Assembly (NCBI RefSeq): GCF_000420945.1
Contig: NZ_ATVX01000006.1
Span: 62,001-126,000 of the forward strand
Length of the DNA stretch: 64,000 bases
Direction: 5' to 3'
DNA from: Butyrivibrio sp. VCB2006
GTDB taxonomy: Bacteria; Bacillota; Clostridia; Lachnospirales; Lachnospiraceae
A model generated the notes under the pieces. That model ran no database searches. It was not told where the DNA came from and saw only the letters and a list, made by a program, of their open reading frames with translations. Within the stretch, counting starts at the first letter, position 1, and every line of letters starts with the position of its first letter. Position numbers and translations under genes: made by a program. This document shows positions 1 through 64,000 of the stretch, piece by piece.

Positions 1-1238
1 CCAGTAAAAATGCGGTTAAAAAGGCTATTTATCTTGCTCTTAAAAAAGAGACCGGGCGCGACCTTCCTTGGGGAAATCTCACAGGAATAAGACCTACAAG
101 AATAGCAATGAATCTTATTGATGACGGTAAGAGTGATGAGGAAATCTATGCTTACATGAAGAATACTTATTTTGTAAGCGATGAAAAGATTGCTCTTAGC
201 ACTTCCATTGCCAGAAGAGAGAAGGAAATCCTTAAAGACATCGACTATGAGAATGGTTACAGTCTCTACATAGGTATTCCTTTCTGTCCCACAACCTGCC
301 TGTATTGCTCCTTTACTTCCTATCCTATAGGTGCTTATAGCAAGTTGGTTGATGACTATATTTCTTATCTTGAAAAAGAAATAGATTATGTAGCAGAAAA
401 CTTCAAGGATAAAACTCTGGATACTATTTATATCGGAGGCGGAACACCAACAACACTTGAGCCGCACCAGTTAGAAAGACTTATTGGCTATGTGCAGGAT
501 AAGCTTGATACTTCCAAGGTAAAAGAGTTTACGGTTGAATCCGGAAGACCTGATTCTATCACAAGAGATAAACTTAAGACCATGAAGAAGATGGGCGTTA
601 ACAGAATATCCGTTAACCCTCAGACTATGAGAGATGAGACCCTTAAGCTCATTGGTAGAAGACATACTGTGGCTCAGCTTATTGATTCCTTTAACATGGC
701 CAGGGAAGAGGGTTTTGATAATATCAATATGGATATTATTTTGGGACTTCCCGGAGAAACGGCTGAGGATGTAGCTTATACTATAGAAGAAATTAAAAAG
801 CTTGATCCGGACGATCTTACTGTTCATTCCCTTGCAATTAAGAGAGGCTCTAAGCTTGCAGAGGTTCTCCATGAAAAAGAACTTAGGGGAGAGCTTAAGG
901 TTCCGATTCTTGAATCTATTAACAATACAGAAGAGATGATGCACATCGCGGCGGATGGTGCTAAATGTCTTGGACTTGCGCCTTATTATCTTTACAGACA
1001 AAAAAATATTAGCGGAAACTTTGAAAATACAGGCTATGCCAGAAGCGGCAAAGCAGGAATATATAATATTTTAATAAATGAAGAAGTTCAGTCTATCGTG
1101 GCACTTGGCGCAGGTACCGTAACCAAGCGGGTTTACGGCAATGGAAGAATAGAAAGATGCGACAATGTGAAAGATATTAAGCTCTATATGGAAAATATTA
1201 CTGAAATGATAGACAGAAAAAAACAACTCTTCAAATAG
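1..1238 (+). CDS. hemZ: HemZ-type radical SAM coproporphyrinogen III oxidase-like protein, 5' truncated
   Basis: The reading frame is open to the left edge (codons in phase from base 3), so the N-terminus lies outside the window; the first ATG at 108 is internal. The segment LPWGNLTGIRPTRIAM just before that ATG is typical of HemZ. The radical SAM cluster motif is CPTTCLYC (CX3CX2C), followed by IYIGGGTPT and the downstream ESGRPDS region, as in the HemN/HemZ family. Family members are linked to oxygen-independent haem synthesis, but many HemN-like proteins are not true coproporphyrinogen oxidases, so the reaction is inferred. The hairpin at 1376-1405 follows the gene. Confidence 0.88.
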   Translation, partial: SKNAVKKAIYLALKKETGRDLPWGNLTGIRPTRIAMNLIDDGKSDEEIYAYMKNTYFVSDEKIALSTSIARREKEILKDIDYENGYSLYIGIPFCPTTCLYCSFTSYPIGAYSKLVDDYISYLEKEIDYVAENFKDKTLDTIYIGGGTPTTLEPHQLERLIGYVQDKLDTSKVKEFTVESGRPDSITRDKLKTMKKMGVNRISVNPQTMRDETLKLIGRRHTVAQLIDSFNMAREEGFDNINMDIILGLPGETAEDVAYTIEEIKKLDPDDLTVHSLAIKRGSKLAEVLHEKELRGELKVPILESINNTEEMMHIAADGAKCLGLAPYYLYRQKNISGNFENTGYARSGKAGIYNILINEEVQSIVALGAGTVTKRVYGNGRIERCDNVKDIKLYMENITEMIDRKKQLFK

Positions 1239-1375
1239 CCTATTTATGTAATATTTGAACAAAAATCAAGATTAAATATTCATGAATATGTACATGAAAT
1301 TGATAATTGTTTGATAATTGTTTTAAATTATATAAAAAAGATTAAATAATTGGAAACTCAATATAAAATAATCAG

Positions 1376-1410
1376 TACCCCACTTTGCCTAGTTAAAGTG
1401 GGGTATTATT
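1376..1410 (+). terminator. Stem-loop after hemZ
   Basis: A perfect 11-bp stem, TACCCCACTTT (1376-1386) with AAAGTGGGGTA (1395-1405), has an 8-base loop and is followed by TTATT. The U-tract is weak. The tail overlaps the -35 element of the next promoter. Confidence 0.6.
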
Positions 1411-1437
1411 GTAATGTCTTGTGCATTATGCTATACT
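1409..1437 (+). promoter_or_regulatory. Probable sigma-A promoter of the membrane protein-hypBA group
   Basis: TTGTAA (1409-1414), a 17-base spacer and TATACT (1432-1437) with an upstream TG (extended -10). Transcription would start near 1444. This rules out the ATG at 1414 as a start for the next gene and supports the ATG at 1501. Confidence 0.55.
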
Positions 1438-1500
1438 ATTGTCAAAATTATGACGATATTGCTCAAAAACTATAATACGCAATATCACAAGGAGGTTTAT

Positions 1501-2622
1501 ATGCTGTTCCAACTTTATGGCAATACTGCTGCAATGCAGTTAATCGGCTGGGTGTTGGTATTCTGTGGTCTTATTCTTATGAATGAGATCGGTCGTAGGA
1601 CCAAAGCAGGTGGAATGATCGTATTTGTTATTATTCCATGTATTCTTACTGTTTATTTCATTTTGGCACATCTTGGAATGTTCGGTGGTTCTGAGAACCC
1701 TACTGTGGCATTCATGGATGGATGGTTCCATTATTTCAAGCTTTATGCTGCTGATATCGGCTGCGTAGGCTTCATGATGATCAAGTACAAATGGGGTATT
1801 GGCAAAGAGAAATGGTTTGCTTGGTTCCCATGGTTCATCGTTGCTGCTAACATCATGATCGCTAACGTATCTGATATGGAGTCAGCTCTTGCAGCTGCTT
1901 CAATCACAGGCGACCTTTCAGGTGCTTGGTGGGCTTCAAACGAAGGTGTATTTATCTATGGTGGATGGTGGAACGTTGTTAACGCTCTTGCCGGAATGAT
2001 CAATATCTTCTGTATGACAGGTGTTGTACACCTTTATACATCCAAGGATAAGAACCATGCAGATATGCTTTGGCCTGATATGACAGTATGGTTCATCGTT
2101 GCTTATGATGTTTGGAACTTTGAGTATACATACCTTAACCTTCCTACACATTCATGGTACTGTGGTGTTGCACTTCTTCTTGCTCCTACATTTGCTAACG
2201 CATTCTGGAACAAGGGTGCTTGGATTCAGAACCGTGCTAACACACTTGCTATCTGGTGTATGTGGGCTCAGGTTGTTCCTGCATTCCAGCTTTCAAGCAG
2301 ATTCCAGGCAGCTCTTCCTTCAGTTTACGGCGGAGCTACAGAGAATGGTATCAAGACTATGGATCTTTATGAGAAAGCAATTGCTCTTTACCTGACAGGT
2401 AATGGTAAGACAGCTGAGGCTGGCCAGATCATCGAGAGCATGGGCATCACAGCTAACCCTACAGCTCAGGGTGTTGTAGCTATTCTTTCAATTGCAGTTA
2501 ACGTGATCTGCATTGCTGAGATCATCAAGAGATCAGTTAAGATGGGCAAGAATCCATACGCTAACGAAGTATTTACGGATACTAAGGATTTCCAGCTTGC
2601 TATGGAGCGTGCTGAGGCGTAA
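1501..2622 (+). CDS. Multi-pass membrane protein of unknown function (DUF5692-like)
   Basis: 373 residues. The start is set at ATG 1501 because AAGGAGG lies 5-11 bases upstream; an ATG at 1414 in the same frame lies inside the promoter. The protein is almost entirely hydrophobic helices, with many Trp, Phe and Met residues and several short loops, for example an early segment around WVLVFCGLILMNE and a late one near VAILSIAVNVICIAEI. No catalytic motif is visible. I recall similar Lachnospiraceae proteins named DUF5692, but cannot confirm this here. It is first in a tight series with hypB (43-base gap), which hints at a link to nickel or hydrogenase physiology; that is inference only. Confidence 0.7.
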   Translation: MLFQLYGNTAAMQLIGWVLVFCGLILMNEIGRRTKAGGMIVFVIIPCILTVYFILAHLGMFGGSENPTVAFMDGWFHYFKLYAADIGCVGFMMIKYKWGIGKEKWFAWFPWFIVAANIMIANVSDMESALAAASITGDLSGAWWASNEGVFIYGGWWNVVNALAGMINIFCMTGVVHLYTSKDKNHADMLWPDMTVWFIVAYDVWNFEYTYLNLPTHSWYCGVALLLAPTFANAFWNKGAWIQNRANTLAIWCMWAQVVPAFQLSSRFQAALPSVYGGATENGIKTMDLYEKAIALYLTGNGKTAEAGQIIESMGITANPTAQGVVAILSIAVNVICIAEIIKRSVKMGKNPYANEVFTDTKDFQLAMERAEA

Positions 2623-2665
2623 TATAAGTAATGTTTACGCTTAACACGAAGGAGATATTTATTTA

Positions 2666-3334
2666 ATGGATAATGTTAGAGTCATCGAAGTAAAAAGAAG
2701 TATTTTTGAGAGTAATGACAAGGATGCAGATAAGCTCAGATCTGAGCTTAAAGAGTCCAAGACTTTTCTTCTGAATCTTATGTCTTCACCGGGATCAGGT
2801 AAGACAACAACACTTACTCGTACTATTGAACGTCTTAAGGACAAATACAGGATTGGCGTTATGGAAGCTGATATTGATTCAGACGTTGATGCCAAGACTA
2901 TTGCAGCAACCGGAGTTAAGTCTATTCAGCTTCACACTGGTGGTATGTGCCATCTTGATGCAGATATGACACGTCAGGGAATTAAAGAGCTTGATGTTTC
3001 CGATGTTGATTTTGCAATTCTTGAGAACGTTGGTAATCTTGTTTGCCCTGCTGAATTTGATACAGGAAGCACCAAGAATGCGATGATTCTTTCTGTTCCT
3101 GAGGGACATGATAAGCCCCTTAAGTACCCACTTATGTTTTCTATTTGTGATGTGGTACTGATCAACAAGATAGATGTTGCTCCATACTTTGATTTTGATC
3201 TTGAAAAGTGTAAGGAATATATCCTTATGCGCAATCCAAATGCCAAGATTATTCCTATTTGCGCCAAGACTGGCGAGGGAATTGAGGCTTGGACTGATTG
3301 GCTTTCTGAACAAATTGAAGAAGCAATCAAGTAA
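2666..3334 (+). CDS. hypB: Hydrogenase nickel incorporation GTPase HypB
   Basis: 222 residues, preceded by AAGGAG. HypB is a SIMIBI-class GTPase that delivers nickel, with HypA, to the large subunit of [NiFe] hydrogenases. Visible features are the P-loop SSPGSGKTTTL (K46), a metal site between the switch regions formed by C95, H96 (GMCHLD) and C127 (LVCPAE), and the guanine-specificity motif NKID. It lacks both the N-terminal CXXCGC nickel site and the His-rich stretch of some HypB proteins, so it is a compact form. Its probable client is the Ech hydrogenase at 57-62 kb, as no other hydrogenase is in the window. Confidence 0.96.
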   Translation: MDNVRVIEVKRSIFESNDKDADKLRSELKESKTFLLNLMSSPGSGKTTTLTRTIERLKDKYRIGVMEADIDSDVDAKTIAATGVKSIQLHTGGMCHLDADMTRQGIKELDVSDVDFAILENVGNLVCPAEFDTGSTKNAMILSVPEGHDKPLKYPLMFSICDVVLINKIDVAPYFDFDLEKCKEYILMRNPNAKIIPICAKTGEGIEAWTDWLSEQIEEAIK

Positions 3335-3353
3335 TTGGCAATGAGACTTTGAG

Positions 3354-3415
3354 AAATGCCAGGCGATATGGGGGGAGGAATACATATACCCTAGGAGTAT
3401 CGTCTGGCATTTTTT
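3354..3415 (+). terminator. Long stem-loop between hypB and hypA
   Basis: AAATGCCAGGCGATA (3354-3368) pairs with TATCGTCTGGCATTT (3398-3412): 15 bp with one G-U pair, a 29-base loop and a run of T to 3415. It looks like an intrinsic terminator inside the hypB-hypA interval. The loop carries GGGGGGAGGA, a sequence resembling a ribosome site. Confidence 0.65.
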
Positions 3416-3450
3416 AAGTTTATTGGGGAAGATTTATAGGTAATTAACGT

Positions 3451-3795
3451 ATGCATGAACTTGGAGTTGTTTTTCACATAATAGATGATCTTACGGAAGT
3501 TGGAAAAGAGAATGAACTTACTAAGATCCATTCTGTAACCCTCCAGCTTGGAGAAGTTTCCGGCGTTGTTCCATCTCTTTTGACAGATGCATGGAAATGG
3601 GCGGCAGCCAAAAATGAGCTTATGAATGGCGCAGAGCTTATTATTGAGACTCTTCCGGCAGTAACTTACTGTGAGAATTGCAAAAGCGAATATGAAACTG
3701 TAAAACATGGCAAGATTTGCCCTAATTGTGGTAGTGAACATACATACCTGTTAAAGGGTAATGAGTTTTTAATAAAAGAGATATCGGCAACTTAA
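3451..3795 (+). CDS. hypA: Hydrogenase maturation nickel chaperone HypA
   Basis: 114 residues, the usual HypA length. The invariant N-terminal MHE supplies the nickel-binding His2. The zinc site is formed by C74/C77 (CENC) and C90/C93 (CPNC), 13 residues apart. HypA hands nickel to the hydrogenase large subunit together with HypB. The ribosome site is weak (ATAGG about 10 bases upstream) and the gene follows a terminator-like hairpin, so its expression may be lower than that of hypB or may depend on read-through. Confidence 0.95.
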   Translation: MHELGVVFHIIDDLTEVGKENELTKIHSVTLQLGEVSGVVPSLLTDAWKWAAAKNELMNGAELIIETLPAVTYCENCKSEYETVKHGKICPNCGSEHTYLLKGNEFLIKEISAT

Positions 3796-3824
3796 CGTTT
3801 TTTTAAGAAAGAAGTGGTAGAGAG

Positions 3825-6689
3825 ATGGATATGAACAATTTTGATATGAACGATTTGAATACCCCTTATTCCCTGGATCCAAATCGTAACAAGCAGGATC
3901 CCAGAGCTGGCATAATCCCTGATTCTGTGGATATGAATGCACCTTTCCGTGAGCCTCTTGCTAGATTTTCCAAGGCCGTTACGGATAGAAAGAACATTAA
4001 GCTTGGTATTGAGAAGATCACAAAAGAAAGTCCCGAGTACTGGGGCCTTTACAACCTGATCACAGACGAGCAGTGTGAGATTGCTCTTAAGCTTGAGAAG
4101 CGTAAACCTAAGACTTTTGAGCAGATTGCAGCTCTTTGTCCTGAATATACCAAGGAACAGCTCCAGAAGCACCTCGATGAAATGTCATACAACGGTGTTA
4201 TCGAGTGGAACTATGAGAATGACAAGCATGAGAAACAGTATGTTCTTCCTATGTATGTCCCAGGTTCTGCTGAGTTCGGTAACATGAACCATAAGGTTTT
4301 GGAAGCACATCCAGAAGCAGGCGCTTTCTTTGAGAGAATGAGCCGTATTCCTCTCGAGGGACTTACACATATGGTTCCTATGGGCGGAGCAGGTGTAGGT
4401 ATGCATGTTATCCCTGTTGAAAAGGCTATTGATATGCATGGCGAAGCAATTAACCTTGAGAAGATTTCATACTGGCTTGATTATTATGAAGGTAAGTATG
4501 CAGCTTCTCCATGTTCATGTAGAAGATCACGTAAGACCTTCGAACAGGGCTGTGCTGATGATCCTGAGGGATGGTGTATCGCTGTCGGTGATATGGCTGA
4601 TTATGTTGTTGAAACTCAGAAGGATGGCCGTTATATCACTAAGGAAGAAGCTCTTGAAATCTTTAAGCAGGCTGAGGATAACGGATTTGTTCATCAGATC
4701 ACAAATATCGACGGCGATAAGAAGATTTTCGCTATCTGTAACTGTAACGTTAATGTTTGTTATGCGCTTCGTACTTCACAGCTCTTTAATACACCTAATA
4801 TGTCACGTTCAGCATATGTTGCTCACGTTGACAAGGATAACTGTGTTGCCTGCGGACGTTGCGTAGAGGTTTGTCCTGCCGGTGCTGCAACTCTTGGACA
4901 GAAGCTTTGCAAGAAGGATGGAAGTGAAGTTCTTTATCCTAAGATGCCACTTCCAACTGAGAAGAAGTGGTCTCCTGAGATGTGGACTGAGGACTACCGT
5001 GATATTAACCGTATTAATACTCACAAGACAGGTACAGCTCCTTGTAAGACAGCTTGTCCTGCTCATATTCCTGTTCAGGGATACCTTAAGATGGCTGCAC
5101 AGGGCAGATATACAGAGGCTCTTGCACTTATCAAGAAGTACAATCCACTTCCAGCTGTCTGCGGACATGTATGTAACAGACGTTGTGAGGATGCTTGTAC
5201 AAGAGGCACAATTGACAAAGCTCTTGCTATCGATGAAGTTAAGAAATTTGTAGCTATGAGAGACCTTCAGTCTGAGACTCGTTACATTCCTGAGAAGGTT
5301 ATTCCTAAGATTGGTGGCGGTTTTGATGAGAAGGTAGCTATCATTGGTGCAGGCCCTGCAGGTATTTCCTGTGCTTACTATCTTGCACTTAAGGGCTACA
5401 AGCCAACTCTTTTCGAGAAGAATAAGAAGCCGGGCGGAATGGTTACCTACGGTATTCCTTCTTTCGTAATGGAAAAAGATGTAGTTGAGGCTGAGGTGGA
5501 CGTCCTTAGAGAACTTGGAGTTGATATCCGTCTCGGCGTTGAGGTTGGTAAGGATATTACTCTTAAGCAGCTTCGAGAAGAAGGCTACAAGGCATTTTAT
5601 ATTGCTATCGGCTGCCAGGGCGGACGTGGCGTAAATGTTCCCGGAGAGGACGCTCAGGGCGTACTTAAGGGCGTTGACATTCTTCATGATGTTATTGATG
5701 ATGAGAACTATAAGCTTTCCGGCGATACAGTAGTTATCGGTGGTGGTAACGTTGCTATTGACGTTAGCCGTACAGCTCTTAGATGCGGTTCACCTAAGAT
5801 CACACAGGTTTCTCTTGAAACTCGTGACATTATGCCAGCTCTTCCTGAGGAAATCGAGATTGCTGAGTCTGAAGGAATTGAGTTTAAGGGCGGATGGGGA
5901 CCTAAGGAAATCCTCACTGAAAACGGTAAGGTTAAGGGTATCGTATTCAAGAAGTGTACTCAGGTTAAGAATGCAGAAGGCAGATTTGATCCTAAGTACG
6001 ATGAGAATGAGACCATTGAAATTGCTTGTTCTAACGTTATTCTTTCAGTTGGACAGGCAACTGTATGGGGCGACCTTCTTAAGGGCGAAAACGTAGAGTT
6101 CAGAGGACCTGCTCCTGTAGCTGATAAGGTTACATTCCAGACTACAGTACCTGATATCTTCGTTGGTGGAGATATGTTCTACGGTCCTAGATTTGCTATC
6201 GATGCTATTGCATGTGGTAGAGAAGGTGCAGAATCTATTCATAGATTTGTACAGCCTCATTCATCACTTACAATCGGACGTGATCCTAACTTCTTCATCG
6301 AGCTTAATAAGGATGATATTTCAGTTAATGATTACGATCATGTTGGACGTCAGGTTGCTGGTGTTAAGGAGACCAATGGACAGCTTACATTCCGTGATAC
6401 CAAGCTGGTATTTACAGAAGAGCAGGTTAAGAAGGAAACATCACGTTGCCTTTCATGCGGAGCTTCAATTGTTGATCCTAATAAGTGCGTAGGTTGCGGA
6501 CTTTGCACAACACGTTGTGAATTTGATGCTATTAAGCTTACAAGGGATAATCCAGATGCTTCTACAATGAGAAAAGCAGAAGATAAGCTTAAATATATCC
6601 TTCCAAATGGCGCTAAGCAGGCTCTTGCAAGACCATTTGTAAAGAAAACACCTAAGGAAACAGCATGGCTTCCTAAGGATGAGAAATAA
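3825..6689 (+). CDS. Large iron-sulfur FAD/NAD(P) oxidoreductase (GltD/NfnB-type)
   Basis: 954 residues. From N to C: a region (about 60-150) that may be a winged helix; a Cys-rich segment with C230, C232, C243, C251 and C305, C307, C312; a ferredoxin motif C340-C343-C346-C350; the GltD/DHPD-type Fe-S domain with CKTAC (407, 411) and CGHVCNRRCEDAC (446, 450, 454, 458); an FAD Rossmann fold with GAGPAG near 508; an NAD(P) fold with GGGNVA near 640; and a C-terminal cluster CLSC ... CVGCGLCTTRC (about 876-905). The GltD fold passes electrons between NADPH, FAD and Fe-S clusters. No GltA or NfnA partner is present, so the acceptor is unknown. Its place after hypBA suggests an electron-transfer role tied to hydrogen metabolism, by inference. 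The gene ends at a strong terminator. Confidence 0.85.
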   Translation: MDMNNFDMNDLNTPYSLDPNRNKQDPRAGIIPDSVDMNAPFREPLARFSKAVTDRKNIKLGIEKITKESPEYWGLYNLITDEQCEIALKLEKRKPKTFEQIAALCPEYTKEQLQKHLDEMSYNGVIEWNYENDKHEKQYVLPMYVPGSAEFGNMNHKVLEAHPEAGAFFERMSRIPLEGLTHMVPMGGAGVGMHVIPVEKAIDMHGEAINLEKISYWLDYYEGKYAASPCSCRRSRKTFEQGCADDPEGWCIAVGDMADYVVETQKDGRYITKEEALEIFKQAEDNGFVHQITNIDGDKKIFAICNCNVNVCYALRTSQLFNTPNMSRSAYVAHVDKDNCVACGRCVEVCPAGAATLGQKLCKKDGSEVLYPKMPLPTEKKWSPEMWTEDYRDINRINTHKTGTAPCKTACPAHIPVQGYLKMAAQGRYTEALALIKKYNPLPAVCGHVCNRRCEDACTRGTIDKALAIDEVKKFVAMRDLQSETRYIPEKVIPKIGGGFDEKVAIIGAGPAGISCAYYLALKGYKPTLFEKNKKPGGMVTYGIPSFVMEKDVVEAEVDVLRELGVDIRLGVEVGKDITLKQLREEGYKAFYIAIGCQGGRGVNVPGEDAQGVLKGVDILHDVIDDENYKLSGDTVVIGGGNVAIDVSRTALRCGSPKITQVSLETRDIMPALPEEIEIAESEGIEFKGGWGPKEILTENGKVKGIVFKKCTQVKNAEGRFDPKYDENETIEIACSNVILSVGQATVWGDLLKGENVEFRGPAPVADKVTFQTTVPDIFVGGDMFYGPRFAIDAIACGREGAESIHRFVQPHSSLTIGRDPNFFIELNKDDISVNDYDHVGRQVAGVKETNGQLTFRDTKLVFTEEQVKKETSRCLSCGASIVDPNKCVGCGLCTTRCEFDAIKLTRDNPDASTMRKAEDKLKYILPNGAKQALARPFVKKTPKETAWLPKDEK

Positions 6690-6712
6690 TAATAATTTAT
6701 AAAATTATAATT

Positions 6713-6754
6713 AAGATTAAGTCAAGTGCATAAATGTGTACTTGACTTAATCTT
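6713..6754 (+). terminator. Terminator after the Fe-S flavoprotein
   Basis: Perfect 15-bp stem, AAGATTAAGTCAAGT (6713-6727) with ACTTGACTTAATCTT (6740-6754), and a 12-base loop. It closes the hypBA group; the T-rich flank is short. Confidence 0.7.
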
Positions 6755-6830
6755 TAAAAATGTATATTAATAAGAAAGTGTAATTTTGAAATTTAATATC
6801 ATTGATTATGAAGGGGCATTTTTAGGCACA

Positions 6831-8933
6831 ATGGCAACTAAAACAACTAATAACAAGAAAAATTCACTCCTGATTGTTGAGTCACCTACTAAGGTTAAGG
6901 CAATCAAGAAGTTTTTAGGAACTGGCTATGACGTAGCTGCCAGTAACGGTCACGTAAGAGATCTTCCCAAGTCACAGATGGGTGTAGATGTGGATCATGA
7001 CTTTGAACCTAAATATATAACAATCAGAGGCAAAGGAGATGTGCTTGCCGATCTTCGCAAGAAGGTTAAGAAGGCCGATCACGTGTACCTTGCAACTGAC
7101 CCTGACCGCGAGGGTGAAGCTATTTCATGGCACCTTATCGCGGCTCTTAAACTTGATCAGGCTGATGCCAAGATTCAGCGTGTAACCTTTAACGAAATCA
7201 CCAAGAATGCAGTTAAAGAGGCTATGAAGCATCCAAGAGACATTGATATGAACCTTGTAGATGCTCAGCAGGCTCGCCGTGTTCTTGACAGAATGGTTGG
7301 ATATAGTATTTCACCACTTCTCTGGTCCAAGATCAAAAGAGGCCTTAGCGCCGGAAGAGTACAGTCTGTAGCTCTTAGAATCATTGCAGACAGAGAAGAA
7401 GAAATAGAGTCATTTATTCCAAGTGAGTACTGGACACTGGATGTAAATCTTTCAGCTGAAGGCGAGAAGAAACCTCTTGTTGCTCACTACTATGGAACAG
7501 GCAATGACAAAAAAGAAATCAAATCCAAGGATGAACTTGATAAGATTTGTGCATCTTTAAAGGGTACGAAGTATGTTGTAAGTGATGTTAAGAAGGGTGA
7601 GAGAACCAAAAAAGCTCCGCTTCCTTTTACCACATCAACTCTTCAGCAGGAAGCTTCAAAGGCTCTTAACTTCTCAACTCAGAAGACAATGCGTGTTGCT
7701 CAGCAGCTCTATGAAGGAATTGAGCTTGGTAAACAGGGTACAGTTGGTCTTATTACTTACCTTCGTACTGATTCAACCCGTGTTTCCGATGAAGCTGTAG
7801 CATCAGCTAATGATTACATCAAGAATAATTTTGGTGAGAAGTATTTGTCAGAAGGTGCTACTGCCAAGAAAGCTGATGCCAAGATCCAGGATGCTCACGA
7901 AGCAATCAGACCTACTTACATCGAGAATACGCCTGTAGTTGTTAAGGAATATCTTTCAAGAGATCAGTTCAGACTGTATCAGCTTATCTGGAGAAGATTC
8001 ATGGCAAGTCGAATGGCTCCTGCCAAGTACGAGACAACTTCCGTTAAGATTGATGCCGGTGAACATAGATTTACAGTTGCAGCAAGCAAGACTGTATTTG
8101 ATGGTTTTCTTAATGTATACACAGATGAAGAGGATCAGATTGAGAAGAATGTTCTCATGAAGAACCTTGATACTAATACAAAGCTTAAGTTCGACAGCTT
8201 TGATAGTGCGCAGCACTTTACACAGCCTGCTCCACATTATACTGAAGCTTCCCTTGTTCATGATCTTGAGGCACTTGGCATAGGCAGACCTAGTACATAT
8301 GCTCCTACTATTTCTACAATCCTTGCAAGACACTATATTACCAAGGAGAATAAAGCAATCTTCATCACAGAGCTTGGTCAGGCCGTTAATAAGATGATGA
8401 ATGATGCTTTCCCTCAGATTGTTGATGTTAACTTCACGTCTAACATGGAGGCACTTCTTGACGGTATTGCCGATGGTGATGTTAAGTGGAAGACTGTAGT
8501 TGAGAATTTCTATCCTGATCTTAATGAAGCAGTTGTTGCTGCAGAAAAAGAAATGGAGAAAATCCAGGTTCAGGATGAAGTTACCGATGAGATCTGCCCT
8601 AATTGCGGAAGAAACATGGTTATCAAATATGGTCCTCATGGCAAGTTCCTTGCTTGCCCAGGCTTCCCTGAGTGTAAGAACACAATGCCTTACTTTGAGA
8701 AGATTGGTGTAGAGTGTCCTAAGTGTGGTAAGGATCTTGTCCTTAAGAGAACAAGAAAGGGTAGAATTTACTACGGCTGTATTGATGCACCTGAGTGCGA
8801 CTTCATGTCATGGGCAAGACCTGTTAAAGAGAAATGTCCTAAGTGTGGCAAATTCATGGTTGCGAAGAGCAATAAGCTTGCTTGCAGTGATCAGGAGTGC
8901 GGCTACGTAATGGATAAGCCCAAGGATGAATAA
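6831..8933 (+). CDS. topA: DNA topoisomerase I
   Basis: 700 residues from ATG 6831. An upstream in-frame TTG at 6786 would add 15 residues not expected at this N-terminus, whereas ATG 6831 puts the Toprim motif LLIVESPTK at residue 13. TopA relaxes negative supercoils through a single-strand break. Visible features are the acidic Toprim motif TDPDREGE, the catalytic tyrosine Y310 in GLITYLRTDS, and three C-terminal zinc ribbons beginning CPNCGR, CPKCGK and CPKCGK. It lies just upstream of codY, as in Bacillus, though the intervening trmFO, xerC and clpQY genes of Bacillus are absent. Confidence 0.97.
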   Translation: MATKTTNNKKNSLLIVESPTKVKAIKKFLGTGYDVAASNGHVRDLPKSQMGVDVDHDFEPKYITIRGKGDVLADLRKKVKKADHVYLATDPDREGEAISWHLIAALKLDQADAKIQRVTFNEITKNAVKEAMKHPRDIDMNLVDAQQARRVLDRMVGYSISPLLWSKIKRGLSAGRVQSVALRIIADREEEIESFIPSEYWTLDVNLSAEGEKKPLVAHYYGTGNDKKEIKSKDELDKICASLKGTKYVVSDVKKGERTKKAPLPFTTSTLQQEASKALNFSTQKTMRVAQQLYEGIELGKQGTVGLITYLRTDSTRVSDEAVASANDYIKNNFGEKYLSEGATAKKADAKIQDAHEAIRPTYIENTPVVVKEYLSRDQFRLYQLIWRRFMASRMAPAKYETTSVKIDAGEHRFTVAASKTVFDGFLNVYTDEEDQIEKNVLMKNLDTNTKLKFDSFDSAQHFTQPAPHYTEASLVHDLEALGIGRPSTYAPTISTILARHYITKENKAIFITELGQAVNKMMNDAFPQIVDVNFTSNMEALLDGIADGDVKWKTVVENFYPDLNEAVVAAEKEMEKIQVQDEVTDEICPNCGRNMVIKYGPHGKFLACPGFPECKNTMPYFEKIGVECPKCGKDLVLKRTRKGRIYYGCIDAPECDFMSWARPVKEKCPKCGKFMVAKSNKLACSDQECGYVMDKPKDE

Positions 8934-8985
8934 GAAATTTTGAGCCAAGACTCGGAAAAATCTAAATGAAATAAAAATAAACATG

Positions 8986-9000
8986 AGTTTTCTGAAAAAT
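8986..9000. promoter_or_regulatory. CodY-box-like site upstream of codY
   Basis: AGTTTTCTGAAAAAT matches the known CodY box AATTTTCWGAAAATT at 13 of 15 positions. It lies about 36 bases upstream of the -35 element assigned to codY. That suggests autoregulation, but the distance is larger than for a simple repressor site. Confidence 0.45.
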
Positions 9001-9020
9001 TAAGCTTATTTTAATAATTG

Positions 9021-9054
9021 TAGGCGCTTTAAGGTTTGAAGCGCCTATTTTTTT
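9021..9054 (+). terminator. Terminator of topA
   Basis: TAGGCGCTT (9021-9029) pairs with AAGCGCCTA (9039-9047), with a 9-base loop followed by seven T. This is a classic intrinsic terminator. Confidence 0.88.
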
Positions 9055-9064
9055 ATGCTATGAT
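9036..9064 (+). promoter_or_regulatory. Probable codY promoter overlapping the topA terminator
   Basis: TTGAAG (9036-9041), a 17-base spacer and TATGAT (9059-9064) with an extended -10 TG. The -35 element sits in the loop and right arm of the topA terminator, so the two elements share bases. Confidence 0.55.
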
Positions 9065-9145
9065 ACAAATAGCGTAGTAATGTTATTGACGCATTTTCGT
9101 TAATAGTATTGCTTGTGGGGAAATAATCTAAAAAGGAGAACTCTG

Positions 9146-9925
9146 ATGAGTAGTGTACAGCTACTAGATAAAACCCGTAAAATAGGAAAACTGTTACATA
9201 ACAGTAATTCCGGCAAGGTTGTTTTCAATGACATTTGCAGAGTATTGTGTGACATCTTAGCTTCTAACATGTTTGTTATTAGTAAGAAGGGGAAAGTTCT
9301 TGGAATTGGCGAAAGCGTAAACGTTGCTTCCTTGAGTGATCTTCTGGTTGACAATGTTGGCTCTTTTATTGACCCCATGCTCAATGAAAGACTCCTGACA
9401 ATTCTTTCTACAAAAGAAAATGTAAATCTTGAAACACTTGGATTTGAGGGAATCGACAGTTCCAAATTCCAGGCAATCATAACTCCTATCGAGATTGCGG
9501 GAGAAAGACTAGGTACATTATTTATCTACAAAACTGACGCTCCTTACGATATCGATGACATTATTCTTTGTGAGTATGGTACTACAGTAGTAGGACTTGA
9601 AATGCTGAGAGCAGTTAACGAGGAGAATGCAGAAGAGAGTAGAAAGCTTGCTGTTGTTAAATCAGCAATTGGAACTCTTTCCTTCTCGGAGATGCAGGCT
9701 ATCATTCATATCTTCGATGAACTTGATGGTATGGAAGGCGTATTGGTAGCAAGTAAGATTGCTGACAGAGTCGGAATTACCAGAAGCGTAATTGTAAATG
9801 CACTTAGAAAATTTGAGAGTGCAGGCGTAATAGAATCAAGATCATCCGGTATGAAGGGAACTTACATCAAGGTAACTAATGACGTAGTCTTTAACGAGAT
9901 AAAAAAGCTTAAGGCTGAGTTGTAA
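9146..9925 (+). CDS. codY: Global GTP/branched-chain amino acid-responsive regulator CodY
   Basis: 259 residues, the exact family length, from ATG 9146 with AAAAGGAG 8 bases upstream (a TTG at 9113 is not needed). CodY binds DNA when loaded with isoleucine, leucine or valine and GTP, and represses starvation genes. The N-terminal GAF domain starts MSSVQLLDKTRKI and a linker leads to the C-terminal winged helix, whose recognition region reads ASKIADRVGITRSVIVNAL. In Bacillus CodY also represses the fla/che promoter that follows; I see no good CodY box upstream of flgB here. Confidence 0.97.
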   Translation: MSSVQLLDKTRKIGKLLHNSNSGKVVFNDICRVLCDILASNMFVISKKGKVLGIGESVNVASLSDLLVDNVGSFIDPMLNERLLTILSTKENVNLETLGFEGIDSSKFQAIITPIEIAGERLGTLFIYKTDAPYDIDDIILCEYGTTVVGLEMLRAVNEENAEESRKLAVVKSAIGTLSFSEMQAIIHIFDELDGMEGVLVASKIADRVGITRSVIVNALRKFESAGVIESRSSGMKGTYIKVTNDVVFNEIKKLKAEL

Positions 9926-9959
9926 TTATCCGATAAATTTGATACAGGATGGATGAGAT

Positions 9960-9994
9960 GAAGGGATTTATCATTTGGTAAGTCCCTTCTTTTT
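9960..9994 (+). terminator. Terminator of codY
   Basis: A 13-bp stem with G-U pairs (GAAGGGATTTATC, 9960-9972, with GGTAAGTCCCTTC, 9977-9989), an ATTT loop and five T. It separates codY from the flagellar cluster. Confidence 0.82.
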
Positions 9995-10013
9995 AATTCT
10001 ATACATCTTGTAT

Positions 10014-10107
10014 TTGAATTAAGTGATAGACACAATATAAAGTATATTTTTCTTGTATTTTGGTAGAAAAAATCATATTATTAATATAATAACATTATTG
10101 TGTCTAT
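10014..10107 (+). promoter_or_regulatory. flgB upstream region: candidate promoters framed by a 12-bp inverted repeat
   Basis: ATAGACACAATA (10026-10037) and TATTGTGTCTAT (10096-10107) are perfect inverted copies 58 bases apart. Promoter candidates are TTGAAT-N16-TATAAA (10014-10041) and TTGGTA-N19-TATAAT (10060-10090). The right arm would lie close to the second start site. The repeat could be an operator pair or a long 5' hairpin. No sigma-28 -10 is seen here. Confidence 0.45.
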
Positions 10108-10131
10108 ATTGCGTGTATTTTGGAGGATGCC

Positions 10132-10527
10132 ATGATCAATAGTAATGCTTTTGATTATATCAACGTTCTTGATAAAGCCGCAGATGCTTCCTGGCTCAGA
10201 AACGAGGTTATTGCTAATAATATTGCCAATGTAGATACTCCAGGGTATAAGAGACAGGATCTGAATTTTGAGGATGAATTGGAGAGAGCTCTCGGTAATT
10301 CCAGATATGTTTCCATGGATGCCAAAGTGGCAGGCCTTAAGGAGCATGAGCTTAGACCAAGAGTCATCAATGATTACTCAAACTTCTCCTATAGGCTTGA
10401 TAAGAATAACGTTGATATCGATACTGAAAACGTTACACTTGCTGCCAACCAGATCAAGTATCAAGGTTTAATGGCAGGCCTTAATGCAGAGTTTAAAAAC
10501 CTTCAGAGCGTATGCAAGTCATCATGA
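10132..10527 (+). CDS. flgB: Flagellar basal-body rod protein FlgB
   Basis: 131 residues from ATG 10132 (GGAGG 5 bases upstream; a TTG at 10120 overlaps the ribosome site). FlgB forms the proximal rod of the flagellum outside the membrane and is exported by the flagellar type III system. The rod/hook signature NNIANVDTPGYKRQD is at residues 25-40 and the C-terminal helix (LAANQIKYQGLMAGLNAEF) is typical. It is the first gene of the fla/che cluster. Confidence 0.96.
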   Translation: MINSNAFDYINVLDKAADASWLRNEVIANNIANVDTPGYKRQDLNFEDELERALGNSRYVSMDAKVAGLKEHELRPRVINDYSNFSYRLDKNNVDIDTENVTLAANQIKYQGLMAGLNAEFKNLQSVCKSS

Positions 10528-10576
10528 TTATAGCTAAAACCGTAGTAAGTGTGTGCTTTTGTTGGAAGGAGGCTAT

Positions 10577-11026
10577 ATGAATATATTTGATTCCTTTAAC
10601 ATTAACTCATCCGGTATGACGGCTCAGAGATTCAGAATGGATATTATTTCTGAAAACATTGCTAATGCCAATACCACGAGAACTAAAGACGGAGAACATC
10701 CTTATACTCGAAAAGTAGTAAGATTTGCAGAAAAAGGTACTCAGACACCTTTTTCTAGAATCCTTAATGAAAGGCTTGATCATTATTCAGGCCGAGGAGT
10801 TAAGGTTGTTCAGGTTCAGGATGATACCTGGACACAATACAATGTAGTATATGATCCTTCTCATCCGGATGCAGATGAGAATGGTTATGTAACTTATCCA
10901 AATGTTAATACGGTTACTGAAATGACTAACCTTATTGACGCCAGTAGATCTTATGAAGCAAATGCAACGGCTTTTAATGCCAGCAAGAACATCGCTACAA
11001 GAGGTCTCGAACTGGGACAAGGATAA
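10577..11026 (+). CDS. flgC: Flagellar basal-body rod protein FlgC
   Basis: 149 residues from ATG 10577, chosen for the AAGGAGG site 5 bases upstream. FlgC is a proximal rod subunit. The N-terminus has SENIANANTTRTKDGEHPY, the family signature, followed by YTRKVV. The C-terminus carries the heptad-rich helix ending SRSYEANATAFNASK. It follows flgB by 49 bases in the same operon. Confidence 0.96.
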   Translation: MNIFDSFNINSSGMTAQRFRMDIISENIANANTTRTKDGEHPYTRKVVRFAEKGTQTPFSRILNERLDHYSGRGVKVVQVQDDTWTQYNVVYDPSHPDADENGYVTYPNVNTVTEMTNLIDASRSYEANATAFNASKNIATRGLELGQG

Positions 11027-11106
11027 TTGGTAACAGATAATTACATCACAAGTGGTTGCTAAATGTTGATTCAGGATACGGAGGTCTGTTTAGGAGGGGA
11101 TAATAA

Positions 11107-11445
11107 ATGGCATCTCTTGATATTTCTCAACTTAGAAATGTTTCTTCTGATGTTATCAGAAATGCGGAACATCTTAACAGTAAGGTATATAACGTACTTG
11201 GTCCGCAGGACGACAATAACTCTTTTGCCAACATATTTGACAGGGCAATGGAGAACATTAACACCACAAATGCTTATTTGTCAGATGCAGAGAATGAGGA
11301 GATTAAGTGGGCACTTGGCCAGACCAATAATACTCATGATCTGTCTATCGCGCTTCAAAAAGCTCAGACAACTCTGCAGTACACAATAGCGGTTAGAGAC
11401 CGCGCACTTTCTGCATATAGAGAAATTACTCAAATGCAGATCTAA
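11107..11445 (+). CDS. fliE: Flagellar hook-basal body complex protein FliE
   Basis: 112 residues, with AGGAGGGG upstream. FliE joins the MS ring to the rod and is the first substrate of the export apparatus. The C-terminal half shows the family pattern HDLSIALQKAQTTLQY and AVRDRALSAYREI. The order flgB-flgC-fliE-fliF is the canonical one. Confidence 0.95.
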   Translation: MASLDISQLRNVSSDVIRNAEHLNSKVYNVLGPQDDNNSFANIFDRAMENINTTNAYLSDAENEEIKWALGQTNNTHDLSIALQKAQTTLQYTIAVRDRALSAYREITQMQI

Positions 11446-11491
11446 GTTTTTAGTTTTTTAGTTTTTATTTTAAACGAGGGGAGGGAGAATA

Positions 11492-13111
11492 ATGGCTGAA
11501 AGATTAAGAGCCGCGTGGCAAAAAGTTCTCGATTGGTGGAACCAGTTCACAGCCAAGCAGAAGACTTTGATAGTCGGCGCTGGTTCTGTTGTGCTGCTCA
11601 CAATTATTATTCTGGTTACTGTACTTAACCAGCCTCAATATGTTCTATTGGCTCAAGCCACTTCTACCAAAGAAGCTTCTGAAATTAAGGATCTTCTCGA
11701 TTCCAATGCAATAGGTTATAAAATGTCGGATGATGGTCTGAATTTTAAAGTCCTAAAAAAGGATCAGGCAAATGCCAGCCTTCTTTTGGGTGCTAATGAT
11801 ATTCAGTCCTATGCATACAGCATTAATAATGTCACGGATGGTAGCTTCTCCACCACGGAATCAGACAAGCAGAAAAAATATGTCAAATACCTGGAAAGTC
11901 AGCTGGAGCATGACATGCTGGTAAAGTTTGACGCCATAGAGAGCGCCAGCGTTACCCTTCATATTCCTGATAATGACGGAACACTTATTGGCAACAAGGA
12001 CGAGGCTTCAGCGTGGATTCTTTTGAATGTTGTTGATCCTAACAGCTTTGGCGAAGAAAATGCAACCTTTGTAGCCAAGGCTGTTGCAGCTGCCCTTGGT
12101 AAAAAATCTACCAACGACATTGTAATCCTTGATTATAGCGGAAATCTTCTTTTCTCAGGAAGCGAAGAAACTACCGATGCCGGAATAGCAAGTAATCAGC
12201 TTAATCTTAAAACTAAGGCTGAGCAGATTGTTAAGAATGAAGTTAAAAAGGTTCTACTTGGAACAAAGCTTTATGATGATATTCAGGTAGCAAGCAATCT
12301 TGTTCTTGATTTTTCCAAGGAAGAAAAGACTAATCACACCTATACACCTGCAGAGGATCAGACACAGGGTGTTCTTTCACATGAGTCCATATACAATGCG
12401 GAAAATGTTAATGGTGTAAGCGGAATTCCAGGAACTGATACCAACGAAGATGATGAGACAACTTACGTAACTCAGGATAATACCAATTCAAGTTCTACGA
12501 TTTCCGAGGAAACAAGGGATTATCTTCCAAACGAAGAGATTACTACCAGTACCAATATTCCCGGAGCTGTTAAATATGATGAGTCATCTATTTCTGTTAC
12601 TGCAATTAACTATGTAGTAATGCAGGAAGAAAACTACGACAAGTCAGCAAATGGTGATCTTGACTGGAAGGATTACAAGATAGCCAATACAGAACCGGTG
12701 GCTGTTGATGTCCCTGAGGAAATGGTAAATGTTGTTGCCAAGGCAACAGGCATTTCCGCTGATAATGTGGCTATGGCAGCCTATACTCAGTATGTATTTA
12801 TTGATAAGAGCGGAGCTAACGTTACTGTAACTGATATCTTACAGATTGTAACGATACTTATTATTCTTGGACTTCTTGCATTCATAGTAATAAGGAGTAT
12901 GTGGACAAGCAAGAAGACAGAAGAAGAACCGGAGCCGGAAGCTCTTTCAGTGGAGCAGCTGCTTGAGTCAACACCTGAAGAGGCACTTGAAGACATCGAA
13001 ATGGATACCGGATCAGAGACGAAACGTCTTATTGAGAAATTCGTTGATGAGAATCCTGAAGCTGCAGCTACACTTCTTCGTAACTGGCTTAACGAGGATT
13101 ATGGAATGTGA
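11492..13111 (+). CDS. fliF: Flagellar M-ring protein FliF
   Basis: 539 residues with GAGGGGAGGG upstream. FliF builds the MS ring in the cytoplasmic membrane and seeds assembly of the motor and export gate. Two transmembrane helices flank a large periplasm-facing region: about 24-45 (LIVGAGSVVLLTIIILVTVL) and about 445-466 (DILQIVTILIILGLLAFIVI). The first ring-building motif contains YKMSDDG. The acidic C-terminal tail, ending NWLNEDYGM, is the FliG-binding segment. The middle (about 280-360) is rich in T, N, E and S, as in the variable extension of other FliF proteins. Confidence 0.96.
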   Translation: MAERLRAAWQKVLDWWNQFTAKQKTLIVGAGSVVLLTIIILVTVLNQPQYVLLAQATSTKEASEIKDLLDSNAIGYKMSDDGLNFKVLKKDQANASLLLGANDIQSYAYSINNVTDGSFSTTESDKQKKYVKYLESQLEHDMLVKFDAIESASVTLHIPDNDGTLIGNKDEASAWILLNVVDPNSFGEENATFVAKAVAAALGKKSTNDIVILDYSGNLLFSGSEETTDAGIASNQLNLKTKAEQIVKNEVKKVLLGTKLYDDIQVASNLVLDFSKEEKTNHTYTPAEDQTQGVLSHESIYNAENVNGVSGIPGTDTNEDDETTYVTQDNTNSSSTISEETRDYLPNEEITTSTNIPGAVKYDESSISVTAINYVVMQEENYDKSANGDLDWKDYKIANTEPVAVDVPEEMVNVVAKATGISADNVAMAAYTQYVFIDKSGANVTVTDILQIVTILIILGLLAFIVIRSMWTSKKTEEEPEPEALSVEQLLESTPEEALEDIEMDTGSETKRLIEKFVDENPEAAATLLRNWLNEDYGM

Positions 13112-13168
13112 GCAATCCGTGTATCGCGGATTATATTTTATAAATAATTTTCATGGGGAGTATAAAAT

Positions 13169-14203
13169 ATGGATGCTGAAGTAACTGGTGGCAATTCCTT
13201 AATTGCCGATTTTACTGGCACTCAAAAAGCGGCGATCCTACTTATTGCATTAGGACCGGAGAAATCCTCCGCCATATTCAAACATCTAAAGGAAGAGGAA
13301 ATCGAGGAACTGACTCTTGAGATTGCGAACACAAGAAGTGTTACATCTCAGATAAAAGAGGCAGTTTTAGAGGAGTTCTATGGCGTCTGCCTTGCACAGC
13401 AGTATATAGCTGAGGGTGGTATCAACTACGCTAAAGAGCTTCTTGAGAAAGCTCTTGGTGAAGATAAGGCTCTTGATGTTATCAGTAAGCTTACTGCGTC
13501 CTTGCAGGTTAAGCCTTTCGAGTTTATTCGTAAGACAGAGCCTTCCCAGATCCTTACCTTCATTCAGGATGAGCATCCTCAGACTATCGCTCTTATTTTG
13601 TCCTATATGTCTCCTTCACAAAGTGCCCTTATCTTATCGGCTATTCCGCCTGACAGACAGGCTGATGTTGCAAAGCGTATCGCTGCCATGGACAGAACAA
13701 GTCCTGACACGATTAAAGAGGTAGAAAAAGTGTTGGAATCCAAGCTGTCATCTCTTGTAAACCAGGATTATACAATCGTTGGTGGTGTAGACGCGGTAGT
13801 AGAGATCCTCAATACAGTCGATCGTGCTACAGAAAAGCACATCATGGAGACTTTGGAAATCGAAGAGCCGGAGCTTGCCGACGAGATCAGAAAGAAGATG
13901 TTCGTATTCGAAGATGTTCTTCTTCTGGACGACAGATCTATACAGAGAGTGCTGCGTGAGGTTGAGAATAGTGACCTTGGCCTTGCACTTAAGGGTGCTA
14001 CTGAGAACGTACAGACTGCAATCTTTAACAACCTGTCTAAGCGTCTTGCTGCTATGATCAAGGAAGATATGGACTTCATGGGACCTGTTCGTATGAAGGA
14101 CGTTGAAGAGGCGCAGCAGAAGATTGTTAACGTAATCAGAAAGCTTGAAGATGCTGGTGAAATTGTAATCTCCAGAGGTGGAGGTGATGAGCTAGTTGTC
14201 TAA
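13169..14203 (+). CDS. fliG: Flagellar motor switch protein FliG
   Basis: 344 residues. FliG is the rotor protein on which the stator acts and which reverses rotation. The N-domain (TGTQKAAILLIALGPEKS) contacts FliF, the EHPQT motif of the middle domain (about 131-135) is present, and the C-terminal torque helix includes VFEDVLLLDDRSIQRVLREV with its charged residues. The gene overlaps the start of fliH by 8 bases, implying translational coupling. Confidence 0.97.
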   Translation: MDAEVTGGNSLIADFTGTQKAAILLIALGPEKSSAIFKHLKEEEIEELTLEIANTRSVTSQIKEAVLEEFYGVCLAQQYIAEGGINYAKELLEKALGEDKALDVISKLTASLQVKPFEFIRKTEPSQILTFIQDEHPQTIALILSYMSPSQSALILSAIPPDRQADVAKRIAAMDRTSPDTIKEVEKVLESKLSSLVNQDYTIVGGVDAVVEILNTVDRATEKHIMETLEIEEPELADEIRKKMFVFEDVLLLDDRSIQRVLREVENSDLGLALKGATENVQTAIFNNLSKRLAAMIKEDMDFMGPVRMKDVEEAQQKIVNVIRKLEDAGEIVISRGGGDELVV

Positions 14204-15071
14204 TTTATTTAAAGCGGGTTTTGTTAGCTTTGACGATTCTGAGAAATTCGTCATTGATAGTAATGATCTTGCAAACAGAAAAATTGAAGCCTTTCAGGAA
14301 CAGGAACTTCGTCGTCAGCGTGCAATGATGACTGACGAAGGGGGTTCTTTTCCTGAGGGAGAAGATGGAGATTTTGTTCCCGGAATAGATATGGAGCAGC
14401 TATCCCAGCTAACTGAGGATCAAGGTATGACGGAAACATTTCCTGATCCTCAATTTGATATGGAAGCAATGCAGGCTGAGATTGATTTTAAGCTTCAGCA
14501 GGCCCAGGAACAGGCTGATATGATAATCCAGAATGCCCAGGAACAGGCTAATGTCCTGGTGTCTCAGGCCCAGGAAGAAGGCCACCGTCAGGGATATGAA
14601 GCAGGTTATCAGGAGGGTGTTGCTGCTGCAGAGGCTCTTAAAGCTGATATAGAGCAGCAAAGAGGTGATCTGGAAGCTGAGTATCAGCAGATTGTTGACG
14701 GCCTTGAACCTGAAATGGTTGATGTCCTCACTCAGATATATGAGCATGTCTTTGGAGTGGAACTTAGAGAGGATAAAGGGATTATTCTTCATCTGCTCAA
14801 GTCTACACTTTCGAGAATCGAGCCGGGGAATGACCTTATTGTTCATGTTTCCTCAGATGATTATGATGATGTTATAGAAGAAAGAGCTTCTCTGGAGGCT
14901 TGTATTACATCTCCAAACACTACAATGGAGATTATAGAAGATCCTCTTTTAAAAGAGAATGAATGCATGATCGAGTCTGACAGCGGTGTATTTGACTGTA
15001 GTCTCGGTGTAGAGCTTTCAGAATTATCCCGTAAGCTTAAGCTATTATCTTTTGACAGAGCTAGAAGATAA
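14196..15071 (+). CDS. fliH: Flagellar assembly protein FliH
   Basis: 291 residues, starting at TTG 14196 inside the fliG stop region. GGAGGTGA (14180-14187), 8 bases upstream, supports this start. FliH is the elongated regulator of the export ATPase FliI and docks it at the C-ring. A long Gln/Glu/Ala-rich helix (about 95-175, with QAQEQ, NAQEQ and SQAQEEGHRQGYEAGYQEG) matches the family's GxxxG-type repeat region. The C-terminus (SRIEPGNDLIVHVSSDDYD) matches the vacuolar ATPase E-like domain. Confidence 0.9.
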   Translation: MSNLFKAGFVSFDDSEKFVIDSNDLANRKIEAFQEQELRRQRAMMTDEGGSFPEGEDGDFVPGIDMEQLSQLTEDQGMTETFPDPQFDMEAMQAEIDFKLQQAQEQADMIIQNAQEQANVLVSQAQEEGHRQGYEAGYQEGVAAAEALKADIEQQRGDLEAEYQQIVDGLEPEMVDVLTQIYEHVFGVELREDKGIILHLLKSTLSRIEPGNDLIVHVSSDDYDDVIEERASLEACITSPNTTMEIIEDPLLKENECMIESDSGVFDCSLGVELSELSRKLKLLSFDRARR

Positions 15072-15080
15072 GGAGCGCCA

Positions 15081-16439
15081 ATGCTGACATCCCAGGTAGA
15101 TTTTTCCAAATACAAAAAGATGCAGAATGCTCCATTTTATCGTATGAGTGGTAAAGTGGTTAATGTTATCGGGCTTACCATCGAGTCTGCCGGACCTGAT
15201 GCTAAGCTTGGCGACATATGCCTTATTTATCCCAAGAAAAAAGATAATGAGACATTGTCTGAATCCAAGGGAAGACCTGCCATGGCAGAGGTTGTGGGCT
15301 TTAAGGATAATCATGTTCAGCTGATGCCTTACGAGAACACCAGTGGAATCGGTAATGGAAGTATTGTAGAAAACACTGATTCTCCTCTTAGAGTAAACGT
15401 TGGAGAAGGTTTGCTGGGACAGACTCTTGATGGCCTTGGAAGAATTGACGGTACAAGCTTTGGTAAGGGAGTTATGCTGGAGGATGGTATCGCCTATTCT
15501 GTTGAGAATCAGCCACCGGATCCCATGACAAGAGATCCGATTTCAGATGTTCTTTCTCTTGGAGTTAAGGCTGTTGATGGTCTTCTTACAGTTGGTAAGG
15601 GGCAGAGAATTGGTATCTTTGCCGGCTCAGGTGTTGGTAAGAGTACACTTCTTGGTATGTTTGCCAGAAATACTCAGGCTGATATAAATGTTATTGCTCT
15701 TATCGGAGAGCGAGGCAGGGAAGTTCGAGAGTTCATCGAACGAGACCTTGGCGAAGAAGGCATGAAGAGGTCAATTGTAGTCTGTGCTACCTCTGATAAA
15801 CCTGCTCTAGAAAGACTTAAAGCTGCCAAAACGGCCACATCTATTGCGGAGTATTTCCGTGATAAGGGAAAAGATGTACTTTTAATGATGGACTCCCTTA
15901 CGAGATTTTCCATGGCTCAGAGGGAAATCGGACTTGCCAGCGGTGAGCCTCCTGTATCAAGAGGATATCCGCCGAGCGTTTATGCAGAAATGCCTAAGCT
16001 TCTTGAGAGAGCCGGAAGATCAAGGAAAGGTTCTATTACAGGTCTTTATACGGTTCTTGTTGATGGTGATGATATGAACGAACCTATCACCGATACAGCC
16101 CGTGGTATCCTGGACGGACATATTGTTCTTAACAGAAAACTTGCGCAAAAGAATCATTATCCTGCAATAGATGTCCTTGCAAGCATTTCCAGATGTATGT
16201 CTGCCATAGCTGATCCGGAGCACAAAAAGGCTGCAGGAAAACTTAAAAATGTTCTTGCTACCTATAATGATGCTGAGGATCTTATAAACATCGGTGCTTA
16301 CAGAGCCGGTGCCAATAAAAATATTGACTATGCCGTATCTAAGATTGAAGCAGTTAATGCTTTTCTGATGCAGGAAACAGATGAAAAGTTCTCTTTTGAA
16401 GAGATTAGACAGACTTTAATTGATATGTTCAATGATTAA
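15081..16439 (+). CDS. fliI: Flagellum-specific ATPase FliI
   Basis: 452 residues. FliI is the hexameric ATPase of the flagellar type III export machine, related to F1-beta. The Walker A motif is AGSGVGKST (K187 at the lysine), followed by IGERGREVREF and the Walker B stretch VLLMMDSLTRF; the SRGYPPS signature is also present. It stands 9 bases after fliH and is followed by fliJ, giving the complete H-I-J export ATPase set. Confidence 0.97.
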   Translation: MLTSQVDFSKYKKMQNAPFYRMSGKVVNVIGLTIESAGPDAKLGDICLIYPKKKDNETLSESKGRPAMAEVVGFKDNHVQLMPYENTSGIGNGSIVENTDSPLRVNVGEGLLGQTLDGLGRIDGTSFGKGVMLEDGIAYSVENQPPDPMTRDPISDVLSLGVKAVDGLLTVGKGQRIGIFAGSGVGKSTLLGMFARNTQADINVIALIGERGREVREFIERDLGEEGMKRSIVVCATSDKPALERLKAAKTATSIAEYFRDKGKDVLLMMDSLTRFSMAQREIGLASGEPPVSRGYPPSVYAEMPKLLERAGRSRKGSITGLYTVLVDGDDMNEPITDTARGILDGHIVLNRKLAQKNHYPAIDVLASISRCMSAIADPEHKKAAGKLKNVLATYNDAEDLINIGAYRAGANKNIDYAVSKIEAVNAFLMQETDEKFSFEEIRQTLIDMFND

Positions 16440-16456
16440 AGAAAACGGAAATCTAT

Positions 16457-16912
16457 ATGGCAAGATTTGTTTATAGGATGCAGAGCGTCCTTAATATTAA
16501 ACAGAAAACCGAAGGGCAGATCAAAATGGAGTTTGCTTCTGCTCAGTCTGAACTTAACAAGCAGATAGATATATTTGATGAATATGTCAGGCGTAAAGAG
16601 GAATATCTGCTGGAAGCAGAGGAACTTAGAAACGCAGAAACCCTTAAGCTTCAAGATATTCTCGATAACCAGTATGCTACAGCCCAAATGGACGTTATGA
16701 TTGCTTCGCAGGCTAAGGTTGTTGCCCAGCATGAAGAGATTGTTGAGAAAATCAGAGTGAGACTAACCAAAGCTGTACAGGAGCGCAAAATGCAGGAAAC
16801 ACTTAGAGAACGCGCCTATGCAGAATGGATAGAGGAAGAAAAACAGGAAGAAGCAAAGGAAAACGATCAGCGTACAAGTTTTACATATACACAAAGGCAA
16901 CGCGAACAATAA
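16457..16912 (+). CDS. fliJ: Flagellar export protein FliJ
   Basis: 151 residues, almost wholly charged coiled coil. FliJ is the stalk inserted in the FliI hexamer that links it to FlhA. The start FVYRMQSVLNIKQKTEGQ is the family's N-terminal pattern, and heptads run through about residue 135. Sequence similarity among FliJ proteins is low, so position after fliI is strong support. Confidence 0.88.
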   Translation: MARFVYRMQSVLNIKQKTEGQIKMEFASAQSELNKQIDIFDEYVRRKEEYLLEAEELRNAETLKLQDILDNQYATAQMDVMIASQAKVVAQHEEIVEKIRVRLTKAVQERKMQETLRERAYAEWIEEEKQEEAKENDQRTSFTYTQRQREQ

Positions 16913-16933
16913 CCTAATGAGGGGATATGCTTA

Positions 16934-17872
16934 ATGGCTGATATTTCAAACATTGAAGATCCAAAAGCCGCCAAAGCCAAGCTTAAAGCGGATAAAAAAG
17001 AATATGCGAAGCAGTTAAAAGCCCAGAGAAAAGAAGCTAAAGAGAAGGCTCAGGAATTTGCCGACAGAACCGCCGAAATCAATGGTGATAATGCCGGAGG
17101 GTTTGCTACTATCGTAATTACTTTCCTGATAATTCTCATATGGCTTGCTATTATGGCTCTTTTGATAAAACTGGATGTGGGTGGATTTGGCTCGGATATC
17201 CTTGCTCCAATAATCGGAGATGTTCCGGGACTCAATCTGATCCTTCCGGATGGAGCTGCCAGTCAAAAAGAGCAGCAGGTAACAGATGTAAGTTCTGCCG
17301 AGAGTTCTATTTCTTCATCCATAAATAGCCTTGAAGAAGCTAACGCTTATATCAAGAGACTGGAGATTGCTTTGCAGTCTGAAATGGAACAAAACAGCAG
17401 CTATGCTTCTACGATTGATAAACTGGAGGCTGAGGTTTCAAGACTTGAACCATTCGAGCGCCAGCAAAAAGAGTTTTATGAGGAAAGAGCCAGTTTTTAT
17501 GCCAGCGTTGTTTATGGAGATTATGCTCCGGATGCTGCTGCCTATGCTTCTTATTATTCAATGATCGATCCTGAGACTGCTGCAAGACTTTATCAGGAAG
17601 TGGTTCAGGGAGAACTTGATGATGAGGCTATCAAGGCTTTTGCTACCACTTATTCAGGAATGAAGGCCAAGCAGGCTGCCCAGATTTTTGATGAGATGGT
17701 GGATGAAAACCAGATTCAGCTTGTTGCAAGAATTTTGGCTCAGATGACAATCGAGAACAGAGGAGATATCCTTGCTCAGATGGAAAAGGCTAATGCAGCT
17801 AAGCTTACTCAGCTTCTTGAACCATCTGCTCTCGAAAAAGAGTCAACACAGGTTACAGGAGAAAAGAAATAA
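16934..17872 (+). CDS. YlxF/MotE-like membrane protein with MgtE-N-type domain
   Basis: 312 residues: a Lys/Ala-rich cytoplasmic N-terminus (1-50), one transmembrane helix about 56-79 (FATIVITFLIILIWLAIMAL), a coiled coil (about 125-180) and a C-terminal domain with repeated units resembling the MgtE N-terminal fold (MIDPETAARLYQEV, MKAKQAAQIFDEM, LVARILAQM). Bacillus ylxF occupies this same position between fliJ and fliK. MotE in alphaproteobacteria is a MotC chaperone with a similar domain. The role here is unproven. A strong terminator follows directly. Confidence 0.75.
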   Translation: MADISNIEDPKAAKAKLKADKKEYAKQLKAQRKEAKEKAQEFADRTAEINGDNAGGFATIVITFLIILIWLAIMALLIKLDVGGFGSDILAPIIGDVPGLNLILPDGAASQKEQQVTDVSSAESSISSSINSLEEANAYIKRLEIALQSEMEQNSSYASTIDKLEAEVSRLEPFERQQKEFYEERASFYASVVYGDYAPDAAAYASYYSMIDPETAARLYQEVVQGELDDEAIKAFATTYSGMKAKQAAQIFDEMVDENQIQLVARILAQMTIENRGDILAQMEKANAAKLTQLLEPSALEKESTQVTGEKK

Positions 17873-17901
17873 TTTTATAAAAATTTAATAATGGATTAAA
17901 T

Positions 17902-17945
17902 AGTCGCAGTACATGAAGATTTTGTGTGCTGCGGCTTATTTTTTT
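17902..17945 (+). terminator. Terminator inside the flagellar cluster
   Basis: AGTCGCAGTACA (17902-17913) pairs with TGTGCTGCGGCT (17925-17936): 12 bp including two G-U pairs, an 11-base loop, then TA and seven T. It divides the flgB-to-ylxF block from the fliK block. Confidence 0.83.
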
Positions 17946-17957
17946 GACATCTTAGAC

Positions 17958-17984
17958 TTAAGTTAAAGAGGCTTAAGCCGATAT
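17958..17984 (+). promoter_or_regulatory. Sigma-28 (SigD) promoter candidate for fliK-flgD-flgE
   Basis: TTAAGTTA (17958-17965), 11 bases, GCCGATAT (17977-17984). The known consensus is TAAAGTTT-N11-GCCGATAA, or GCCGATAT in Bacillus. The -35 matches 6 of 8 bases and the -10 matches the Bacillus form fully. The start would fall near 17991, 43 bases before fliK. A 10-bp palindrome GGCTTAAGCC overlaps the left end of the -10. Confidence 0.65.
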
Positions 17985-18033
17985 ATTAGGTGAGAATCTA
18001 TGCACCTTGAACTAAATATGAAGGAGGTACTTA

Positions 18034-19566
18034 ATGAGCAGTACTACCAATACAATGGGCATACAGATGTCCATTATAACAAGTACTGCAGCAACTGTTT
18101 CTAAAGTAGAATTTACAACAAAAGGCGCCGGTAAGGCCCAGGCAAGCTTTGACGGAATACTTAATAAAGTATCGGATTCCATGCTCCAGACAAAGGTGGT
18201 GGACGTCAAGAAAAATGCCGGGCAGGAAATAAATCCAAAGCAGGCGTATCAGACTGATAATAGCCAGGGAAACGATCAAAATCTTCAGAATACTGATAAG
18301 GTTAAGGACATTGATAATACAAAGGTTAACGATGAAAATACAGCAAACCTTCAGGAAGAGAATACTGATCAGCAGGTTAATGAAGTAAATACTACCGAGG
18401 TAAAAGAAACAGAGGGCAAGGAAGCAAATAAGGAGCTGCAGAGCGCTATTGAGGAATGCGGCAAGGAGCTTATTTCCGAAATGGCAAAGGCACTGGATAT
18501 CTCTGAGGAAGACATACTTAGCGCAATGGAACTACTGGGACTGACATTTGCAGATCTTTTAAATCCTCAGAACTTACAGCAGCTGGTAACAGATTTAGGT
18601 GGACAGGATAAGGCGCTTGATCTGATAACTGATTCAGATCTAAGTACATTTATGCAGGACCTCTTTGAGGATGCAGACAGTATGAAGAGCGAACTTATGA
18701 ATGAGTTTGACTTATCCCCGGAGCAGTTCGAAGAAGTTGTAAATGAGATAAAGGAAGACTTTGGAGCGCACATAGAAAAGGCACAGGAAAAGACTCCAGA
18801 GATCATAGTTGATCAAAAACAACCGGAACTGACAAAAGAATTGACTGCATCACAGTCTAAGGAATCCACTCCTATAATCAAAACCGAGATTACTCCGGAA
18901 AACGAAGCCGAAGTAGAGACTGAGTTTAAACCTGTAGAGATGTCAGGGCAGACATCCAAGGATAATAATGAGAGTAGCAATAATAATCTCTCAGGGCAGG
19001 CTCAGAATCCTAATCTCTTTAACCAGCTACTAAACAACTTAACAGAGAATATAGATGTTGTTCCTACTGGTCCTGCTGAGTATACAGACAGAGCCCAGAT
19101 GGAGAATATCATCAGACAGATTGCAGACAGAATCACTATTACATCTGCTGCCGAGGAGCATAGCATTGAGATGCAGCTCCATCCCGCAAGTCTGGGTAAT
19201 GTAAATATTCTTCTTACAAGTAGTAAGGAAGGCATAGTTGCCAAGTTTACAGCTCAGAACGAGATTGTAAAAGAGGCAGTAGAGACCCAGATGATGACTC
19301 TTCAGCAAAAGTTTAATGAACAGGGCATCAAGGTTACATCAATTGAAGTCACAATTGCCAGCCACGCTTTTGAACAGAACCTGCAGCAAGGCGATGACAA
19401 TAACAACGCATTTAATCAGCAGCAGGCTAAAAAGGGCAGGACGCTACGTAGAATCAATCTAGCAGAGATTGATGAAGATGGTGAAGCAGAAGCCATGAAC
19501 GATGCAGACAGAATAGCAGCTCAGATGATGGCAGCGAACGGAAACTCAGTTGACTTTAGTGCTTAA
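18034..19566 (+). CDS. fliK: Flagellar hook-length control protein FliK
   Basis: 510 residues with AAGGAGG ahead of ATG 18034. FliK is the secreted ruler that ends hook growth and switches export specificity through FlhB. The N-terminal two thirds are low-complexity, rich in E, N, K, Q and T. The conserved C-terminal domain (about 377-455) has IEMQLHPASLGNVNILL, the family's LxPxxLGxVxV motif, and QQKFNEQGIKVTSIEV. FliK length often tracks hook length; this is a fairly long one. It directly follows a terminator and a sigma-28-like promoter. Confidence 0.93.
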   Translation: MSSTTNTMGIQMSIITSTAATVSKVEFTTKGAGKAQASFDGILNKVSDSMLQTKVVDVKKNAGQEINPKQAYQTDNSQGNDQNLQNTDKVKDIDNTKVNDENTANLQEENTDQQVNEVNTTEVKETEGKEANKELQSAIEECGKELISEMAKALDISEEDILSAMELLGLTFADLLNPQNLQQLVTDLGGQDKALDLITDSDLSTFMQDLFEDADSMKSELMNEFDLSPEQFEEVVNEIKEDFGAHIEKAQEKTPEIIVDQKQPELTKELTASQSKESTPIIKTEITPENEAEVETEFKPVEMSGQTSKDNNESSNNNLSGQAQNPNLFNQLLNNLTENIDVVPTGPAEYTDRAQMENIIRQIADRITITSAAEEHSIEMQLHPASLGNVNILLTSSKEGIVAKFTAQNEIVKEAVETQMMTLQQKFNEQGIKVTSIEVTIASHAFEQNLQQGDDNNNAFNQQQAKKGRTLRRINLAEIDEDGEAEAMNDADRIAAQMMAANGNSVDFSA

Positions 19567-19593
19567 ACAAAAATACTTACATTTAGATTTTGG

Positions 19594-19625
19594 TTGCTGC
19601 TATGGGGGCAACTTCATAGCAGCAA
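19594..19625 (+). other. Stem-loop between fliK and flgD
   Basis: Perfect 11-bp stem, TTGCTGCTATG (19594-19604) with CATAGCAGCAA (19615-19625), and a 10-base loop. No U-run follows, so it is more likely an mRNA stability or processing element than a terminator. Confidence 0.6.
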
Positions 19626-19640
19626 AGAAAGGTAAGAATT

Positions 19641-20345
19641 ATGGCAGATATAAACCAGGTTAGTGCGGTAATTAAAAACGGAGAAGTTACCAATACAGTT
19701 AAGGAAGACGCTACCAAGTCCGCCAGCACAGGTTATGACAAGGATTCTTTCCTTAAAATTCTTGTTGCACAGATGAAATATCAGGATCCTATGGAGCCTA
19801 CTTCAAATACTGAATACATCAACCAGTACGCAACCTTCACACAGGTTGAACAGCTCAATAACATGGCTAATTCAATGGCTCTTTCAAGGGCATCAGAGAT
19901 GGTTGGAAAGACAGTAAGAGTAACTCAGTACAATCCTGATAACGGCAAGACTACAGAGACTATCGGTGTTGTAGACTTTGTTACCTATAGCGGAAACAAG
20001 GCATACCTCAACATTGAAGGCAATAACTACAGTGTTGATAATGTATCTGAAGTATTTGATACAGATTACACAGATGCTAAGGCAGTTGTTAAAGACTTCC
20101 AGGAAGCAATCGACAAACTTCCCAGCAGCGTAGACTTTGTAAACGAGGCAGATCACGGTCTTACCATCGATACAATGTATGAGTTCTATATGACCAAGAT
20201 GGACAAGAAAGCTCGCAACATGATGGATCCTGACTACATTACAGCTCTTCAGCAGTATGTACACAGAATCGATGATATCAGAGGAGACGAGCACAGATCA
20301 TTCAAGATTGATGATAATGAAGCAACCAAATCAACAACTGAATGA
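19641..20345 (+). CDS. flgD: Flagellar hook assembly (capping) protein FlgD
   Basis: 234 residues. FlgD caps the growing hook and guides addition of FlgE. The N-terminal signature FLKILVAQMKYQDPMEPTSN followed by YINQYATFTQVEQLN is unmistakable. The central part has beta-rich FlgD features (GKTVRVTQYN). The C-terminus is charged and longer than in short Firmicutes forms. It lies between fliK and the TIGR02530-type gene. Confidence 0.95.
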   Translation: MADINQVSAVIKNGEVTNTVKEDATKSASTGYDKDSFLKILVAQMKYQDPMEPTSNTEYINQYATFTQVEQLNNMANSMALSRASEMVGKTVRVTQYNPDNGKTTETIGVVDFVTYSGNKAYLNIEGNNYSVDNVSEVFDTDYTDAKAVVKDFQEAIDKLPSSVDFVNEADHGLTIDTMYEFYMTKMDKKARNMMDPDYITALQQYVHRIDDIRGDEHRSFKIDDNEATKSTTE

Positions 20346-20358
20346 ACATAAAAGAATA

Positions 20359-20384
20359 TGATTCAAAAATGATCGTTTGAATCA
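20359..20384 (+). other. Stem-loop after flgD
   Basis: Perfect 9-bp stem, TGATTCAAA (20359-20367) with TTTGAATCA (20376-20384), and an 8-base loop. There is no T-run; it may be a processing signal. Confidence 0.5.
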
Positions 20385-20424
20385 AGGCAACTATAAATGA
20401 TTTATATTTCTTGGAGTAAAAACT

Positions 20425-20850
20425 ATGACAATTGATGAACTTAGATTTTCTTCAATAGGTCAGGTCCAGGATCAGTACTTAAATAACAAGGTACCGAAAA
20501 CCGGAACAAATAAACCTCTGCCTACAGGCGGCGGTTCTTTTGCTCAGGTACTAAATAAAATCCAGGAACAAGCCGATAATAGTAGTGTAGCAAGGGAGAA
20601 TTTGAAGTTCTCCAAGCATGCTGCAAACAGGCTTAATGATAGAAGCATAGAGCTGACACAAGACCAGATGCTTAGATTAAATCAAGGTGCAAAAGAAGCG
20701 TCTGAAAAAGGTATTAAAGATTCTCTCATCTTAATTGATCAGCTGGCATTTATCGTGAATGTTCCTAACAACACAGTTGTTACTGCAATGGATCAGACCG
20801 AAACAAAAAATAATGTATTTACGAATATTGACGGAGCAGTGATTGCATGA
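20425..20850 (+). CDS. Flagellar operon protein, TIGR02530 type
   Basis: 141 residues. It matches my knowledge of the TIGR02530 flagellar operon family found after flgD in Firmicutes: the core FSKHAANRLNDRSIELTQDQ and LILIDQLAFIVNVPNNTVVTAMD is diagnostic. The biochemical role is not established; suggestions in the literature remain tentative. There is no signal peptide or membrane segment. A 217-base gap separates it from flgE. Confidence 0.85.
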   Translation: MTIDELRFSSIGQVQDQYLNNKVPKTGTNKPLPTGGGSFAQVLNKIQEQADNSSVARENLKFSKHAANRLNDRSIELTQDQMLRLNQGAKEASEKGIKDSLILIDQLAFIVNVPNNTVVTAMDQTETKNNVFTNIDGAVIA

Positions 20851-21067
20851 TTGGACCGAAGTATCGGGACGAACGGAAAGAAGATTATCGATTATAATTT
20901 TCTTTTCCCGGTATCAGGAGATCTTTTAATCCCCGACTGATTGAAGGGATTATCCGCAATTCTCACGCATCCGTCCAAAATCAAAGTGAAAAGAATCCGG
21001 GAGATCTTTATGTAAAAGAGCTCTGATTAACTGTCACTTGCTTTAAAATTTTGGAGGACTTTGCCTT
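20851..21067. other. Non-coding gap upstream of flgE with weak hairpins
   Basis: No convincing gene. It holds an imperfect hairpin centred on ATCGAT near 20890, ending in TTTTCTTTTCCC, and a 7-bp hairpin TAATCCC/GGGATTA (20927-20933 with 20946-20952). GGAGATCTTTT near 20917 recurs in part as GGGAGATCTTT near 21000. The flgE ribosome site TTGGAGGA ends the gap. Confidence 0.5.
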
Positions 21068-24000
21068 ATGATGAGATCACTTTATTCTGGTGTTGCAGGT
21101 CTTAAGACCCACCAGACCAAGATGGACGTTATCGGTAACAATATTGCCAACGTTAACACCACATCTTTTAAATCACAGTCTATTACTTTTTCAGACCTTA
21201 TGTACCAGACAACTCAGACAGCATCAGGCGCCACACAGACTAAGGGTGGTGTAAATGCTCGTCAGATCGGTCTTGGTGCTAAGTCAGGCGCCATCAATAC
21301 AGCTATTACTTCTCAGGGCGCAACTCAGACAACAAATAACCCATTCGATATCATGATCACAGGTGAATCTTTCTTTATCGTTAACAATGGTAAAGAAAAT
21401 CTCTACACAAGAGATGGTTCATTCTATGTAGATGGCGCCGGAAACCTTGCTATGCAGTCAAACGGATACTTTGTACAGGGCTGGGTAGCACAGGAAGATA
21501 AGGATACTGGTGAAATCACAATAAACAAGAATGCCGGCCTTTCATCTCTTCAGATCATGAGCGCTGACAATAACACATATTCACCAGCTTCTACAACAGC
21601 AGCTCTTTACAGCGGCAATATCGATGACAACGACACAAATATTCTTTCAGATGATGGTAAGACCATTACCCTCGAGTTCTATGATAATAAGGGATATTTA
21701 TATACAGGTAAGTTCACACTTAAGGATACAGCTACAGATCATCTTTTCGCACTTACACTGACAGATATTATTGATTCTTCAGGAAATTCAATCGGACAGG
21801 ACATGCTGGAGCATATTACTTTTGGAAATATTGATTCTGATGCTAATACAACAGCATTTCCTGCAAAAGATGGCTACGAGTTCAAGGTAGATGCAACTGG
21901 CAAGATATTCGATATCAATGCTCCCGGCGGAGATGTTAAATATGGTGATGTTCCAAATAGTGCAGACGGCCTCAATTCTCTTGGCGATCTTATGAGCACA
22001 AGTTCCAAGAAGTACAAAGGACTTCTCAATGCAGTATACGGAGTATCAGAAGAGGAAGAAAAGACTTATGGTTCAGCTGCTACATACCTTATAAATACAA
22101 CAACTGGATCAGCAGATTATGGCAGCATTACAATTAATTACTCTGTAAACGACATTCCTGATGAAGAGAACAATATTGATGGATCATATGCAACTGCAAA
22201 GTACAAGTTTATGACTAACACTTCAAACAGCTACTACTTTGTAAATGATAGCACAAAGGAAGCTTATCTTGTTCCTTCCGGAACCGGAGATGTATCTAAG
22301 CTTAATGCAGATTATCTTAAAACTGTATTTGGAATAAACAACTTTGACTTTGATACAGATAAAAATAATTACACATTTACCTATGACTCATCAGCAGAAC
22401 CTGAGAAGATGATACTTCAAAGAAAGATTACTCTTGGCGTTCAGACCAGTGAGGCCAGCTACGTAAACTCTTCTTTGGTAACAGCTAATGAGAATCAGTA
22501 TTTTGTAAATAAGACTAAGTCTACCTCATTGCTTCAGGATATTTCTTCATGGGGTGGAAATGTAAATAACCTGACATATAAGTACAACGCAGGCAGCAAG
22601 ACACTTACTCTTTATGGAGCAAAGGTTGAAGAGACTACTTCTACAGATAAGGGTACTATCCAGATAGATAAGTCTACTTTAACAGCTGCAAACTATGTTC
22701 CTGGCGAAGGAATTTCAAACTTGAGTGTTTTCATTACTCATTATAATGCGGCTCAAACTACTGATGCGACTAAGATTGATGCAACAAAGATGACGCTGAC
22801 AGATTTGGCCACATTAAATACTTATATTGATGGTCTTCCTGATCCGGCTGATAATACTGATACTTCTGCAGCAGAAGACTGGTATTCCCAGATCATGAAG
22901 GAAGGAGCACAGGAAGCAATTACCAAAATGACAAGTCTTGTTTCCTCAAGAATTGCAGCTCTTAGCGATAGTACAAGTGATTATTATGATTCAAGATTTA
23001 TCTCTACTGGAGCTGAAAACCCTATAACCTTTAATTTCCAGGAACTTACAGGAACTACAGGACTTGTTATCACATATCCAGTTAATGACCTTGGTTCTTC
23101 TAAGGAAATCGGAACTTATACAATTCAGACTGCTTATCAGGGAACACTTAATTCGGATTACACCAAGAATAGCCCATCTTCAGCTAAGTATATTTACAAG
23201 GCTTACGATGAAGGTACAGATACAAATGCATACAAGAAAGCTTATTCACTTGGAAGTAATCTGAGCGGTTCATTTAAAGATACAACGGCACCTTATGAGA
23301 ATTTGCTTCTCGATGTATTTAGCTCAAATACCGGTGTTCAGAGCTTTATGGGAAATATGACTGCAGGACAGACTTATACAATATCCTTTGATCAGTCTAC
23401 CGGTGAAGTATCAATTTCTCACACAGAAGAAGAAATCATTAAGCAGCCTGCAGGAAGTGAATACACAATTGTTGATAAGGGTAATGGTTCAATCGATATT
23501 ACATCAACAAGTGTTTACAAGGATGTTCCGGCTGATGGAGATATTTCCACACTTCTTAGAACGGCTACAGGAAATTACGCAGACCTTCTTTATAAGATTT
23601 ATGGTATCACTGATGAAGAGGCTGATGCATTCGGAACAGACGGAACATACAAGATTGGTAACGACGGTTCAATTAAGCTTACAATTGGTGATCACAGTAT
23701 TCAGCTGGCATTCAAGGCTAACAATGGTGCTCTTGAATCAGCAGATGGCGTTAAGACCGGAATGGTAACAATGAACTTTGATCAGACAATACCCGGACTT
23801 GAGGCCTTTGGTTACCAGGAAAGCAGCGATCAGCATAAATTTGGAGATATCGACTTCGATTTCTCAACTCTTACAAACTACAACACAAACGGATCATCAA
23901 CAATCAAGGCAGTTAAGGGTGACAAGAAGAGTCTTAACACAGGACGTGCAGTTGGTGAGATGAATGGTGTATCAGTAAGTACTGATGGTCAGATCTACGC

Positions 24001-24307
24001 AACATATTCAAACGGCCAGACCAAACTCCTTGGACAGATTGCTTCAGCAGAATTTGCTAACGCATCAGGTCTTTCAAAAGAGGGCGATAACCTTTATGCT
24101 TCAACTCTTAACTCAGGTGAAGCTACAATTCAGGATATCACAACAGATGGTGGCTATATGAATACCGGTGTTCTGGAGATGTCCAACGTAGACCTTTCAT
24201 CACAGTTTACAGAGATGATCACAACTCAGCGTGGATTCCAGGCAAACAGCCGTATCATCACAGTATCAGATACACTTCTTGAGGAACTTACAAACCTTAA
24301 GAGATAA
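21068..24307 (+). CDS. flgE: Flagellar hook protein FlgE, unusually long
   Basis: 1079 residues, against roughly 270-450 in most species. FlgE polymerises into the curved hook joining rod and filament. The N-terminus MMRSLYSGVAGLKTHQ with NNIANVNTTSFK and the C-terminus MSNVDLSSQFTEMITTQRGF ... RIITVSD are standard hook-protein ends. The conserved entry NPFDIMITGESFFIV lies near residue 95. Between about 170 and 930 lies a long insert rich in T, S, N, D, Y and G, without cysteine or membrane segments, as expected of exposed outer hook domains. Codon use resembles the neighbours, so recent transfer is not indicated. Confidence 0.95.
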   Translation: MMRSLYSGVAGLKTHQTKMDVIGNNIANVNTTSFKSQSITFSDLMYQTTQTASGATQTKGGVNARQIGLGAKSGAINTAITSQGATQTTNNPFDIMITGESFFIVNNGKENLYTRDGSFYVDGAGNLAMQSNGYFVQGWVAQEDKDTGEITINKNAGLSSLQIMSADNNTYSPASTTAALYSGNIDDNDTNILSDDGKTITLEFYDNKGYLYTGKFTLKDTATDHLFALTLTDIIDSSGNSIGQDMLEHITFGNIDSDANTTAFPAKDGYEFKVDATGKIFDINAPGGDVKYGDVPNSADGLNSLGDLMSTSSKKYKGLLNAVYGVSEEEEKTYGSAATYLINTTTGSADYGSITINYSVNDIPDEENNIDGSYATAKYKFMTNTSNSYYFVNDSTKEAYLVPSGTGDVSKLNADYLKTVFGINNFDFDTDKNNYTFTYDSSAEPEKMILQRKITLGVQTSEASYVNSSLVTANENQYFVNKTKSTSLLQDISSWGGNVNNLTYKYNAGSKTLTLYGAKVEETTSTDKGTIQIDKSTLTAANYVPGEGISNLSVFITHYNAAQTTDATKIDATKMTLTDLATLNTYIDGLPDPADNTDTSAAEDWYSQIMKEGAQEAITKMTSLVSSRIAALSDSTSDYYDSRFISTGAENPITFNFQELTGTTGLVITYPVNDLGSSKEIGTYTIQTAYQGTLNSDYTKNSPSSAKYIYKAYDEGTDTNAYKKAYSLGSNLSGSFKDTTAPYENLLLDVFSSNTGVQSFMGNMTAGQTYTISFDQSTGEVSISHTEEEIIKQPAGSEYTIVDKGNGSIDITSTSVYKDVPADGDISTLLRTATGNYADLLYKIYGITDEEADAFGTDGTYKIGNDGSIKLTIGDHSIQLAFKANNGALESADGVKTGMVTMNFDQTIPGLEAFGYQESSDQHKFGDIDFDFSTLTNYNTNGSSTIKAVKGDKKSLNTGRAVGEMNGVSVSTDGQIYATYSNGQTKLLGQIASAEFANASGLSKEGDNLYASTLNSGEATIQDITTDGGYMNTGVLEMSNVDLSSQFTEMITTQRGFQANSRIITVSDTLLEELTNLKR

Positions 24308-24352
24308 TAGATAGCATTTCGATAGTTCTTTTAACAAATCTTAGGCAAAGTA

Positions 24353-24392
24353 ACAGCCCTGTATCTTCCGTCGGATACAGGGCTGTATTTAT
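24353..24392. terminator. Bidirectional terminator between flgE and the esterase
   Basis: Perfect 13-bp stem, ACAGCCCTGTATC (24353-24365) with GATACAGGGCTGT (24374-24386), and an 8-base loop. T-rich on the flgE side. It can serve both converging genes. Confidence 0.8.
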
Positions 24393-24399
24393 TACCTTG

Positions 24400-25251
24400 T
24401 TATTTTGTAAAGAATACCTGAAGTGCGTGATAGAGGTGAAGCTGCCAAGCTTTCATGTCGTGAACGCCACCTGGGATTATGAAGAAGTCATAGTTTTCAC
24501 CAGGCTTGAGGAAAGGAGACTTGTTTACTGCACGTCCCATGATATCTTTATGCTCCTCAAAGGCAATGTCCTTGTCGCCGTTAGCACAGAACATGAAGTC
24601 AAGTTCGTGGCCATTTTTGTGACCTTCTTCAAGAGTTTTGCAGATTCTCTCAACTTCCAGGTCGTGGTTACCAAATGGTCCGCAACAGCCGGAGAATGGT
24701 CCATAGTAGGAGAAGAGATCAAAGTTGTTGTAGAAAGCCGCTCTGTAGGTTGTCATGGAACCTAATGAGAGACCAGCAAAGGCTCTGTGATTTCTTGTTT
24801 TGATGAGGCTTTCTTCTGAAACATCGCCGGATGCGTAGGTGCTGTAATGGCTTTCTATGGCCGGAATGAGATCTTTTCTCAGCTCAAATCTGAAGTTCTC
24901 GCAGATGGCTTCGTCGTGAGTGTTCTTGTTTTCTTCGTCATGATAGAAGGTAGGAGTTACGATAATACATGGCTTGCTGATGCCCTGGGCCATCATATTA
25001 TCAAGGATTGTTACTGTATCAGGGAACATATCAAGCCACCATTCCTGCATGAAGCCGCCTCCATGTAGAAGATAAAGCACGTTATATTTCTCTGAAGTGT
25101 TGTAGCCATATGGAAGATATACGAAGGCTTTTTTATTAAGCTTCCTGTGTTCGTTATCGTATGTTTCTGAGTTATATTCAAAGAGTTCTACAGTGCCTTT
25201 ATTTTCACATTCTTTTAACATGTCTTTAGGCATTTCAAATACATAATCCAT
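24400..25251 (-). CDS. Esterase of the CE1/esterase D type (alpha/beta hydrolase)
   Basis: 283 residues with an AAAGGAGA site. It belongs to the putative-esterase alpha/beta hydrolase group that includes feruloyl and acetylxylan esterases. The oxyanion region is YLLHGGGF (60-67), the nucleophile elbow GLSLGS (Ser162), a likely acid Asp226 or Asp228 in CANGDKD, and the catalytic His264 in PGGVHDMKAW. There is no signal peptide, so it acts in the cytoplasm, perhaps on imported xylan oligomers; the substrate is inferred. It is the only gene on the minus strand, convergent with flgE, and splits the flagellar cluster. Confidence 0.85.
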   Translation of the reverse strand: MDYVFEMPKDMLKECENKGTVELFEYNSETYDNEHRKLNKKAFVYLPYGYNTSEKYNVLYLLHGGGFMQEWWLDMFPDTVTILDNMMAQGISKPCIIVTPTFYHDEENKNTHDEAICENFRFELRKDLIPAIESHYSTYASGDVSEESLIKTRNHRAFAGLSLGSMTTYRAAFYNNFDLFSYYGPFSGCCGPFGNHDLEVERICKTLEEGHKNGHELDFMFCANGDKDIAFEEHKDIMGRAVNKSPFLKPGENYDFFIIPGGVHDMKAWQLHLYHALQVFFTK

Positions 25252-25895
25252 TTATTTTTGTCTCCTTTGAAGTAGATGCTTTGTTTGTTATATAGGAAAT
25301 TATAAATATTTAGCAGGTGTTTTTCTTCAAAAATGTTGCGATGAACTGGTGATTCTTTGCTGCCTCTGTGGGATGGGAACGGAAAGAACCTGTTGAGATT
25401 TATGAAAATACAAAGCAGAGTATGACCAATATGTTCAGTACATGTTCTCAGTTGTGATCATTTTTAATCCTTATTATCAATATACCTCAAAAGAATCAAT
25501 ATCATCGCGAAAAATACGAAATAATAGTAACAAAACCCTTATAAAATCAGCATAACATAGCATAATATACGTAAAAGAATAGATATAATCAACATCTACG
25601 ATATAACGTTTTATAAAAAAGTAGTGTACAGTGCATTTAAAAGTGGTAAAATGAAATTAAATACCACAATATGTTGTAGTTATACGAACAAATATCACAA
25701 AACAAATGCAAAAAGTAGTATTTTTGTAACATAATTTCAAATAGCATTAACGGAATTGAAATTATACTCCAAATATGACTAAAATGTGAACAAAACTTAC
25801 AGATAACATGAACGTAATGTGGTAAAATTAATTCAAGTGGAAACAAAATTTCAAGCGCTAGTGAAATAATTGTAAAAAGTGAAATTATCGAGCCT
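25252..25895. other. 644-base AT-rich gap before flbD; possible repeat remnant
   Basis: No intact gene. The GC-richer part 25310-25457 has coding-like texture and reads in the minus frame as a 29-codon piece containing RSHPTEAAKNHQFIATFLKK, stop to stop. The rest is very AT-rich. It holds two GTGGTAAAAT copies (25643 and 25819) that resemble extended -10 elements, the first inside the inverted repeat GTGGTA/TACCAC (25643-25648, 25662-25667). Promoters for the esterase and for flbD-motA must lie here, but none is certain. Confidence 0.45.
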
Positions 25896-26072
25896 ATGCA
25901 GAAGACTGTTTTGATGTTAACCAAACTAGACACAAGGAAGATTCTTGTGAATGTACAGAATATCCAGACTGTGGAAGCTAATCCGGATACTGTTATCTTT
26001 TTAGGCGGTGGTAAGAAACTCCTTGTGAAGGAGAGCCTTGAAGAAATTTATAATATGCTCCAGGAAGGGTAA
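25896..26072 (+). CDS. flbD: FlbD/SwrD-family small flagellar protein
   Basis: 58 residues. It matches the FlbD family: LTKLDTRKILVNVQNIQTVE then NPDTVIFLGGGKKLLVKES and a final EEI helix. In Bacillus the same-position gene swrD (ylzI) lies between flgE and fliL and raises motor torque through the stators. Here it is followed by motAB, which fits. The start is uncertain: ATG 25896, TTG 25911 or ATG 25914 are all in frame, and none has a clear ribosome site. The frame is open upstream to 25818. Confidence 0.85.
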   Translation: MQKTVLMLTKLDTRKILVNVQNIQTVEANPDTVIFLGGGKKLLVKESLEEIYNMLQEG

Positions 26073-26086
26073 CCTTGCTGGAAGTT

Positions 26087-26123
26087 TGGTGCATATATAT
26101 CGGGGGATAGTTTATATGCACTA
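26087..26123 (+). other. Stem-loop between flbD and motA
   Basis: 11-bp stem with one G-U pair, TGGTGCATATA (26087-26097) with TATATGCACTA (26113-26123), and a 15-base loop. There is no U-run. It may set different levels of flbD and motA mRNA. Confidence 0.5.
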
Positions 26124-26183
26124 GGTACTGCGATTTTCTTATGGTATTTTGTGTCACTATAAAGTACGAAAGGGGTATATGTT

Positions 26184-26987
26184 GTGGATATTGCGTCATT
26201 GCTTGGTGTCGGATTATGTTTCGTATTCATGATCCTCAGTATCGTATTCTCAGCCGGTATTTCCGGTGTTCAGTACTTCCTGGATGCTCCTTCTGCGATG
26301 ATCACATTCGGTGGAGCGCTTATGGCGGTTTTGGCTTCCAGAAGTATGCCGAGCTTTATAAACGGTCTTAAGTCTTATACTTTAATTTATAAGATGCCTA
26401 CTGATGATACAAAAGGTACTATCAAACAGATCATCGATCTTTCCAACACAGCTCGTAAGGAAGGTCTTCTTGCGCTGGAAGAAGCAGCTGGTAACCTTGA
26501 AGATGCTTTCATGAAAAAGGGCGTTGGCCTTATCGTAGATGGTACTGAGCCAGAACTTGTTAAGAGCATCCTGGAGGCAGAAATTGATGCCATGTCCGAG
26601 AGACATAAATCTAACTATTCTTTCTTTGGCGATCTAGCCGGTATGGGTCCTTCCTGGGGAATGATCGGAACCCTTCTTGGTCTGGTTCTGATGCTTCAGA
26701 ACATGTCAGATCCTTCATCTATCGGACCGTCCATGGCGGTTGCCTTGATCACAACTTTCTATGGATCAGTTCTTGCGAACTGGTTCTGTTATCCCGCAGA
26801 AAACAAACTTAAAGCCAGAGATAATGCTGAATACATGGCTAAGAGTATTGTCATAGAGGGTCTTCTTTCTATTCAGGCCGGAGAAAACCCTCGTGTAACA
26901 GAAGAAAAGCTTAAATCCTTCTTGTCACCTGCTGATAGAGCAGCATATGAAGCTGAAAATGGTTCCGGCGATGGAGGCGGCGAATAA
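26184..26987 (+). CDS. motA: Flagellar stator protein MotA
   Basis: 267 residues, starting at GTG 26184 with AAAGGGG 8 bases upstream. MotA surrounds MotB to form the ion-driven stator. Four membrane helices are visible, two near the start (LLGVGLCFVFMILSIVFSAG; a second after AMITFGGALMAV) and two after residue 150 (MGPSWGMIGTLLGLVLML; SMAVALITTFYGSVLANW). Residue patterns PSWG and the large cytoplasmic loop with TARKEGLLALEE are family hallmarks. It overlaps motB by one base. Confidence 0.95.
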   Translation: MDIASLLGVGLCFVFMILSIVFSAGISGVQYFLDAPSAMITFGGALMAVLASRSMPSFINGLKSYTLIYKMPTDDTKGTIKQIIDLSNTARKEGLLALEEAAGNLEDAFMKKGVGLIVDGTEPELVKSILEAEIDAMSERHKSNYSFFGDLAGMGPSWGMIGTLLGLVLMLQNMSDPSSIGPSMAVALITTFYGSVLANWFCYPAENKLKARDNAEYMAKSIVIEGLLSIQAGENPRVTEEKLKSFLSPADRAAYEAENGSGDGGGE

Positions 26988-27820
26988 TGGCAAAGAAACC
27001 AGAAGAAATAAAACCTGGCTTGCCGGCGTGGCAGGGTACATTCGGAGACCTGATGAATCTGCTTCTTTGTTTCTTCGTATTGTTGTTCTCTATGGCTAGT
27101 ATGGATGCCGCTAAATTTGAGGAAGTTGCTGCTTCTTTTAGCTCGGCATTCAGTATTTTCTCAGGTGGTGAGATGGCTATAGGAAAAGGAGCTCTCATTG
27201 GCGATGGTGTTTCGCAGCTGACTGAACTTTCTTCTTATGTCACCTCAATGGGTCTTGCTCAGGCAGGAGACGATGCTGATGAGGAAAGAGATGCTGTAGG
27301 CGAGATGAATGAAAAAGAGCTGATGGAAGCCGCGGAGGCTGAACAGCTTGAAGCATCTCAAAAACTTGCAGAGCAGATTCAGGCAGAACTGGATGAGGGA
27401 GATATAGAAGATGTTGTTTCCCTTAACTACACCAGCCAGTTTGTACAGTTAACAATCCAGGGTTCAATTCTTTTTGACTCAGGTAAAGTTGATATTAAAG
27501 AGGATGCGATTCCGGTTATTGATAAGGTAGGACAGATTCTTGAGACCTACGCAGGCGGAACAGTAGATATTGAAGGACATACCGACAATGTTCCTATGTC
27601 CTCCGGTGGAAAATACAGTAACAACGATGAACTTAGTTCCGGAAGAGCACTTTCAGTATTCAATTACCTTGTAGAAAACACTAATCTTGATCCAGCCAAG
27701 CTTATTCATACAGGAAGAGGCGAATATGATCCAATAGCTGATAACTCTACTGATGAGGGAAGAGCCAGAAACAGAAGAGTTGAGATCAAGATTTACAATC
27801 CGCTTAGTGCAAATTATTAA
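26987..27820 (+). CDS. motB: Flagellar stator protein MotB
   Basis: 277 residues. The single membrane helix (about 20-40) begins with FGDLMNLLLCFFVLLFSM, where Asp21 is the ion-binding residue of the stator channel. After a plug/linker region comes the OmpA-like peptidoglycan-binding domain (about 140-277) with IEGHTDNVPM, SSGRALSVFNYL and DEGRARNRRVEI. GGAGGCGG ahead of the start, inside motA, supports coupled translation. Whether it uses H+ or Na+ cannot be told from the motif alone. Confidence 0.95.
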   Translation: MAKKPEEIKPGLPAWQGTFGDLMNLLLCFFVLLFSMASMDAAKFEEVAASFSSAFSIFSGGEMAIGKGALIGDGVSQLTELSSYVTSMGLAQAGDDADEERDAVGEMNEKELMEAAEAEQLEASQKLAEQIQAELDEGDIEDVVSLNYTSQFVQLTIQGSILFDSGKVDIKEDAIPVIDKVGQILETYAGGTVDIEGHTDNVPMSSGGKYSNNDELSSGRALSVFNYLVENTNLDPAKLIHTGRGEYDPIADNSTDEGRARNRRVEIKIYNPLSANY

Positions 27821-27842
27821 ATTGTGAAGGGGACAAAAGAAA

Positions 27843-28382
27843 ATGAAAAAGAACTTGCTATCAATCATCATTCTTGCACTTCTTGTGGTTAATATCGGCA
27901 TGACAAGTTTCATGATGCTGAGTGTTATGACCACAAATTCACAGACAGCCAAGCTGATTTCTGATATTGCTGCAGCTCTAGAACTTGAGGCAAATGGCGG
28001 AAATACCGGTGGCTTCTCCGGTTCTGCTTCAGGAAATGTTGGCGTTTCCAATATTGCGACCTTTGGATTTACCGGTGATGATCAGCTTACCATTAACTTA
28101 AAGCCAGGCTCTGATGGCAAGTCTCATTATATGCTGGTTGAAGTAGTATTCTCCATGAATACAGCAAGCGCAGATTATGCAACTCTTGGAACTGAGGAAG
28201 CCCTTTCAGGAATGAAGGATCTTATCAAGGGTAAGATCACAAATACACTTTCTTCTTACACTTTGGAAGAACTTCAGGCTGACGACACTCCTGCAAGAGA
28301 AAAGATTCTTGAGGAAGTACAGGAGCTTTATAATTCAAACTTTATCTATGACGTAACATTCAGCTCTGTTCTGTATCAGTAA
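27843..28382 (+). CDS. fliL: Flagellar basal-body associated protein FliL
   Basis: 179 residues: one N-terminal membrane helix (about 5-27, LLSIIILALLVVNIGMTSF) and an extracytoplasmic FliL domain with YMLVEVVFSMNT and the final IYDVTFSSVLYQ, like the IxxVxFxxxxxQ ending of the family. FliL rings strengthen the stator. The segment 50-66 is a Gly/Ser linker. It sits between motB and fliM. Confidence 0.9.
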   Translation: MKKNLLSIIILALLVVNIGMTSFMMLSVMTTNSQTAKLISDIAAALELEANGGNTGGFSGSASGNVGVSNIATFGFTGDDQLTINLKPGSDGKSHYMLVEVVFSMNTASADYATLGTEEALSGMKDLIKGKITNTLSSYTLEELQADDTPAREKILEEVQELYNSNFIYDVTFSSVLYQ

Positions 28383-28417
28383 TTAAGAGCCGGATAAGAA
28401 ATAATTTATGTTCTTTT

Positions 28418-28451
28418 AGCTGTTTCTTTTTATCTCGAATGTAAAACAGCT
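28418..28451 (+). other. Stem-loop upstream of fliM
   Basis: 8-bp stem, AGCTGTTT (28418-28425) with AAACAGCT (28444-28451), and an 18-base T-rich loop just before the fliM ribosome site. It is a possible processing site. Confidence 0.4.
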
Positions 28452-28471
28452 TTGGGAGAGAGGAGAAAAGA

Positions 28472-29455
28472 TTGAGTGAAGTCCTGTCACAAAATGAAAT
28501 AGATAGTCTGCTGGCAGCACTCAGTACAGGTGAGCTGGACGTAGATCAAATGCAAGCCGCGGACGAAAAAAAAGTCAAAGACTATGACTTTAAGCGTCCC
28601 GCCAAGTTCTCAAAAGAGCATTTGCGTACTCTTGAAATGATCTACGAACATTACGGAAGACTTTTGTCTACAACGCTTCCTTTGTACCTGCGTAAAAACG
28701 TCCAGGTTTCGGTAGCTAACTCTGAGACTGTAACTTATTCGGAGTTTAGTAATGCGTTGTCCAATCCTGTAATTCTCGGTGTTATCAATTTCCTGCCTCT
28801 GCAGGGAACTATCATTCTGGAACTACAGGCAAATATAGGTTTTTCCTTTATTGACAGAATGCTGGGAGGTGAAGGAGGAACCTTAGATAAACCAAGACCC
28901 TTCACTGACATTGAGATGCCACTTATAGAAAAGCTTGTAACCATATGCATGCAGCTTATGGTTGAGCCCTGGCAGAACGTTGTAGCCATCAATCCGGTTA
29001 TGGAGAGAATTGAGACGAATCCGCAGTTTGCGCAGGTTATTTCTCCTACAGATATGATCGCTATCGTAACACTTAATATCAAGATTGGTGAGACGGAAGG
29101 ACTTATGAATGTCTGTCTTCCATACTTCACACTTGAGTCTGTCATGGATAAGCTGAATACCAAATTCTGGTTCTCTACTATGCAGAAGAACGCTGATGAG
29201 GACTATGAAGACACACTTGAGAGCATGGTTAAAAGAGTTGATGTTCCCGTTAAAGCAATTCTTGGTAAGTGTAATGTTTCGGTAAGTGATTTTGTTCATT
29301 TGCAGGCCGGAGACATAATTAGGCTTGATAACAGAGTTAATACAGATATGCAGGTCTATGTTGGGAATATTTATAAATTTACTGCATTACCCGGTACTGC
29401 CAAAGATAAATATGCCGTGAGAATAACATCGGTTGTAAGAGAGGAGGAAGAGTAG
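28472..29455 (+). CDS. fliM: Flagellar motor switch protein FliM
   Basis: 327 residues from TTG 28472 with AGAGGAG about 7 bases upstream. FliM is the C-ring protein that receives phospho-CheY. The N-terminal CheY-binding motif LSQNEIDSLLAAL is at residues 5-17; the middle domain includes RPFTDIEMPLIEKLV and the GGEGG loop; the C-terminal FliN-like domain has VPVKAILGKCNVSVSDFVHL and the GDIIRLD motif. It is followed by fliY after 4 bases. Confidence 0.96.
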   Translation: MSEVLSQNEIDSLLAALSTGELDVDQMQAADEKKVKDYDFKRPAKFSKEHLRTLEMIYEHYGRLLSTTLPLYLRKNVQVSVANSETVTYSEFSNALSNPVILGVINFLPLQGTIILELQANIGFSFIDRMLGGEGGTLDKPRPFTDIEMPLIEKLVTICMQLMVEPWQNVVAINPVMERIETNPQFAQVISPTDMIAIVTLNIKIGETEGLMNVCLPYFTLESVMDKLNTKFWFSTMQKNADEDYEDTLESMVKRVDVPVKAILGKCNVSVSDFVHLQAGDIIRLDNRVNTDMQVYVGNIYKFTALPGTAKDKYAVRITSVVREEEE

Positions 29456-29459
29456 CAGC

Positions 29460-30695
29460 ATGGATGGAATGTTATCACAAGATGAAATTAATGCTTTGCT
29501 AGCCGGAATGGATAGTTCTGGTGGTGGCGACGCCGGCGGAGATGCTCCTGCAGATGCACCGGCTACTGATGATGCAGCTGCTGCAACACCTGTTGGAGGA
29601 GGCGTTATTGATGAATCTCTTTTGACAGATTCAGAAAAGGACGCTATTGGTGAGGTTGCCAATATCAGTATGGGATCATCAGCAACAACGCTGTATTCCC
29701 TTGTTAACCAGAAGGTTAATATCACTACACCTCAGGTAGAACTTGCAACCTGGGAGACTGTTATTAACAACTACGAGAGGCCCTGTGTATTTATTCAGAT
29801 TAAGTACACGGTAGGTCTTGACGGAACCAACATCCTTATTCTTAAAGAGCATGATGTAATGGTAATCACTGACCTTATGATGGGCGGTGATGGTACTAAT
29901 ACAGAGGGAGAGATTGGTGAGCTTCAGCTTTCTGCTATTTCAGAAGCTATGAACCAGATGATGGGTGCTGCTGCCACATCTCTTTCTACAATGATCAATC
30001 AGAAGGTAGATATCAGCCCGCCACAGGCAACACTTCTTGATATGATCAATGACGATCCTTCTGATATTGCCGACTTCCTGACAGGAACCTTTGTAAGGAT
30101 TTCCTTTAAGATGCAGGTCGGTGATCTTGTGGATTCAACACTTATGCAGTTGTATCCTATAGATTTTGCTAAGACCTTGAAGGATACGGTTATCACAGGT
30201 GATAGTGGCGGCGACGCTGCACCGGCTCCCGAGCCTGCACCCGCACCTGCACCGGCTCCTGCTCCTGCACCGGATGCTGCTGCCGGAGCAATGCCGCAGA
30301 TGGATCCGAGCATGATGGGCGGAATGCCTCAGATGGGTATGGGAATGCCTCAGATGGGTATGTCTATGCCTCAGATGCAGATGATGCCACAGATGATGAA
30401 TATGAATATCCAGCCTGCTCAGTTCCAGAATTTTGCAGGTGGTACGACCATCATGGCAGGCGGAGAAAACATCGGTATCATCAAGGATGTTCCACTTGAA
30501 GTTACGGTTGAACTTGGACGCACAGCTAAGCCTATCGCTGATATTCTTGACTTTGCACCGGGTACGATCATAGAGCTTGATAAGGTTGCAGGTGAACCTG
30601 TTGACGTTCTTGTAAACGGTAAGTTTGTAGCCAAAGGAGAAGTTGTAGTTATCGAAGAAAGTTTTGGCGTTCGTGTAACTGAGATTGTTCAGTAA
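29460..30695 (+). CDS. fliY: Flagellar motor switch phosphatase FliY
   Basis: 411 residues: an N-terminal CheY-binding motif LSQDEINALLAGM, a CheC-like phosphatase domain with two active sites (EVANISMGSSATTL and EAMNQMMGAAATSL, the ExxN pattern), a Pro/Ala linker and Met/Pro/Gln-rich repeats (about 255-320), and a C-terminal FliN domain with VPLEVTVELGRTAKPIADIL. FliY replaces FliN in Firmicutes and dephosphorylates CheY-P at the motor. In Bacillus the next gene is cheY; here fliO follows directly. Confidence 0.96.
   Translation: MDGMLSQDEINALLAGMDSSGGGDAGGDAPADAPATDDAAAATPVGGGVIDESLLTDSEKDAIGEVANISMGSSATTLYSLVNQKVNITTPQVELATWETVINNYERPCVFIQIKYTVGLDGTNILILKEHDVMVITDLMMGGDGTNTEGEIGELQLSAISEAMNQMMGAAATSLSTMINQKVDISPPQATLLDMINDDPSDIADFLTGTFVRISFKMQVGDLVDSTLMQLYPIDFAKTLKDTVITGDSGGDAAPAPEPAPAPAPAPAPAPDAAAGAMPQMDPSMMGGMPQMGMGMPQMGMSMPQMQMMPQMMNMNIQPAQFQNFAGGTTIMAGGENIGIIKDVPLEVTVELGRTAKPIADILDFAPGTIIELDKVAGEPVDVLVNGKFVAKGEVVVIEESFGVRVTEIVQ
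30324..30380 (+). repeat. 21-base tandem repeat inside fliY
   Basis: Two near-identical copies of ATGCCTCAGATGGGTATG (30324 and 30345), then a partial third at 30366, encoding MPQMGM units. It adjoins a CCTGCACCGGCT-type Pro/Ala run at 30223-30279. The linker length probably varies between strains. Confidence 0.8.
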
Positions 30696-30710
30696 CGCTT
30701 TGGGGAAATT

Positions 30711-31058
30711 ATGGGACTTGATTCTTACTTACAGTTTATTTCGGTTTTAATAATCTTTGTTCTGGTGCTTGGCATTACTTTGTACGTTACAAAATGGATG
30801 GCAAATTACCAGAAGGGGTCTGCTTCAAGTAAGAACATAGAAATAATTGATACCTGCAAGATAGCTACAAATAAATACATTCAGATTATTCGTATTGGAG
30901 AGAAATATATTTCGATTGCTGTTTCAGGAGATCAGGTTACTAATCTGGGGGAGGTAAATCCGGATGAACTGGTTCCTGAGACGCAGTCAGGAGAAAACCT
31001 TGGCTTTAAAGAGATTTTTGACAAAATAAAGGGTGAGAAAAAGGGTAATGGAAAATAA
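30711..31058 (+). CDS. fliO: Flagellar biosynthesis protein FliO (FliZ in Bacillus)
   Basis: 115 residues: one membrane helix about 7-29 (LQFISVLIIFVLVLGITLYV), then a short cytoplasmic domain with IEIIDTCKIATNKYIQIIRI, the FliO core. FliO helps fold FliP in the export gate. It is short but within the range of the family. Its 3' end overlaps fliP. Confidence 0.88.
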   Translation: MGLDSYLQFISVLIIFVLVLGITLYVTKWMANYQKGSASSKNIEIIDTCKIATNKYIQIIRIGEKYISIAVSGDQVTNLGEVNPDELVPETQSGENLGFKEIFDKIKGEKKGNGK

Positions 31059-31962
31059 GGGGTTTAGAATCGCCAGGATATTTGCTGTATTAGCTTTATC
31101 TTTTGGCCTTGCTTTCATAATTTTAATAGCTTCTCCTGTTACTTCCTACGCAACACAAAACGTAATATCTGATACCACGCCCACTGATCCTACCACCGAT
31201 ACAGAAAGTCATTTGACCGGTACTCAAGGAGAGAGGACCAATATTAACGAGCCTGGTTCTAGCGAGGATCCGGAGGACCTTAAGGAACTCAACATTGCAA
31301 ATACTGTAACGATAACCTACGACAATGGTAATGGTTCTCTTAATGGTGCCCTCAGGATTCTTATCACTTTAACGCTTATTTCCCTAGCACCAACACTTTT
31401 AGTGATGATGACTTCTTTCACAAGAATCATCGTTGCACTTCATTTCACGAGAACAGCCATTGGTACCCAAACATCGCCACCAAACCTGGTAATGATTGGG
31501 ATAGCTTTGTTTATGACTCTTTTTATAATGCAGCCAACGTTAACTACTGTGTATAACGATGCTGTAATTCCGTTTGAAAACGGAGAGATGGACCAGAAAG
31601 AGTTTTTTGATGAAGCCATGCAGCCTTTCAGGCAGTTTATGTATGGTCAGACCCAGAAAAAAGACGTAATTCTTTTTATGGATATTGACGGAATAGAGTG
31701 GGATGGGGAACTTGATAGTATTCCTAATGTAGTACTTATCCCAAGCTTTATTGTCAGCGAACTTAGAACAGCGTTTATCATCGGATTTATGATATACATT
31801 CCGTTTATTGTTATAGACATGGTTGTGGCATCAGTCCTTATGAGTATGGGTATGATGATGCTGCCGCCGACTACCATTTCCCTGCCATTTAAGATTCTTT
31901 TGTTTGTACTGGCAGATGGATGGAGCCTTATTATCGGTAACCTGGTTAAGTCTTTTTACTAA
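31048..31962 (+). CDS. fliP: Flagellar export gate protein FliP
   Basis: 304 residues from ATG 31048; a GTG at 31033 in the same frame is possible, and the ribosome site (AAAAAGGG) is crowded against the ATG. A signal sequence or first helix (about 8-28) is followed by an acidic linker up to residue 85, which is longer than usual, then the core with LRILITLTLISLAPTLLVMM and TSFTRIIVALHFTRTAIGTQ, the FliP signature. FliP, FliQ and FliR form the export pore. It overlaps fliO by 11 bases. Confidence 0.94.
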   Translation: MENKGFRIARIFAVLALSFGLAFIILIASPVTSYATQNVISDTTPTDPTTDTESHLTGTQGERTNINEPGSSEDPEDLKELNIANTVTITYDNGNGSLNGALRILITLTLISLAPTLLVMMTSFTRIIVALHFTRTAIGTQTSPPNLVMIGIALFMTLFIMQPTLTTVYNDAVIPFENGEMDQKEFFDEAMQPFRQFMYGQTQKKDVILFMDIDGIEWDGELDSIPNVVLIPSFIVSELRTAFIIGFMIYIPFIVIDMVVASVLMSMGMMMLPPTTISLPFKILLFVLADGWSLIIGNLVKSFY

Positions 31963-31983
31963 GCATGAGAGGAGGATGAGTAC

Positions 31984-32256
31984 ATGATTACAATTGGTGA
32001 AATCAATCAGATTGTAAGTTCCGCGCTTTTTATGGTTATTAAAATTTCAATCCCTGTACTTTTGACCTCCATGATTATCGGACTTGTTATTTCTATTTTC
32101 CAGACCGTTACATCAATTCAGGAGCAGACCCTTACATTTGTACCTAAGGTTCTGGCAGTGTTTATGATGATCATGCTCATGGGAAACTGGATGGCTACAG
32201 AGTTATCAGGCTTTATCACCACATTGTGGTCTGATTTTTCCAAGTATGTTCGCTAG
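31984..32256 (+). CDS. fliQ: Flagellar export gate protein FliQ
   Basis: 90 residues, the exact family length, with GAGAGGAGGATG upstream. Two hydrophobic helices: about 16-38 (MVIKISIPVLLTSMIIGLVI) and 52-74. The loop SIQEQTLTFVPK is the FliQ hallmark. It is part of the FliPQR core. Confidence 0.95.
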   Translation: MITIGEINQIVSSALFMVIKISIPVLLTSMIIGLVISIFQTVTSIQEQTLTFVPKVLAVFMMIMLMGNWMATELSGFITTLWSDFSKYVR

Positions 32257-32273
32257 GATTTAAGGGGGCTTTC

Positions 32274-33059
32274 ATGCTTGATTACAACTTTAGTTATGGG
32301 GATTTGGAGGTTTTTCTCCTTATAGTGGTAAGGGTAATGAGTTTTATCTATGTTGCACCCTTTTTTGGAGGAAGACAATCGCCCAACCTTGTGAAAATCG
32401 GATTCGGACTACTTCTTTCAATTATGTTATATGGTGCAGTTCCTTTTGAGGCACCTTCATATAACACCATAATAGGTTATACGGTAATAGTGTTAAAAGA
32501 AGTATTGGCTGGCCTTCTTATAGGTTATGCAGTTCAGATTTGTCAGCTGATTGCATCTTTTGCAGGAACCGTAGTTGATATGCAGATTGGTCTTTCTATG
32601 GTCAACATATTTGATCCTAATACCAATGAACAGGTAACAATTACCGGAAGCTTATATTCACAGGTGTTGACCATGATGCTGATACTTACAGGAATGTATC
32701 AGTACATTTTAAAGGCTTTGGCAGATACTTTTTATCTGATCCCGATAAATGGGGCAGTAATAAATTCTGACAGGCTTCTTGCCTCAATAATCGGATTTTT
32801 AAGAGATTATATCGTAATTGGATTCAGAATATGCCTTCCGATCTTTATCATTACATTTATTACCAACGTAATACTTGGTGTACTGGCCAAGGTTTCACCT
32901 CAGATGAATATGTTCGCTGTAGGTATTCAGATAAAGATCATTGTCGGACTTTTAATTATGTTTATTACCGTAACAATGCTTAATGACGCATCTAATTTCG
33001 TTTTTATCAATATGAAGGAGCTTATGGAAGATTTTGTATACAGTTTACAGAGCAGCTGA
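32274..33059 (+). CDS. fliR: Flagellar export gate protein FliR
   Basis: 261 residues, about six membrane helices. Family features include FFGGRQSPNLVKIGFGLLLS, LKEVLAGLLIGYAVQ and the GTVVDMQIGLSMVNIFDP stretch. FliR closes the FliP5Q4R1 export channel. Its 3' end overlaps the start of flhB by 26 bases. Confidence 0.94.
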   Translation: MLDYNFSYGDLEVFLLIVVRVMSFIYVAPFFGGRQSPNLVKIGFGLLLSIMLYGAVPFEAPSYNTIIGYTVIVLKEVLAGLLIGYAVQICQLIASFAGTVVDMQIGLSMVNIFDPNTNEQVTITGSLYSQVLTMMLILTGMYQYILKALADTFYLIPINGAVINSDRLLASIIGFLRDYIVIGFRICLPIFIITFITNVILGVLAKVSPQMNMFAVGIQIKIIVGLLIMFITVTMLNDASNFVFINMKELMEDFVYSLQSS

Positions 33060-34185
33060 TGCTGATATTAAACTTATAATTCCATATAACCTTCAGTTCT
33101 TTGCTGAAGATGCCAACGGTGCTGAGAAGTCTGAGGAACCTACCGGCAAAAAGCTTGACGATGCCAGAAAAGAAGGTCAGGTTGCCAAGAGTCAGGAGGT
33201 GGCAACAGCTTTTTCTCTGCTAGCTTTTTTCCTGATTCTGAGGTTTGGTTATGGTTTCATGGCTGAAAACTTCGAGGCTGTATTCGGAAGGGTATATAAC
33301 AACATTCCGTATGTGGCCAGGATGTATGACGGACACCTGCCGATTCAATCAATCCGAGCTCTTGTAAATAATGCGCTCCTTACGGTTCTTCTTATATGTG
33401 CGCCATTTCTTATTATTGGATTTTTAATTGCTTTTATTTGTGACCTTGTGCAGGTGGGATTTAAACCTACCAGCAAGCCGCTTCAGCCTAAGCTTTCCAA
33501 GCTTAATCCCATAAGCGGTATGAAAAAGATCTTTTCAACAAGAAAGATTTTTGAACTTATCAAGTCACTTCTCAAACTGGCTGTAATGGCTATTGTGATT
33601 ATTTCGTATTTCAGTGACAGACAGGAATCTATTTTCCTGCTGTATGATATTCCGCTTAAACAAGCCATTGGCCTTATGGGAAGTTTTATCATTGATCTGG
33701 GAATCAGAATTGCTGCTGCCTATATGGTCATTGCCTTTGCAGATCTAATTTACCAGAGGCGCAAGTTCCACAAAGATATGATGATGACCAAACAGGAAGT
33801 TAAGGATGAGTATAAGAATACTGAAGGAAATCCTGAAGTTAAATCTGCTCAGAAGCGTCGAATGATGCAGGCATCAAGAAGACGTATGATGCAGGAGCTT
33901 CCTAAGGCTGATGTAGTAATTACGAACCCTACTCATTATGCGGTTGCCATAAGATATGACGCAGATGAGGCGGATGCTCCTATAGTAGTAGCCAAAGGCG
34001 CTGACTATGTGGCTCAGAAGATCAAGGAAGTAGCCAAGGAGCATAATGTCGAGATTGTAGAAAATAAGCCACTTGCCAGAATGCTATATGCCAACGTGGA
34101 AATTGGAGAGATGGTTCCTCCCGAGCTCTATAAGGCGGTTGCGGAAGTTCTTGCTTATGTATATCACCTTAAGGGCAAGGCGTAG
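33034..34185 (+). CDS. flhB: Flagellar export switch protein FlhB
   Basis: 383 residues if started at TTG 33034, inside fliR; no in-frame ATG precedes the conserved LQFFAE block, so this start is the best available. FlhB controls the change from rod/hook to filament export. The N-terminal region has TGKKLDDARKEGQVAKSQEV; four membrane helices follow; the cytoplasmic domain has the autocleavage motif NPTH at 298-301 in VVITNPTHYAVAIRYD. It works with FliK. Confidence 0.95.
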   Translation: MYTVYRAADADIKLIIPYNLQFFAEDANGAEKSEEPTGKKLDDARKEGQVAKSQEVATAFSLLAFFLILRFGYGFMAENFEAVFGRVYNNIPYVARMYDGHLPIQSIRALVNNALLTVLLICAPFLIIGFLIAFICDLVQVGFKPTSKPLQPKLSKLNPISGMKKIFSTRKIFELIKSLLKLAVMAIVIISYFSDRQESIFLLYDIPLKQAIGLMGSFIIDLGIRIAAAYMVIAFADLIYQRRKFHKDMMMTKQEVKDEYKNTEGNPEVKSAQKRRMMQASRRRMMQELPKADVVITNPTHYAVAIRYDADEADAPIVVAKGADYVAQKIKEVAKEHNVEIVENKPLARMLYANVEIGEMVPPELYKAVAEVLAYVYHLKGKA

Positions 34186-34247
34186 TATGGCTTAGATATT
34201 TACATACTGCGTAAAGTATTGAAAATCCTAGGGAAGGAGGACTGATT

Positions 34248-36305
34248 ATGGATAAAAAGAAGATCATTAACCGCGTATATGACTATGGTCTTGCTCTTTA
34301 TATTGTTGCAGCAATTGTAATGCTGATCATTCCTCTCAAGGACTGGATACTTGATATTTTGCTTGCTTTTGATATGTCCCTTTCTTTTGTGATCATGTTT
34401 ACTGCTATGTTTGCAACAGATGTTTTGGAAATGTCATTTTTCCCAACAATCCTGTTGTTTACAACTATTTTCAGAATTGCCCTTAATGTATCGTCCACGA
34501 GACTTATCCTGACAGAAGGAAGCGCCGGAGAAGTTATTACAGTATTTGGTACTTTTGTAGGCGGAGGCGATCTGATTGTAGGAGCAATTGTATATGTAAT
34601 CCTTATTATCGTTCAGCTGATGGTCATCAACAAAGGTTCTGAGCGAGTCGCAGAAGTAAGTGCCAGATTCACACTCGATGCTATGCCAGGTAAACAGATG
34701 GCTATCGACGCGGACCTTAATACGGGAGCTATCACGGATGCCGAAGCTAAGGCAAGGCGTGATAAGATTCAGGAAGAAGCCAGCTTTTTCGGAGCCATGG
34801 ATGGTGCTACCAAGTATGTTAAGGGAGATGCGACAGCAGGCCTAATTATTACAGCAACAAACCTTATTGGCGGAATTGCCATGGGGGTACTTAGAAAGGG
34901 CATGGATGTTAATACTGCAATTAACACCTATTCAATCCTGACTATGGGTGATGGCCTTGTAAGTTCAATCCCATCCCTTATGATCTCAATGTCAACAGGT
35001 ATCCTTGTTACTAAGGGTTCAAAAGAAGCGGATTTTGGACACCTTCTTATCAAGCAGCTCTTTGGAATGCCCAAGACACTTTACCTTGTTGGAGGCGTAG
35101 TGGCAGGTCTTGGTATTTTATCTCCACTTCCAACCGTGCTATATGTCACATTCGGAGCAGCCTTTATCCTTATGGGAAGAATCACTTCCCAGACTATAGA
35201 AGAGGTTTCTACAGAGGCTGAGGTGGCAGCACCGGAAGAGCAACAGGCTGAAGAAATCAGGCAACCGGAGAATGTCACATCTCTTTTGCAGGTGGATCCT
35301 ATTGAGCTTGAATTTGGTTACGGAATCATTCCTCTTGCCGATGTTAATCAAGGTGGAGACCTGCTTGACCGAGTTGTTATGATAAGACGCCAGGTTGCTT
35401 TGGAGCTTGGTACTGTGGTTCCAATCATTCGACTGAGAGATAATATTCAGTTGAATCCTAATCAATATATCATTAAAATTAAAGGTATACAGGTAAGTGA
35501 TGGCGAAATCCTGTTTGACCACTATATGGCTATGAATCCGGGGCATGTTGAGGATGAAATTACTGGTATTCCAACATTTGAGCCTTCCTTCCACCTGCCG
35601 GCTATCTGGATTACGGAAAGCCAGCGTGAAAGAGCTGAGAGCCTGGGTTATACGGTTGTTGATCCACCGTCAATCATTGCTACACATCTTACCGAGATTA
35701 TCAGAGAACATATTTCTGAGCTTATGACCAGACAGGATGTTCAGAATCTTGTTGATAACCTTAAGGAAAATCACCCGGCCCTGGTGGACGAGCTTGTGCC
35801 TAAGCTTATGAGCCTCGGCGAAATAGAGAAGGTTCTTCAGAACCTGTTAAAAGAGGGTGTGTCTATCCGAGACCTTGTTACTATATTTGAAACCCTTGCT
35901 GATTTTGCGCCATCTACTCGTGATCCCGATATTCTCACGGAGTACGTCAGACAGAGTCTGAAGCGTGCAATATCCAGTAAGTACTTTATGCCAGGGGAGA
36001 CTACCAGCGTTGTTACACTGGATCCTAAGATAGAGCAGGAAATTATGAGTAGCGTCAAGCAGACAGAAACAGGCGCTTATCTTACTCTTGATCCTGCAAG
36101 AACCAAAGCAATCCTTAATGCTGTTGGGGAACAGGTAAGGAAACTTGAAGACGCTGGAAGGCTTGCAATCATCATGGCATCGCCTATTGTACGAATGTAC
36201 TTTAAGAAGATGACTGAGGATTACTACAAAGATTTGATTGTGATTTCTTACAACGAAGTGGAACCTAATATAGAATTACAATCTGTGGGGATGGTAACGG
36301 CTTAA
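34248..36305 (+). CDS. flhA: Flagellar export protein FlhA
   Basis: 685 residues with GGAAGGAGG upstream. FlhA forms the nonameric export ring and chaperone dock. The N-terminal half has about eight membrane helices and the FHIPEP-type signature in RIALNVSSTRLILTEG and FTLDAMPGKQMAIDADLNTG. The C-terminal cytoplasmic domain (about 345-685) starts near VTSLLQVDPIELEFGYG. It is complete, and followed one base later by flhF. Confidence 0.96.
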   Translation: MDKKKIINRVYDYGLALYIVAAIVMLIIPLKDWILDILLAFDMSLSFVIMFTAMFATDVLEMSFFPTILLFTTIFRIALNVSSTRLILTEGSAGEVITVFGTFVGGGDLIVGAIVYVILIIVQLMVINKGSERVAEVSARFTLDAMPGKQMAIDADLNTGAITDAEAKARRDKIQEEASFFGAMDGATKYVKGDATAGLIITATNLIGGIAMGVLRKGMDVNTAINTYSILTMGDGLVSSIPSLMISMSTGILVTKGSKEADFGHLLIKQLFGMPKTLYLVGGVVAGLGILSPLPTVLYVTFGAAFILMGRITSQTIEEVSTEAEVAAPEEQQAEEIRQPENVTSLLQVDPIELEFGYGIIPLADVNQGGDLLDRVVMIRRQVALELGTVVPIIRLRDNIQLNPNQYIIKIKGIQVSDGEILFDHYMAMNPGHVEDEITGIPTFEPSFHLPAIWITESQRERAESLGYTVVDPPSIIATHLTEIIREHISELMTRQDVQNLVDNLKENHPALVDELVPKLMSLGEIEKVLQNLLKEGVSIRDLVTIFETLADFAPSTRDPDILTEYVRQSLKRAISSKYFMPGETTSVVTLDPKIEQEIMSSVKQTETGAYLTLDPARTKAILNAVGEQVRKLEDAGRLAIIMASPIVRMYFKKMTEDYYKDLIVISYNEVEPNIELQSVGMVTA

Positions 36306-36306
36306 T

Positions 36307-37572
36307 ATGATTATCAAAAAGTATGTTGGAAAAACTGAGAGTGAGGCAACACAGGAAGCTAAAAAGGAATTGGGGCAGAATATTGTAGTGATGAATGTAA
36401 GGCCTCTTAAAAAGAACGGCTTTTTAGCTCTTTTCCAGGCACAAAAAATCGAGGTGACGGTAGCCCTTGAGGAAGAGACGGAAAGACCTGTCACAAGGAC
36501 ACTTACTCCTGACAGAAATTCAAGGCCTGTCGGAAGAAATCCTTTGGTTGAGGGAAGCCAGGTAGATACTGTTAAACCTGTTATAAAGGTAAATAAGTCT
36601 CCCGATATCATCGATGAGGGTAGTGCCATCGAAGAAAAACTTGATAATCTTAGTTCGCTTCTTGAGAAAAATATCAAGTTTAGCGAGAAGGATGATATTA
36701 AGGACAAGGCTTCTGACACTTCAAAAGAGGCTTTAAAGAGCGACCCGGCTAAATCAGATATTTCCGATGAAGCAATGTCCTTTATTAAATTGTTGTATAA
36801 TACTCTTATAGAAAATGAAGTAGATGAGATATACGTAAACCAGCTTACAGATGAGGTTGAAAAGATCAGTAAGCCCGGAATGCCGTTTGATTTTGCACTT
36901 GCAAATGTATATCAGAAAATGGTTCTTAAGTTTGGTAAATCCGAGCCTATCGAACCAATAGAACATGGGCAGGGGCCAAGGGCTGAAATCTTCATAGGAC
37001 CTACCGGTGTCGGTAAGACCACAACAATTGCCAAGCTTGCATCAGAGCTTTCTGTCACACAAAAGAAAAAAGTAGCACTTGTAACAGTAGATACCTATAG
37101 AATTGCAGCTGCAGAACAGTTACGTACTTATGCTTCAATTCTCGAGATACCATTTAGGGTTATCTATTCTGTAGAGGAGATGAAACAGGTAGCTGAGGAT
37201 TTCAAAGATTATGACTACATTATGGTTGATACAGCAGGCCATTCTCAGCACAACGACGAACTCAAGAATGATATAGAGGCATATATCAGAACTCTTGAGG
37301 ATCTTATGGACTGCGAAAACTATCTTGTTCTTTCAGCTACTACCAAGTATAGAGATCTTATAGAGATTGCTGATTCTTACTCAGAGCTTGTTGCCTACAA
37401 GCTTATCTTTACAAAGATGGACGAAACCGGGGCAAAGGGTAACCTGTATAATGTCAGAATGCATACCGGAGCACCGGTTGCCTACATTACCAACGGGCAA
37501 AATGTCCCTGATGATATCGCCATATTCGATGCGCAGCGTATCGTTAAGAATCTTTTGGGTGGAAAAAGTTAA
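36307..37572 (+). CDS. flhF: Flagellar SRP-like GTPase FlhF
   Basis: 421 residues. The N-terminal basic B domain (MIIKKYVGKTESEATQEAKK) and variable linker (to about 150) precede the NG GTPase domain. The P-loop is GPTGVGKTTT (K237), followed by the SRP-type VTVDTYRIAAAEQLRTYA and the TKMDETGAKGN motif. The usual DTAGRS motif reads DTAGHS here. FlhF sets the place and number of flagella and is activated by FlhG. Confidence 0.94.
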   Translation: MIIKKYVGKTESEATQEAKKELGQNIVVMNVRPLKKNGFLALFQAQKIEVTVALEEETERPVTRTLTPDRNSRPVGRNPLVEGSQVDTVKPVIKVNKSPDIIDEGSAIEEKLDNLSSLLEKNIKFSEKDDIKDKASDTSKEALKSDPAKSDISDEAMSFIKLLYNTLIENEVDEIYVNQLTDEVEKISKPGMPFDFALANVYQKMVLKFGKSEPIEPIEHGQGPRAEIFIGPTGVGKTTTIAKLASELSVTQKKKVALVTVDTYRIAAAEQLRTYASILEIPFRVIYSVEEMKQVAEDFKDYDYIMVDTAGHSQHNDELKNDIEAYIRTLEDLMDCENYLVLSATTKYRDLIEIADSYSELVAYKLIFTKMDETGAKGNLYNVRMHTGAPVAYITNGQNVPDDIAIFDAQRIVKNLLGGKS

Positions 37573-37583
37573 CGGGGGACTTT

Positions 37584-38513
37584 ATGGATCAGGCGCAACA
37601 GCTACGTAATATTATTAAGAATACGAATAAGCCCCAAAGGCCACTAGCCAGAATAATCACTGTGACAAGTGGTAAGGGCGGCGTAGGCAAATCCAATGTT
37701 GCTATAAATCTTGCAATTCAGTTCCGCAAGATGGGGAAAAGAGTTATAATTCTCGATGCGGACTTTGGTCTTGCCAATATTGAGATTATGTTTGGAACTG
37801 TTCCCAAGCACAATTTGTGTGATCTTATTTATCAGGGAAAAAATATTAAAGATATCATAACCTGGGGACCTGAGGGAGTAGGATTCATTTCAGGTGGTTC
37901 AGGTATTTCCGGAATGTATAATCTTAGCAGGGATTACCTTGTATATATCATTGTTAACCTTGCGGAGCTTGATGCTATTGCAGATGTAATAATTATTGAT
38001 ACAGGTGCCGGAATTTCTGATGCAGTTATGGAATTTTTGGTTGCAAGCGGTGAAGTTATACTTGTGACTACCCCTGAGCCAACATCCATAACGGATTCGT
38101 ATTCTCTTTTAAAAGCTCTTAATCAGTCGCCGAGGTTTTCAAGAGAGGATACCAAGGTTAAGGTTGTATCCAACAGAGTATCGTCTGATGAGGAGGGGCA
38201 ACAGCTTTTTAATAAGCTTAATGCAGTAGTTGCCAGATATTTGAAATTACCCCTCACTTATATGGGAGCTATTCCCCAGGATCAGATGCTGGCTAGGAGT
38301 GTTATGCAACAGTCACCTGTTTCAATACAGTATCCTAACGCTAAGTCTGTGAAGGCTTTTGAAGCAATTGCGGATAAGCTTATGAATCCCGGCAATACTG
38401 CAGAAATCAAACAAAGAGGTATGGCGGCATTCTTTTCACATATTATTACAGGAAGAAAGCTTAGCACTACACCGACTCAGACTTTAAACAGTTCACCAAA
38501 TTTACCGGCGTGA
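37584..38513 (+). CDS. flhG: Flagellar number regulator FlhG (MinD-like ATPase, YlxH)
   Basis: 309 residues. The N-terminal DQAQQLRN (2-9) matches the DQAxxLR motif by which FlhG stimulates the FlhF GTPase. The deviant Walker A is TSGKGGVGKSN (K31, K36), with ILDADFGLANIEIMFG and IIIDTGAGISD following. Its C-terminus (AFFSHIITGRK) can form an amphipathic membrane helix. A second MinD-type ATPase, the cell-division MinD at 52510, is a different protein. Confidence 0.93.
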   Translation: MDQAQQLRNIIKNTNKPQRPLARIITVTSGKGGVGKSNVAINLAIQFRKMGKRVIILDADFGLANIEIMFGTVPKHNLCDLIYQGKNIKDIITWGPEGVGFISGGSGISGMYNLSRDYLVYIIVNLAELDAIADVIIIDTGAGISDAVMEFLVASGEVILVTTPEPTSITDSYSLLKALNQSPRFSREDTKVKVVSNRVSSDEEGQQLFNKLNAVVARYLKLPLTYMGAIPQDQMLARSVMQQSPVSIQYPNAKSVKAFEAIADKLMNPGNTAEIKQRGMAAFFSHIITGRKLSTTPTQTLNSSPNLPA

Positions 38514-38551
38514 TCTTTTCCAAACAATAAAGGAATGGAGAAATACGATAA

Positions 38552-39274
38552 ATGCTTGCTGATTATATTGCTCCCGGCAACCGTGTCGAGCTCAAGGCAA
38601 CGGGCAAGATATGGATGGATGAGGATGCCAGAACAAAACATATTTATATGAGTAAAGTCATGGATATTACTTCCGATGACAGGATAGAGGTGCTGATGCC
38701 TTATGAAAAGGGTCGTCTTGTACTGCTTCCTGTTGATGGAGAGTATAGCCTGTGCTTTTATAGCCCCAAGGGGCTGTTTCAATGCTTTTCCAGAATTGTA
38801 GACAGATATCGAAGCGATAACATGTACATTCTGGTGCTTGATCTGACCAGCGAGCTTACCAAATTACAGAGACGTGAATATTACAGATTTAGTTGCGCTC
38901 TGGAACTTAAATCAAGGCCATGCTCGGCTGAAGAGCTTGAAGCATTTGAAATGAACAGGAAATACCTGGTTGATCCGGGGACCTCATTGCAAAAAAGCGT
39001 TGTTGTAGATATAAGCGGCGGCGGACTTAGATTTGTATCAAACTTCAGATATGAGGAAGGAAGTACAATTTATTGTTCCTACAGACTTCCGGGCAACGCC
39101 AACGATAAAGAGTATGAAATGGTATGTACAGTCCTCAAAGTCAGTGAACTTGAAAGCAGACCGGGACTATTTGAACATAGAATTCAGTACATATATATAG
39201 ACGAGACATCAAGAGAAGATATTATTCACTTTATTTTTGAAGAAGAACGAAAAATAAGAAAGAAGCAAACGTAA
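38552..39274 (+). CDS. PilZ-domain c-di-GMP receptor (YpfB/YcgR-like)
   Basis: 240 residues: an N-terminal YcgR-like beta-barrel domain (about 1-100, with GNRVELKA and YEKGRLVLLPVDGEYSLCFY) and a C-terminal PilZ domain whose c-di-GMP motifs are QRREYYRF (RxxxR, about 109-116) and DISGGGLRF ([D/N]xSxxG, about 154-162). The family acts as a c-di-GMP-dependent brake on the motor or stator. It abuts cheB (stop and ATG adjacent), so it is co-expressed. Confidence 0.9.
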   Translation: MLADYIAPGNRVELKATGKIWMDEDARTKHIYMSKVMDITSDDRIEVLMPYEKGRLVLLPVDGEYSLCFYSPKGLFQCFSRIVDRYRSDNMYILVLDLTSELTKLQRREYYRFSCALELKSRPCSAEELEAFEMNRKYLVDPGTSLQKSVVVDISGGGLRFVSNFRYEEGSTIYCSYRLPGNANDKEYEMVCTVLKVSELESRPGLFEHRIQYIYIDETSREDIIHFIFEEERKIRKKQT

Positions 39275-40345
39275 ATGAGAAAAATTTTATTAATTGATGA
39301 CTCTGCACTTATGAGAACCGTTCTCAGTGATATCATTAACTCAGACTCAAGATTCCAGGTGGTTGATAAGGCTAAGGACGGAATTGAAGGATTGGAACTC
39401 CTTAAAAAGAATACGTATGATGCCGTTGTTCTTGACATTAATATGCCTAGAATGGACGGAATTACGATGCTTAAGGAGCTTCAAAAGCAAAAGATCAAAG
39501 CAAAGGTCATGATGGCCAGCACCGACACCAAAGAAGGTGCCAAGGTCACAATGGATTGCTTGGATCTGGGCGCACTTGATTTCGTTCATAAACCAGACAG
39601 GGCTTCTGAGTGCAGAGGCGAAGATTTTGCCAAGCATTTCATCAACACTCTTGCAGCTGTTGCTGAATCCAGAGCACCTGTTCCTCTAAAAGCCTTTTCA
39701 ATTGAAGATGTTAAGGAAACTAAGAAAGTAGTTGAGCTGGTCAGCAAATCTGGCAGCAAGATTACAGGAAATAAGATTGTAGCGATTGCAAGTTCTACCG
39801 GTGGACCAAGAGCGCTTCAGTCGGTTATTCCTAAGCTTCCTAAGAATCTGAGAACACCAGTTGTACTGGTACAGCATATGCCTGAAGGCTTCACTGCTTC
39901 CCTTGCTGAGAGACTTGATTCTCTGAGTGAGGTAAAGGTAAAAGAGGCTGCGGAGGGAGATGTACTTGCTCCCGGAACCGTCTATATTTCACGAGGCGGT
40001 AAGCATATGCACATAGTGAAAAGTGGGGGGAAGAGCACGATTCACTATATGGATGGTCCGACACGAGAAGGTGTCAGACCCTGTGCAAACTTCATGTACG
40101 AGTCTCTCATGGAGTCCGACTACGACGAGATTTGTTGTGTTGTACTCACAGGAATGGGAGCAGATGGTACAGAGGGAATCAAGAATCTAAAGTCTAAGAA
40201 AAAAGTTTTTGTTATCGGTCAGGAAGAAAGCACCTGCACTGTATACGGGATGCCTAAGGCAGTAGCAACAGCTGGGCTTGTAAATCAGGTTGTAAAGCTT
40301 GAGAACGTTGCTCAGGAAATAATAATGCATGTCGGTGTGAATTGA
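39275..40345 (+). CDS. cheB: Chemotaxis protein-glutamate methylesterase CheB
   Basis: 356 residues: a receiver domain (1-120) with LLIDDSALMR and the phospho-acceptor Asp in VVLDINMPRMDG, then the methylesterase domain (about 165-356) with the catalytic Ser in IASSTGGPRAL, His in VQHMPEGFTASLAERL and Asp in TGMGADGTEGI. CheB removes methyl groups from chemoreceptors. The partner methyltransferase CheR is not in the window. Confidence 0.95.
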   Translation: MRKILLIDDSALMRTVLSDIINSDSRFQVVDKAKDGIEGLELLKKNTYDAVVLDINMPRMDGITMLKELQKQKIKAKVMMASTDTKEGAKVTMDCLDLGALDFVHKPDRASECRGEDFAKHFINTLAAVAESRAPVPLKAFSIEDVKETKKVVELVSKSGSKITGNKIVAIASSTGGPRALQSVIPKLPKNLRTPVVLVQHMPEGFTASLAERLDSLSEVKVKEAAEGDVLAPGTVYISRGGKHMHIVKSGGKSTIHYMDGPTREGVRPCANFMYESLMESDYDEICCVVLTGMGADGTEGIKNLKSKKKVFVIGQEESTCTVYGMPKAVATAGLVNQVVKLENVAQEIIMHVGVN

Positions 40346-40387
40346 GGATACAAAACTTTTTTTATCTTTTCTTTATTTTCTTATAAT

Positions 40388-40414
40388 TGAATCCTCCATT
40401 CAAAAAGCCGATAA
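40388..40414 (+). promoter_or_regulatory. Sigma-28 promoter candidate for cheA
   Basis: GCCGATAA (40407-40414) is a perfect sigma-28 -10. At the proper distance lies TGAATCCT (40388-40395), only 4 of 8 at -35 but keeping three of the four core TAAA bases. It sits in the 140-base cheB-cheA gap after a T-rich tract. Confidence 0.55.
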
Positions 40415-40485
40415 TAAATTCAAGAGTGCGCGATATAACGTATATTTCTTGAATCTATCACTTTTCTTATGGAGGTAAATAGGTT

Positions 40486-42609
40486 ATGGATGTTTCCCAG
40501 TATCTAAGTGTCTTTCTTGATGAAGCAAAAGAGCATCTTCAGTCTCTTAATGACAACATCATGGTTCTTGAACAGGACCCTGAGAATGAAGATTGTATTA
40601 ATGAGATTTTCAGATCTGCCCATTCAATGAAAGGTATGGCTGGAACTATGGGCTATACCAGAATGCAGAATCTTACTCATGATATGGAAGATGTATTCTC
40701 GGATGTTCGTGCAGGTAAGATTAAGATCAAATCAGCTGATATCGATGTACTTCTTCAGTGTCTTGATGCTATTCAGGGCTATGTTGATAATATTACAGAG
40801 AATCAGGATGAAGGTACTGAAGAACATCAGAACATAATTAAATCCCTTGCGGATATTAGAAATGGCGGCGGTGGCGGCGGTGATGCTGCAGTTGCTCCGG
40901 CAGCTGAAGCAGCTCCAGCAGCAGAGGCAGCAAGCGACGGACCGGCTCCGGGCGCCGACGGCTCTTCGGATTATAGGGCAATTCGCCTTGATTCGTCTGT
41001 TAAATCTACATTAGAGGAAGCGAAAGCTCAGGGAAAGAAGATTTACGGTGTAACTGTACACATTCAGGAATCTTGTATCCTTAAGGCTGCCAGAGGCTTC
41101 CTTGTATTCAAAGGTCTCGAGGAAATTGGTGAGATCGCTGTTTCCGAGCCTAATACTCAGGATATTGAAGACGAAAAATTTGAATTTTCCTTCAGTCTTA
41201 TTTTGATTACTGAAGAATCAAAAGAAAAGATTGAAGAAATTGTAAAAGCAGTTTCTGAAGTTGAAGGCTGCGACATCGGAGAATTCGATCCAAGTGGCGC
41301 TAAGCCTGCTGAAGATAAAGATGCAGCTCCGGCAGCTGAAGCAGCACCTGCTCCCACAGCAGCACCTGCGGCAGCTCCTGCAGCTAATACTCCTGCACCT
41401 GCAGCAGCTAAAGATGCCGGAGCAGCAGGCGGCAAGAAAGCTGTTGGTAAGCCAGTTGTAAACAGAACAGTTCGTGTTGATATTGAAAAGCTGGATGTTC
41501 TCATGAACCTTGTATCTGAGCTTATCATTGCCAAGAACTCGCTTATTTCTGCAGCAAACACTTCTGGCGTAAGTAACGGCAACGTTAATGAGCAGATTGA
41601 ATATCTTGAGAGTGTAACCACTAACCTTCATGAGTCAGTTATGAAAGTTCGAATGGTTCCTATCGAGAGCGTACTTCAGAAATTCCCTCGTATGATCCGT
41701 GATCTTAATAAGACTCTTAATAAGAAAATGGAACTTACGATGACTGGTGAAGATACCGAAATGGACCGTACCGTTGTTGATGAAATCGGCGATCCTTTGA
41801 TGCACCTTATCAGAAACAGTGCCGATCATGGTATTGAGAATGCTGATCTTCGTGCACAGCGCGGCAAGCCGGAAGTTGGACAGATTTTCCTTCATGCTTT
41901 TCAGGATGGTAACAGCGTTGTTATCGAGGTAGGCGATGATGGTAATGGTATCGATGCAGAAGCGGTCAAGAATAAAGCTATCGAAAAGGGAGTTGTTACT
42001 CCTGAGCAGGCAGCTCTTTTGACAGAAAAGCAGTGTGTAGAGCTCTTATTCCATCCGGGATTCTCTACAGCCAAGGTTGTATCGGAAATTTCAGGTAGAG
42101 GTGTTGGTCTTGACGTAGTTAAGTCAAAAGTAGAATCTCTTTCCGGTGAAGTTACTGTTAAGACCAAGCTCGGTGAAGGATCTACATGGGTAATCAGACT
42201 TCCTCTTACACTTGCTATTATTCAGGCTTTGATGGTAATCATCGGTCAGGAAAAATACGCTATTCCTCTTGATTCTATTCAGAGTATCGAGGATGTATCA
42301 CCTAAGGACATAAAGTTCGTTGAGAACAAGGAAGTTATCAATCTTCGTGGAAGCGTACTTCCTCTCGTAAGACTTAACGAAGTTCTTGATACAACATCAA
42401 CCAGAGAGCCCGATGAGGATATGGTTGTTGTTATTGCCAGAAAGGGTGATCAGCTTGCAGGTCTTGTAATTGATGAACTTATGGGACAGCAGGAAATCGT
42501 TATTAAGCCTTTGGGCAAGTATACAAACAAGTGCAAACTTATCAGCGGTGCTACAATTCTTGGCGATGGTGAGATAGCACTTATCCTTGATACTAACTCA
42601 ATTTTCTGA
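40486..42609 (+). CDS. cheA: Chemotaxis histidine kinase CheA
   Basis: 707 residues with TGGAGG upstream. Domains in order: the Hpt P1 domain with phospho-His46 in RSAHSMKGMAG; an Ala/Pro/Gly linker (about 125-165); a P2-like domain (about 165-265); a second Ala/Pro linker (270-320); dimerisation domain P3 (VDIEKLDVLMNLVSELI); the kinase P4 with the N box LIRNSADHGIE and G boxes GDDGNGID and GRGVGLDVV; and the CheW-like P5. CheA phosphorylates CheY and CheB on signals from receptors. CheY is not encoded nearby. Confidence 0.96.
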   Translation: MDVSQYLSVFLDEAKEHLQSLNDNIMVLEQDPENEDCINEIFRSAHSMKGMAGTMGYTRMQNLTHDMEDVFSDVRAGKIKIKSADIDVLLQCLDAIQGYVDNITENQDEGTEEHQNIIKSLADIRNGGGGGGDAAVAPAAEAAPAAEAASDGPAPGADGSSDYRAIRLDSSVKSTLEEAKAQGKKIYGVTVHIQESCILKAARGFLVFKGLEEIGEIAVSEPNTQDIEDEKFEFSFSLILITEESKEKIEEIVKAVSEVEGCDIGEFDPSGAKPAEDKDAAPAAEAAPAPTAAPAAAPAANTPAPAAAKDAGAAGGKKAVGKPVVNRTVRVDIEKLDVLMNLVSELIIAKNSLISAANTSGVSNGNVNEQIEYLESVTTNLHESVMKVRMVPIESVLQKFPRMIRDLNKTLNKKMELTMTGEDTEMDRTVVDEIGDPLMHLIRNSADHGIENADLRAQRGKPEVGQIFLHAFQDGNSVVIEVGDDGNGIDAEAVKNKAIEKGVVTPEQAALLTEKQCVELLFHPGFSTAKVVSEISGRGVGLDVVKSKVESLSGEVTVKTKLGEGSTWVIRLPLTLAIIQALMVIIGQEKYAIPLDSIQSIEDVSPKDIKFVENKEVINLRGSVLPLVRLNEVLDTTSTREPDEDMVVVIARKGDQLAGLVIDELMGQQEIVIKPLGKYTNKCKLISGATILGDGEIALILDTNSIF

Positions 42610-42653
42610 TAGTTACTATAGTCCGTTAACTTTTAGAAAGGAAGAAGAGCGAA

Positions 42654-43142
42654 ATGAATGAACTTAGAGATACTACTGATGTAGGCGAACTTATTCAGTA
42701 TATTGTTATCAAGATCGATGACGAAGAATATGGAATTAATATCAAATTCATCGACAATATCGTTAGAATGCAGCAGATCACACGTGTTCCCAAGGTAGAT
42801 GATTATCTTAAAGGGGTTATCAATATCCGTGGTGAGATCGTTCCGGTTATGAGTGTCAGAATGAAGATGGGACTCACTGAGGATGAGATCACAAATAAAT
42901 CCAGAATTATTATCCTTAAAACCGAAGGCGGAGATCTTGTGGGAATTATTGTTGACCAGGTTAATCAAGTATTGACACTGGATTCCAACAATATCGAGAA
43001 GATGCGTTATGACGATAAGAAGCAAAAAACAAATGCTTCTTTCGTAAGTGGTGTAGGACACTACGATGGCGGTCTTGTTTCCATACTTGATCTTGAAGCA
43101 GTTGTTTCTGAAAAGGAAGAAAAAGCTTCAAATGCTAGCTAA
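42654..43142 (+). CDS. cheW: Chemotaxis coupling protein CheW
   Basis: 162 residues, a single CheW domain: QYIVIKIDDEEYGINIKFID, then VPKVDDYLKGVINIRGEIVP and the arginine-containing NIRG turn that contacts CheA P5. CheW bridges receptors and kinase. It follows cheA by 44 bases with AAAGGAAG upstream. The C-terminus has a short charged tail. Confidence 0.95.
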   Translation: MNELRDTTDVGELIQYIVIKIDDEEYGINIKFIDNIVRMQQITRVPKVDDYLKGVINIRGEIVPVMSVRMKMGLTEDEITNKSRIIILKTEGGDLVGIIVDQVNQVLTLDSNNIEKMRYDDKKQKTNASFVSGVGHYDGGLVSILDLEAVVSEKEEKASNAS

Positions 43143-43156
43143 TCGGAGGATAAAAA

Positions 43157-43789
43157 ATGGGTGATATGAGTTTGGACAATTTGTCCAGTCAGTACTTTGA
43201 CGTACTTAAAGAGCTGGGCAACATTGGTGCAGGGAATGCTACGACTGCTCTTGCTCAGATGATCGGAACCAAGGTAGACATGGCTGTTCCTCAGGTTCGA
43301 CTTCTGGATTTCAAAGATGTCGGGGACATGATGGGCGGAGCTGAGCAGATAATGGCTGGTATATATCTTGCAGTAGAGGGAGATATCGATGGTGCAATCA
43401 TGTTTCTGCTTAATAAAACTGCAGCCAGACATCTTGTAGATAAGCTTATGGGAACAGGGGCAAAGCCGGAAGATGCTGATTTTGATGAGGTTGAGCTTTC
43501 AGCCCTGAAAGAAGTTGGAAATATCATCACTGGATCTTATCTTAATTCTCTTTCAATGATGACCAATTTAAAGCTTGTTCCTTCAATTCCTTTCGTTGCT
43601 ATTGATATGGCCGGCGCTATCTTAAGCGTTCCTGCTATTCAGTTCGGAATGATGGGAGACAATATTCTTCTTATTGAGACTCAGTTTTTCGATGAACTTA
43701 AGCTAAATGGGTACTTTATCCTGCTACCTGATGTTGATGGTTATGCTAAGATTCTTTCTTCACTGGGAATTAGTGATATAGGTGTATAA
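43157..43789 (+). CDS. cheC: CheY-P phosphatase CheC
   Basis: 210 residues. Two phosphatase-type motifs are visible: LKELGNIGAGNATTALAQM in the first helix and LKEVGNIITGSYLNSLSMM later, both with ExxN. CheC removes phosphate from CheY and is regulated by CheD; the gene pair follows in the Bacillus order. The target CheY must be encoded elsewhere in the genome. Confidence 0.94.
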   Translation: MGDMSLDNLSSQYFDVLKELGNIGAGNATTALAQMIGTKVDMAVPQVRLLDFKDVGDMMGGAEQIMAGIYLAVEGDIDGAIMFLLNKTAARHLVDKLMGTGAKPEDADFDEVELSALKEVGNIITGSYLNSLSMMTNLKLVPSIPFVAIDMAGAILSVPAIQFGMMGDNILLIETQFFDELKLNGYFILLPDVDGYAKILSSLGISDIGV

Positions 43790-43804
43790 GCGAAGGGGCG
43801 ACAT

Positions 43805-44290
43805 ATGAGTCAAATTATAAAGGTTGGTATGGCTGATCTGAATATATGTGTTAGCCCCGACGGCATCACCACACTTGGACTTGGGTCCTGTGTTGGAATC
43901 GCCGTTCGCGATCCGGTCACTAAGATCGGAGGACTTGCACATGTAATGTTGCCTGACTCAACTGAGATAAAAAATAATACGAATATCCCTAAATTCGCAG
44001 ATACCGGCATAGAAGAGCTGATAAAACAGATTGTGGCAAAAGGAGCCAGCAGGTCGAGGCTGGTTGCCAAGATAGCAGGCGGAGCCCAGATGTTTGCTTT
44101 TCAGACAAATAACAATACTATGCGAGTTGGAGACAGAAATGTTCAGGCTTCTCTCAAGAAGCTGAAAGAAATGAACATTCCTGTTTTGGCCCAGGATACA
44201 GGCGATTCCTATGGAAGAACAGTTATTTTTTATCCCGAGAATGGTAATTTTGTAATCAGAGCGGTTGGAAAGCCAGAGAAGATTATATGA
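43805..44290 (+). CDS. cheD: Chemoreceptor glutamine deamidase CheD
   Basis: 161 residues. The catalytic Cys lies in LGLGSCVGIAVRD and the His in GGLAHVMLPDS, both family invariants; AKIAGGAQMF and DTGDSYGRTVIFYPENG follow. CheD deamidates receptors and binds CheC. The next gene starts inside its stop (ATGA overlap of 4 bases). Confidence 0.95.
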   Translation: MSQIIKVGMADLNICVSPDGITTLGLGSCVGIAVRDPVTKIGGLAHVMLPDSTEIKNNTNIPKFADTGIEELIKQIVAKGASRSRLVAKIAGGAQMFAFQTNNNTMRVGDRNVQASLKKLKEMNIPVLAQDTGDSYGRTVIFYPENGNFVIRAVGKPEKII

Positions 44291-44676
44291 GTACCGATAC
44301 CGAAAATGTAGTTGAAGAAAAAAAGTCAACTGCAGTGGATGAATTAAAAAAATGTAATACTAAACTGATCACACCACTGATAGTGCTAAGCAGTACTGCA
44401 ATCATAGCGATTTTCACGTACTTTCAGCGCTATCCAGTGGGGGATTGGTTTGTTATTGTTTGTGCTTCTGTAGTGGTTTTTCTTATAATCGGTCTTATTG
44501 TTGAAAAAATGATCACCAAATTCGTAGATATAAACTACGAAAAAGCCGTGGCAGAAATTGAAGAGGCAAAACGCCTTGAGGAAGAAGCCAGGGCAGCTAT
44601 GGAAGCAGAAGGTGCAGAGGTTGGGGATGGCCTTAATGTTGTTCCTGAAGAGGAAGAAAATCCCCCTTTATTCTAA
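44287..44676 (+). CDS. Small membrane protein of unknown function between cheD and sigD
   Basis: 129 residues. A charged N-terminus is followed by two membrane helices, about 28-46 (LITPLIVLSSTAIIAIFTYF) and 53-72 (WFVIVCASVVVFLIIGLIV), then a charged helical tail (NYEKAVAEIEEAKRLEEEAR) and an acidic end. Both termini should face the cytoplasm. I do not recognise a family. It overlaps cheD by 4 bases and lies just before sigD, so it belongs to the motility regulon by position. Confidence 0.75.
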   Translation: MSTDTENVVEEKKSTAVDELKKCNTKLITPLIVLSSTAIIAIFTYFQRYPVGDWFVIVCASVVVFLIIGLIVEKMITKFVDINYEKAVAEIEEAKRLEEEARAAMEAEGAEVGDGLNVVPEEEENPPLF

Positions 44677-44702
44677 AATACTAAATGTTTGGGGACTAGA
44701 TC

Positions 44703-45476
44703 ATGGATGAAGCAGCAAGAAGTAAATTATGGGAAGAATATCATAATACGAAGTCAGCTGATGTTCGTGAAAAGCTGATCTTAGAGTATGCTCCGCTGGT
44801 TAAGCTTGTTGCAGGCAGACTTAGTATGTACCTTGGCTTTAATGTTGAGTACGATGATCTTGTAGGCTATGGTATTTTTGGTCTGATCGACGCAATTGAT
44901 AAGTTTGACCTTATGAAGGATGTTAAGTTTGAAACTTATGCAAGCCTTCGTATTCGTGGTGCCATTCTTGACCAGATCAGAAAAATGGACTGGATACCCA
45001 GAACTATCAGGCAGAGACAGAAAAAGATTGAAGCTGCGATCAGAGAGATTGAAAGAGATGGCGGCCACGTGGCAACTGATGCTGAAATAGCAGCCAAAAT
45101 GCAGATTTCAGAAGATGAATACGCAAACTGGCAGAACCAGATGAAGGTTACCGGCGTTGTTTCTCTCAATGAATTTATGGATCAGGGATCTGATATCCCC
45201 GAAGATGCAAATAACAGAAGCTCAGGTTTTATTAAGCCTGAGGAAGCAATAGAAAAAGAAGAACTTAAAAAGATGCTGGCAGAGTCTTTGGAATCTCTGA
45301 CAGACAAAGAAAAGAAGGTTATTCTCCTTTACTACTATGAAGAACTTACACTTAAGGAAATAAGCGAAGTATTGGAGGTTTCAGAATCACGAGTATCTCA
45401 GCTTCATACCAAAGCTCTTCAGAAAATGAGAGATAAGCTGGGTGATTATTTGGGAATACTCACATATTCAAGATAA
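44703..45476 (+). CDS. sigD: Flagellar sigma-28 factor SigD/FliA
   Basis: 257 residues. Regions 2 to 4 are present: YAPLVKLVAGRLSMYLG and EYDDLVGYGIFGLIDAIDKF (region 2), YASLRIRGAILDQIRKMDW and PRTIRQRQKKIE (region 3 start), and the region 4 helix-turn-helix LTLKEISEVLEVSESRVSQL. It directs RNA polymerase to late flagellar and chemotaxis promoters; three candidate sites are in this window. No FlgM anti-sigma gene is seen here. Confidence 0.95.
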   Translation: MDEAARSKLWEEYHNTKSADVREKLILEYAPLVKLVAGRLSMYLGFNVEYDDLVGYGIFGLIDAIDKFDLMKDVKFETYASLRIRGAILDQIRKMDWIPRTIRQRQKKIEAAIREIERDGGHVATDAEIAAKMQISEDEYANWQNQMKVTGVVSLNEFMDQGSDIPEDANNRSSGFIKPEEAIEKEELKKMLAESLESLTDKEKKVILLYYYEELTLKEISEVLEVSESRVSQLHTKALQKMRDKLGDYLGILTYSR

Positions 45477-45496
45477 TTTACATCGAGGATAATGAG

Positions 45497-47074
45497 ATGA
45501 ATGGTTATTTTCAGCTGGTTATAACTGATCACGGTACTGGTATTAAAATCTTTAAGCCTACTGGAGAAGGTTTGCCGCTTGAGGTAAACACAGTCAGGGA
45601 TTATCTTGACGACAAAAAAATAGAATATGATGTTGTGAAAATTAGTGAAGCTGTGACCAATCAGGACGAAGAGGTGGTTATTTTTACAGAAGCTCAGATT
45701 TTGCCTGAGCGCGAATACTGTAAATTTGAATCCTCAAAAGACCGTATGACTGTCACAGCTGTTTTTTACCCTCCAACCGAAGGTGCTGAGCTGATGACGG
45801 AAAAAGAGGTCCTGGATTCCCTTGCCTACAGAAAAATAGTGTACGGCATTCAGAACGAGGCCATTCATGAGTTCTTTCAGCATAGACAATACTGTACTGA
45901 AATTGTGGTAGCTCAGGGCAAGCCTGTAAAACAGGGACAAAATGCCAAAGTAGAGCTTCATTTCAATGCAAATCTTCGACCAAAGCCGGCTCTTAGGGAA
46001 GACGGAAGTGTAGATTATCACAACTTAAATCTCATAAATAATGTTAATGCCGGTGATCTACTGGCGACACTTCATCCGGAAGTTCCGGGCGAACCGGGAA
46101 TAAATACTCTTGGCGAGAATATAAAAGCTGCGGCCGTTAAGTCCACTTATATCAAATATGGCAAAAATACTATTATTTCTGAAGATAAGATGACATTAAC
46201 TGCGGAAAAGTCAGGACATGTAACCATTAAGGAGGGAAAGATTACAGTATCAGATGTGCTGACCGTGGAGAATGTTGATGTTTCCACCGGAAATATCGAT
46301 TATGAAGGAAGCGTTGTTGTAAAAGGTGTTATTGCAACAGGTTTTAGCGTAAAGGCCGGAAGTAACATTGTTGTAAAAGGCATTGTTGAAGGCGCTACTC
46401 TTGAAGCCGGAGCGGATGTTATTCTTGAATGTGGAGCAAAAGCCGGCGGAACTATAAAGGCCGGTGGCAATATTATTGCTAAATTCATAGAAAATGCCAC
46501 TTTAAGTGCTTCAGGTGGTATAACCAGCGAATGTATCCTTCATTCTAATGTGACATCAGGAACTGAGATTAATGTTACCGGTAAAAGAGGTTTCATTGCC
46601 GGCGGAAAAGTAATAGCTGCGGACAAAATACAAGCTAAGATCCTGGGCTCGGAAATGGGAGCAAATACCATTATTGAGGTAGGCGCTGATCCTCAGGTTA
46701 AGCTTAGGCTAAAAGAGCTGCAAAAAAATATGGGGACTGCCCAGAAAAATTTAGAAAGCATAAAGCCTACTATTGAAGGCTTTTCTAAGATGCTCAAAGC
46801 CGGAGCAAAGTTTTCGCCTGATCAGGTAGCAAATGTTCAAAAGCTGATTGCTATGAATAAGGCACTTACACAACAGATTCAGGATAATTCAGAGGAATAT
46901 GCGGCTCTCATGGAAAAGCTTGCAGAGCAAAAGGAGGCAGAAGTAATAGTTGAGGGTACAGCATACCCGGGAACTACCGTAAATATCGGTGAACTTTCTA
47001 TGATTGTAAAAAAACCCGTTCAATATAGCAAATTTGTTGTAAAAGAAGGAGATGTAAGATTGGCCCCAATCTAA
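45497..47074 (+). CDS. FapA family protein (DUF342)
   Basis: 525 residues. An N-terminal domain (about 1-160) leads to the DUF342 beta-helix with repeated VKAGSNIVVKG, LEAGADVILECG and IKAGGNIIAK units (about 270-390), then a coiled coil (about 400-490) and a short C-terminal beta segment (YPGTTVNIGELSMIVKKPVQ). DUF342/FapA proteins are found near sigD in many Clostridia and Bacilli; a function in polymer or envelope assembly is suggested for relatives but not settled. It follows sigD by 20 bases. Confidence 0.85.
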   Translation: MNGYFQLVITDHGTGIKIFKPTGEGLPLEVNTVRDYLDDKKIEYDVVKISEAVTNQDEEVVIFTEAQILPEREYCKFESSKDRMTVTAVFYPPTEGAELMTEKEVLDSLAYRKIVYGIQNEAIHEFFQHRQYCTEIVVAQGKPVKQGQNAKVELHFNANLRPKPALREDGSVDYHNLNLINNVNAGDLLATLHPEVPGEPGINTLGENIKAAAVKSTYIKYGKNTIISEDKMTLTAEKSGHVTIKEGKITVSDVLTVENVDVSTGNIDYEGSVVVKGVIATGFSVKAGSNIVVKGIVEGATLEAGADVILECGAKAGGTIKAGGNIIAKFIENATLSASGGITSECILHSNVTSGTEINVTGKRGFIAGGKVIAADKIQAKILGSEMGANTIIEVGADPQVKLRLKELQKNMGTAQKNLESIKPTIEGFSKMLKAGAKFSPDQVANVQKLIAMNKALTQQIQDNSEEYAALMEKLAEQKEAEVIVEGTAYPGTTVNIGELSMIVKKPVQYSKFVVKEGDVRLAPI

Positions 47075-47099
47075 TTTTTTACTAATATTTTGCCGATAA
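47072..47099 (+). promoter_or_regulatory. Sigma-28 promoter candidate for the gene at 47166
   Basis: TAATTTTT (47072-47079), 12 bases, GCCGATAA (47092-47099). The -10 is perfect and the -35 matches 6 of 8, with a spacer one base longer than the consensus. Confidence 0.55.
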
Positions 47100-47165
47100 A
47101 TAGAATATAGAGAAGAAATTTCAGGAGCTACGTGATATAATTAAGCCCGGAAGGAGGGGTCTACC

Positions 47166-47558
47166 ATGTCAATAAACAGAATTGATTTTGGCGTGATGGC
47201 TGCCAGCAGCGAGATCGGTACAATTAAGGCCGCAGAAGATGCAAGGCCTTTAATGGATCAACGCAATTTCCAGGCTCAGTTTAATCAGGAAGTAGATAAT
47301 CAGCGAAGCCAGGTAACTCAGAAGGAAGATGTAGGTTCGGGGGAACTGAATTCTGACGCTCAGGAAAAGGGGAGCAATGAGTATATGGGTGATGGCGGCC
47401 GCAATAGGCGTGGGAACCATGGCGGTCAGGGAAAAAGCGCAATTTTAGAAAAGCAGTTATCGGCTGAGAAAATGGAAAAAATTGCAGGTCACGTACTGGA
47501 CAGAAATGGAAAGCCGGTTGATTTTAGCATTTCTTCGGGTTTTGATTTGAAGATATGA
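47166..47558 (+). CDS. Unknown small hydrophilic protein, candidate late flagellar gene
   Basis: 130 residues with GGAAGGAGGGG upstream. No membrane helix, signal peptide or cysteine. The N-terminus (MSINRIDFGVMAASSEIG) is followed by a Gln/Glu-rich helix with QRNFQAQFNQEVDNQRSQV, a Gly/Arg/Asn-rich linker, and a C-terminal motif HVLDRNGKPVDFSISSGFDL. I do not recognise it; it resembles short proteins seen next to SwrB in Clostridia, but I cannot name a family. A sigma-28-like promoter 66 bases upstream suggests a motility role. Confidence 0.7.
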   Translation: MSINRIDFGVMAASSEIGTIKAAEDARPLMDQRNFQAQFNQEVDNQRSQVTQKEDVGSGELNSDAQEKGSNEYMGDGGRNRRGNHGGQGKSAILEKQLSAEKMEKIAGHVLDRNGKPVDFSISSGFDLKI

Positions 47559-47575
47559 CCGAAATAGTGTATAAT
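47547..47575 (+). promoter_or_regulatory. Sigma-A promoter for the SwrB-like gene
   Basis: TTGAAG (47547-47552), 17 bases, TATAAT (47570-47575). The -35 lies in the last codons of the preceding gene. It would allow expression of the next genes without SigD. Confidence 0.6.
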
Positions 47576-47610
47576 TAATGGTAGTTTTTTAGGGGATATT
47601 GGGCGGAGAT

Positions 47611-48663
47611 ATGATAAGCATTACTGAGGTTATTCTAATAGTTGCAGGCTTTGCAGCTATCATATTAGGGTACCTTCTACCAGCCGGTAAGGATATGGAT
47701 GAGGAGGACAAATTGCTCATGGAGAGGGAAATCCGTGAGCTTGTTCGACGTGAGGTTGAGGATCAGAAGGAAACCATCGAGAACATGGTGGATGACACCG
47801 TGGACAATTCTTTAGATCGTACAGAACGCGCCATGGAGCGCATCTCTAACGAAAAACTCTCTGCAATAAATGAATATTCGGACACTGTCATCAATGATAT
47901 TCACAAAAATCATGATGAAGTTATGTTCATGTATGACATGCTCAATGACAAGCATAAAAATCTTACCAGCGTAGTTTCTGAGGTTACCAAGAAGACTGAT
48001 GAAGCCAAGCAGGCTGTTCGTGATGCAGAAGCTACAGTAAGAGATGCAGAGGCTACAGCAAGAGAAGCTCAGGTTGCTACCTCTAACCTGAATAGCATCA
48101 CTACCAAAAAAGAGAATGTCAGAGCTATTCTTCTTGACGAAGATGAGGACAGATTAAGCGGCATCAGAATTCCTTATTCAGAGAAGCTTTCTAAAGCTGA
48201 TGAGACTGAGAAGGAAGAGGATCTTGGTCAGGCAGTCAGAAATGAAATGACTACCCGTGAATCTCTTTTGGAGAAAAAGATTAATAGTGTTGCTGTTCAT
48301 GTTAAGCCTGAAGAACCTGCTCAGCCTGAAACCGGATATGTTTCCGAGAAAGACCTTATGGAGCTTAAGGATATTGCTGCACAGGTAATTACCAAGGACC
48401 AGGCAAGCGGACTTCATGTTATCGGTAACAAATCTGAATCTACATCAGCCAAAGTTGTTCCAATTGCTGAGGCCAGGGCTGCAAATCCTGACAGGAATAT
48501 GCAGGAACTTACAGCAAACGACCCTATATCTCAGAATAGGCGCATTATTGAAATGCATAAGGCCGGTAAGTCCAACATGGTAATTGCAAGAGAGCTTGGA
48601 CTTGGAATTGGAGAGGTTAAGCTTGTTATTGATCTTTCCAACAAGCATAGAAAGGTAAAATAA
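47611..48663 (+). CDS. SwrB/DUF6115-like membrane protein
   Basis: 350 residues from ATG 47611 (GGAG just upstream; a TTG at 47599 is unlikely). One N-terminal membrane helix (about 3-23, ITEVILIVAGFAAIILGYLL), a long charged coiled coil (35-165) including three 7-residue repeats of the VRDAEAT type, a disordered middle, and a C-terminal helix-turn-helix-like segment IEMHKAGKSNMVIARELGLG. This plan and the position between sigD and rpsB match Bacillus SwrB (YlxL), which promotes basal-body assembly. The assignment rests on architecture and position. Confidence 0.75.
   Translation: MISITEVILIVAGFAAIILGYLLPAGKDMDEEDKLLMEREIRELVRREVEDQKETIENMVDDTVDNSLDRTERAMERISNEKLSAINEYSDTVINDIHKNHDEVMFMYDMLNDKHKNLTSVVSEVTKKTDEAKQAVRDAEATVRDAEATAREAQVATSNLNSITTKKENVRAILLDEDEDRLSGIRIPYSEKLSKADETEKEEDLGQAVRNEMTTRESLLEKKINSVAVHVKPEEPAQPETGYVSEKDLMELKDIAAQVITKDQASGLHVIGNKSESTSAKVVPIAEARAANPDRNMQELTANDPISQNRRIIEMHKAGKSNMVIARELGLGIGEVKLVIDLSNKHRKVK
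48016..48078 (+). repeat. Three 21-base tandem units in the SwrB-like gene
   Basis: Units at 48016, 48037 and 48058 encode VRDAEAT, VRDAEAT and AREAQVA, each equal to two turns of helix. The repeats extend the coiled coil. Confidence 0.75.
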
Positions 48664-48687
48664 TAAATTTAAGGATAAATAATAGGT

Positions 48688-49452
48688 ATGAAACTTAAGT
48701 ATTATCTTCGTGGAATGGGAATAGGAATTATCCTTACTGCGATAGTTATGGGCTTTGCTCTTGGGGGCAGAAAAGCCACCATCAGTGACGCTGAAGTTAT
48801 TGAGAGAGCCAAATCCTTGGGGATGATTGATGGAAAAGGCGTTCTTGATTCCGGAACTGTAGATAGTGAGGTGGGATTAAACAGTGATACATATACATCC
48901 GATCCGGCACTGGATCAAACAGGAGAAGAAGTATCTGAAGAAATCAACCAGGAATTCGCTTCGGCAGGTGAATACATTTCGGAAATGGGTGTCGATGCGC
49001 AGGAAGGCCAAGGTGAGGAAACAGAAACTGGAGAATCTTCAGAGCAGTCTTCGGAATATACAATTTCCGAAGATACACAAGTCGCAACTTCCTCAGGATC
49101 AGATGTAGGAACTGGTACAGATAATAAAACAGAAACAAAAACAGATTCTAATAATAAAGCAAGTTCTGAAGATAGTCATCAGGAGATACAAGATGATGAG
49201 ACGGCTGTTGTGGAGGAAATTGCAGCTCTTGGCGGCAAGACCAGCGTAACCAAAACAATTACTATACCGGGCGGGCTTGGTTCCGAAGGAGTAGCGAGAG
49301 TTCTTTATAACGAAGGTATTATTGATAACGCTGCCACCTTTAATAATTATCTTGTAGAGAGAAAGATGGACAGGATAATCAGATCAGGCGTTAAGACCTT
49401 TCCTGCAGGCTCTACATATGAAGATATAGCAAGAATTATTTGCCAGGGATAA
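48688..49452 (+). CDS. Membrane-anchored protein with MltG/YceG-like C-terminal domain
   Basis: 254 residues: an N-terminal membrane helix (about 9-27, GMGIGIILTAIVMGFALGG), a long Glu/Ser/Thr-rich extracytoplasmic linker (about 55-170), and a C-terminal domain (about 185-254) with ITIPGGLGSEGVARVLYNEGII and AGSTYEDIARIIC. This matches the LysM-like first part of MltG (IPxGxSxxxIAxxLxxxGII) but the catalytic transglycosylase part is absent. It may bind peptidoglycan or lipid-linked precursors; function unknown. Confidence 0.75.
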   Translation: MKLKYYLRGMGIGIILTAIVMGFALGGRKATISDAEVIERAKSLGMIDGKGVLDSGTVDSEVGLNSDTYTSDPALDQTGEEVSEEINQEFASAGEYISEMGVDAQEGQGEETETGESSEQSSEYTISEDTQVATSSGSDVGTGTDNKTETKTDSNNKASSEDSHQEIQDDETAVVEEIAALGGKTSVTKTITIPGGLGSEGVARVLYNEGIIDNAATFNNYLVERKMDRIIRSGVKTFPAGSTYEDIARIICQG

Positions 49453-49491
49453 GAGACGATACATGATTTTTATCATGGTTGTCTCTTTTTT
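49453..49491 (+). terminator. Terminator closing the motility cluster
   Basis: Stem of about 14 bp with one bulge and two G-U pairs (GAGACGATACATGAT, 49453-49467, with ATCATGGTTGTCTC, 49472-49485), a TTTT loop and then six T. It separates motility genes from rpsB. Confidence 0.85.
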
Positions 49492-49513
49492 GCTTATTTT
49501 TATATAAAAAGTG

Positions 49514-49542
49514 TTGAAATATGAATAATGCTGTGCTAATAT
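49514..49542 (+). promoter_or_regulatory. Sigma-A promoter of rpsB
   Basis: TTGAAA (49514-49519), 17 bases, TAATAT (49537-49542) with an upstream TG. Transcription would start near 49549, giving a leader of about 198 bases. Confidence 0.7.
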
Positions 49543-49548
49543 TAGAGA

Positions 49549-49740
49549 GCTGTTGATTTATGGGATATTTATGCCCTGAATGACAGGCTGCCACTGGCAG
49601 TAACACAAATATGCACGTATATCTAATTCTCATTCCGGTGTCAGCGAGGCTGATCAGTATGAGAGTCCGGCAGAGAGGATGACGCTTTTTCTTTGCAATA
49701 TCGGGCCAGGGATATACGGAAGATTTAACCAAATGGAGGT
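49549..49740 (+). ncRNA. Structured rpsB mRNA leader
   Basis: The leader has a hairpin CTGCC-ACT-GGCAG (49588-49600) and a longer one closed by TCTCAT/ATGAGA (49628-49633, 49659-49664) with an inner TCAGC-GAG-GCTGA stem. A CCGG in its left side (49635-49638) could pair with CCGG at 49667-49670 outside. Ribosomal protein S2 is known to repress its own mRNA in other bacteria, so an S2-binding element is a fair guess. Confidence 0.45.
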
Positions 49741-49746
49741 AATAAA

Positions 49747-50502
49747 ATGAGCGTTGTATCAATGAAGCAGTTACTTGAGGCAGGTGTACATTTCGGACAC
49801 CAGACAAGAAGATGGAACCCTAAAATGGCTCCTTACATCTTCACAGAGAGAAACGGAATCCACATCATCGATCTTCAGAAGTCAGTTGTAAAGGTTGACG
49901 AGGCTTACAAGGCAGTATTCGAGATCGCACAGCAGGGTGGAACAATCCTTTTCGTTGGAACTAAGAAGCAGGCTCAGGACGCAGTTAAGACTGAGGCAGA
50001 GCGTTGCGGTATGTACTATGTAAACGAGAGATGGCTTGGTGGTATGCTCACAAACTTCAAGACAATCCAGAGCAGAATTGCTAGAATGAAAGCTATCGAG
50101 AAGATGCAGGAAGACGGAACATTCGATGTTCTTCCTAAGAAGGAAGTTGCTCAGCTCAAGAAGGAGCTCACAAAGCTTCAGGCTAACCTTGGCGGAATCA
50201 GAGATATGAAGAGAATCCCTGACGCTATCTTCGTAGTAGATCCTAAGAAGGAAAGAATCTGCATTCAGGAAGCTGAGTCTCTTGGAATCACACTTATTGG
50301 TATCGGCGATACAAACTGTGATCCTGAAGAGCTTGATTTCATCATTCCTGGTAACGATGATGCTATCAGAGCTGTAAAGCTTATCGTTGGCAAGATGGCA
50401 GATGCTGTTATCGAAGCTAACCAGGGCGCTGAGTCAGATGCTGCAGCTAACTATGTAGCAGATGAGGCAGAGGCAGCTGAGGCTGAGGAAGTTAACGAGT
50501 AA
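49747..50502 (+). CDS. rpsB: 30S ribosomal protein S2
   Basis: 251 residues with TGGAGG 7 bases upstream. Core family sequences are [40 protein letters not shown] and [14 protein letters not shown], then [12 protein letters not shown] and [18 protein letters not shown]. The C-terminal tail is Ala/Glu-rich. Codon choice is strongly biased, as expected of a highly expressed gene. It pairs with tsf as in most bacteria. Confidence 0.98.
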
Positions 50503-50510
50503 TTTTTTTA

Positions 50511-50634
50511 ATGAGACAAGCGAAACAATAATAAATACAATTTTATGTTTGCATATACAATTGTATTTATTATTGATTTCATTTGGCGAATAGCCAAAAC
50601 GAGGAATTGTTTACAATTCCGAGTCTTGTCTCAT
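50511..50634 (+). ncRNA. Four-stem RNA structure between rpsB and tsf
   Basis: Outer stem ATGAGACAAG (50511-50520) with CTTGTCTCAT (50625-50634), 10 perfect base pairs. Inside are three hairpins: 50522-50580, a 17-bp perfect helix plus 4 bp across a one-base bulge, with a TATG/CATA cap; 50582-50598, TTTGGC/GCCAAA with a 5-base loop; and 50603-50620, GGAATTG/CAATTCC with a 4-base loop. It starts 9 bases after the rpsB stop and ends 37 bases before tsf. Only a weak T-rich tail follows, so it is an attenuator, processing site or protein-binding element rather than a plain terminator. Confidence 0.65.
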
Positions 50635-50671
50635 AATTTTATATAATTATATAAATACGGAGGATAAATAA

Positions 50672-51625
50672 ATGGCTATCACAGCAGCACAGGTTAAAGA
50701 GTTACGTGAGTCAACTGGCGCAGGTATGATGGAGTGCAAGAAGGCTCTTACAGAAACTAACGGAGATATGGATGCAGCCGTTGAGTATCTTAGAAAAAAT
50801 GGTATTATGAAGGCTGAGAAGAAGGCTAGCAGAATTGCAGCTGAGGGTCTTACAAGAGTTGCTCTTAAGGATGACAAGACAGCAGCAGTTGTAGAGGTTA
50901 ACTCAGAGACTGACTTCGTTGCTCAGAACGACCAGTTCAAGGCTTTCGTTGAGGCAGTTGCACAGCAGGCTGTTAATTCAGATGCTAAGGATCTTGAGTC
51001 ATTCATGGCTGAGAAGTGGAACCTTGATGAGTCACAGACTGTTAATGATGCACTTGTAGCTATCACAGCAGTTATCTCAGAGAAACTTTCTATCAGAAGG
51101 TTTGAGAAGGTTGTTGCTTCTAACGGTATTGTTGTTCCTTACACACACGGTGGCGGAAGAATTTCAGTTATCGTTGAGGCTGAGACAGATGTTGTTAACG
51201 ACGAGATTAAGGATGCTATCAAGAACGTAGCTATGCAGGTTGCAGCTCTTAATCCTAAGTTCGTTTCTTCTGAGGATATCTCAGAGGAATACAGAAACCA
51301 TGAGAAGGAGATTCTTCTTGCTCAGGCTATGAAGGAGAACGAGGAGCTTCCAGAAGGCAAGAGAAAGCCTCAGGAGATCATCGAGAAGATGCTTGTTGGA
51401 CGTCTTAACAAGGAGTTCAAGGAAATCTGCCTTAACGAGCAGGTTTATGTAAAGGCTGAGGATGGCAAGCAGTCAGTTAGCCAGTATCTTGCACAGGTTG
51501 GTAAGGCAAATTCAGCTAACCTCAAGATCAAGAGATTTGTACGTTTCGAGACTGGCGAAGGTATCGAGAAGAAGAACGAGAACTTTGCTGAGGAAGTTGC
51601 TAAGCAGGCAGCTGGTCTTAACTAA
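50672..51625 (+). CDS. tsf: Translation elongation factor Ts
   Basis: 317 residues with CGGAGGA upstream. EF-Ts exchanges GDP for GTP on EF-Tu. The N-terminal UBA-like motif LRESTGAGMMECKKALTETN is diagnostic; VEVNSETDFVAQNDQFKAF follows, and the core domain ends with VGKANSANLKIKRFVRFETG. The gene is complete and ends before a strong terminator. Confidence 0.98.
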   Translation: MAITAAQVKELRESTGAGMMECKKALTETNGDMDAAVEYLRKNGIMKAEKKASRIAAEGLTRVALKDDKTAAVVEVNSETDFVAQNDQFKAFVEAVAQQAVNSDAKDLESFMAEKWNLDESQTVNDALVAITAVISEKLSIRRFEKVVASNGIVVPYTHGGGRISVIVEAETDVVNDEIKDAIKNVAMQVAALNPKFVSSEDISEEYRNHEKEILLAQAMKENEELPEGKRKPQEIIEKMLVGRLNKEFKEICLNEQVYVKAEDGKQSVSQYLAQVGKANSANLKIKRFVRFETGEGIEKKNENFAEEVAKQAAGLN

Positions 51626-51643
51626 TCGTTTACAGATATTTTT

Positions 51644-51677
51644 GAGCTTCGGAATTTATTCCGGAGCTCTTTTTTTA
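51644..51677 (+). terminator. Terminator of rpsB-tsf
   Basis: An 11-bp stem with one G-U pair (GAGCTTCGGAA, 51644-51654, with TTCCGGAGCTC, 51659-51669), a TTTA loop and eight T. Confidence 0.9.
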
Positions 51678-51680
51678 TCC

Positions 51681-51708
51681 TTTATTTATTTTGATTTTGT
51701 TGTATACT
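51681..51708 (+). promoter_or_regulatory. Probable sigma-A promoter of minCDE
   Basis: TTTATT (51681-51686), 16 bases, TATACT (51703-51708). The -35 is weak; the -10 is good. Confidence 0.45.
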
Positions 51709-51749
51709 AGTAGGGTATGATTTTTATGCAATGTTGGGAGTGAGTAATT

Positions 51750-52493
51750 TTGAATCAGTCAGTAACTATCAAAGGTACAAAATCAGGAATAATCCTTGTA
51801 CTTGATCCTAGCGTGCCGTTTACTCAGCTTCGAGATGGAATAAAAGAAAACTTTCTTGAAGCAGCTTCATTCCTTGGCAAGAATAATATGGGGCTTATCA
51901 TCAGGGGGAGAAAGCTCTCGGAGTCTGAGGAAAAGGAAGTTATTAGTATTATCGAAGCTAATACTAAATTGAGTATAACTTGTGCAATCGACGAGGAGTC
52001 AGAGACAGAGAGACTTTTTAAAGAGCCAGTAAGGCATGAAGAAAAGCCTATTCCTGAACAGTCTGAGATTATCACACAGAACGTTCCGGCAGATGTATGT
52101 GATAATAATGCGCAGATTCTGGTTGGAAATCTTCGTTCCGGACAAGATGTTTCCTGTGAACAAAATGTAGTAATACTTGGTGATGTTAAGCCTGGTGCAA
52201 GCGTTACTTCCTATGGAAGTATTTTTATCTTGGGAGAACTAAGAGGAAATGCGTTTGCGGGAGCAGGTGGTGACCAAAATGCTATAGTAATGGCTCTTAA
52301 GCTTAACCCACTTCAGGTCAGAATTGCAGATGCAATTGCTATTTCACCTGATGCAGAAAAAGGCCCTAAGCTTAAGCTCAAGAAAAAGAAAATTATGGCA
52401 AGTGAAAATGAGCCGGAGGTGGCATACATAGAAAACGGTCATATTGTAAAGACTATGTATGGACCATCATTCTTAAGACAATTTGGAAAATAA
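51750..52493 (+). CDS. minC: Septum site-determining protein MinC
   Basis: 247 residues from TTG 51750, with GGGAGTGA 7 bases upstream. MinC inhibits FtsZ rings near the poles. The C-terminal beta-helix is clear (residues about 110-210): ILVGNLRSGQDVSCEQNVVI, LGDVKPGASVTSYGSIFILG and ELRGNAFAGAGGDQNAIV. The N-terminal domain is less conserved. It opens the minCDE set, with minD 16 bases later. Confidence 0.93.
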   Translation: MNQSVTIKGTKSGIILVLDPSVPFTQLRDGIKENFLEAASFLGKNNMGLIIRGRKLSESEEKEVISIIEANTKLSITCAIDEESETERLFKEPVRHEEKPIPEQSEIITQNVPADVCDNNAQILVGNLRSGQDVSCEQNVVILGDVKPGASVTSYGSIFILGELRGNAFAGAGGDQNAIVMALKLNPLQVRIADAIAISPDAEKGPKLKLKKKKIMASENEPEVAYIENGHIVKTMYGPSFLRQFGK

Positions 52494-52509
52494 TAATTTG
52501 GAGGATAGT

Positions 52510-53289
52510 ATGGGAGAAGTTATAGTAGTAACATCCGGTAAGGGTGGTGTTGGTAAGACAACCACTACTGCCAATCTTGGTACAGGACTTGCCAAGCTCA
52601 ATAAAAAAGTAGTTCTTATTGATACAGATATAGGTCTTCGTAACCTTGATGTAGTAATGGGACTTGAGAATAGAATCGTCTATAACCTTGTAGATGTAAT
52701 TGAAGGCAACTGCAAACTTAAGCAGGCGCTTATTCGTGACAAGAAATATGAATCATTATTTCTTTTACCTGCTGCTCAGACCAAGGACAAGACAAGTGTA
52801 ACTCCTGAGCAGATGAAGAAACTTACAGAAGAACTCAAGCAGGAATATGACTATATTATTCTTGATTGTCCTGCAGGTATCGAACAGGGCTTCAAGAATG
52901 CTATAGCAGGAGCTGACAGAGCACTTGTTGTTACAACTCCTGAGGTTTCAGCTGTTCGTGATGCAGATAGAATCATTGGTCTTCTTGAGGCTAATGAGAT
53001 TGGCAAGACACATCTTATTGTAAACAGACTTCGTCCTGATATGGTTAAACGCGGAGATATGATGTCTGCAGACGATGTTATCGATATTCTTGCTGTTGAA
53101 CTTATCGGACAGGTTCCTGATGATGAGAATATCGTTATAGCAACCAATAACGGTGAGCCTCTTGTAGGCGATAATTCTCTTGCAGGCCAGGCATATATGA
53201 ATATCTGCAGAAGAGTAACCGGTGAACAGGTTCCTTTCTTAGACCTTGAAGCCAAGAAAGGTATCTTTTCTTGGTTTAAGAAAAAGTAA
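52510..53289 (+). CDS. minD: Septum site-determining ATPase MinD
   Basis: 259 residues from ATG 52510 with TTGGAGGA upstream (a TTG at 52483 overlaps minC). The deviant Walker A is TSGKGGVGKTT (K11, K16), then IDTDIGLRNLDVVMGLENR and ILDCPAGIEQGF. The C-terminus GIFSWFKKK is the amphipathic membrane-targeting helix of MinD. With MinE it makes the oscillating polar system. Confidence 0.97.
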   Translation: MGEVIVVTSGKGGVGKTTTTANLGTGLAKLNKKVVLIDTDIGLRNLDVVMGLENRIVYNLVDVIEGNCKLKQALIRDKKYESLFLLPAAQTKDKTSVTPEQMKKLTEELKQEYDYIILDCPAGIEQGFKNAIAGADRALVVTTPEVSAVRDADRIIGLLEANEIGKTHLIVNRLRPDMVKRGDMMSADDVIDILAVELIGQVPDDENIVIATNNGEPLVGDNSLAGQAYMNICRRVTGEQVPFLDLEAKKGIFSWFKKK

Positions 53290-53304
53290 TAAGGGGGAGG
53301 AACT

Positions 53305-53583
53305 ATGAAACTATCAGATTTTTTTAAAAAGAAATCTTCAAGTGATGTTGCTAAAGACAGACTTAAACTTGTACTTGTTTCAGATCGTGCCACATGTTCT
53401 CCTGAGATAATGCAGAGAATTAGAAGTGATATCATAGAAGTACTTTCTAAATATGCCGAAATCGACATGGATGGAATCGATATTAATTTTACACAGATTG
53501 ATACTGAAGAAAATAATGGCAAGACAGTACCTGCTCTTTATGCCAACATTCCAATTAAAAATATGAATCATACTGTAAAATAA
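53305..53583 (+). CDS. minE: Cell division topological specificity factor MinE
   Basis: 92 residues with GGGGGAGGA upstream. The N-terminal amphipathic segment MKLSDFFKKK is followed by AKDRLKLVLVSDRATCSPEI, the contact region for MinD, and an anti-parallel dimer domain (VLSKYAEIDMDGIDINFTQI). A MinE-based rather than DivIVA-based Min system is therefore likely. Confidence 0.94.
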   Translation: MKLSDFFKKKSSSDVAKDRLKLVLVSDRATCSPEIMQRIRSDIIEVLSKYAEIDMDGIDINFTQIDTEENNGKTVPALYANIPIKNMNHTVK

Positions 53584-53591
53584 CTATGCTT

Positions 53592-53626
53592 AAACTCGGA
53601 TTTCATCAGGATATCCGAGTTTTTTG
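53592..53626 (+). terminator. Terminator of minCDE
   Basis: A 10-bp stem, AAACTCGGAT (53592-53601) with ATCCGAGTTT (53613-53622), an 11-base loop and further T. It ends 21 bases before the next start codon. Confidence 0.85.
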
Positions 53627-53647
53627 TGTTTCTATGAAAGGCCAATT

Positions 53648-56053
53648 ATGTACGAAGAATACAACGTAGGACTAACAACAGCAAAGGCCAAGGATTTATA
53701 TAATCAGGGCTATGGAAACGTACAGGTAGATAATACAGCCAAGACTACACTGGATATTATTAAGGAGAATGTGTTTACGTATTTTAACCTCATTTTCCTG
53801 ATAATGGCTATTTTACTTATAATTGCAGGCGCCTTTAATTCTCTGACCTTTTTACCTGTAATTATCTGCAATTCTCTTATTGGAATTGCTCAGGAGCTAA
53901 AGGCCAAGAAAATCCTGGACAAGCTTAGTGTAATAAGCCAGAGTACAGCAACTGTAATCAGAGATGGATCAGAAGATACGGTTGCTATTAGTAAGCTTGT
54001 GCTTGGAGATGTGGTCCTCCTTACCGCAGGAAGCCAGATATGTGCTGATGCAGTTGTAATAGACGGAGAAATTTCTGTAAATGAAGCTCTTCTTACCGGT
54101 GAAGCAGACGAGATTATTAAGACTAAAGATAGCGAACTTAAATCAGGAAGCTTTGTGGTTTCAGGAAGATGTCTTGCTGTTCTGACCAAAGTTGGTGCTG
54201 ATTCATATATTTCCAAGCTTATGATAAAAGCCAAGAAAATGTCAGGAACTGAGCAGTCTGAGATGGTTAGATCAATTAACAGGATTGTCATTGCGGCTGG
54301 TATAGCGATTATACCTATTGGCATTTGCCTTTTTGTACAAAGCTTTGTTATACAGGGGAATTCTTTTGCAGAAACCGTGCCTTCTGTTGTGGCAGCACTT
54401 ATTGGAATGATTCCGGAAGGTTTGTATCTTCTTCTTAGCATAACTCTTGGTCTTAGTACTATTAGATTGGCTAAGAGCAAAGTAATGCTTCATGACATGA
54501 GAAGTATCGAGACTTTGGCCCGTGTAGATACAATTTGCGTTGATAAAACAGGCACTATTACAGATAATAGCATGCTTGTTGCTGATGCAGTTCTTGCGAA
54601 TCCGGGATATGAAAACGACGAAGAAAGACTTCGTGATATTGAGACTCTGATATCTGATTATATAGGCTGTGTTCCGGATGACAATATAACAATGCATGCC
54701 CTTGAAGACTATTTTAAGTATTCGACTAATAGGACATGCCTTAGTTTTCATCCTTTTTCATCTAAATACAAATATAGTAGCGTTCAGTTTGATGACGCTA
54801 CTTATGTTATGGGTGCCCCTGAATTTGTTCTCGGGGATAATTTTGCTGCCTATAGCAAAACTATCAATTACTATGCATCAAAAGGGCTTAGGGTACTTTG
54901 TTTTGCCATTTATTATGGTGGCTGTGAAGGCTCTGAAGTACACGATCCCGCAAACGGCACTGTTTCTGAAAAAGCTCCTGAGGGAAGCATGCTGGGAGCA
55001 TTGAATGTCCCTCTTGCATTCATTCTTTTGCAGAATCCTATTAGAGAAAACGCTAAAGAAACCTTTGAGTATTTCAAAAAACAGGGTGTAGACATCAAGG
55101 TTATTTCAGGAGATAGCCCTATTACTGTTTCGGAAGTTGCAAAGCGTGCCGGAATTAAGGGCGCTGATAAGTATATTGACGCCAGTTCGATAGAAGATAA
55201 TGAGATTCCTGATCTTGTGGAAGATTATTCTGTTTTTGGAAGGGTATCACCGGAGCAGAAGCAAAAGATTATTAGGGCGCTTAAGAAAAAAGGACACACT
55301 GTTGCCATGACCGGTGATGGAGTAAACGACATTCTTGCCATGAAGGACGCAGATTGTTCTGTAGCCATGGCGGCAGGATCTGATGCGGCAATTCAGGCTG
55401 CTCAGGTAGTACTACTTGAAAGTGACTTTTCCAAGATGCCCGGTATAGTGGCAGAGGGTAGAAGAAATATCAATAATATAGAGAGATCAGCGACACTTTT
55501 CCTTGTTAAGAATATCTTTTCATTATTACTTGCCATTTTCTCTATTATCAATGTACTTACTTACCCATTGCAACCATCACAGATTACAATGGTAAGTCTT
55601 GTAAATATTGGAATTCCGGGATTTTTCCTGGCAATAGAACCAAATAATAAGAGAATAAAAGGACGCTTCCTTGTTAAGGTCCTTCTGAAGGCTATGCCTG
55701 CAGCTCTTACAGACTTTTTTGCTATAGCTGCACTTGTAGTATTTGGAAATACTTTCGGTGTAAAGGCAGATGATATATCTGTTGCATCGACATTTTTGCT
55801 GGCAATTGTAGGCTTTATTATTTTGACTAATATATCCGCGCCACTGAACAAATACAGAGTCAGAGTGCTGGTGGGATGTATACTGGGAATGATAGTGGGA
55901 GCCTTTGTGTTCCATGACTTATTCTCAATAAGTTATGTTTCAATAGAATGTGTTATGCTTTTTGTTCTTTTTGCAATAGCTACTGAGCCATTTATGAGAT
56001 ATCTGACAAAATTGTTCACCTTAGTTGAAAAAAGAATTCAAAAGAAAGCTTAA
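53648..56053 (+). CDS. P-type cation-transporting ATPase (CtpE-like)
   Basis: 801 residues from ATG 53648 (AAAGG 6 bases upstream; a TTG at 53624 falls in the terminator). P-type ATPases move ions across the membrane through a phospho-Asp. The phosphorylation site is DKTGTIT (Asp299); the actuator loop reads LLTGEADE; the hinge reads MTGDGVNDILAMKDADCSVAM. There is no CPC/CPx motif in the helix before it (MIPEGLYLLLSITLG), so a heavy-metal P1B type is excluded. Overall it resembles CtpE/PacL-type Ca or Mg transporters; the ion is not shown. Confidence 0.88.
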   Translation: MYEEYNVGLTTAKAKDLYNQGYGNVQVDNTAKTTLDIIKENVFTYFNLIFLIMAILLIIAGAFNSLTFLPVIICNSLIGIAQELKAKKILDKLSVISQSTATVIRDGSEDTVAISKLVLGDVVLLTAGSQICADAVVIDGEISVNEALLTGEADEIIKTKDSELKSGSFVVSGRCLAVLTKVGADSYISKLMIKAKKMSGTEQSEMVRSINRIVIAAGIAIIPIGICLFVQSFVIQGNSFAETVPSVVAALIGMIPEGLYLLLSITLGLSTIRLAKSKVMLHDMRSIETLARVDTICVDKTGTITDNSMLVADAVLANPGYENDEERLRDIETLISDYIGCVPDDNITMHALEDYFKYSTNRTCLSFHPFSSKYKYSSVQFDDATYVMGAPEFVLGDNFAAYSKTINYYASKGLRVLCFAIYYGGCEGSEVHDPANGTVSEKAPEGSMLGALNVPLAFILLQNPIRENAKETFEYFKKQGVDIKVISGDSPITVSEVAKRAGIKGADKYIDASSIEDNEIPDLVEDYSVFGRVSPEQKQKIIRALKKKGHTVAMTGDGVNDILAMKDADCSVAMAAGSDAAIQAAQVVLLESDFSKMPGIVAEGRRNINNIERSATLFLVKNIFSLLLAIFSIINVLTYPLQPSQITMVSLVNIGIPGFFLAIEPNNKRIKGRFLVKVLLKAMPAALTDFFAIAALVVFGNTFGVKADDISVASTFLLAIVGFIILTNISAPLNKYRVRVLVGCILGMIVGAFVFHDLFSISYVSIECVMLFVLFAIATEPFMRYLTKLFTLVEKRIQKKA

Positions 56054-56083
56054 ACTTCAATAAAAATTTAATAATTAAATGAC

Positions 56084-56110
56084 AATTATATTTGATATTA
56101 TGATATAATT
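56084..56110. promoter_or_regulatory. Inverted repeat and -10 upstream of the OhrR-type gene
   Basis: AATTATAT (56084-56091) and ATATAATT (56103-56110) are inverted copies 11 bases apart; the second contains the -10 TATAAT (56104-56109). AT-rich inverted repeats of this kind are OhrR operators in Bacillus, so self-repression is plausible. Confidence 0.4.
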
Positions 56111-56149
56111 AAATAGCATTCAATTATTTATGTGGGAGAGTATTAGATT

Positions 56150-56593
56150 ATGGATAACAACGAAGAAAAATATGCAGCATTAAAATTGGAAAATCAGATT
56201 TGCTTTCCACTTTATGCATGCTCAAAAGAGATTATCAGAAAGTATAAGCCTTATCTTGATGAAATCGACCTTACTTATACTCAGTACATTACTATGATGG
56301 TACTCTGGGAGAAGAAGTGCGTAAATGTTAAGACTCTTGGCGAGTGTCTGTATCTTGATTCGGGTACTCTTACTCCTGTGCTCAAAAAGCTTGAATCCAA
56401 GGGGTATATCAGTAGAGTACGTTCTAATGAGGATGAGAGGAATCTTGTAGTTACAATTACAGAAGAGGGTGAGAAGCTTAAGGATCAGGCTGTCAACATC
56501 CCAAGTAAGATCGGCTCTTGCGTTTGCCTGTCAGCCAAGGATGCTGAATTACTGTACAGTCTTTTATACAAGATTATAGGAAATGTAAGATAA
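56150..56593 (+). CDS. OhrR-type organic peroxide sensor (MarR family)
   Basis: 147 residues. The N-terminus KLENQICFPLYACSKEI aligns closely with Bacillus OhrR; Cys18 is at the place of the peroxide-sensing cysteine. The winged helix has VKTLGECLYLDSGTLTPVLK and the wing RVRSNEDERNLVVTITEEG. OhrR proteins repress ohr until the Cys is oxidised. No ohr gene is next to it; neighbours are a P-type ATPase and a metal sensor, so its regulon is unknown. Confidence 0.9.
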   Translation: MDNNEEKYAALKLENQICFPLYACSKEIIRKYKPYLDEIDLTYTQYITMMVLWEKKCVNVKTLGECLYLDSGTLTPVLKKLESKGYISRVRSNEDERNLVVTITEEGEKLKDQAVNIPSKIGSCVCLSAKDAELLYSLLYKIIGNVR

Positions 56594-56597
56594 TCTT

Positions 56598-56618
56598 TAT
56601 TGATTTTTTTAATCAATA
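56598..56618 (+). terminator. Weak stem-loop after the OhrR-type gene
   Basis: TATTGATT (56598-56605) pairs with AATCAATA (56611-56618) around a loop of five T. No T-run follows; termination is doubtful. Confidence 0.35.
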
Positions 56619-56643
56619 GAAATATAATAAATTTCGGCTTAAG

Positions 56644-56710
56644 TGTGCGTTTTTATCGGCTTTTTTAATTTTTTTGTCTTTAAAAGTGAAAAAATTAACG
56701 AAAACGCACA
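56644..56710. promoter_or_regulatory. 10-bp inverted repeat upstream of the metal-sensor/ech operon
   Basis: TGTGCGTTTT (56644-56653) and AAAACGCACA (56701-56710) are perfect inverted copies 47 bases apart, just after a -10-like TATAAT (56633-56638). It could be a repressor operator pair, or an mRNA hairpin whose right arm is followed by TTCTTTTT and the ribosome site. Confidence 0.45.
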
Positions 56711-56728
56711 TTCTTTTTGGAGGTTTTT

Positions 56729-57031
56729 ATGAGTTCTCATACCCATGAACATCACCATCACCATGATCCTGAGCACACCAAAGTCATTGTTAACAGACTA
56801 TCCAAGGCAATCGGACACCTTGAATCTGTTAAGAAGATGGTGGAAGACGACAGGGATTGTGCAGAAGTTCTTATACAGCTTTCTGCTGTCAGATCTGCTC
56901 TGGGAAACTGTGGGAAAGAGATTCTCAAGGAACACATCAGTCACTGCATTGTTCATGCGGTAGAAGATGGTGATGATGAAGCTATCATTGAATTAAATGA
57001 AGCTATCGACAAATTTATGAAAAATTCATGA
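56729..57031 (+). CDS. Metal-sensing repressor of the CsoR/RcnR family with His-rich N-terminus
   Basis: 100 residues from ATG 56729 (GGAGG 5 bases upstream). The fold is the all-helical DUF156 type. Ligand residues Cys44, His69 and Cys73 have the 25- and 4-residue spacing of CsoR (Cu+). The N-terminus SSHTHEHHHHH adds a His cluster, which recalls the N-terminal His of the nickel sensor RcnR. Metal specificity is therefore open: Cu by the C-H-C set, Ni by tail and context. It lies 37 bases before echA without a terminator, so it is likely the first gene of the hydrogenase operon. Confidence 0.85.
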   Translation: MSSHTHEHHHHHDPEHTKVIVNRLSKAIGHLESVKKMVEDDRDCAEVLIQLSAVRSALGNCGKEILKEHISHCIVHAVEDGDDEAIIELNEAIDKFMKNS

Positions 57032-57068
57032 GTGATCATGAAATATTGTGTGAAAGGGGCGTAACACC

Positions 57069-58994
57069 TTGGCTATTCCAAACTTAGTTAATTTTCTTAT
57101 TTTATTTCCTTTCTTAGTTGCATTTCTTATCTTTATCCAAAAAGAAGCAACACCAGTGAGAAGCGCCACAATAATCCTTGGTGGCTTCTCTATCATGGCT
57201 GTAGCTATTTATGTAGCTGTAAATGTATTAATGTCCGGTGATACATCACAGTTCATGTATCTTGAAGAGGCACACATCGCTGACACCGTAATTATATGCG
57301 GCGAAGTATTTCTTATGTGTCTTGTATGTTTCCTCAGTATTAAATACAAAAAATACTACGCAATACTGATTTCAATGGCAGGTACACTTCCTGTACTTTG
57401 GATGGATTTAACAGGCAGAGCAGTAGAAGGCAATACTCACTTCCGTATTGATACCTTCGCAGCTGTTATGTACCTTATTGTTGGTATTGTTGGTATTCTT
57501 ATCTGTATCTATGCTTCCGGTTACATGAAGGATTATCATCATCATCACAGAGATGTTGTTGATCGTTCAAATTATTTCCTTGCTCTTATGTTTGTATTCC
57601 TTGGAGCAATGTTTGGACTTATTTCTTCAGATAGCCTTTCATGGATTTATTTCTTCTGGGAGATCACAAGCGTTTGTTCATTCCTTATGATTGGATATAC
57701 AAGAACTCAGGAAGCTGTAGACAATTCATTCAGAGCTCTCTGGATGAACCTTCTTGGAGGATGTGGTTTCGCTGCAGGCCTTATGTATTGTAACCTTGCA
57801 CTTGGCATTTCAAATCTCAGCCAGGTTACTGATGCAAATGCATCCGAGCTTGTTATTATTCCTGTTACATTTTTTGCTTTTGCTGCTCTTACAAAGAGTG
57901 CACAGTTCCCATTCTCAAGATGGCTTCTTGGTGCCATGGTTGCTCCAACACCTTCAAGTGCACTTCTTCACTCAGCAACAATGGTTAAGATCGGTGTTTA
58001 TATGCTGATCAGACTTTCACCTGTTATGGAGGGAACTCTTACAGGTATTATGATCACTGTCATCGGTGGATTTACATTCTTTGCAGCATCACTTCTTGCA
58101 ATTACTGTTAGCGATGGTAAGAAGGTACTTGCTTATTCAACAATTTCAAACCTTGGTCTTATTACAGCCTGCGCCGGAACCGGTACTACAGAGGGTGTTT
58201 GGGCTGCAGTAATGCTTGTTTTGTTCCATGCAGTATCTAAGTCACTTCTGTTCCAGACAGTTGGTGATATCGAGAACTGTATGCACAGCCGTGATATCGA
58301 GGATATGCACGGTCTTATCATCAAGCTTCCAAGACTTGCATTCATTATGATCATTGGTATCTGCGGTATGTTCATGGCTCCATTTGGTATGCTTGTATCA
58401 AAGTGGGCAGCTCTTAAGTCATTCGTAGATTCAGGTTCAGTATGGCTTGTTCTTTTCCTTGTATTCGGTTCAGGTTCAACACTTTTCTACTGGGCAAAAT
58501 GGCTCGGCAAGATTTGTACTGTAATCCATCAGTCATTTGAGCTTGAGGATATTACTCCTAAGAGTGAAATGGTTTCTATTTTCCCTCTTACAGCTATGAT
58601 TGTTGTTATGTGCTTTGCATTCCCTTGGATGTCAGGACATATGATCCAGCCAATTCTTGATGAGGCATTCCATACCAACATTCCGGATGTTATCGGTGGA
58701 AGTGATGTAATTATCATGATGATCATGGTAACAATGATTTTCCTTATTCCTATTGGAGCAAGATTCTTATCAATTGGTAAGAGTTCTAAGATGACAATGT
58801 CTTATGTTGCCGGTGTTAATGCTGGTGATGACAGACATTACATTGATTCATTCGGCAAGGAAAGAGCTCTTTACATGTCCAACTGGTACATGGAAGATTT
58901 CTTCGGTGAGAAGAAGCTTCTCTGGCCATGCATTTGGGTTTCAACAGTTCTTGTTCTTGTTATGCTTATTGTTGTAGTTGGAGGTGCTATCTGA
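57069..58994 (+). CDS. echA: Ech hydrogenase subunit A (NuoL/Mrp-like antiporter subunit)
   Basis: 641 residues, starting at TTG 57069 with AAAGGGG about 9 bases upstream. EchA is the large proton/sodium-translocating subunit of the energy-converting [NiFe] hydrogenase. About sixteen membrane helices are visible. The proton_antipo_M core has ALTKSAQFPFSRWLLGAMVAP and TPSSALLHSATMVKIGVYML, with the conserved Lys and His. It opens the echA-F set; overlaps echB by one base. Confidence 0.94.
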   Translation: MAIPNLVNFLILFPFLVAFLIFIQKEATPVRSATIILGGFSIMAVAIYVAVNVLMSGDTSQFMYLEEAHIADTVIICGEVFLMCLVCFLSIKYKKYYAILISMAGTLPVLWMDLTGRAVEGNTHFRIDTFAAVMYLIVGIVGILICIYASGYMKDYHHHHRDVVDRSNYFLALMFVFLGAMFGLISSDSLSWIYFFWEITSVCSFLMIGYTRTQEAVDNSFRALWMNLLGGCGFAAGLMYCNLALGISNLSQVTDANASELVIIPVTFFAFAALTKSAQFPFSRWLLGAMVAPTPSSALLHSATMVKIGVYMLIRLSPVMEGTLTGIMITVIGGFTFFAASLLAITVSDGKKVLAYSTISNLGLITACAGTGTTEGVWAAVMLVLFHAVSKSLLFQTVGDIENCMHSRDIEDMHGLIIKLPRLAFIMIIGICGMFMAPFGMLVSKWAALKSFVDSGSVWLVLFLVFGSGSTLFYWAKWLGKICTVIHQSFELEDITPKSEMVSIFPLTAMIVVMCFAFPWMSGHMIQPILDEAFHTNIPDVIGGSDVIIMMIMVTMIFLIPIGARFLSIGKSSKMTMSYVAGVNAGDDRHYIDSFGKERALYMSNWYMEDFFGEKKLLWPCIWVSTVLVLVMLIVVVGGAI

Positions 58995-59863
58995 TGAATG
59001 TTTGGATTATTGTAAAAGCTTTACTTTATATTCTTTTGGCACCACTAATTGGCGGCCTTATGTCAGGTCTTGACAGAGTATTTTCTGCTCGTATGCAGGG
59101 AAGACAGGGCCCACCTGTTATTCAGCCATTTTATGATGTTAACAAGCTGCTTCATAAGCAGACAACCGTTGTTAACAGTATTCAGGTTTTGTTTGTAACT
59201 GTATACCTTATCTTCACTATTTTTACCGGAACACTTTTCTTTGCCGGCGGTGATATGCTTTTGGTATTCTTTGCGCTGTCCATGTCAGAGGTTATGCTTG
59301 TTCTTGCAGCATTCTCTACAAATGGTCCTTACAGTATCATGGGTGCACAGCGAGAGCTTTTGCAGATGATGTGTTATGAGCCTATGACTCTTTTAGTTGC
59401 TATTGGTTTCTATTATGCAAACGGAAGCTTCATGGTTAATGACCTTATCGAGTCACCTGTACCTGCAATTGCTCGTATTCCAGGCTTCTTTATCGGATTT
59501 GTATTTATACTTATAATTAAGCTTCGTAAGTCACCCTTTGACCTTAGTACATCACACCATATGCATCAGGAAATGGTTAAGGGTCTTACAACAGATCTTT
59601 CCGGTAGCAACCTTGCACTTGTAGAAATCGCAGAGTGGTATGATCTTGTTCTTATGCTTGGTATCGTAGGAATGTTCTTTATTACAAACAATCCTATTAG
59701 CCGTGTTTGGGCAATAATTGCCTGTGCGGTTGTATTTTTCCTGGAAACACTTATTGATAATCTGTTCCCACGAGTTAAATACAAAACAATGCTTATTGTC
59801 ACATGGAGTGTGATTCTTGTATTTGCAGGAACTAATCTGTTAATTCTTAACGTTTTGAAATAA
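58994..59863 (+). CDS. echB: Ech hydrogenase subunit B (NuoH-like)
   Basis: 289 residues from ATG 58994 with GGAGGTG in the end of echA. An upstream in-frame TTG at 58928 would add an unlikely Cys-rich stretch. The NuoH-like features are LIGGLMSGLDRVFSARMQGR and GPPVIQPFYDVNKLLHKQ; the later loop KSPFDLSTSHHMHQEMVKG is the Ech form of the conserved quinone-site loop. EchB anchors the hydrophilic arm in the membrane. Confidence 0.95.
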   Translation: MNVWIIVKALLYILLAPLIGGLMSGLDRVFSARMQGRQGPPVIQPFYDVNKLLHKQTTVVNSIQVLFVTVYLIFTIFTGTLFFAGGDMLLVFFALSMSEVMLVLAAFSTNGPYSIMGAQRELLQMMCYEPMTLLVAIGFYYANGSFMVNDLIESPVPAIARIPGFFIGFVFILIIKLRKSPFDLSTSHHMHQEMVKGLTTDLSGSNLALVEIAEWYDLVLMLGIVGMFFITNNPISRVWAIIACAVVFFLETLIDNLFPRVKYKTMLIVTWSVILVFAGTNLLILNVLK

Positions 59864-59883
59864 GTATAGAAGGGAAGAGAATA

Positions 59884-60567
59884 ATGAATATTTCTAAATC
59901 ACCATGGGTGTTACATTATGACGGTTCCAGCTGTAATGGCTGTGATATAGAAGTTCTAGCCACAATGACTCCTCTTTATGACGTAGAGCGTTTTGGCATT
60001 ATCAATACCGGTAATCCTAAACATGCAGATGTTTTGCTTCTTACAGGCGGCGTAAATGCTCAGACAGCTCCTGTAATCAGACAGCTTTACAACATGATGC
60101 CTGATCCTAAGGTAGTAGTTGCCTGCGGTATCTGTGCTTGTGATGGCGGTATTTTCAAAGAGTGCTACAACATTCTTGGCGGTGCTGACAAGGTAGTTCC
60201 TGTTGATGTTTATGTTCCGGGATGCGCTGTAAGACCTGAAGCTCTTATCGAGGGTGTTGTTAAGGCAGTTGGTATTCTTGAAGAGAAGAGAAATAAGCTT
60301 AAAGAGTCTATGAAGGCCGGCTACTGTACAGTAGATTACAGCAAAATGGCTGTGCATATGACTGCAGATGACTATGATCCAAGTACTCAGTATGACGCTG
60401 TTCTTACAGAGGAAGCTCTTAGACAGCAGGCTGAGGAGAAGATTAAGGCTAGTGCTAAGCCTGCAGCTCCTGCTGCAAAACCGGCTGCACCTGCCGTTAA
60501 TGCCGCAGCTGCAAAGCCAGCTCCAGCACCTGCTACACCAGTTAATGCTGAGAAAGGAGAAAACTGA
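59884..60567 (+). CDS. echC: Ech hydrogenase small subunit C (NuoB-like) with Ala/Pro tail
   Basis: 227 residues. The proximal [4Fe-4S] ligands are Cys17 and Cys20 (SSCNGC), Cys84 (in ACGICAC) and Cys114 (VPGCAV). The conserved core ends near residue 150. The last 40 residues or so (from about 188) are Lys/Ala/Pro-rich, with repeated KPAAPA-type units, and are absent from typical EchC. EchC passes electrons between EchF and the Ni-Fe subunit EchE. Confidence 0.95.
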   Translation: MNISKSPWVLHYDGSSCNGCDIEVLATMTPLYDVERFGIINTGNPKHADVLLLTGGVNAQTAPVIRQLYNMMPDPKVVVACGICACDGGIFKECYNILGGADKVVPVDVYVPGCAVRPEALIEGVVKAVGILEEKRNKLKESMKAGYCTVDYSKMAVHMTADDYDPSTQYDAVLTEEALRQQAEEKIKASAKPAAPAAKPAAPAVNAAAAKPAPAPATPVNAEKGEN

Positions 60568-60569
60568 TT

Positions 60570-60902
60570 ATGAATATGGATTTTACAAGTGTTGCTCCTG
60601 AAAGCATTTTGGATGAGGTTCAGAAGCTGAAATTTGCCGGATATCATCTTATGCAGCAGTGCGCTACGCGTATTCCTGATGGTTTCGAGCTTGTTTATAC
60701 CTTCGGTAAAGACTACGAGGTTAAGCAGCTTAAGATCACTCTTTCAGAGGATCAGGAAATTTCAAGTATCTCAAGCGCATTCCCGTGTGCTTTCATTCAT
60801 GAAAACGAGATGCACGATCTTTTCGGTGTTAACATCAAGATGATCAACTTAGATTTTGAAGGTAAGTTCTATCGCACAGCGATCGAAACACCATTTAAAT
60901 AA
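60570..60902 (+). CDS. echD: Ech hydrogenase subunit D (NuoC-like)
   Basis: 110 residues, starting 2 bases after echC with AAAGGAG in the echC tail. The NuoC-type core is visible in SSAFPCAFIHENEMHDLFGV and NLDFEGKFYRT. EchD is a structural subunit of the peripheral arm. It is short, as in other Ech complexes. Confidence 0.92.
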   Translation: MNMDFTSVAPESILDEVQKLKFAGYHLMQQCATRIPDGFELVYTFGKDYEVKQLKITLSEDQEISSISSAFPCAFIHENEMHDLFGVNIKMINLDFEGKFYRTAIETPFK

Positions 60903-60917
60903 TTGGAGGAACCAAAA

Positions 60918-62000
60918 ATGTCTACAAAAAGTGTAATTCCATTTGGACCCCAGCATCCGGTTCTTCCGGAACCAATTCACCTTGACCTTGTTATGGAGGA
61001 TGAGAAGGTAGTAGAAGCTATTCCTTCCATCGGTTTCATTCATAGAGGTCTTGAGAAGCTGGTAGATAAAAAAGATTTTAATGAGATGGTATATGTTGCA
61101 GAGCGTATCTGCGGAATCTGTTCTCTTGGCCATGGCCTTGGATATTCTGAGGCTATTGAGCACATTATGGATATCGATGTGCCTTCTCGTGCTAAATACC
61201 TTAGAACAATCTGGTCAGAGCTTTCAAGAGTACATTCACATCTTCTTTGGCTTGGTCTTTTGGCCGATGCTTTCGGATTTGAGTCTCTTTATATGGATTG
61301 CTGGAGACTTAGAGAAGATGCTCTGGATATGTTCGAGCAGTCAACAGGTGGCCGTGTTATCTTCTCAATCATGAAGGTTGGCGGTATCAGAAGAGATGTA
61401 TCCGATGAAATGCTCAAAGACTTCTATCAGAGAATTAACAAGATGGAAGAGGATCTTAAGGTTATTGCTAAGCCATTCCTTACAGATGCAGCTGTTCAGA
61501 CAAGACTTCGCGGTGTTGGATATCTTTCCGCAGAACAGGCTGATCTTCTTGGATGCGCAGGACCTTTCCTTCGTGCCAGCGGCGTAAACAGAGATATCAG
61601 ATGCACAGGTTATGCTGCATACGGAGATATCGATTTTGAGCCTATCATCAGTAATGAAGGTGATTCATACGCACGTACAGAGTGCCGTATCAAAGAGATT
61701 TTCCAGGCATTTGATATTATTCGTCAGTGTATCGACAAAATGCCTAAGGACGGCGAGATTGATGTTCCTGTTAAGGGAATGCCAAACGGCGAATATATGA
61801 TGAGAATCGAGCAGCCTAGAGGCGAAGCTCTTTACTATGTAAAGGCTAACGGCACTAAGTTTATAGACAGACTTCGTGTCCGCACCCCCACATTCTCTAA
61901 CCTTCCGGGTCTTGTTGAGACTCTTAAGGGATGCGACCTTGCTGATGTACCTATTCTTGTTCTTACAATTGATCCATGTATCAGCTGTACAGAGAGATAA
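60918..62000 (+). CDS. echE: Ech hydrogenase Ni-Fe large subunit E
   Basis: 360 residues from ATG 60918 with TTGGAGGA upstream. The Ni-Fe site has the two CxxC pairs: Cys65 and Cys68 in ERICGICSLGH, and Cys354 and Cys357 in DPCISCTER. The protein stops 3 residues after the last ligand, exactly where maturation proteases cut longer relatives, so no C-terminal peptide needs removal. PFGPQHPVLPEPIHLDL and SIGFIHRGLEKL are NuoD/EchE signatures. It catalyses H2 evolution or uptake with ferredoxin. Confidence 0.97.
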   Translation: MSTKSVIPFGPQHPVLPEPIHLDLVMEDEKVVEAIPSIGFIHRGLEKLVDKKDFNEMVYVAERICGICSLGHGLGYSEAIEHIMDIDVPSRAKYLRTIWSELSRVHSHLLWLGLLADAFGFESLYMDCWRLREDALDMFEQSTGGRVIFSIMKVGGIRRDVSDEMLKDFYQRINKMEEDLKVIAKPFLTDAAVQTRLRGVGYLSAEQADLLGCAGPFLRASGVNRDIRCTGYAAYGDIDFEPIISNEGDSYARTECRIKEIFQAFDIIRQCIDKMPKDGEIDVPVKGMPNGEYMMRIEQPRGEALYYVKANGTKFIDRLRVRTPTFSNLPGLVETLKGCDLADVPILVLTIDPCISCTER

Positions 62001-62064
62001 TGTTTTATTGAATCGGAAATATGTCGATGTGTGTATTTCTTGATAAAATGATTGGAGATTAAAA

Positions 62065-62559
62065 ATGGCACTTGCAAGTTTCAAAAATACAATTCTTCAT
62101 AATCTTGTGTCAAAGCCTAAGACAAGGAAGGTTGAAAAGGAGTATCCTGTTGGTACAAGAGGACAAGTAGTAAATGACATGGATGTGTGTGTACTTTGTG
62201 GTCTTTGTTCAATCAAATGCCCTACACACGCTATCACAGTAGATAAGGCTGAAAAGACCTGGTCAATCAGACCTATGAGCTGTATTCAGTGCAGATGCTG
62301 CGTTGATAACTGCCCTAAGAAGTGTCTTTCAATGGGAACTCGTTTCCAGGAGCCTGGTTCTGATAAGGTTACCAAGACCTTCCATCAGTCTGAAAAAGCT
62401 ATTGCTGCTCAGGAAGCCCTTATGAAGGCAGCTAAAGAGAGAGCAGCCGCAGCAGCTGCTGCAAAGGCAGCTCAGGCAGCCGCAGCAGGAAACGCACCTG
62501 CACCTGCAGCTCAGCCTGCACCTGCAGCTAAGGCAGAAGAGAAAACAGAAGAGAAATAA
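62065..62559 (+). CDS. echF: Ech hydrogenase ferredoxin-like subunit F with Ala-rich tail
   Basis: 164 residues. Two [4Fe-4S] motifs: Cys42, 45, 48, 52 (CVLCGLCSIKC) and Cys73, 76, 79, 83 (CIQCRCCVDNC). EchF is the entry point for electrons from reduced ferredoxin. After about residue 115 comes a long Ala/Lys/Pro/Glu tail, like that on EchC, probably a flexible or helical extension. The stop overlaps the hypF start by one base. Confidence 0.95.
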   Translation: MALASFKNTILHNLVSKPKTRKVEKEYPVGTRGQVVNDMDVCVLCGLCSIKCPTHAITVDKAEKTWSIRPMSCIQCRCCVDNCPKKCLSMGTRFQEPGSDKVTKTFHQSEKAIAAQEALMKAAKERAAAAAAAKAAQAAAAGNAPAPAAQPAPAAKAEEKTEEK

Positions 62560-64000
62560 TGATTTCTAAAATCACAGTTAAAGGGGCGGTACAGGGTGTT
62601 GGTTATCGCCCCTTTATATTAAAAAAGGCAACTGAATACGGTTTACAAGGGTTTGTACGAAATATTGGAGCAGCTGTAGATATACTTGTTAAGGGTGACG
62701 AAGAAACTATTCTTAAGTTCACTGAAATGATTAAAGGCGAGTATCCTTCAGGTGCTTTTATTTTGAATGTAGAAAAATGTGAGCTAAGTAATGAAGAATA
62801 TACAAAATACCTTAGTTCTTTAAATATACAAGGTGATTTTGAAAAATTTGAAATAATTACCAGTGGGGAGATTGATCTTCCAAGCGAACTTCCTGTGTTT
62901 TTACCGGATATAGGTATTTGCCCTGATTGCATGTCGGAAATGCTGGATCCTAAAGATAGAAGATATCATTATCCTCTTATAAGCTGTGCAGGGTGTGGGC
63001 CAAGAATATCCATATTAAACATGCTTCCTTACGACAGGGACACTACCACAATGATAGATTTTGAAATGTGTCCTGAATGCGCTGCTGAGTATACTTTAGG
63101 GAGAAGAAGACATGCGCAGACTATATCCTGCCATGACTGTGGCCCTCAATATATCCTGATTGATTTCACTCAGAAAAGTTATTCTCAATGTAATACTAAA
63201 GATATAACAAAAATTATACGCAATGATAGCACTGATAACAGTTTAACTATCGAAAGGGCAATTTCTCTTTTACGAGATAATAAGATAATTGGCCTTAAGG
63301 GTTCTTCCGGATATCAGCTTGTATGTAAGCCAAATAATAATGCTGCATCCAATTTAAGACACACCAAAGGTCGTGAGAAAAAGCCATTTGCCGTTATGTT
63401 TTCCAATATAAAAGCCATCGAAGAATACTGTTATGTAAATGACATGGAAAAGGAGCTTCTTGAAAGCTCAGCTCGTCCCATAGTTCTTTTAAATGTAAAA
63501 AAAGCCTTCGATTATGAGGTATGTAAAGATAGTAGGTACATTGGTGCATTCCTTCCATCTGTTGGAATTCACAGACTTCTTTGTGATGCGGTTGGGCCGC
63601 TTATTGTCACGAGCGCTAATAAGTCTGATGAACCAATTATCATAGATGATGACGTTTTTCTTACTGAATTCAAGGGTAAAGGTGTGGATGCAGTTCTAGT
63701 CCATAAACGTAAGATAAATATGCCACAGGATGATTCTGTTATGTTTGTGGCAGAGCTTAAAGATGGAAAATACCTTAGCCTGTTTAACAGAAGGGCCAGA
63801 GGGTATGTGCCGCTTCCGATTTTCGTAAAAGAATCTAAGGATAACAATAATTCAGTAAAGGTACTGGCCTTTGGTGGCGACCTCAAGAGCACTTTTTCTT
63901 TTGGCTATAAAGATAAGATAATCCCATCACAGTATCTTGGGGATCTAAAAGACTTTGGCGTTAATGATAACCTCAAAAAGCTTCTTGCTTCTTACGAGGA
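62559..64000 (+). CDS. hypF: Carbamoyltransferase HypF, 3' end outside window
   Basis: 480 complete codons in the window; the frame runs past the right edge. HypF makes the cyanide ligand precursor from carbamoyl phosphate for the Ni-Fe centre. Domains: acylphosphatase (VKGAVQGVGYRPF, about 7-19); two zinc-finger pairs (CPDC with CAGCGP; CPEC with CHDCGP, about 125-200); YrdC-like (KGSSGYQLVCKPNN, then HTKGREKKPFAVMF, and GPLIVTSANKSDEP); and the start of the Kae1-like domain (VLAFGGDLKSTFSF). ATG 62559 overlaps the echF stop, so translation is coupled; hypCDE may follow. Confidence 0.96.
   Translation, partial: MISKITVKGAVQGVGYRPFILKKATEYGLQGFVRNIGAAVDILVKGDEETILKFTEMIKGEYPSGAFILNVEKCELSNEEYTKYLSSLNIQGDFEKFEIITSGEIDLPSELPVFLPDIGICPDCMSEMLDPKDRRYHYPLISCAGCGPRISILNMLPYDRDTTTMIDFEMCPECAAEYTLGRRRHAQTISCHDCGPQYILIDFTQKSYSQCNTKDITKIIRNDSTDNSLTIERAISLLRDNKIIGLKGSSGYQLVCKPNNNAASNLRHTKGREKKPFAVMFSNIKAIEEYCYVNDMEKELLESSARPIVLLNVKKAFDYEVCKDSRYIGAFLPSVGIHRLLCDAVGPLIVTSANKSDEPIIIDDDVFLTEFKGKGVDAVLVHKRKINMPQDDSVMFVAELKDGKYLSLFNRRARGYVPLPIFVKESKDNNNSVKVLAFGGDLKSTFSFGYKDKIIPSQYLGDLKDFGVNDNLKKLLASYE

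Follow-up and report, generated by a model that had tools for sequence, protein, structure and literature searches.

The NEMIS or Correia elements of Neisseria are miniature inverted-repeat elements (MITEs) of about 100-155 bp which, according to the cited accounts, are mostly intergenic and co-transcribed, their long stems being targets of RNase III (PMC2229807, PMC10969869). According to one of these sources, the ERIC sequences of enterobacteria are MITE-like repeats that are dispersed, lie between co-transcribed genes and affect the stability of the message (PMC2229807). For the rpsB-tsf spacer of Staphylococcus aureus, a predicted leaky intrinsic terminator with read-through is given in the cited work (PMC4608709). 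Clostridiales-1 (RF01699), which comes from Clostridiales and the human gut, was listed as a probable RNA that is not cis-regulatory (PMC2864571), and its type in Rfam is 'Gene; sRNA'. IS66 elements are stated to have ends of the form GTAAGCG and 8-bp direct repeats (PMC11946415).

The locus studied here is the rpsB-tsf spacer of Butyrivibrio sp. VCB2006, contained in a window of 64,000 nucleotides, that is, the whole stretch of DNA that was analysed. The spacer comprises 169 nt and carries an element, named R1, which is separated from the rpsB stop codon by 8 bases. The features are as follows.

49747..50502, + strand: rpsB (ribosomal protein S2), gene upstream of the R1 element; ORF of 251 aa, named by sequence recognition
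50511..50634, + strand: R1 element, old copy, predicted four-way junction; fold z -10.3, R1 match 115 bits with a model that includes this copy
50511..50520, + strand: outer stem, 5' arm, 10 bp with 50625-50634; predicted fold and covariation
50522..50580, + strand: stem 1, long hairpin of 21 bp containing one bulge, followed by a 1x1 loop and 5 bp more; predicted fold
50582..50598, + strand: hairpin 2, 6 bp, UUUGGC GAAUA GCCAAA; predicted fold
50599..50624, + strand: hairpin 3, 7 bp and a 2-bp base across a GA/GA internal loop, ACGAGG...CCGAGU; predicted fold
50625..50634, + strand: outer stem, 3' arm; predicted fold and covariation
50638..50655, + strand: small A-U hairpin between the R1 element and the tsf ribosome-binding site, outside the R1 family; predicted in the 169-nt fold
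50659..50663, + strand: GGAGG, likely tsf ribosome-binding site, unpaired in the predicted fold; from sequence and fold
50672..51625, + strand: tsf (EF-Ts), gene downstream of the R1 element; ORF of 317 aa

The complete spacer was predicted to fold with -52.7 kcal/mol compared with a shuffled mean of -22.6 (z -8.4), and positions 50511-50635 folded alone gave -50.8 versus -17.8 (z -10.3); in both cases none of 200 shuffles was as good. An earlier note on this DNA had drawn a 10-bp outer stem, a 21-bp hairpin with one bulge and hairpins of 6 and 7 bp and had judged such pairing improbable by chance. The predicted stems are the ones drawn there, and the judgement was borne out. The note also knew of no named family of this shape, and rightly so: no Rfam family was matched at gathering score anywhere in the window, and a relaxed Rfam search of the spacer returned 11 sub-threshold matches, mainly to microRNA hairpin models, which were taken as chance.

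The window copy and the S. aureus terminator are structures in the same spacer, and the latter partly separates both genes according to the cited work. The S. aureus structure is, however, a predicted intrinsic terminator, whereas a scan of the window copy found no terminator-like site on the + strand. The combination of a GC-rich hairpin and a T-run on the + strand is absent from this copy, in which the core of stem 1 is low in GC and the longest T-run of the 3' arm is 3. Intrinsic termination by the window copy is therefore unlikely. Crude terminator criteria were passed by 18 of the 71 R1 copies introduced below.

Related sequences were searched for in 79 Butyrivibrio genomes, including the window's own (G000). 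A nucleotide search at E <= 0.01 gave matches in 28 of them, many of which lay elsewhere in the genomes and covered the 3' half of the element. When folded, the full-length loci had a common plan: an outer stem closing on CAAGC and GAGUCUUG, a long hairpin unrelated in sequence, a UUUGGCG-type hairpin and a hairpin within CGAGG...CCGAG. The sequence of stem 1 varies widely among the copies, its pairing being kept. From the window copy and 14 of 24 folded regions we made an alignment of 15 copies; the ten regions left out include the full-length L009, L011, L012, L025 and L028, which were near-duplicates or not selected by the script. Paired cells amounted to 92.0% in this alignment against 72.6% after shuffling. 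With the covariance model R1 built from it, matches at E <= 0.001 were obtained in 78 of the 79 genus genomes. Across Lachnospiraceae, 108 of 250 genomes matched at E <= 1e-4, and the window's own genome had seven matching places at E <= 1.3e-5. The window copy itself scored 115 bits (E 4.7e-19 in its own genome), a high value by construction as this copy is one of the 15 rows of the model. Copy numbers per genome are lower bounds (44 candidates were scored for R1 in the genus, 13 for R1 in Lachnospiraceae and 30 for RF01699).

A second alignment contained 71 copies from the best part of a longer list; as these were fitted to the R1 model and hence lean towards it, the 95.1% of cells that pair (71.1% shuffled) have to be read accordingly. 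The covariation score was 0.643, compared with 0.192 for shuffled and at most 0.095 for slid alignments. Among the helices, hairpin 2 was the weakest with 85.0% of cells paired, and hairpin 3 reached 98.6%. The earlier note had named compensatory changes in relatives as the test of its fold, and such changes were plentiful: pairs with double-sided changes numbered 27 of 38 in the 15 copies and 37 of 38 in the 71 copies. The copies are 124-174 bp long, and in four of the 71 an unverified ORF of 72-186 codons extends across the whole copy. No published description of the family was found in the open-access literature of one library, nothing related turned up there by title and abstract for miniature inverted-repeat elements of Lachnospiraceae or for covariation of structured RNA in MITEs, and the literature matches listed for small RNAs of Butyrivibrio held nothing relevant. 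At one locus (L023:1386-1500), a full copy is accompanied by several partial ones of the hairpin-3 end in tandem; at another, an FMN riboswitch (119 bits; L015:2521-2638, minus strand) is situated about 1 kb from an R1 copy.

Mismatches in the 71 copies were used to decide which strand folds. Stem 1 contained 49 G-U and 8 A-C, 61 A-G and 6 C-U mismatches, a count that leaves out a basal C.A present in most copies, and hairpin 3 contained 20 G-U and 4 A-C, 93 A-G and one C-U. The outer ten pairs gave no strand signal (G-U 25 versus A-C 20; A-G 18, C-U 2). The excess of A-G is due to the GA/GA loops. In 63 of the 71 copies the + strand was predicted to be the more stable one. Together this points to the + strand as the folded single strand, which would most simply be RNA. 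A retron-like reading on the minus strand was considered and set aside, as the mismatches favour the + strand.

Evidence on the origin of R1 came from G103, a Lachnospiraceae genome of another genus with R1 matches in at least 13 places. Its copies, young members of the family, are near-identical, 141-142 bp long and placed in unrelated surroundings, and they are bounded by the inverted ends GTAACTGTTCAGAGCC and inverse, or close variants. The ends of the element are thus GTAAC...GTTAC, with the terminal sequence GTAACTRTTCAGAGCC. Flanking duplications were assessed by script at 39 loci of four genomes (G103, G247, G145 and G061), where 22 copies had both ends in the required form (17 in G103, three in G145, one each in G247 and G061). 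Repeats of 8 bp flanked 14 of these 22 exactly, five with one mismatch and three with two to four mismatches, compared with 0.1 exact and 0.5 one-mismatch repeats expected from re-paired flanks. Among the 71 genus copies, an exact 8-bp repeat was present in three, all at the same offset (0.2 expected), and repeats with one or more mismatches were not in excess. Four further copies in G103 (C22, C3, C8 and C13; L334-L337) are shortened derivatives of 79-98 bp that have kept the inverted ends and largely lost the fold.

R1 is short (under about 500 bp), apparently non-coding and dispersed in many copies. The inverted ends and the 8-bp target duplications of the 22 bounded copies identify it as a MITE, and we regard it as practically certain that R1 is a mobile MITE family of Lachnospiraceae. 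An autonomous partner with the same ends was not found in partial searches; it may be extinct or reside elsewhere. In the window copy neither terminal repeats nor a target duplication could be recognised, its outer repeat being only the 10-bp stem. Its mobile origin is consequently inferred by homology, and judged by its likeness to the family it very probably derives from mobile R1.

The ends of R1 and of the IS66 family both start with GTAA, and both groups have 8-bp direct repeats. They differ in that IS66 ends read GTAAGCG and R1 ends GTAACTRTT. Searches for a link detected no match to the IS66 transposase (PF03050) in G103, and the R1 ends were missing from all 30 IS66 loci that were inspected in the genus. 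In G103 two repeats lie 3.5 kb from each other (L333), and no ORF between them was recognised as a transposase by inspection. The exact 14-base R1 end gave 28 matches in 12 of the 79 genus genomes, with no pair enclosing a gene.

R1 resembles NEMIS/Correia in being a small MITE that folds into long stems. As far as the cited sources describe them, NEMIS/Correia elements are stem-loops with TA-type ends in the cited table, whereas R1 is a predicted four-way junction with conserved GA/GA loops and GTAAC ends. With ERIC it shares the dispersal of MITE-like repeats between co-transcribed genes; sequence, ends and hosts are different, and the ERIC effects involve RNase E.

Relatives of tsf were found in 72 of the 79 genus genomes, and the rpsB-tsf spacer was read in 70 of these (G044 and G048 were left out). 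R1 was strong in four spacers (G000, G038, G006 and G032; 94.6-115 bits). The spacer of G064 contained a weak match (26.5 bits, E 0.007) without the long stem, i.e. a remnant, and the other 65 had no + strand R1 match at E <= 1. In G010 the spacer is occupied by a Clostridiales-1 element (70.7 bits), and most of the remaining ones are short or have plain hairpins. A recurrent feature of the element-less spacers of G003, G004, G005, G008, G009, G022, G050, G052, G065, G067 and G069 is a plain GCAG...CTGC-type hairpin. In a tree of rpsB and tsf from 30 genomes (midpoint root), the five carriers together with the element-less G060 form a group of six genomes with support 99/99. This fits a single insertion of R1 between rpsB and tsf that would have been followed by loss in G060 and decay in G064. 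As G060 lies inside the carrier group without the element and 65 of the 70 spacers have no R1 match, the element is not needed for the operon.

The divergence of the element was compared with that of the four-fold sites of rpsB. Between the window copy and G038 the element shows one change in 124 positions against 12 of 101 four-fold sites (p 0.0007), a near-identity that local exchange could explain. There was no difference for G006 (11/124 versus 13/98) or for G032 (28/123 versus 20/91). Among the eleven changes in G006 are, in hairpin 3, a double change from G-C to A-U and a change from A-U to G-U.

The fate of R1 after insertion was followed at 12 loci, each present in at least two species. 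Between orthologous copies, 162 pairs had changed on both sides, compared with 46 expected from independent arms, although the species pairs are not independent and copy replacement or template switching in palindromes may contribute. Pairing was retained in 146 of the 162. One-sided changes led to G-U in 70 cases and to A-C in 37, and pair-breaking changes were one-sided in 149 cases and two-sided in 16. When only copies at least 86% identical were considered, 34 double-sided changes (6.7 expected) and a ratio of 33 G-U to 15 A-C were obtained. These changes were counted for the R1 RNA fold, which appears to have been kept after insertion.

Regarding orientation, there was no bias over all 71 copies (upstream gene on the same strand 44, opposite 26, none called 1). 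A bias was seen only in the shared loci, 10 of 13 of which are sense behind the upstream gene, compared with 10 of 27 single-species loci with a called upstream gene (p 0.04). This bias is weak, because three of the shared groups (ferredoxin-like, rplL and one with only upstream similarity) were assigned by eye where the crude gene caller erred; the single-species loci kept their crude calls, one of 28 having no upstream call. The genes upstream of shared copies include rpsB, rplL and those for EF-Tu and YchF, the rplL locus having an L10 leader upstream. Also encoded there are proteins similar to NlpC/P60 hydrolases and to YkwD, in both cases with matches that stay under curated cut-offs, and one further protein that we take to be ferredoxin-like by its cysteine motif. 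At the ferredoxin-like locus (L216 and L218, about 2475-2660) the last codons of the gene form part of the outer stem, and the 3' arm mirrors the synonymous codons of each species.

With respect to function, we assign a probability of roughly 60% to the window copy being an old, apparently immobile MITE copy that may act as punctuation of the rpsB-tsf operon. A MITE would have been inserted once between the two genes in the ancestor of one species group. Upon transcription of the operon a long, nearly perfect hairpin is predicted to form inside the junction immediately after the stop codon of rpsB, with the ribosome-binding site of tsf remaining free. By analogy to NEMIS and ERIC, the element could be a double-strand cleavage site of the RNase III type and/or a barrier, and cleavage or protection would give the rpsB and tsf portions of the message separate fates. 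The role of the copy would probably be message processing or partial decoupling. Since G060 and most species lack the element, any such role would be one of tuning and not an essential one. The copy could instead be a neutral relic, mobile debris in a tolerant spacer without effect on rpsB and tsf, whose covariation stems from selection on active copies before the insertion. A relic agrees with a single group in which the element is present, decayed (G064) or absent (G060), and also with the lack of the element in most species of the genus and with the G006 and G032 copies, which diverge as fast as rpsB four-fold sites. We nevertheless consider it rather unlikely, as double-sided changes between orthologues exceed the expectation with G-U favoured over A-C, albeit in species pairs that are not independent, and as G038 differs at a single position, for which exchange offers another explanation.

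The earlier note had seen the structure as a device of this operon that tunes the S2:EF-Ts ratio. Of this claim the structured RNA stood, and was strengthened by covariation. A dedicated cis-regulator (attenuator, processing or protein-binding site) that evolved at the rpsB-tsf operon would suit the position directly behind the rpsB stop codon, the strong fold and the leaky terminator given for the same spacer of S. aureus (PMC4608709), but it is disfavoured by the dispersal of the element, which occurs at many unrelated loci and is full in only 4 of 70 spacers, and by the lack of a + strand terminator-like site; we consider it very improbable. A putative tuning of S2:EF-Ts by cleavage or protein binding is possible. 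Equally little weight is given to a multicopy family of trans-acting sRNAs in which the copies would be independent genes, in the manner in which Rfam types the related Clostridiales-1. The + strand fold conserved across many copies speaks for sRNA genes; however, conserved promoter-like hexamers were not found upstream, outside the repeat, in 58 copies (after removal of 13 near-duplicates), and target duplications and inverted ends mark inserted DNA. One odd fold has led to a mobile family across Lachnospiraceae whose RNA structure appears to be under selection.

Clostridiales-1 resembles R1 in its outer stem, in a long hairpin whose sequence varies and whose tip is of the CUUG type, in another hairpin that contains a GA/GA loop (UGAGGAA...UUCCGAA) and in its many dispersed copies. 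RF01699 was matched in 77 of the 79 genus genomes at E <= 1e-6 (76 above cut-off) and at 23 places above cut-off in the window's genome. The two differ in the order and sequences of the hairpins and in their ends, which are TGAT...ATCA with 5-bp duplications in Clostridiales-1 and GTAAC...GTTAC with 8-bp duplications in R1. The window copy did not match RF01699 even at E <= 10, and so falls outside the family at its gathering score of 48 bits. Two R1 copies at rplL came close (L214 39.5 bits, L215 41.7 bits), and a third (L222) had no match at E <= 0.01.

Near-identical RF01699 copies of 168 or 203 bp with the ends TGATATAGG...ATCA were found at unrelated loci in three genomes (L390-L394; G018, G015 and G013). 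All five are flanked by exact 5-bp direct repeats, compared with none of 20 re-paired controls; they come from seven loci picked for likeness, two of which, L395 and L396, the script missed. Another 21 RF01699 copies had no exact 5-bp repeat (0.9 expected). At least one branch of Clostridiales-1 is thus mobile too, which suggests that this functionally uncharacterised Rfam family is in part of the same nature as R1. Both families use the same slots: between rpsB and tsf R1 is present in G000 and RF01699 in G010 (G037 has no RF01699 match there), and between rplL and rpoB RF01699 is present in G000 and R1 in G021, G031 and G003. A tentative proposal, which we hold to be somewhat less probable than its negation, is that two sets of transposon ends carry similar branched RNA cores whose fold is selected after insertion, with persisting copies lying sense behind genes such as rpsB, rplL, tuf and ychF and one family taking the place of the other from species to species; on this view RF01699, instead of being an sRNA gene, would be a 3'-end module that is mobile and has been domesticated repeatedly. 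The rpsB-tsf spacer of related species holds R1, Clostridiales-1, a plain hairpin or nothing, a natural experiment by which the tuning of a ribosomal operon by mobile DNA becomes testable by comparison. In one locus (L024:1429-1620, minus strand; 41.8 bits with RF01699) an R1 element runs straight into an apparent Clostridiales-1 3' half, and this copy seems to be a composite or a nested insertion.
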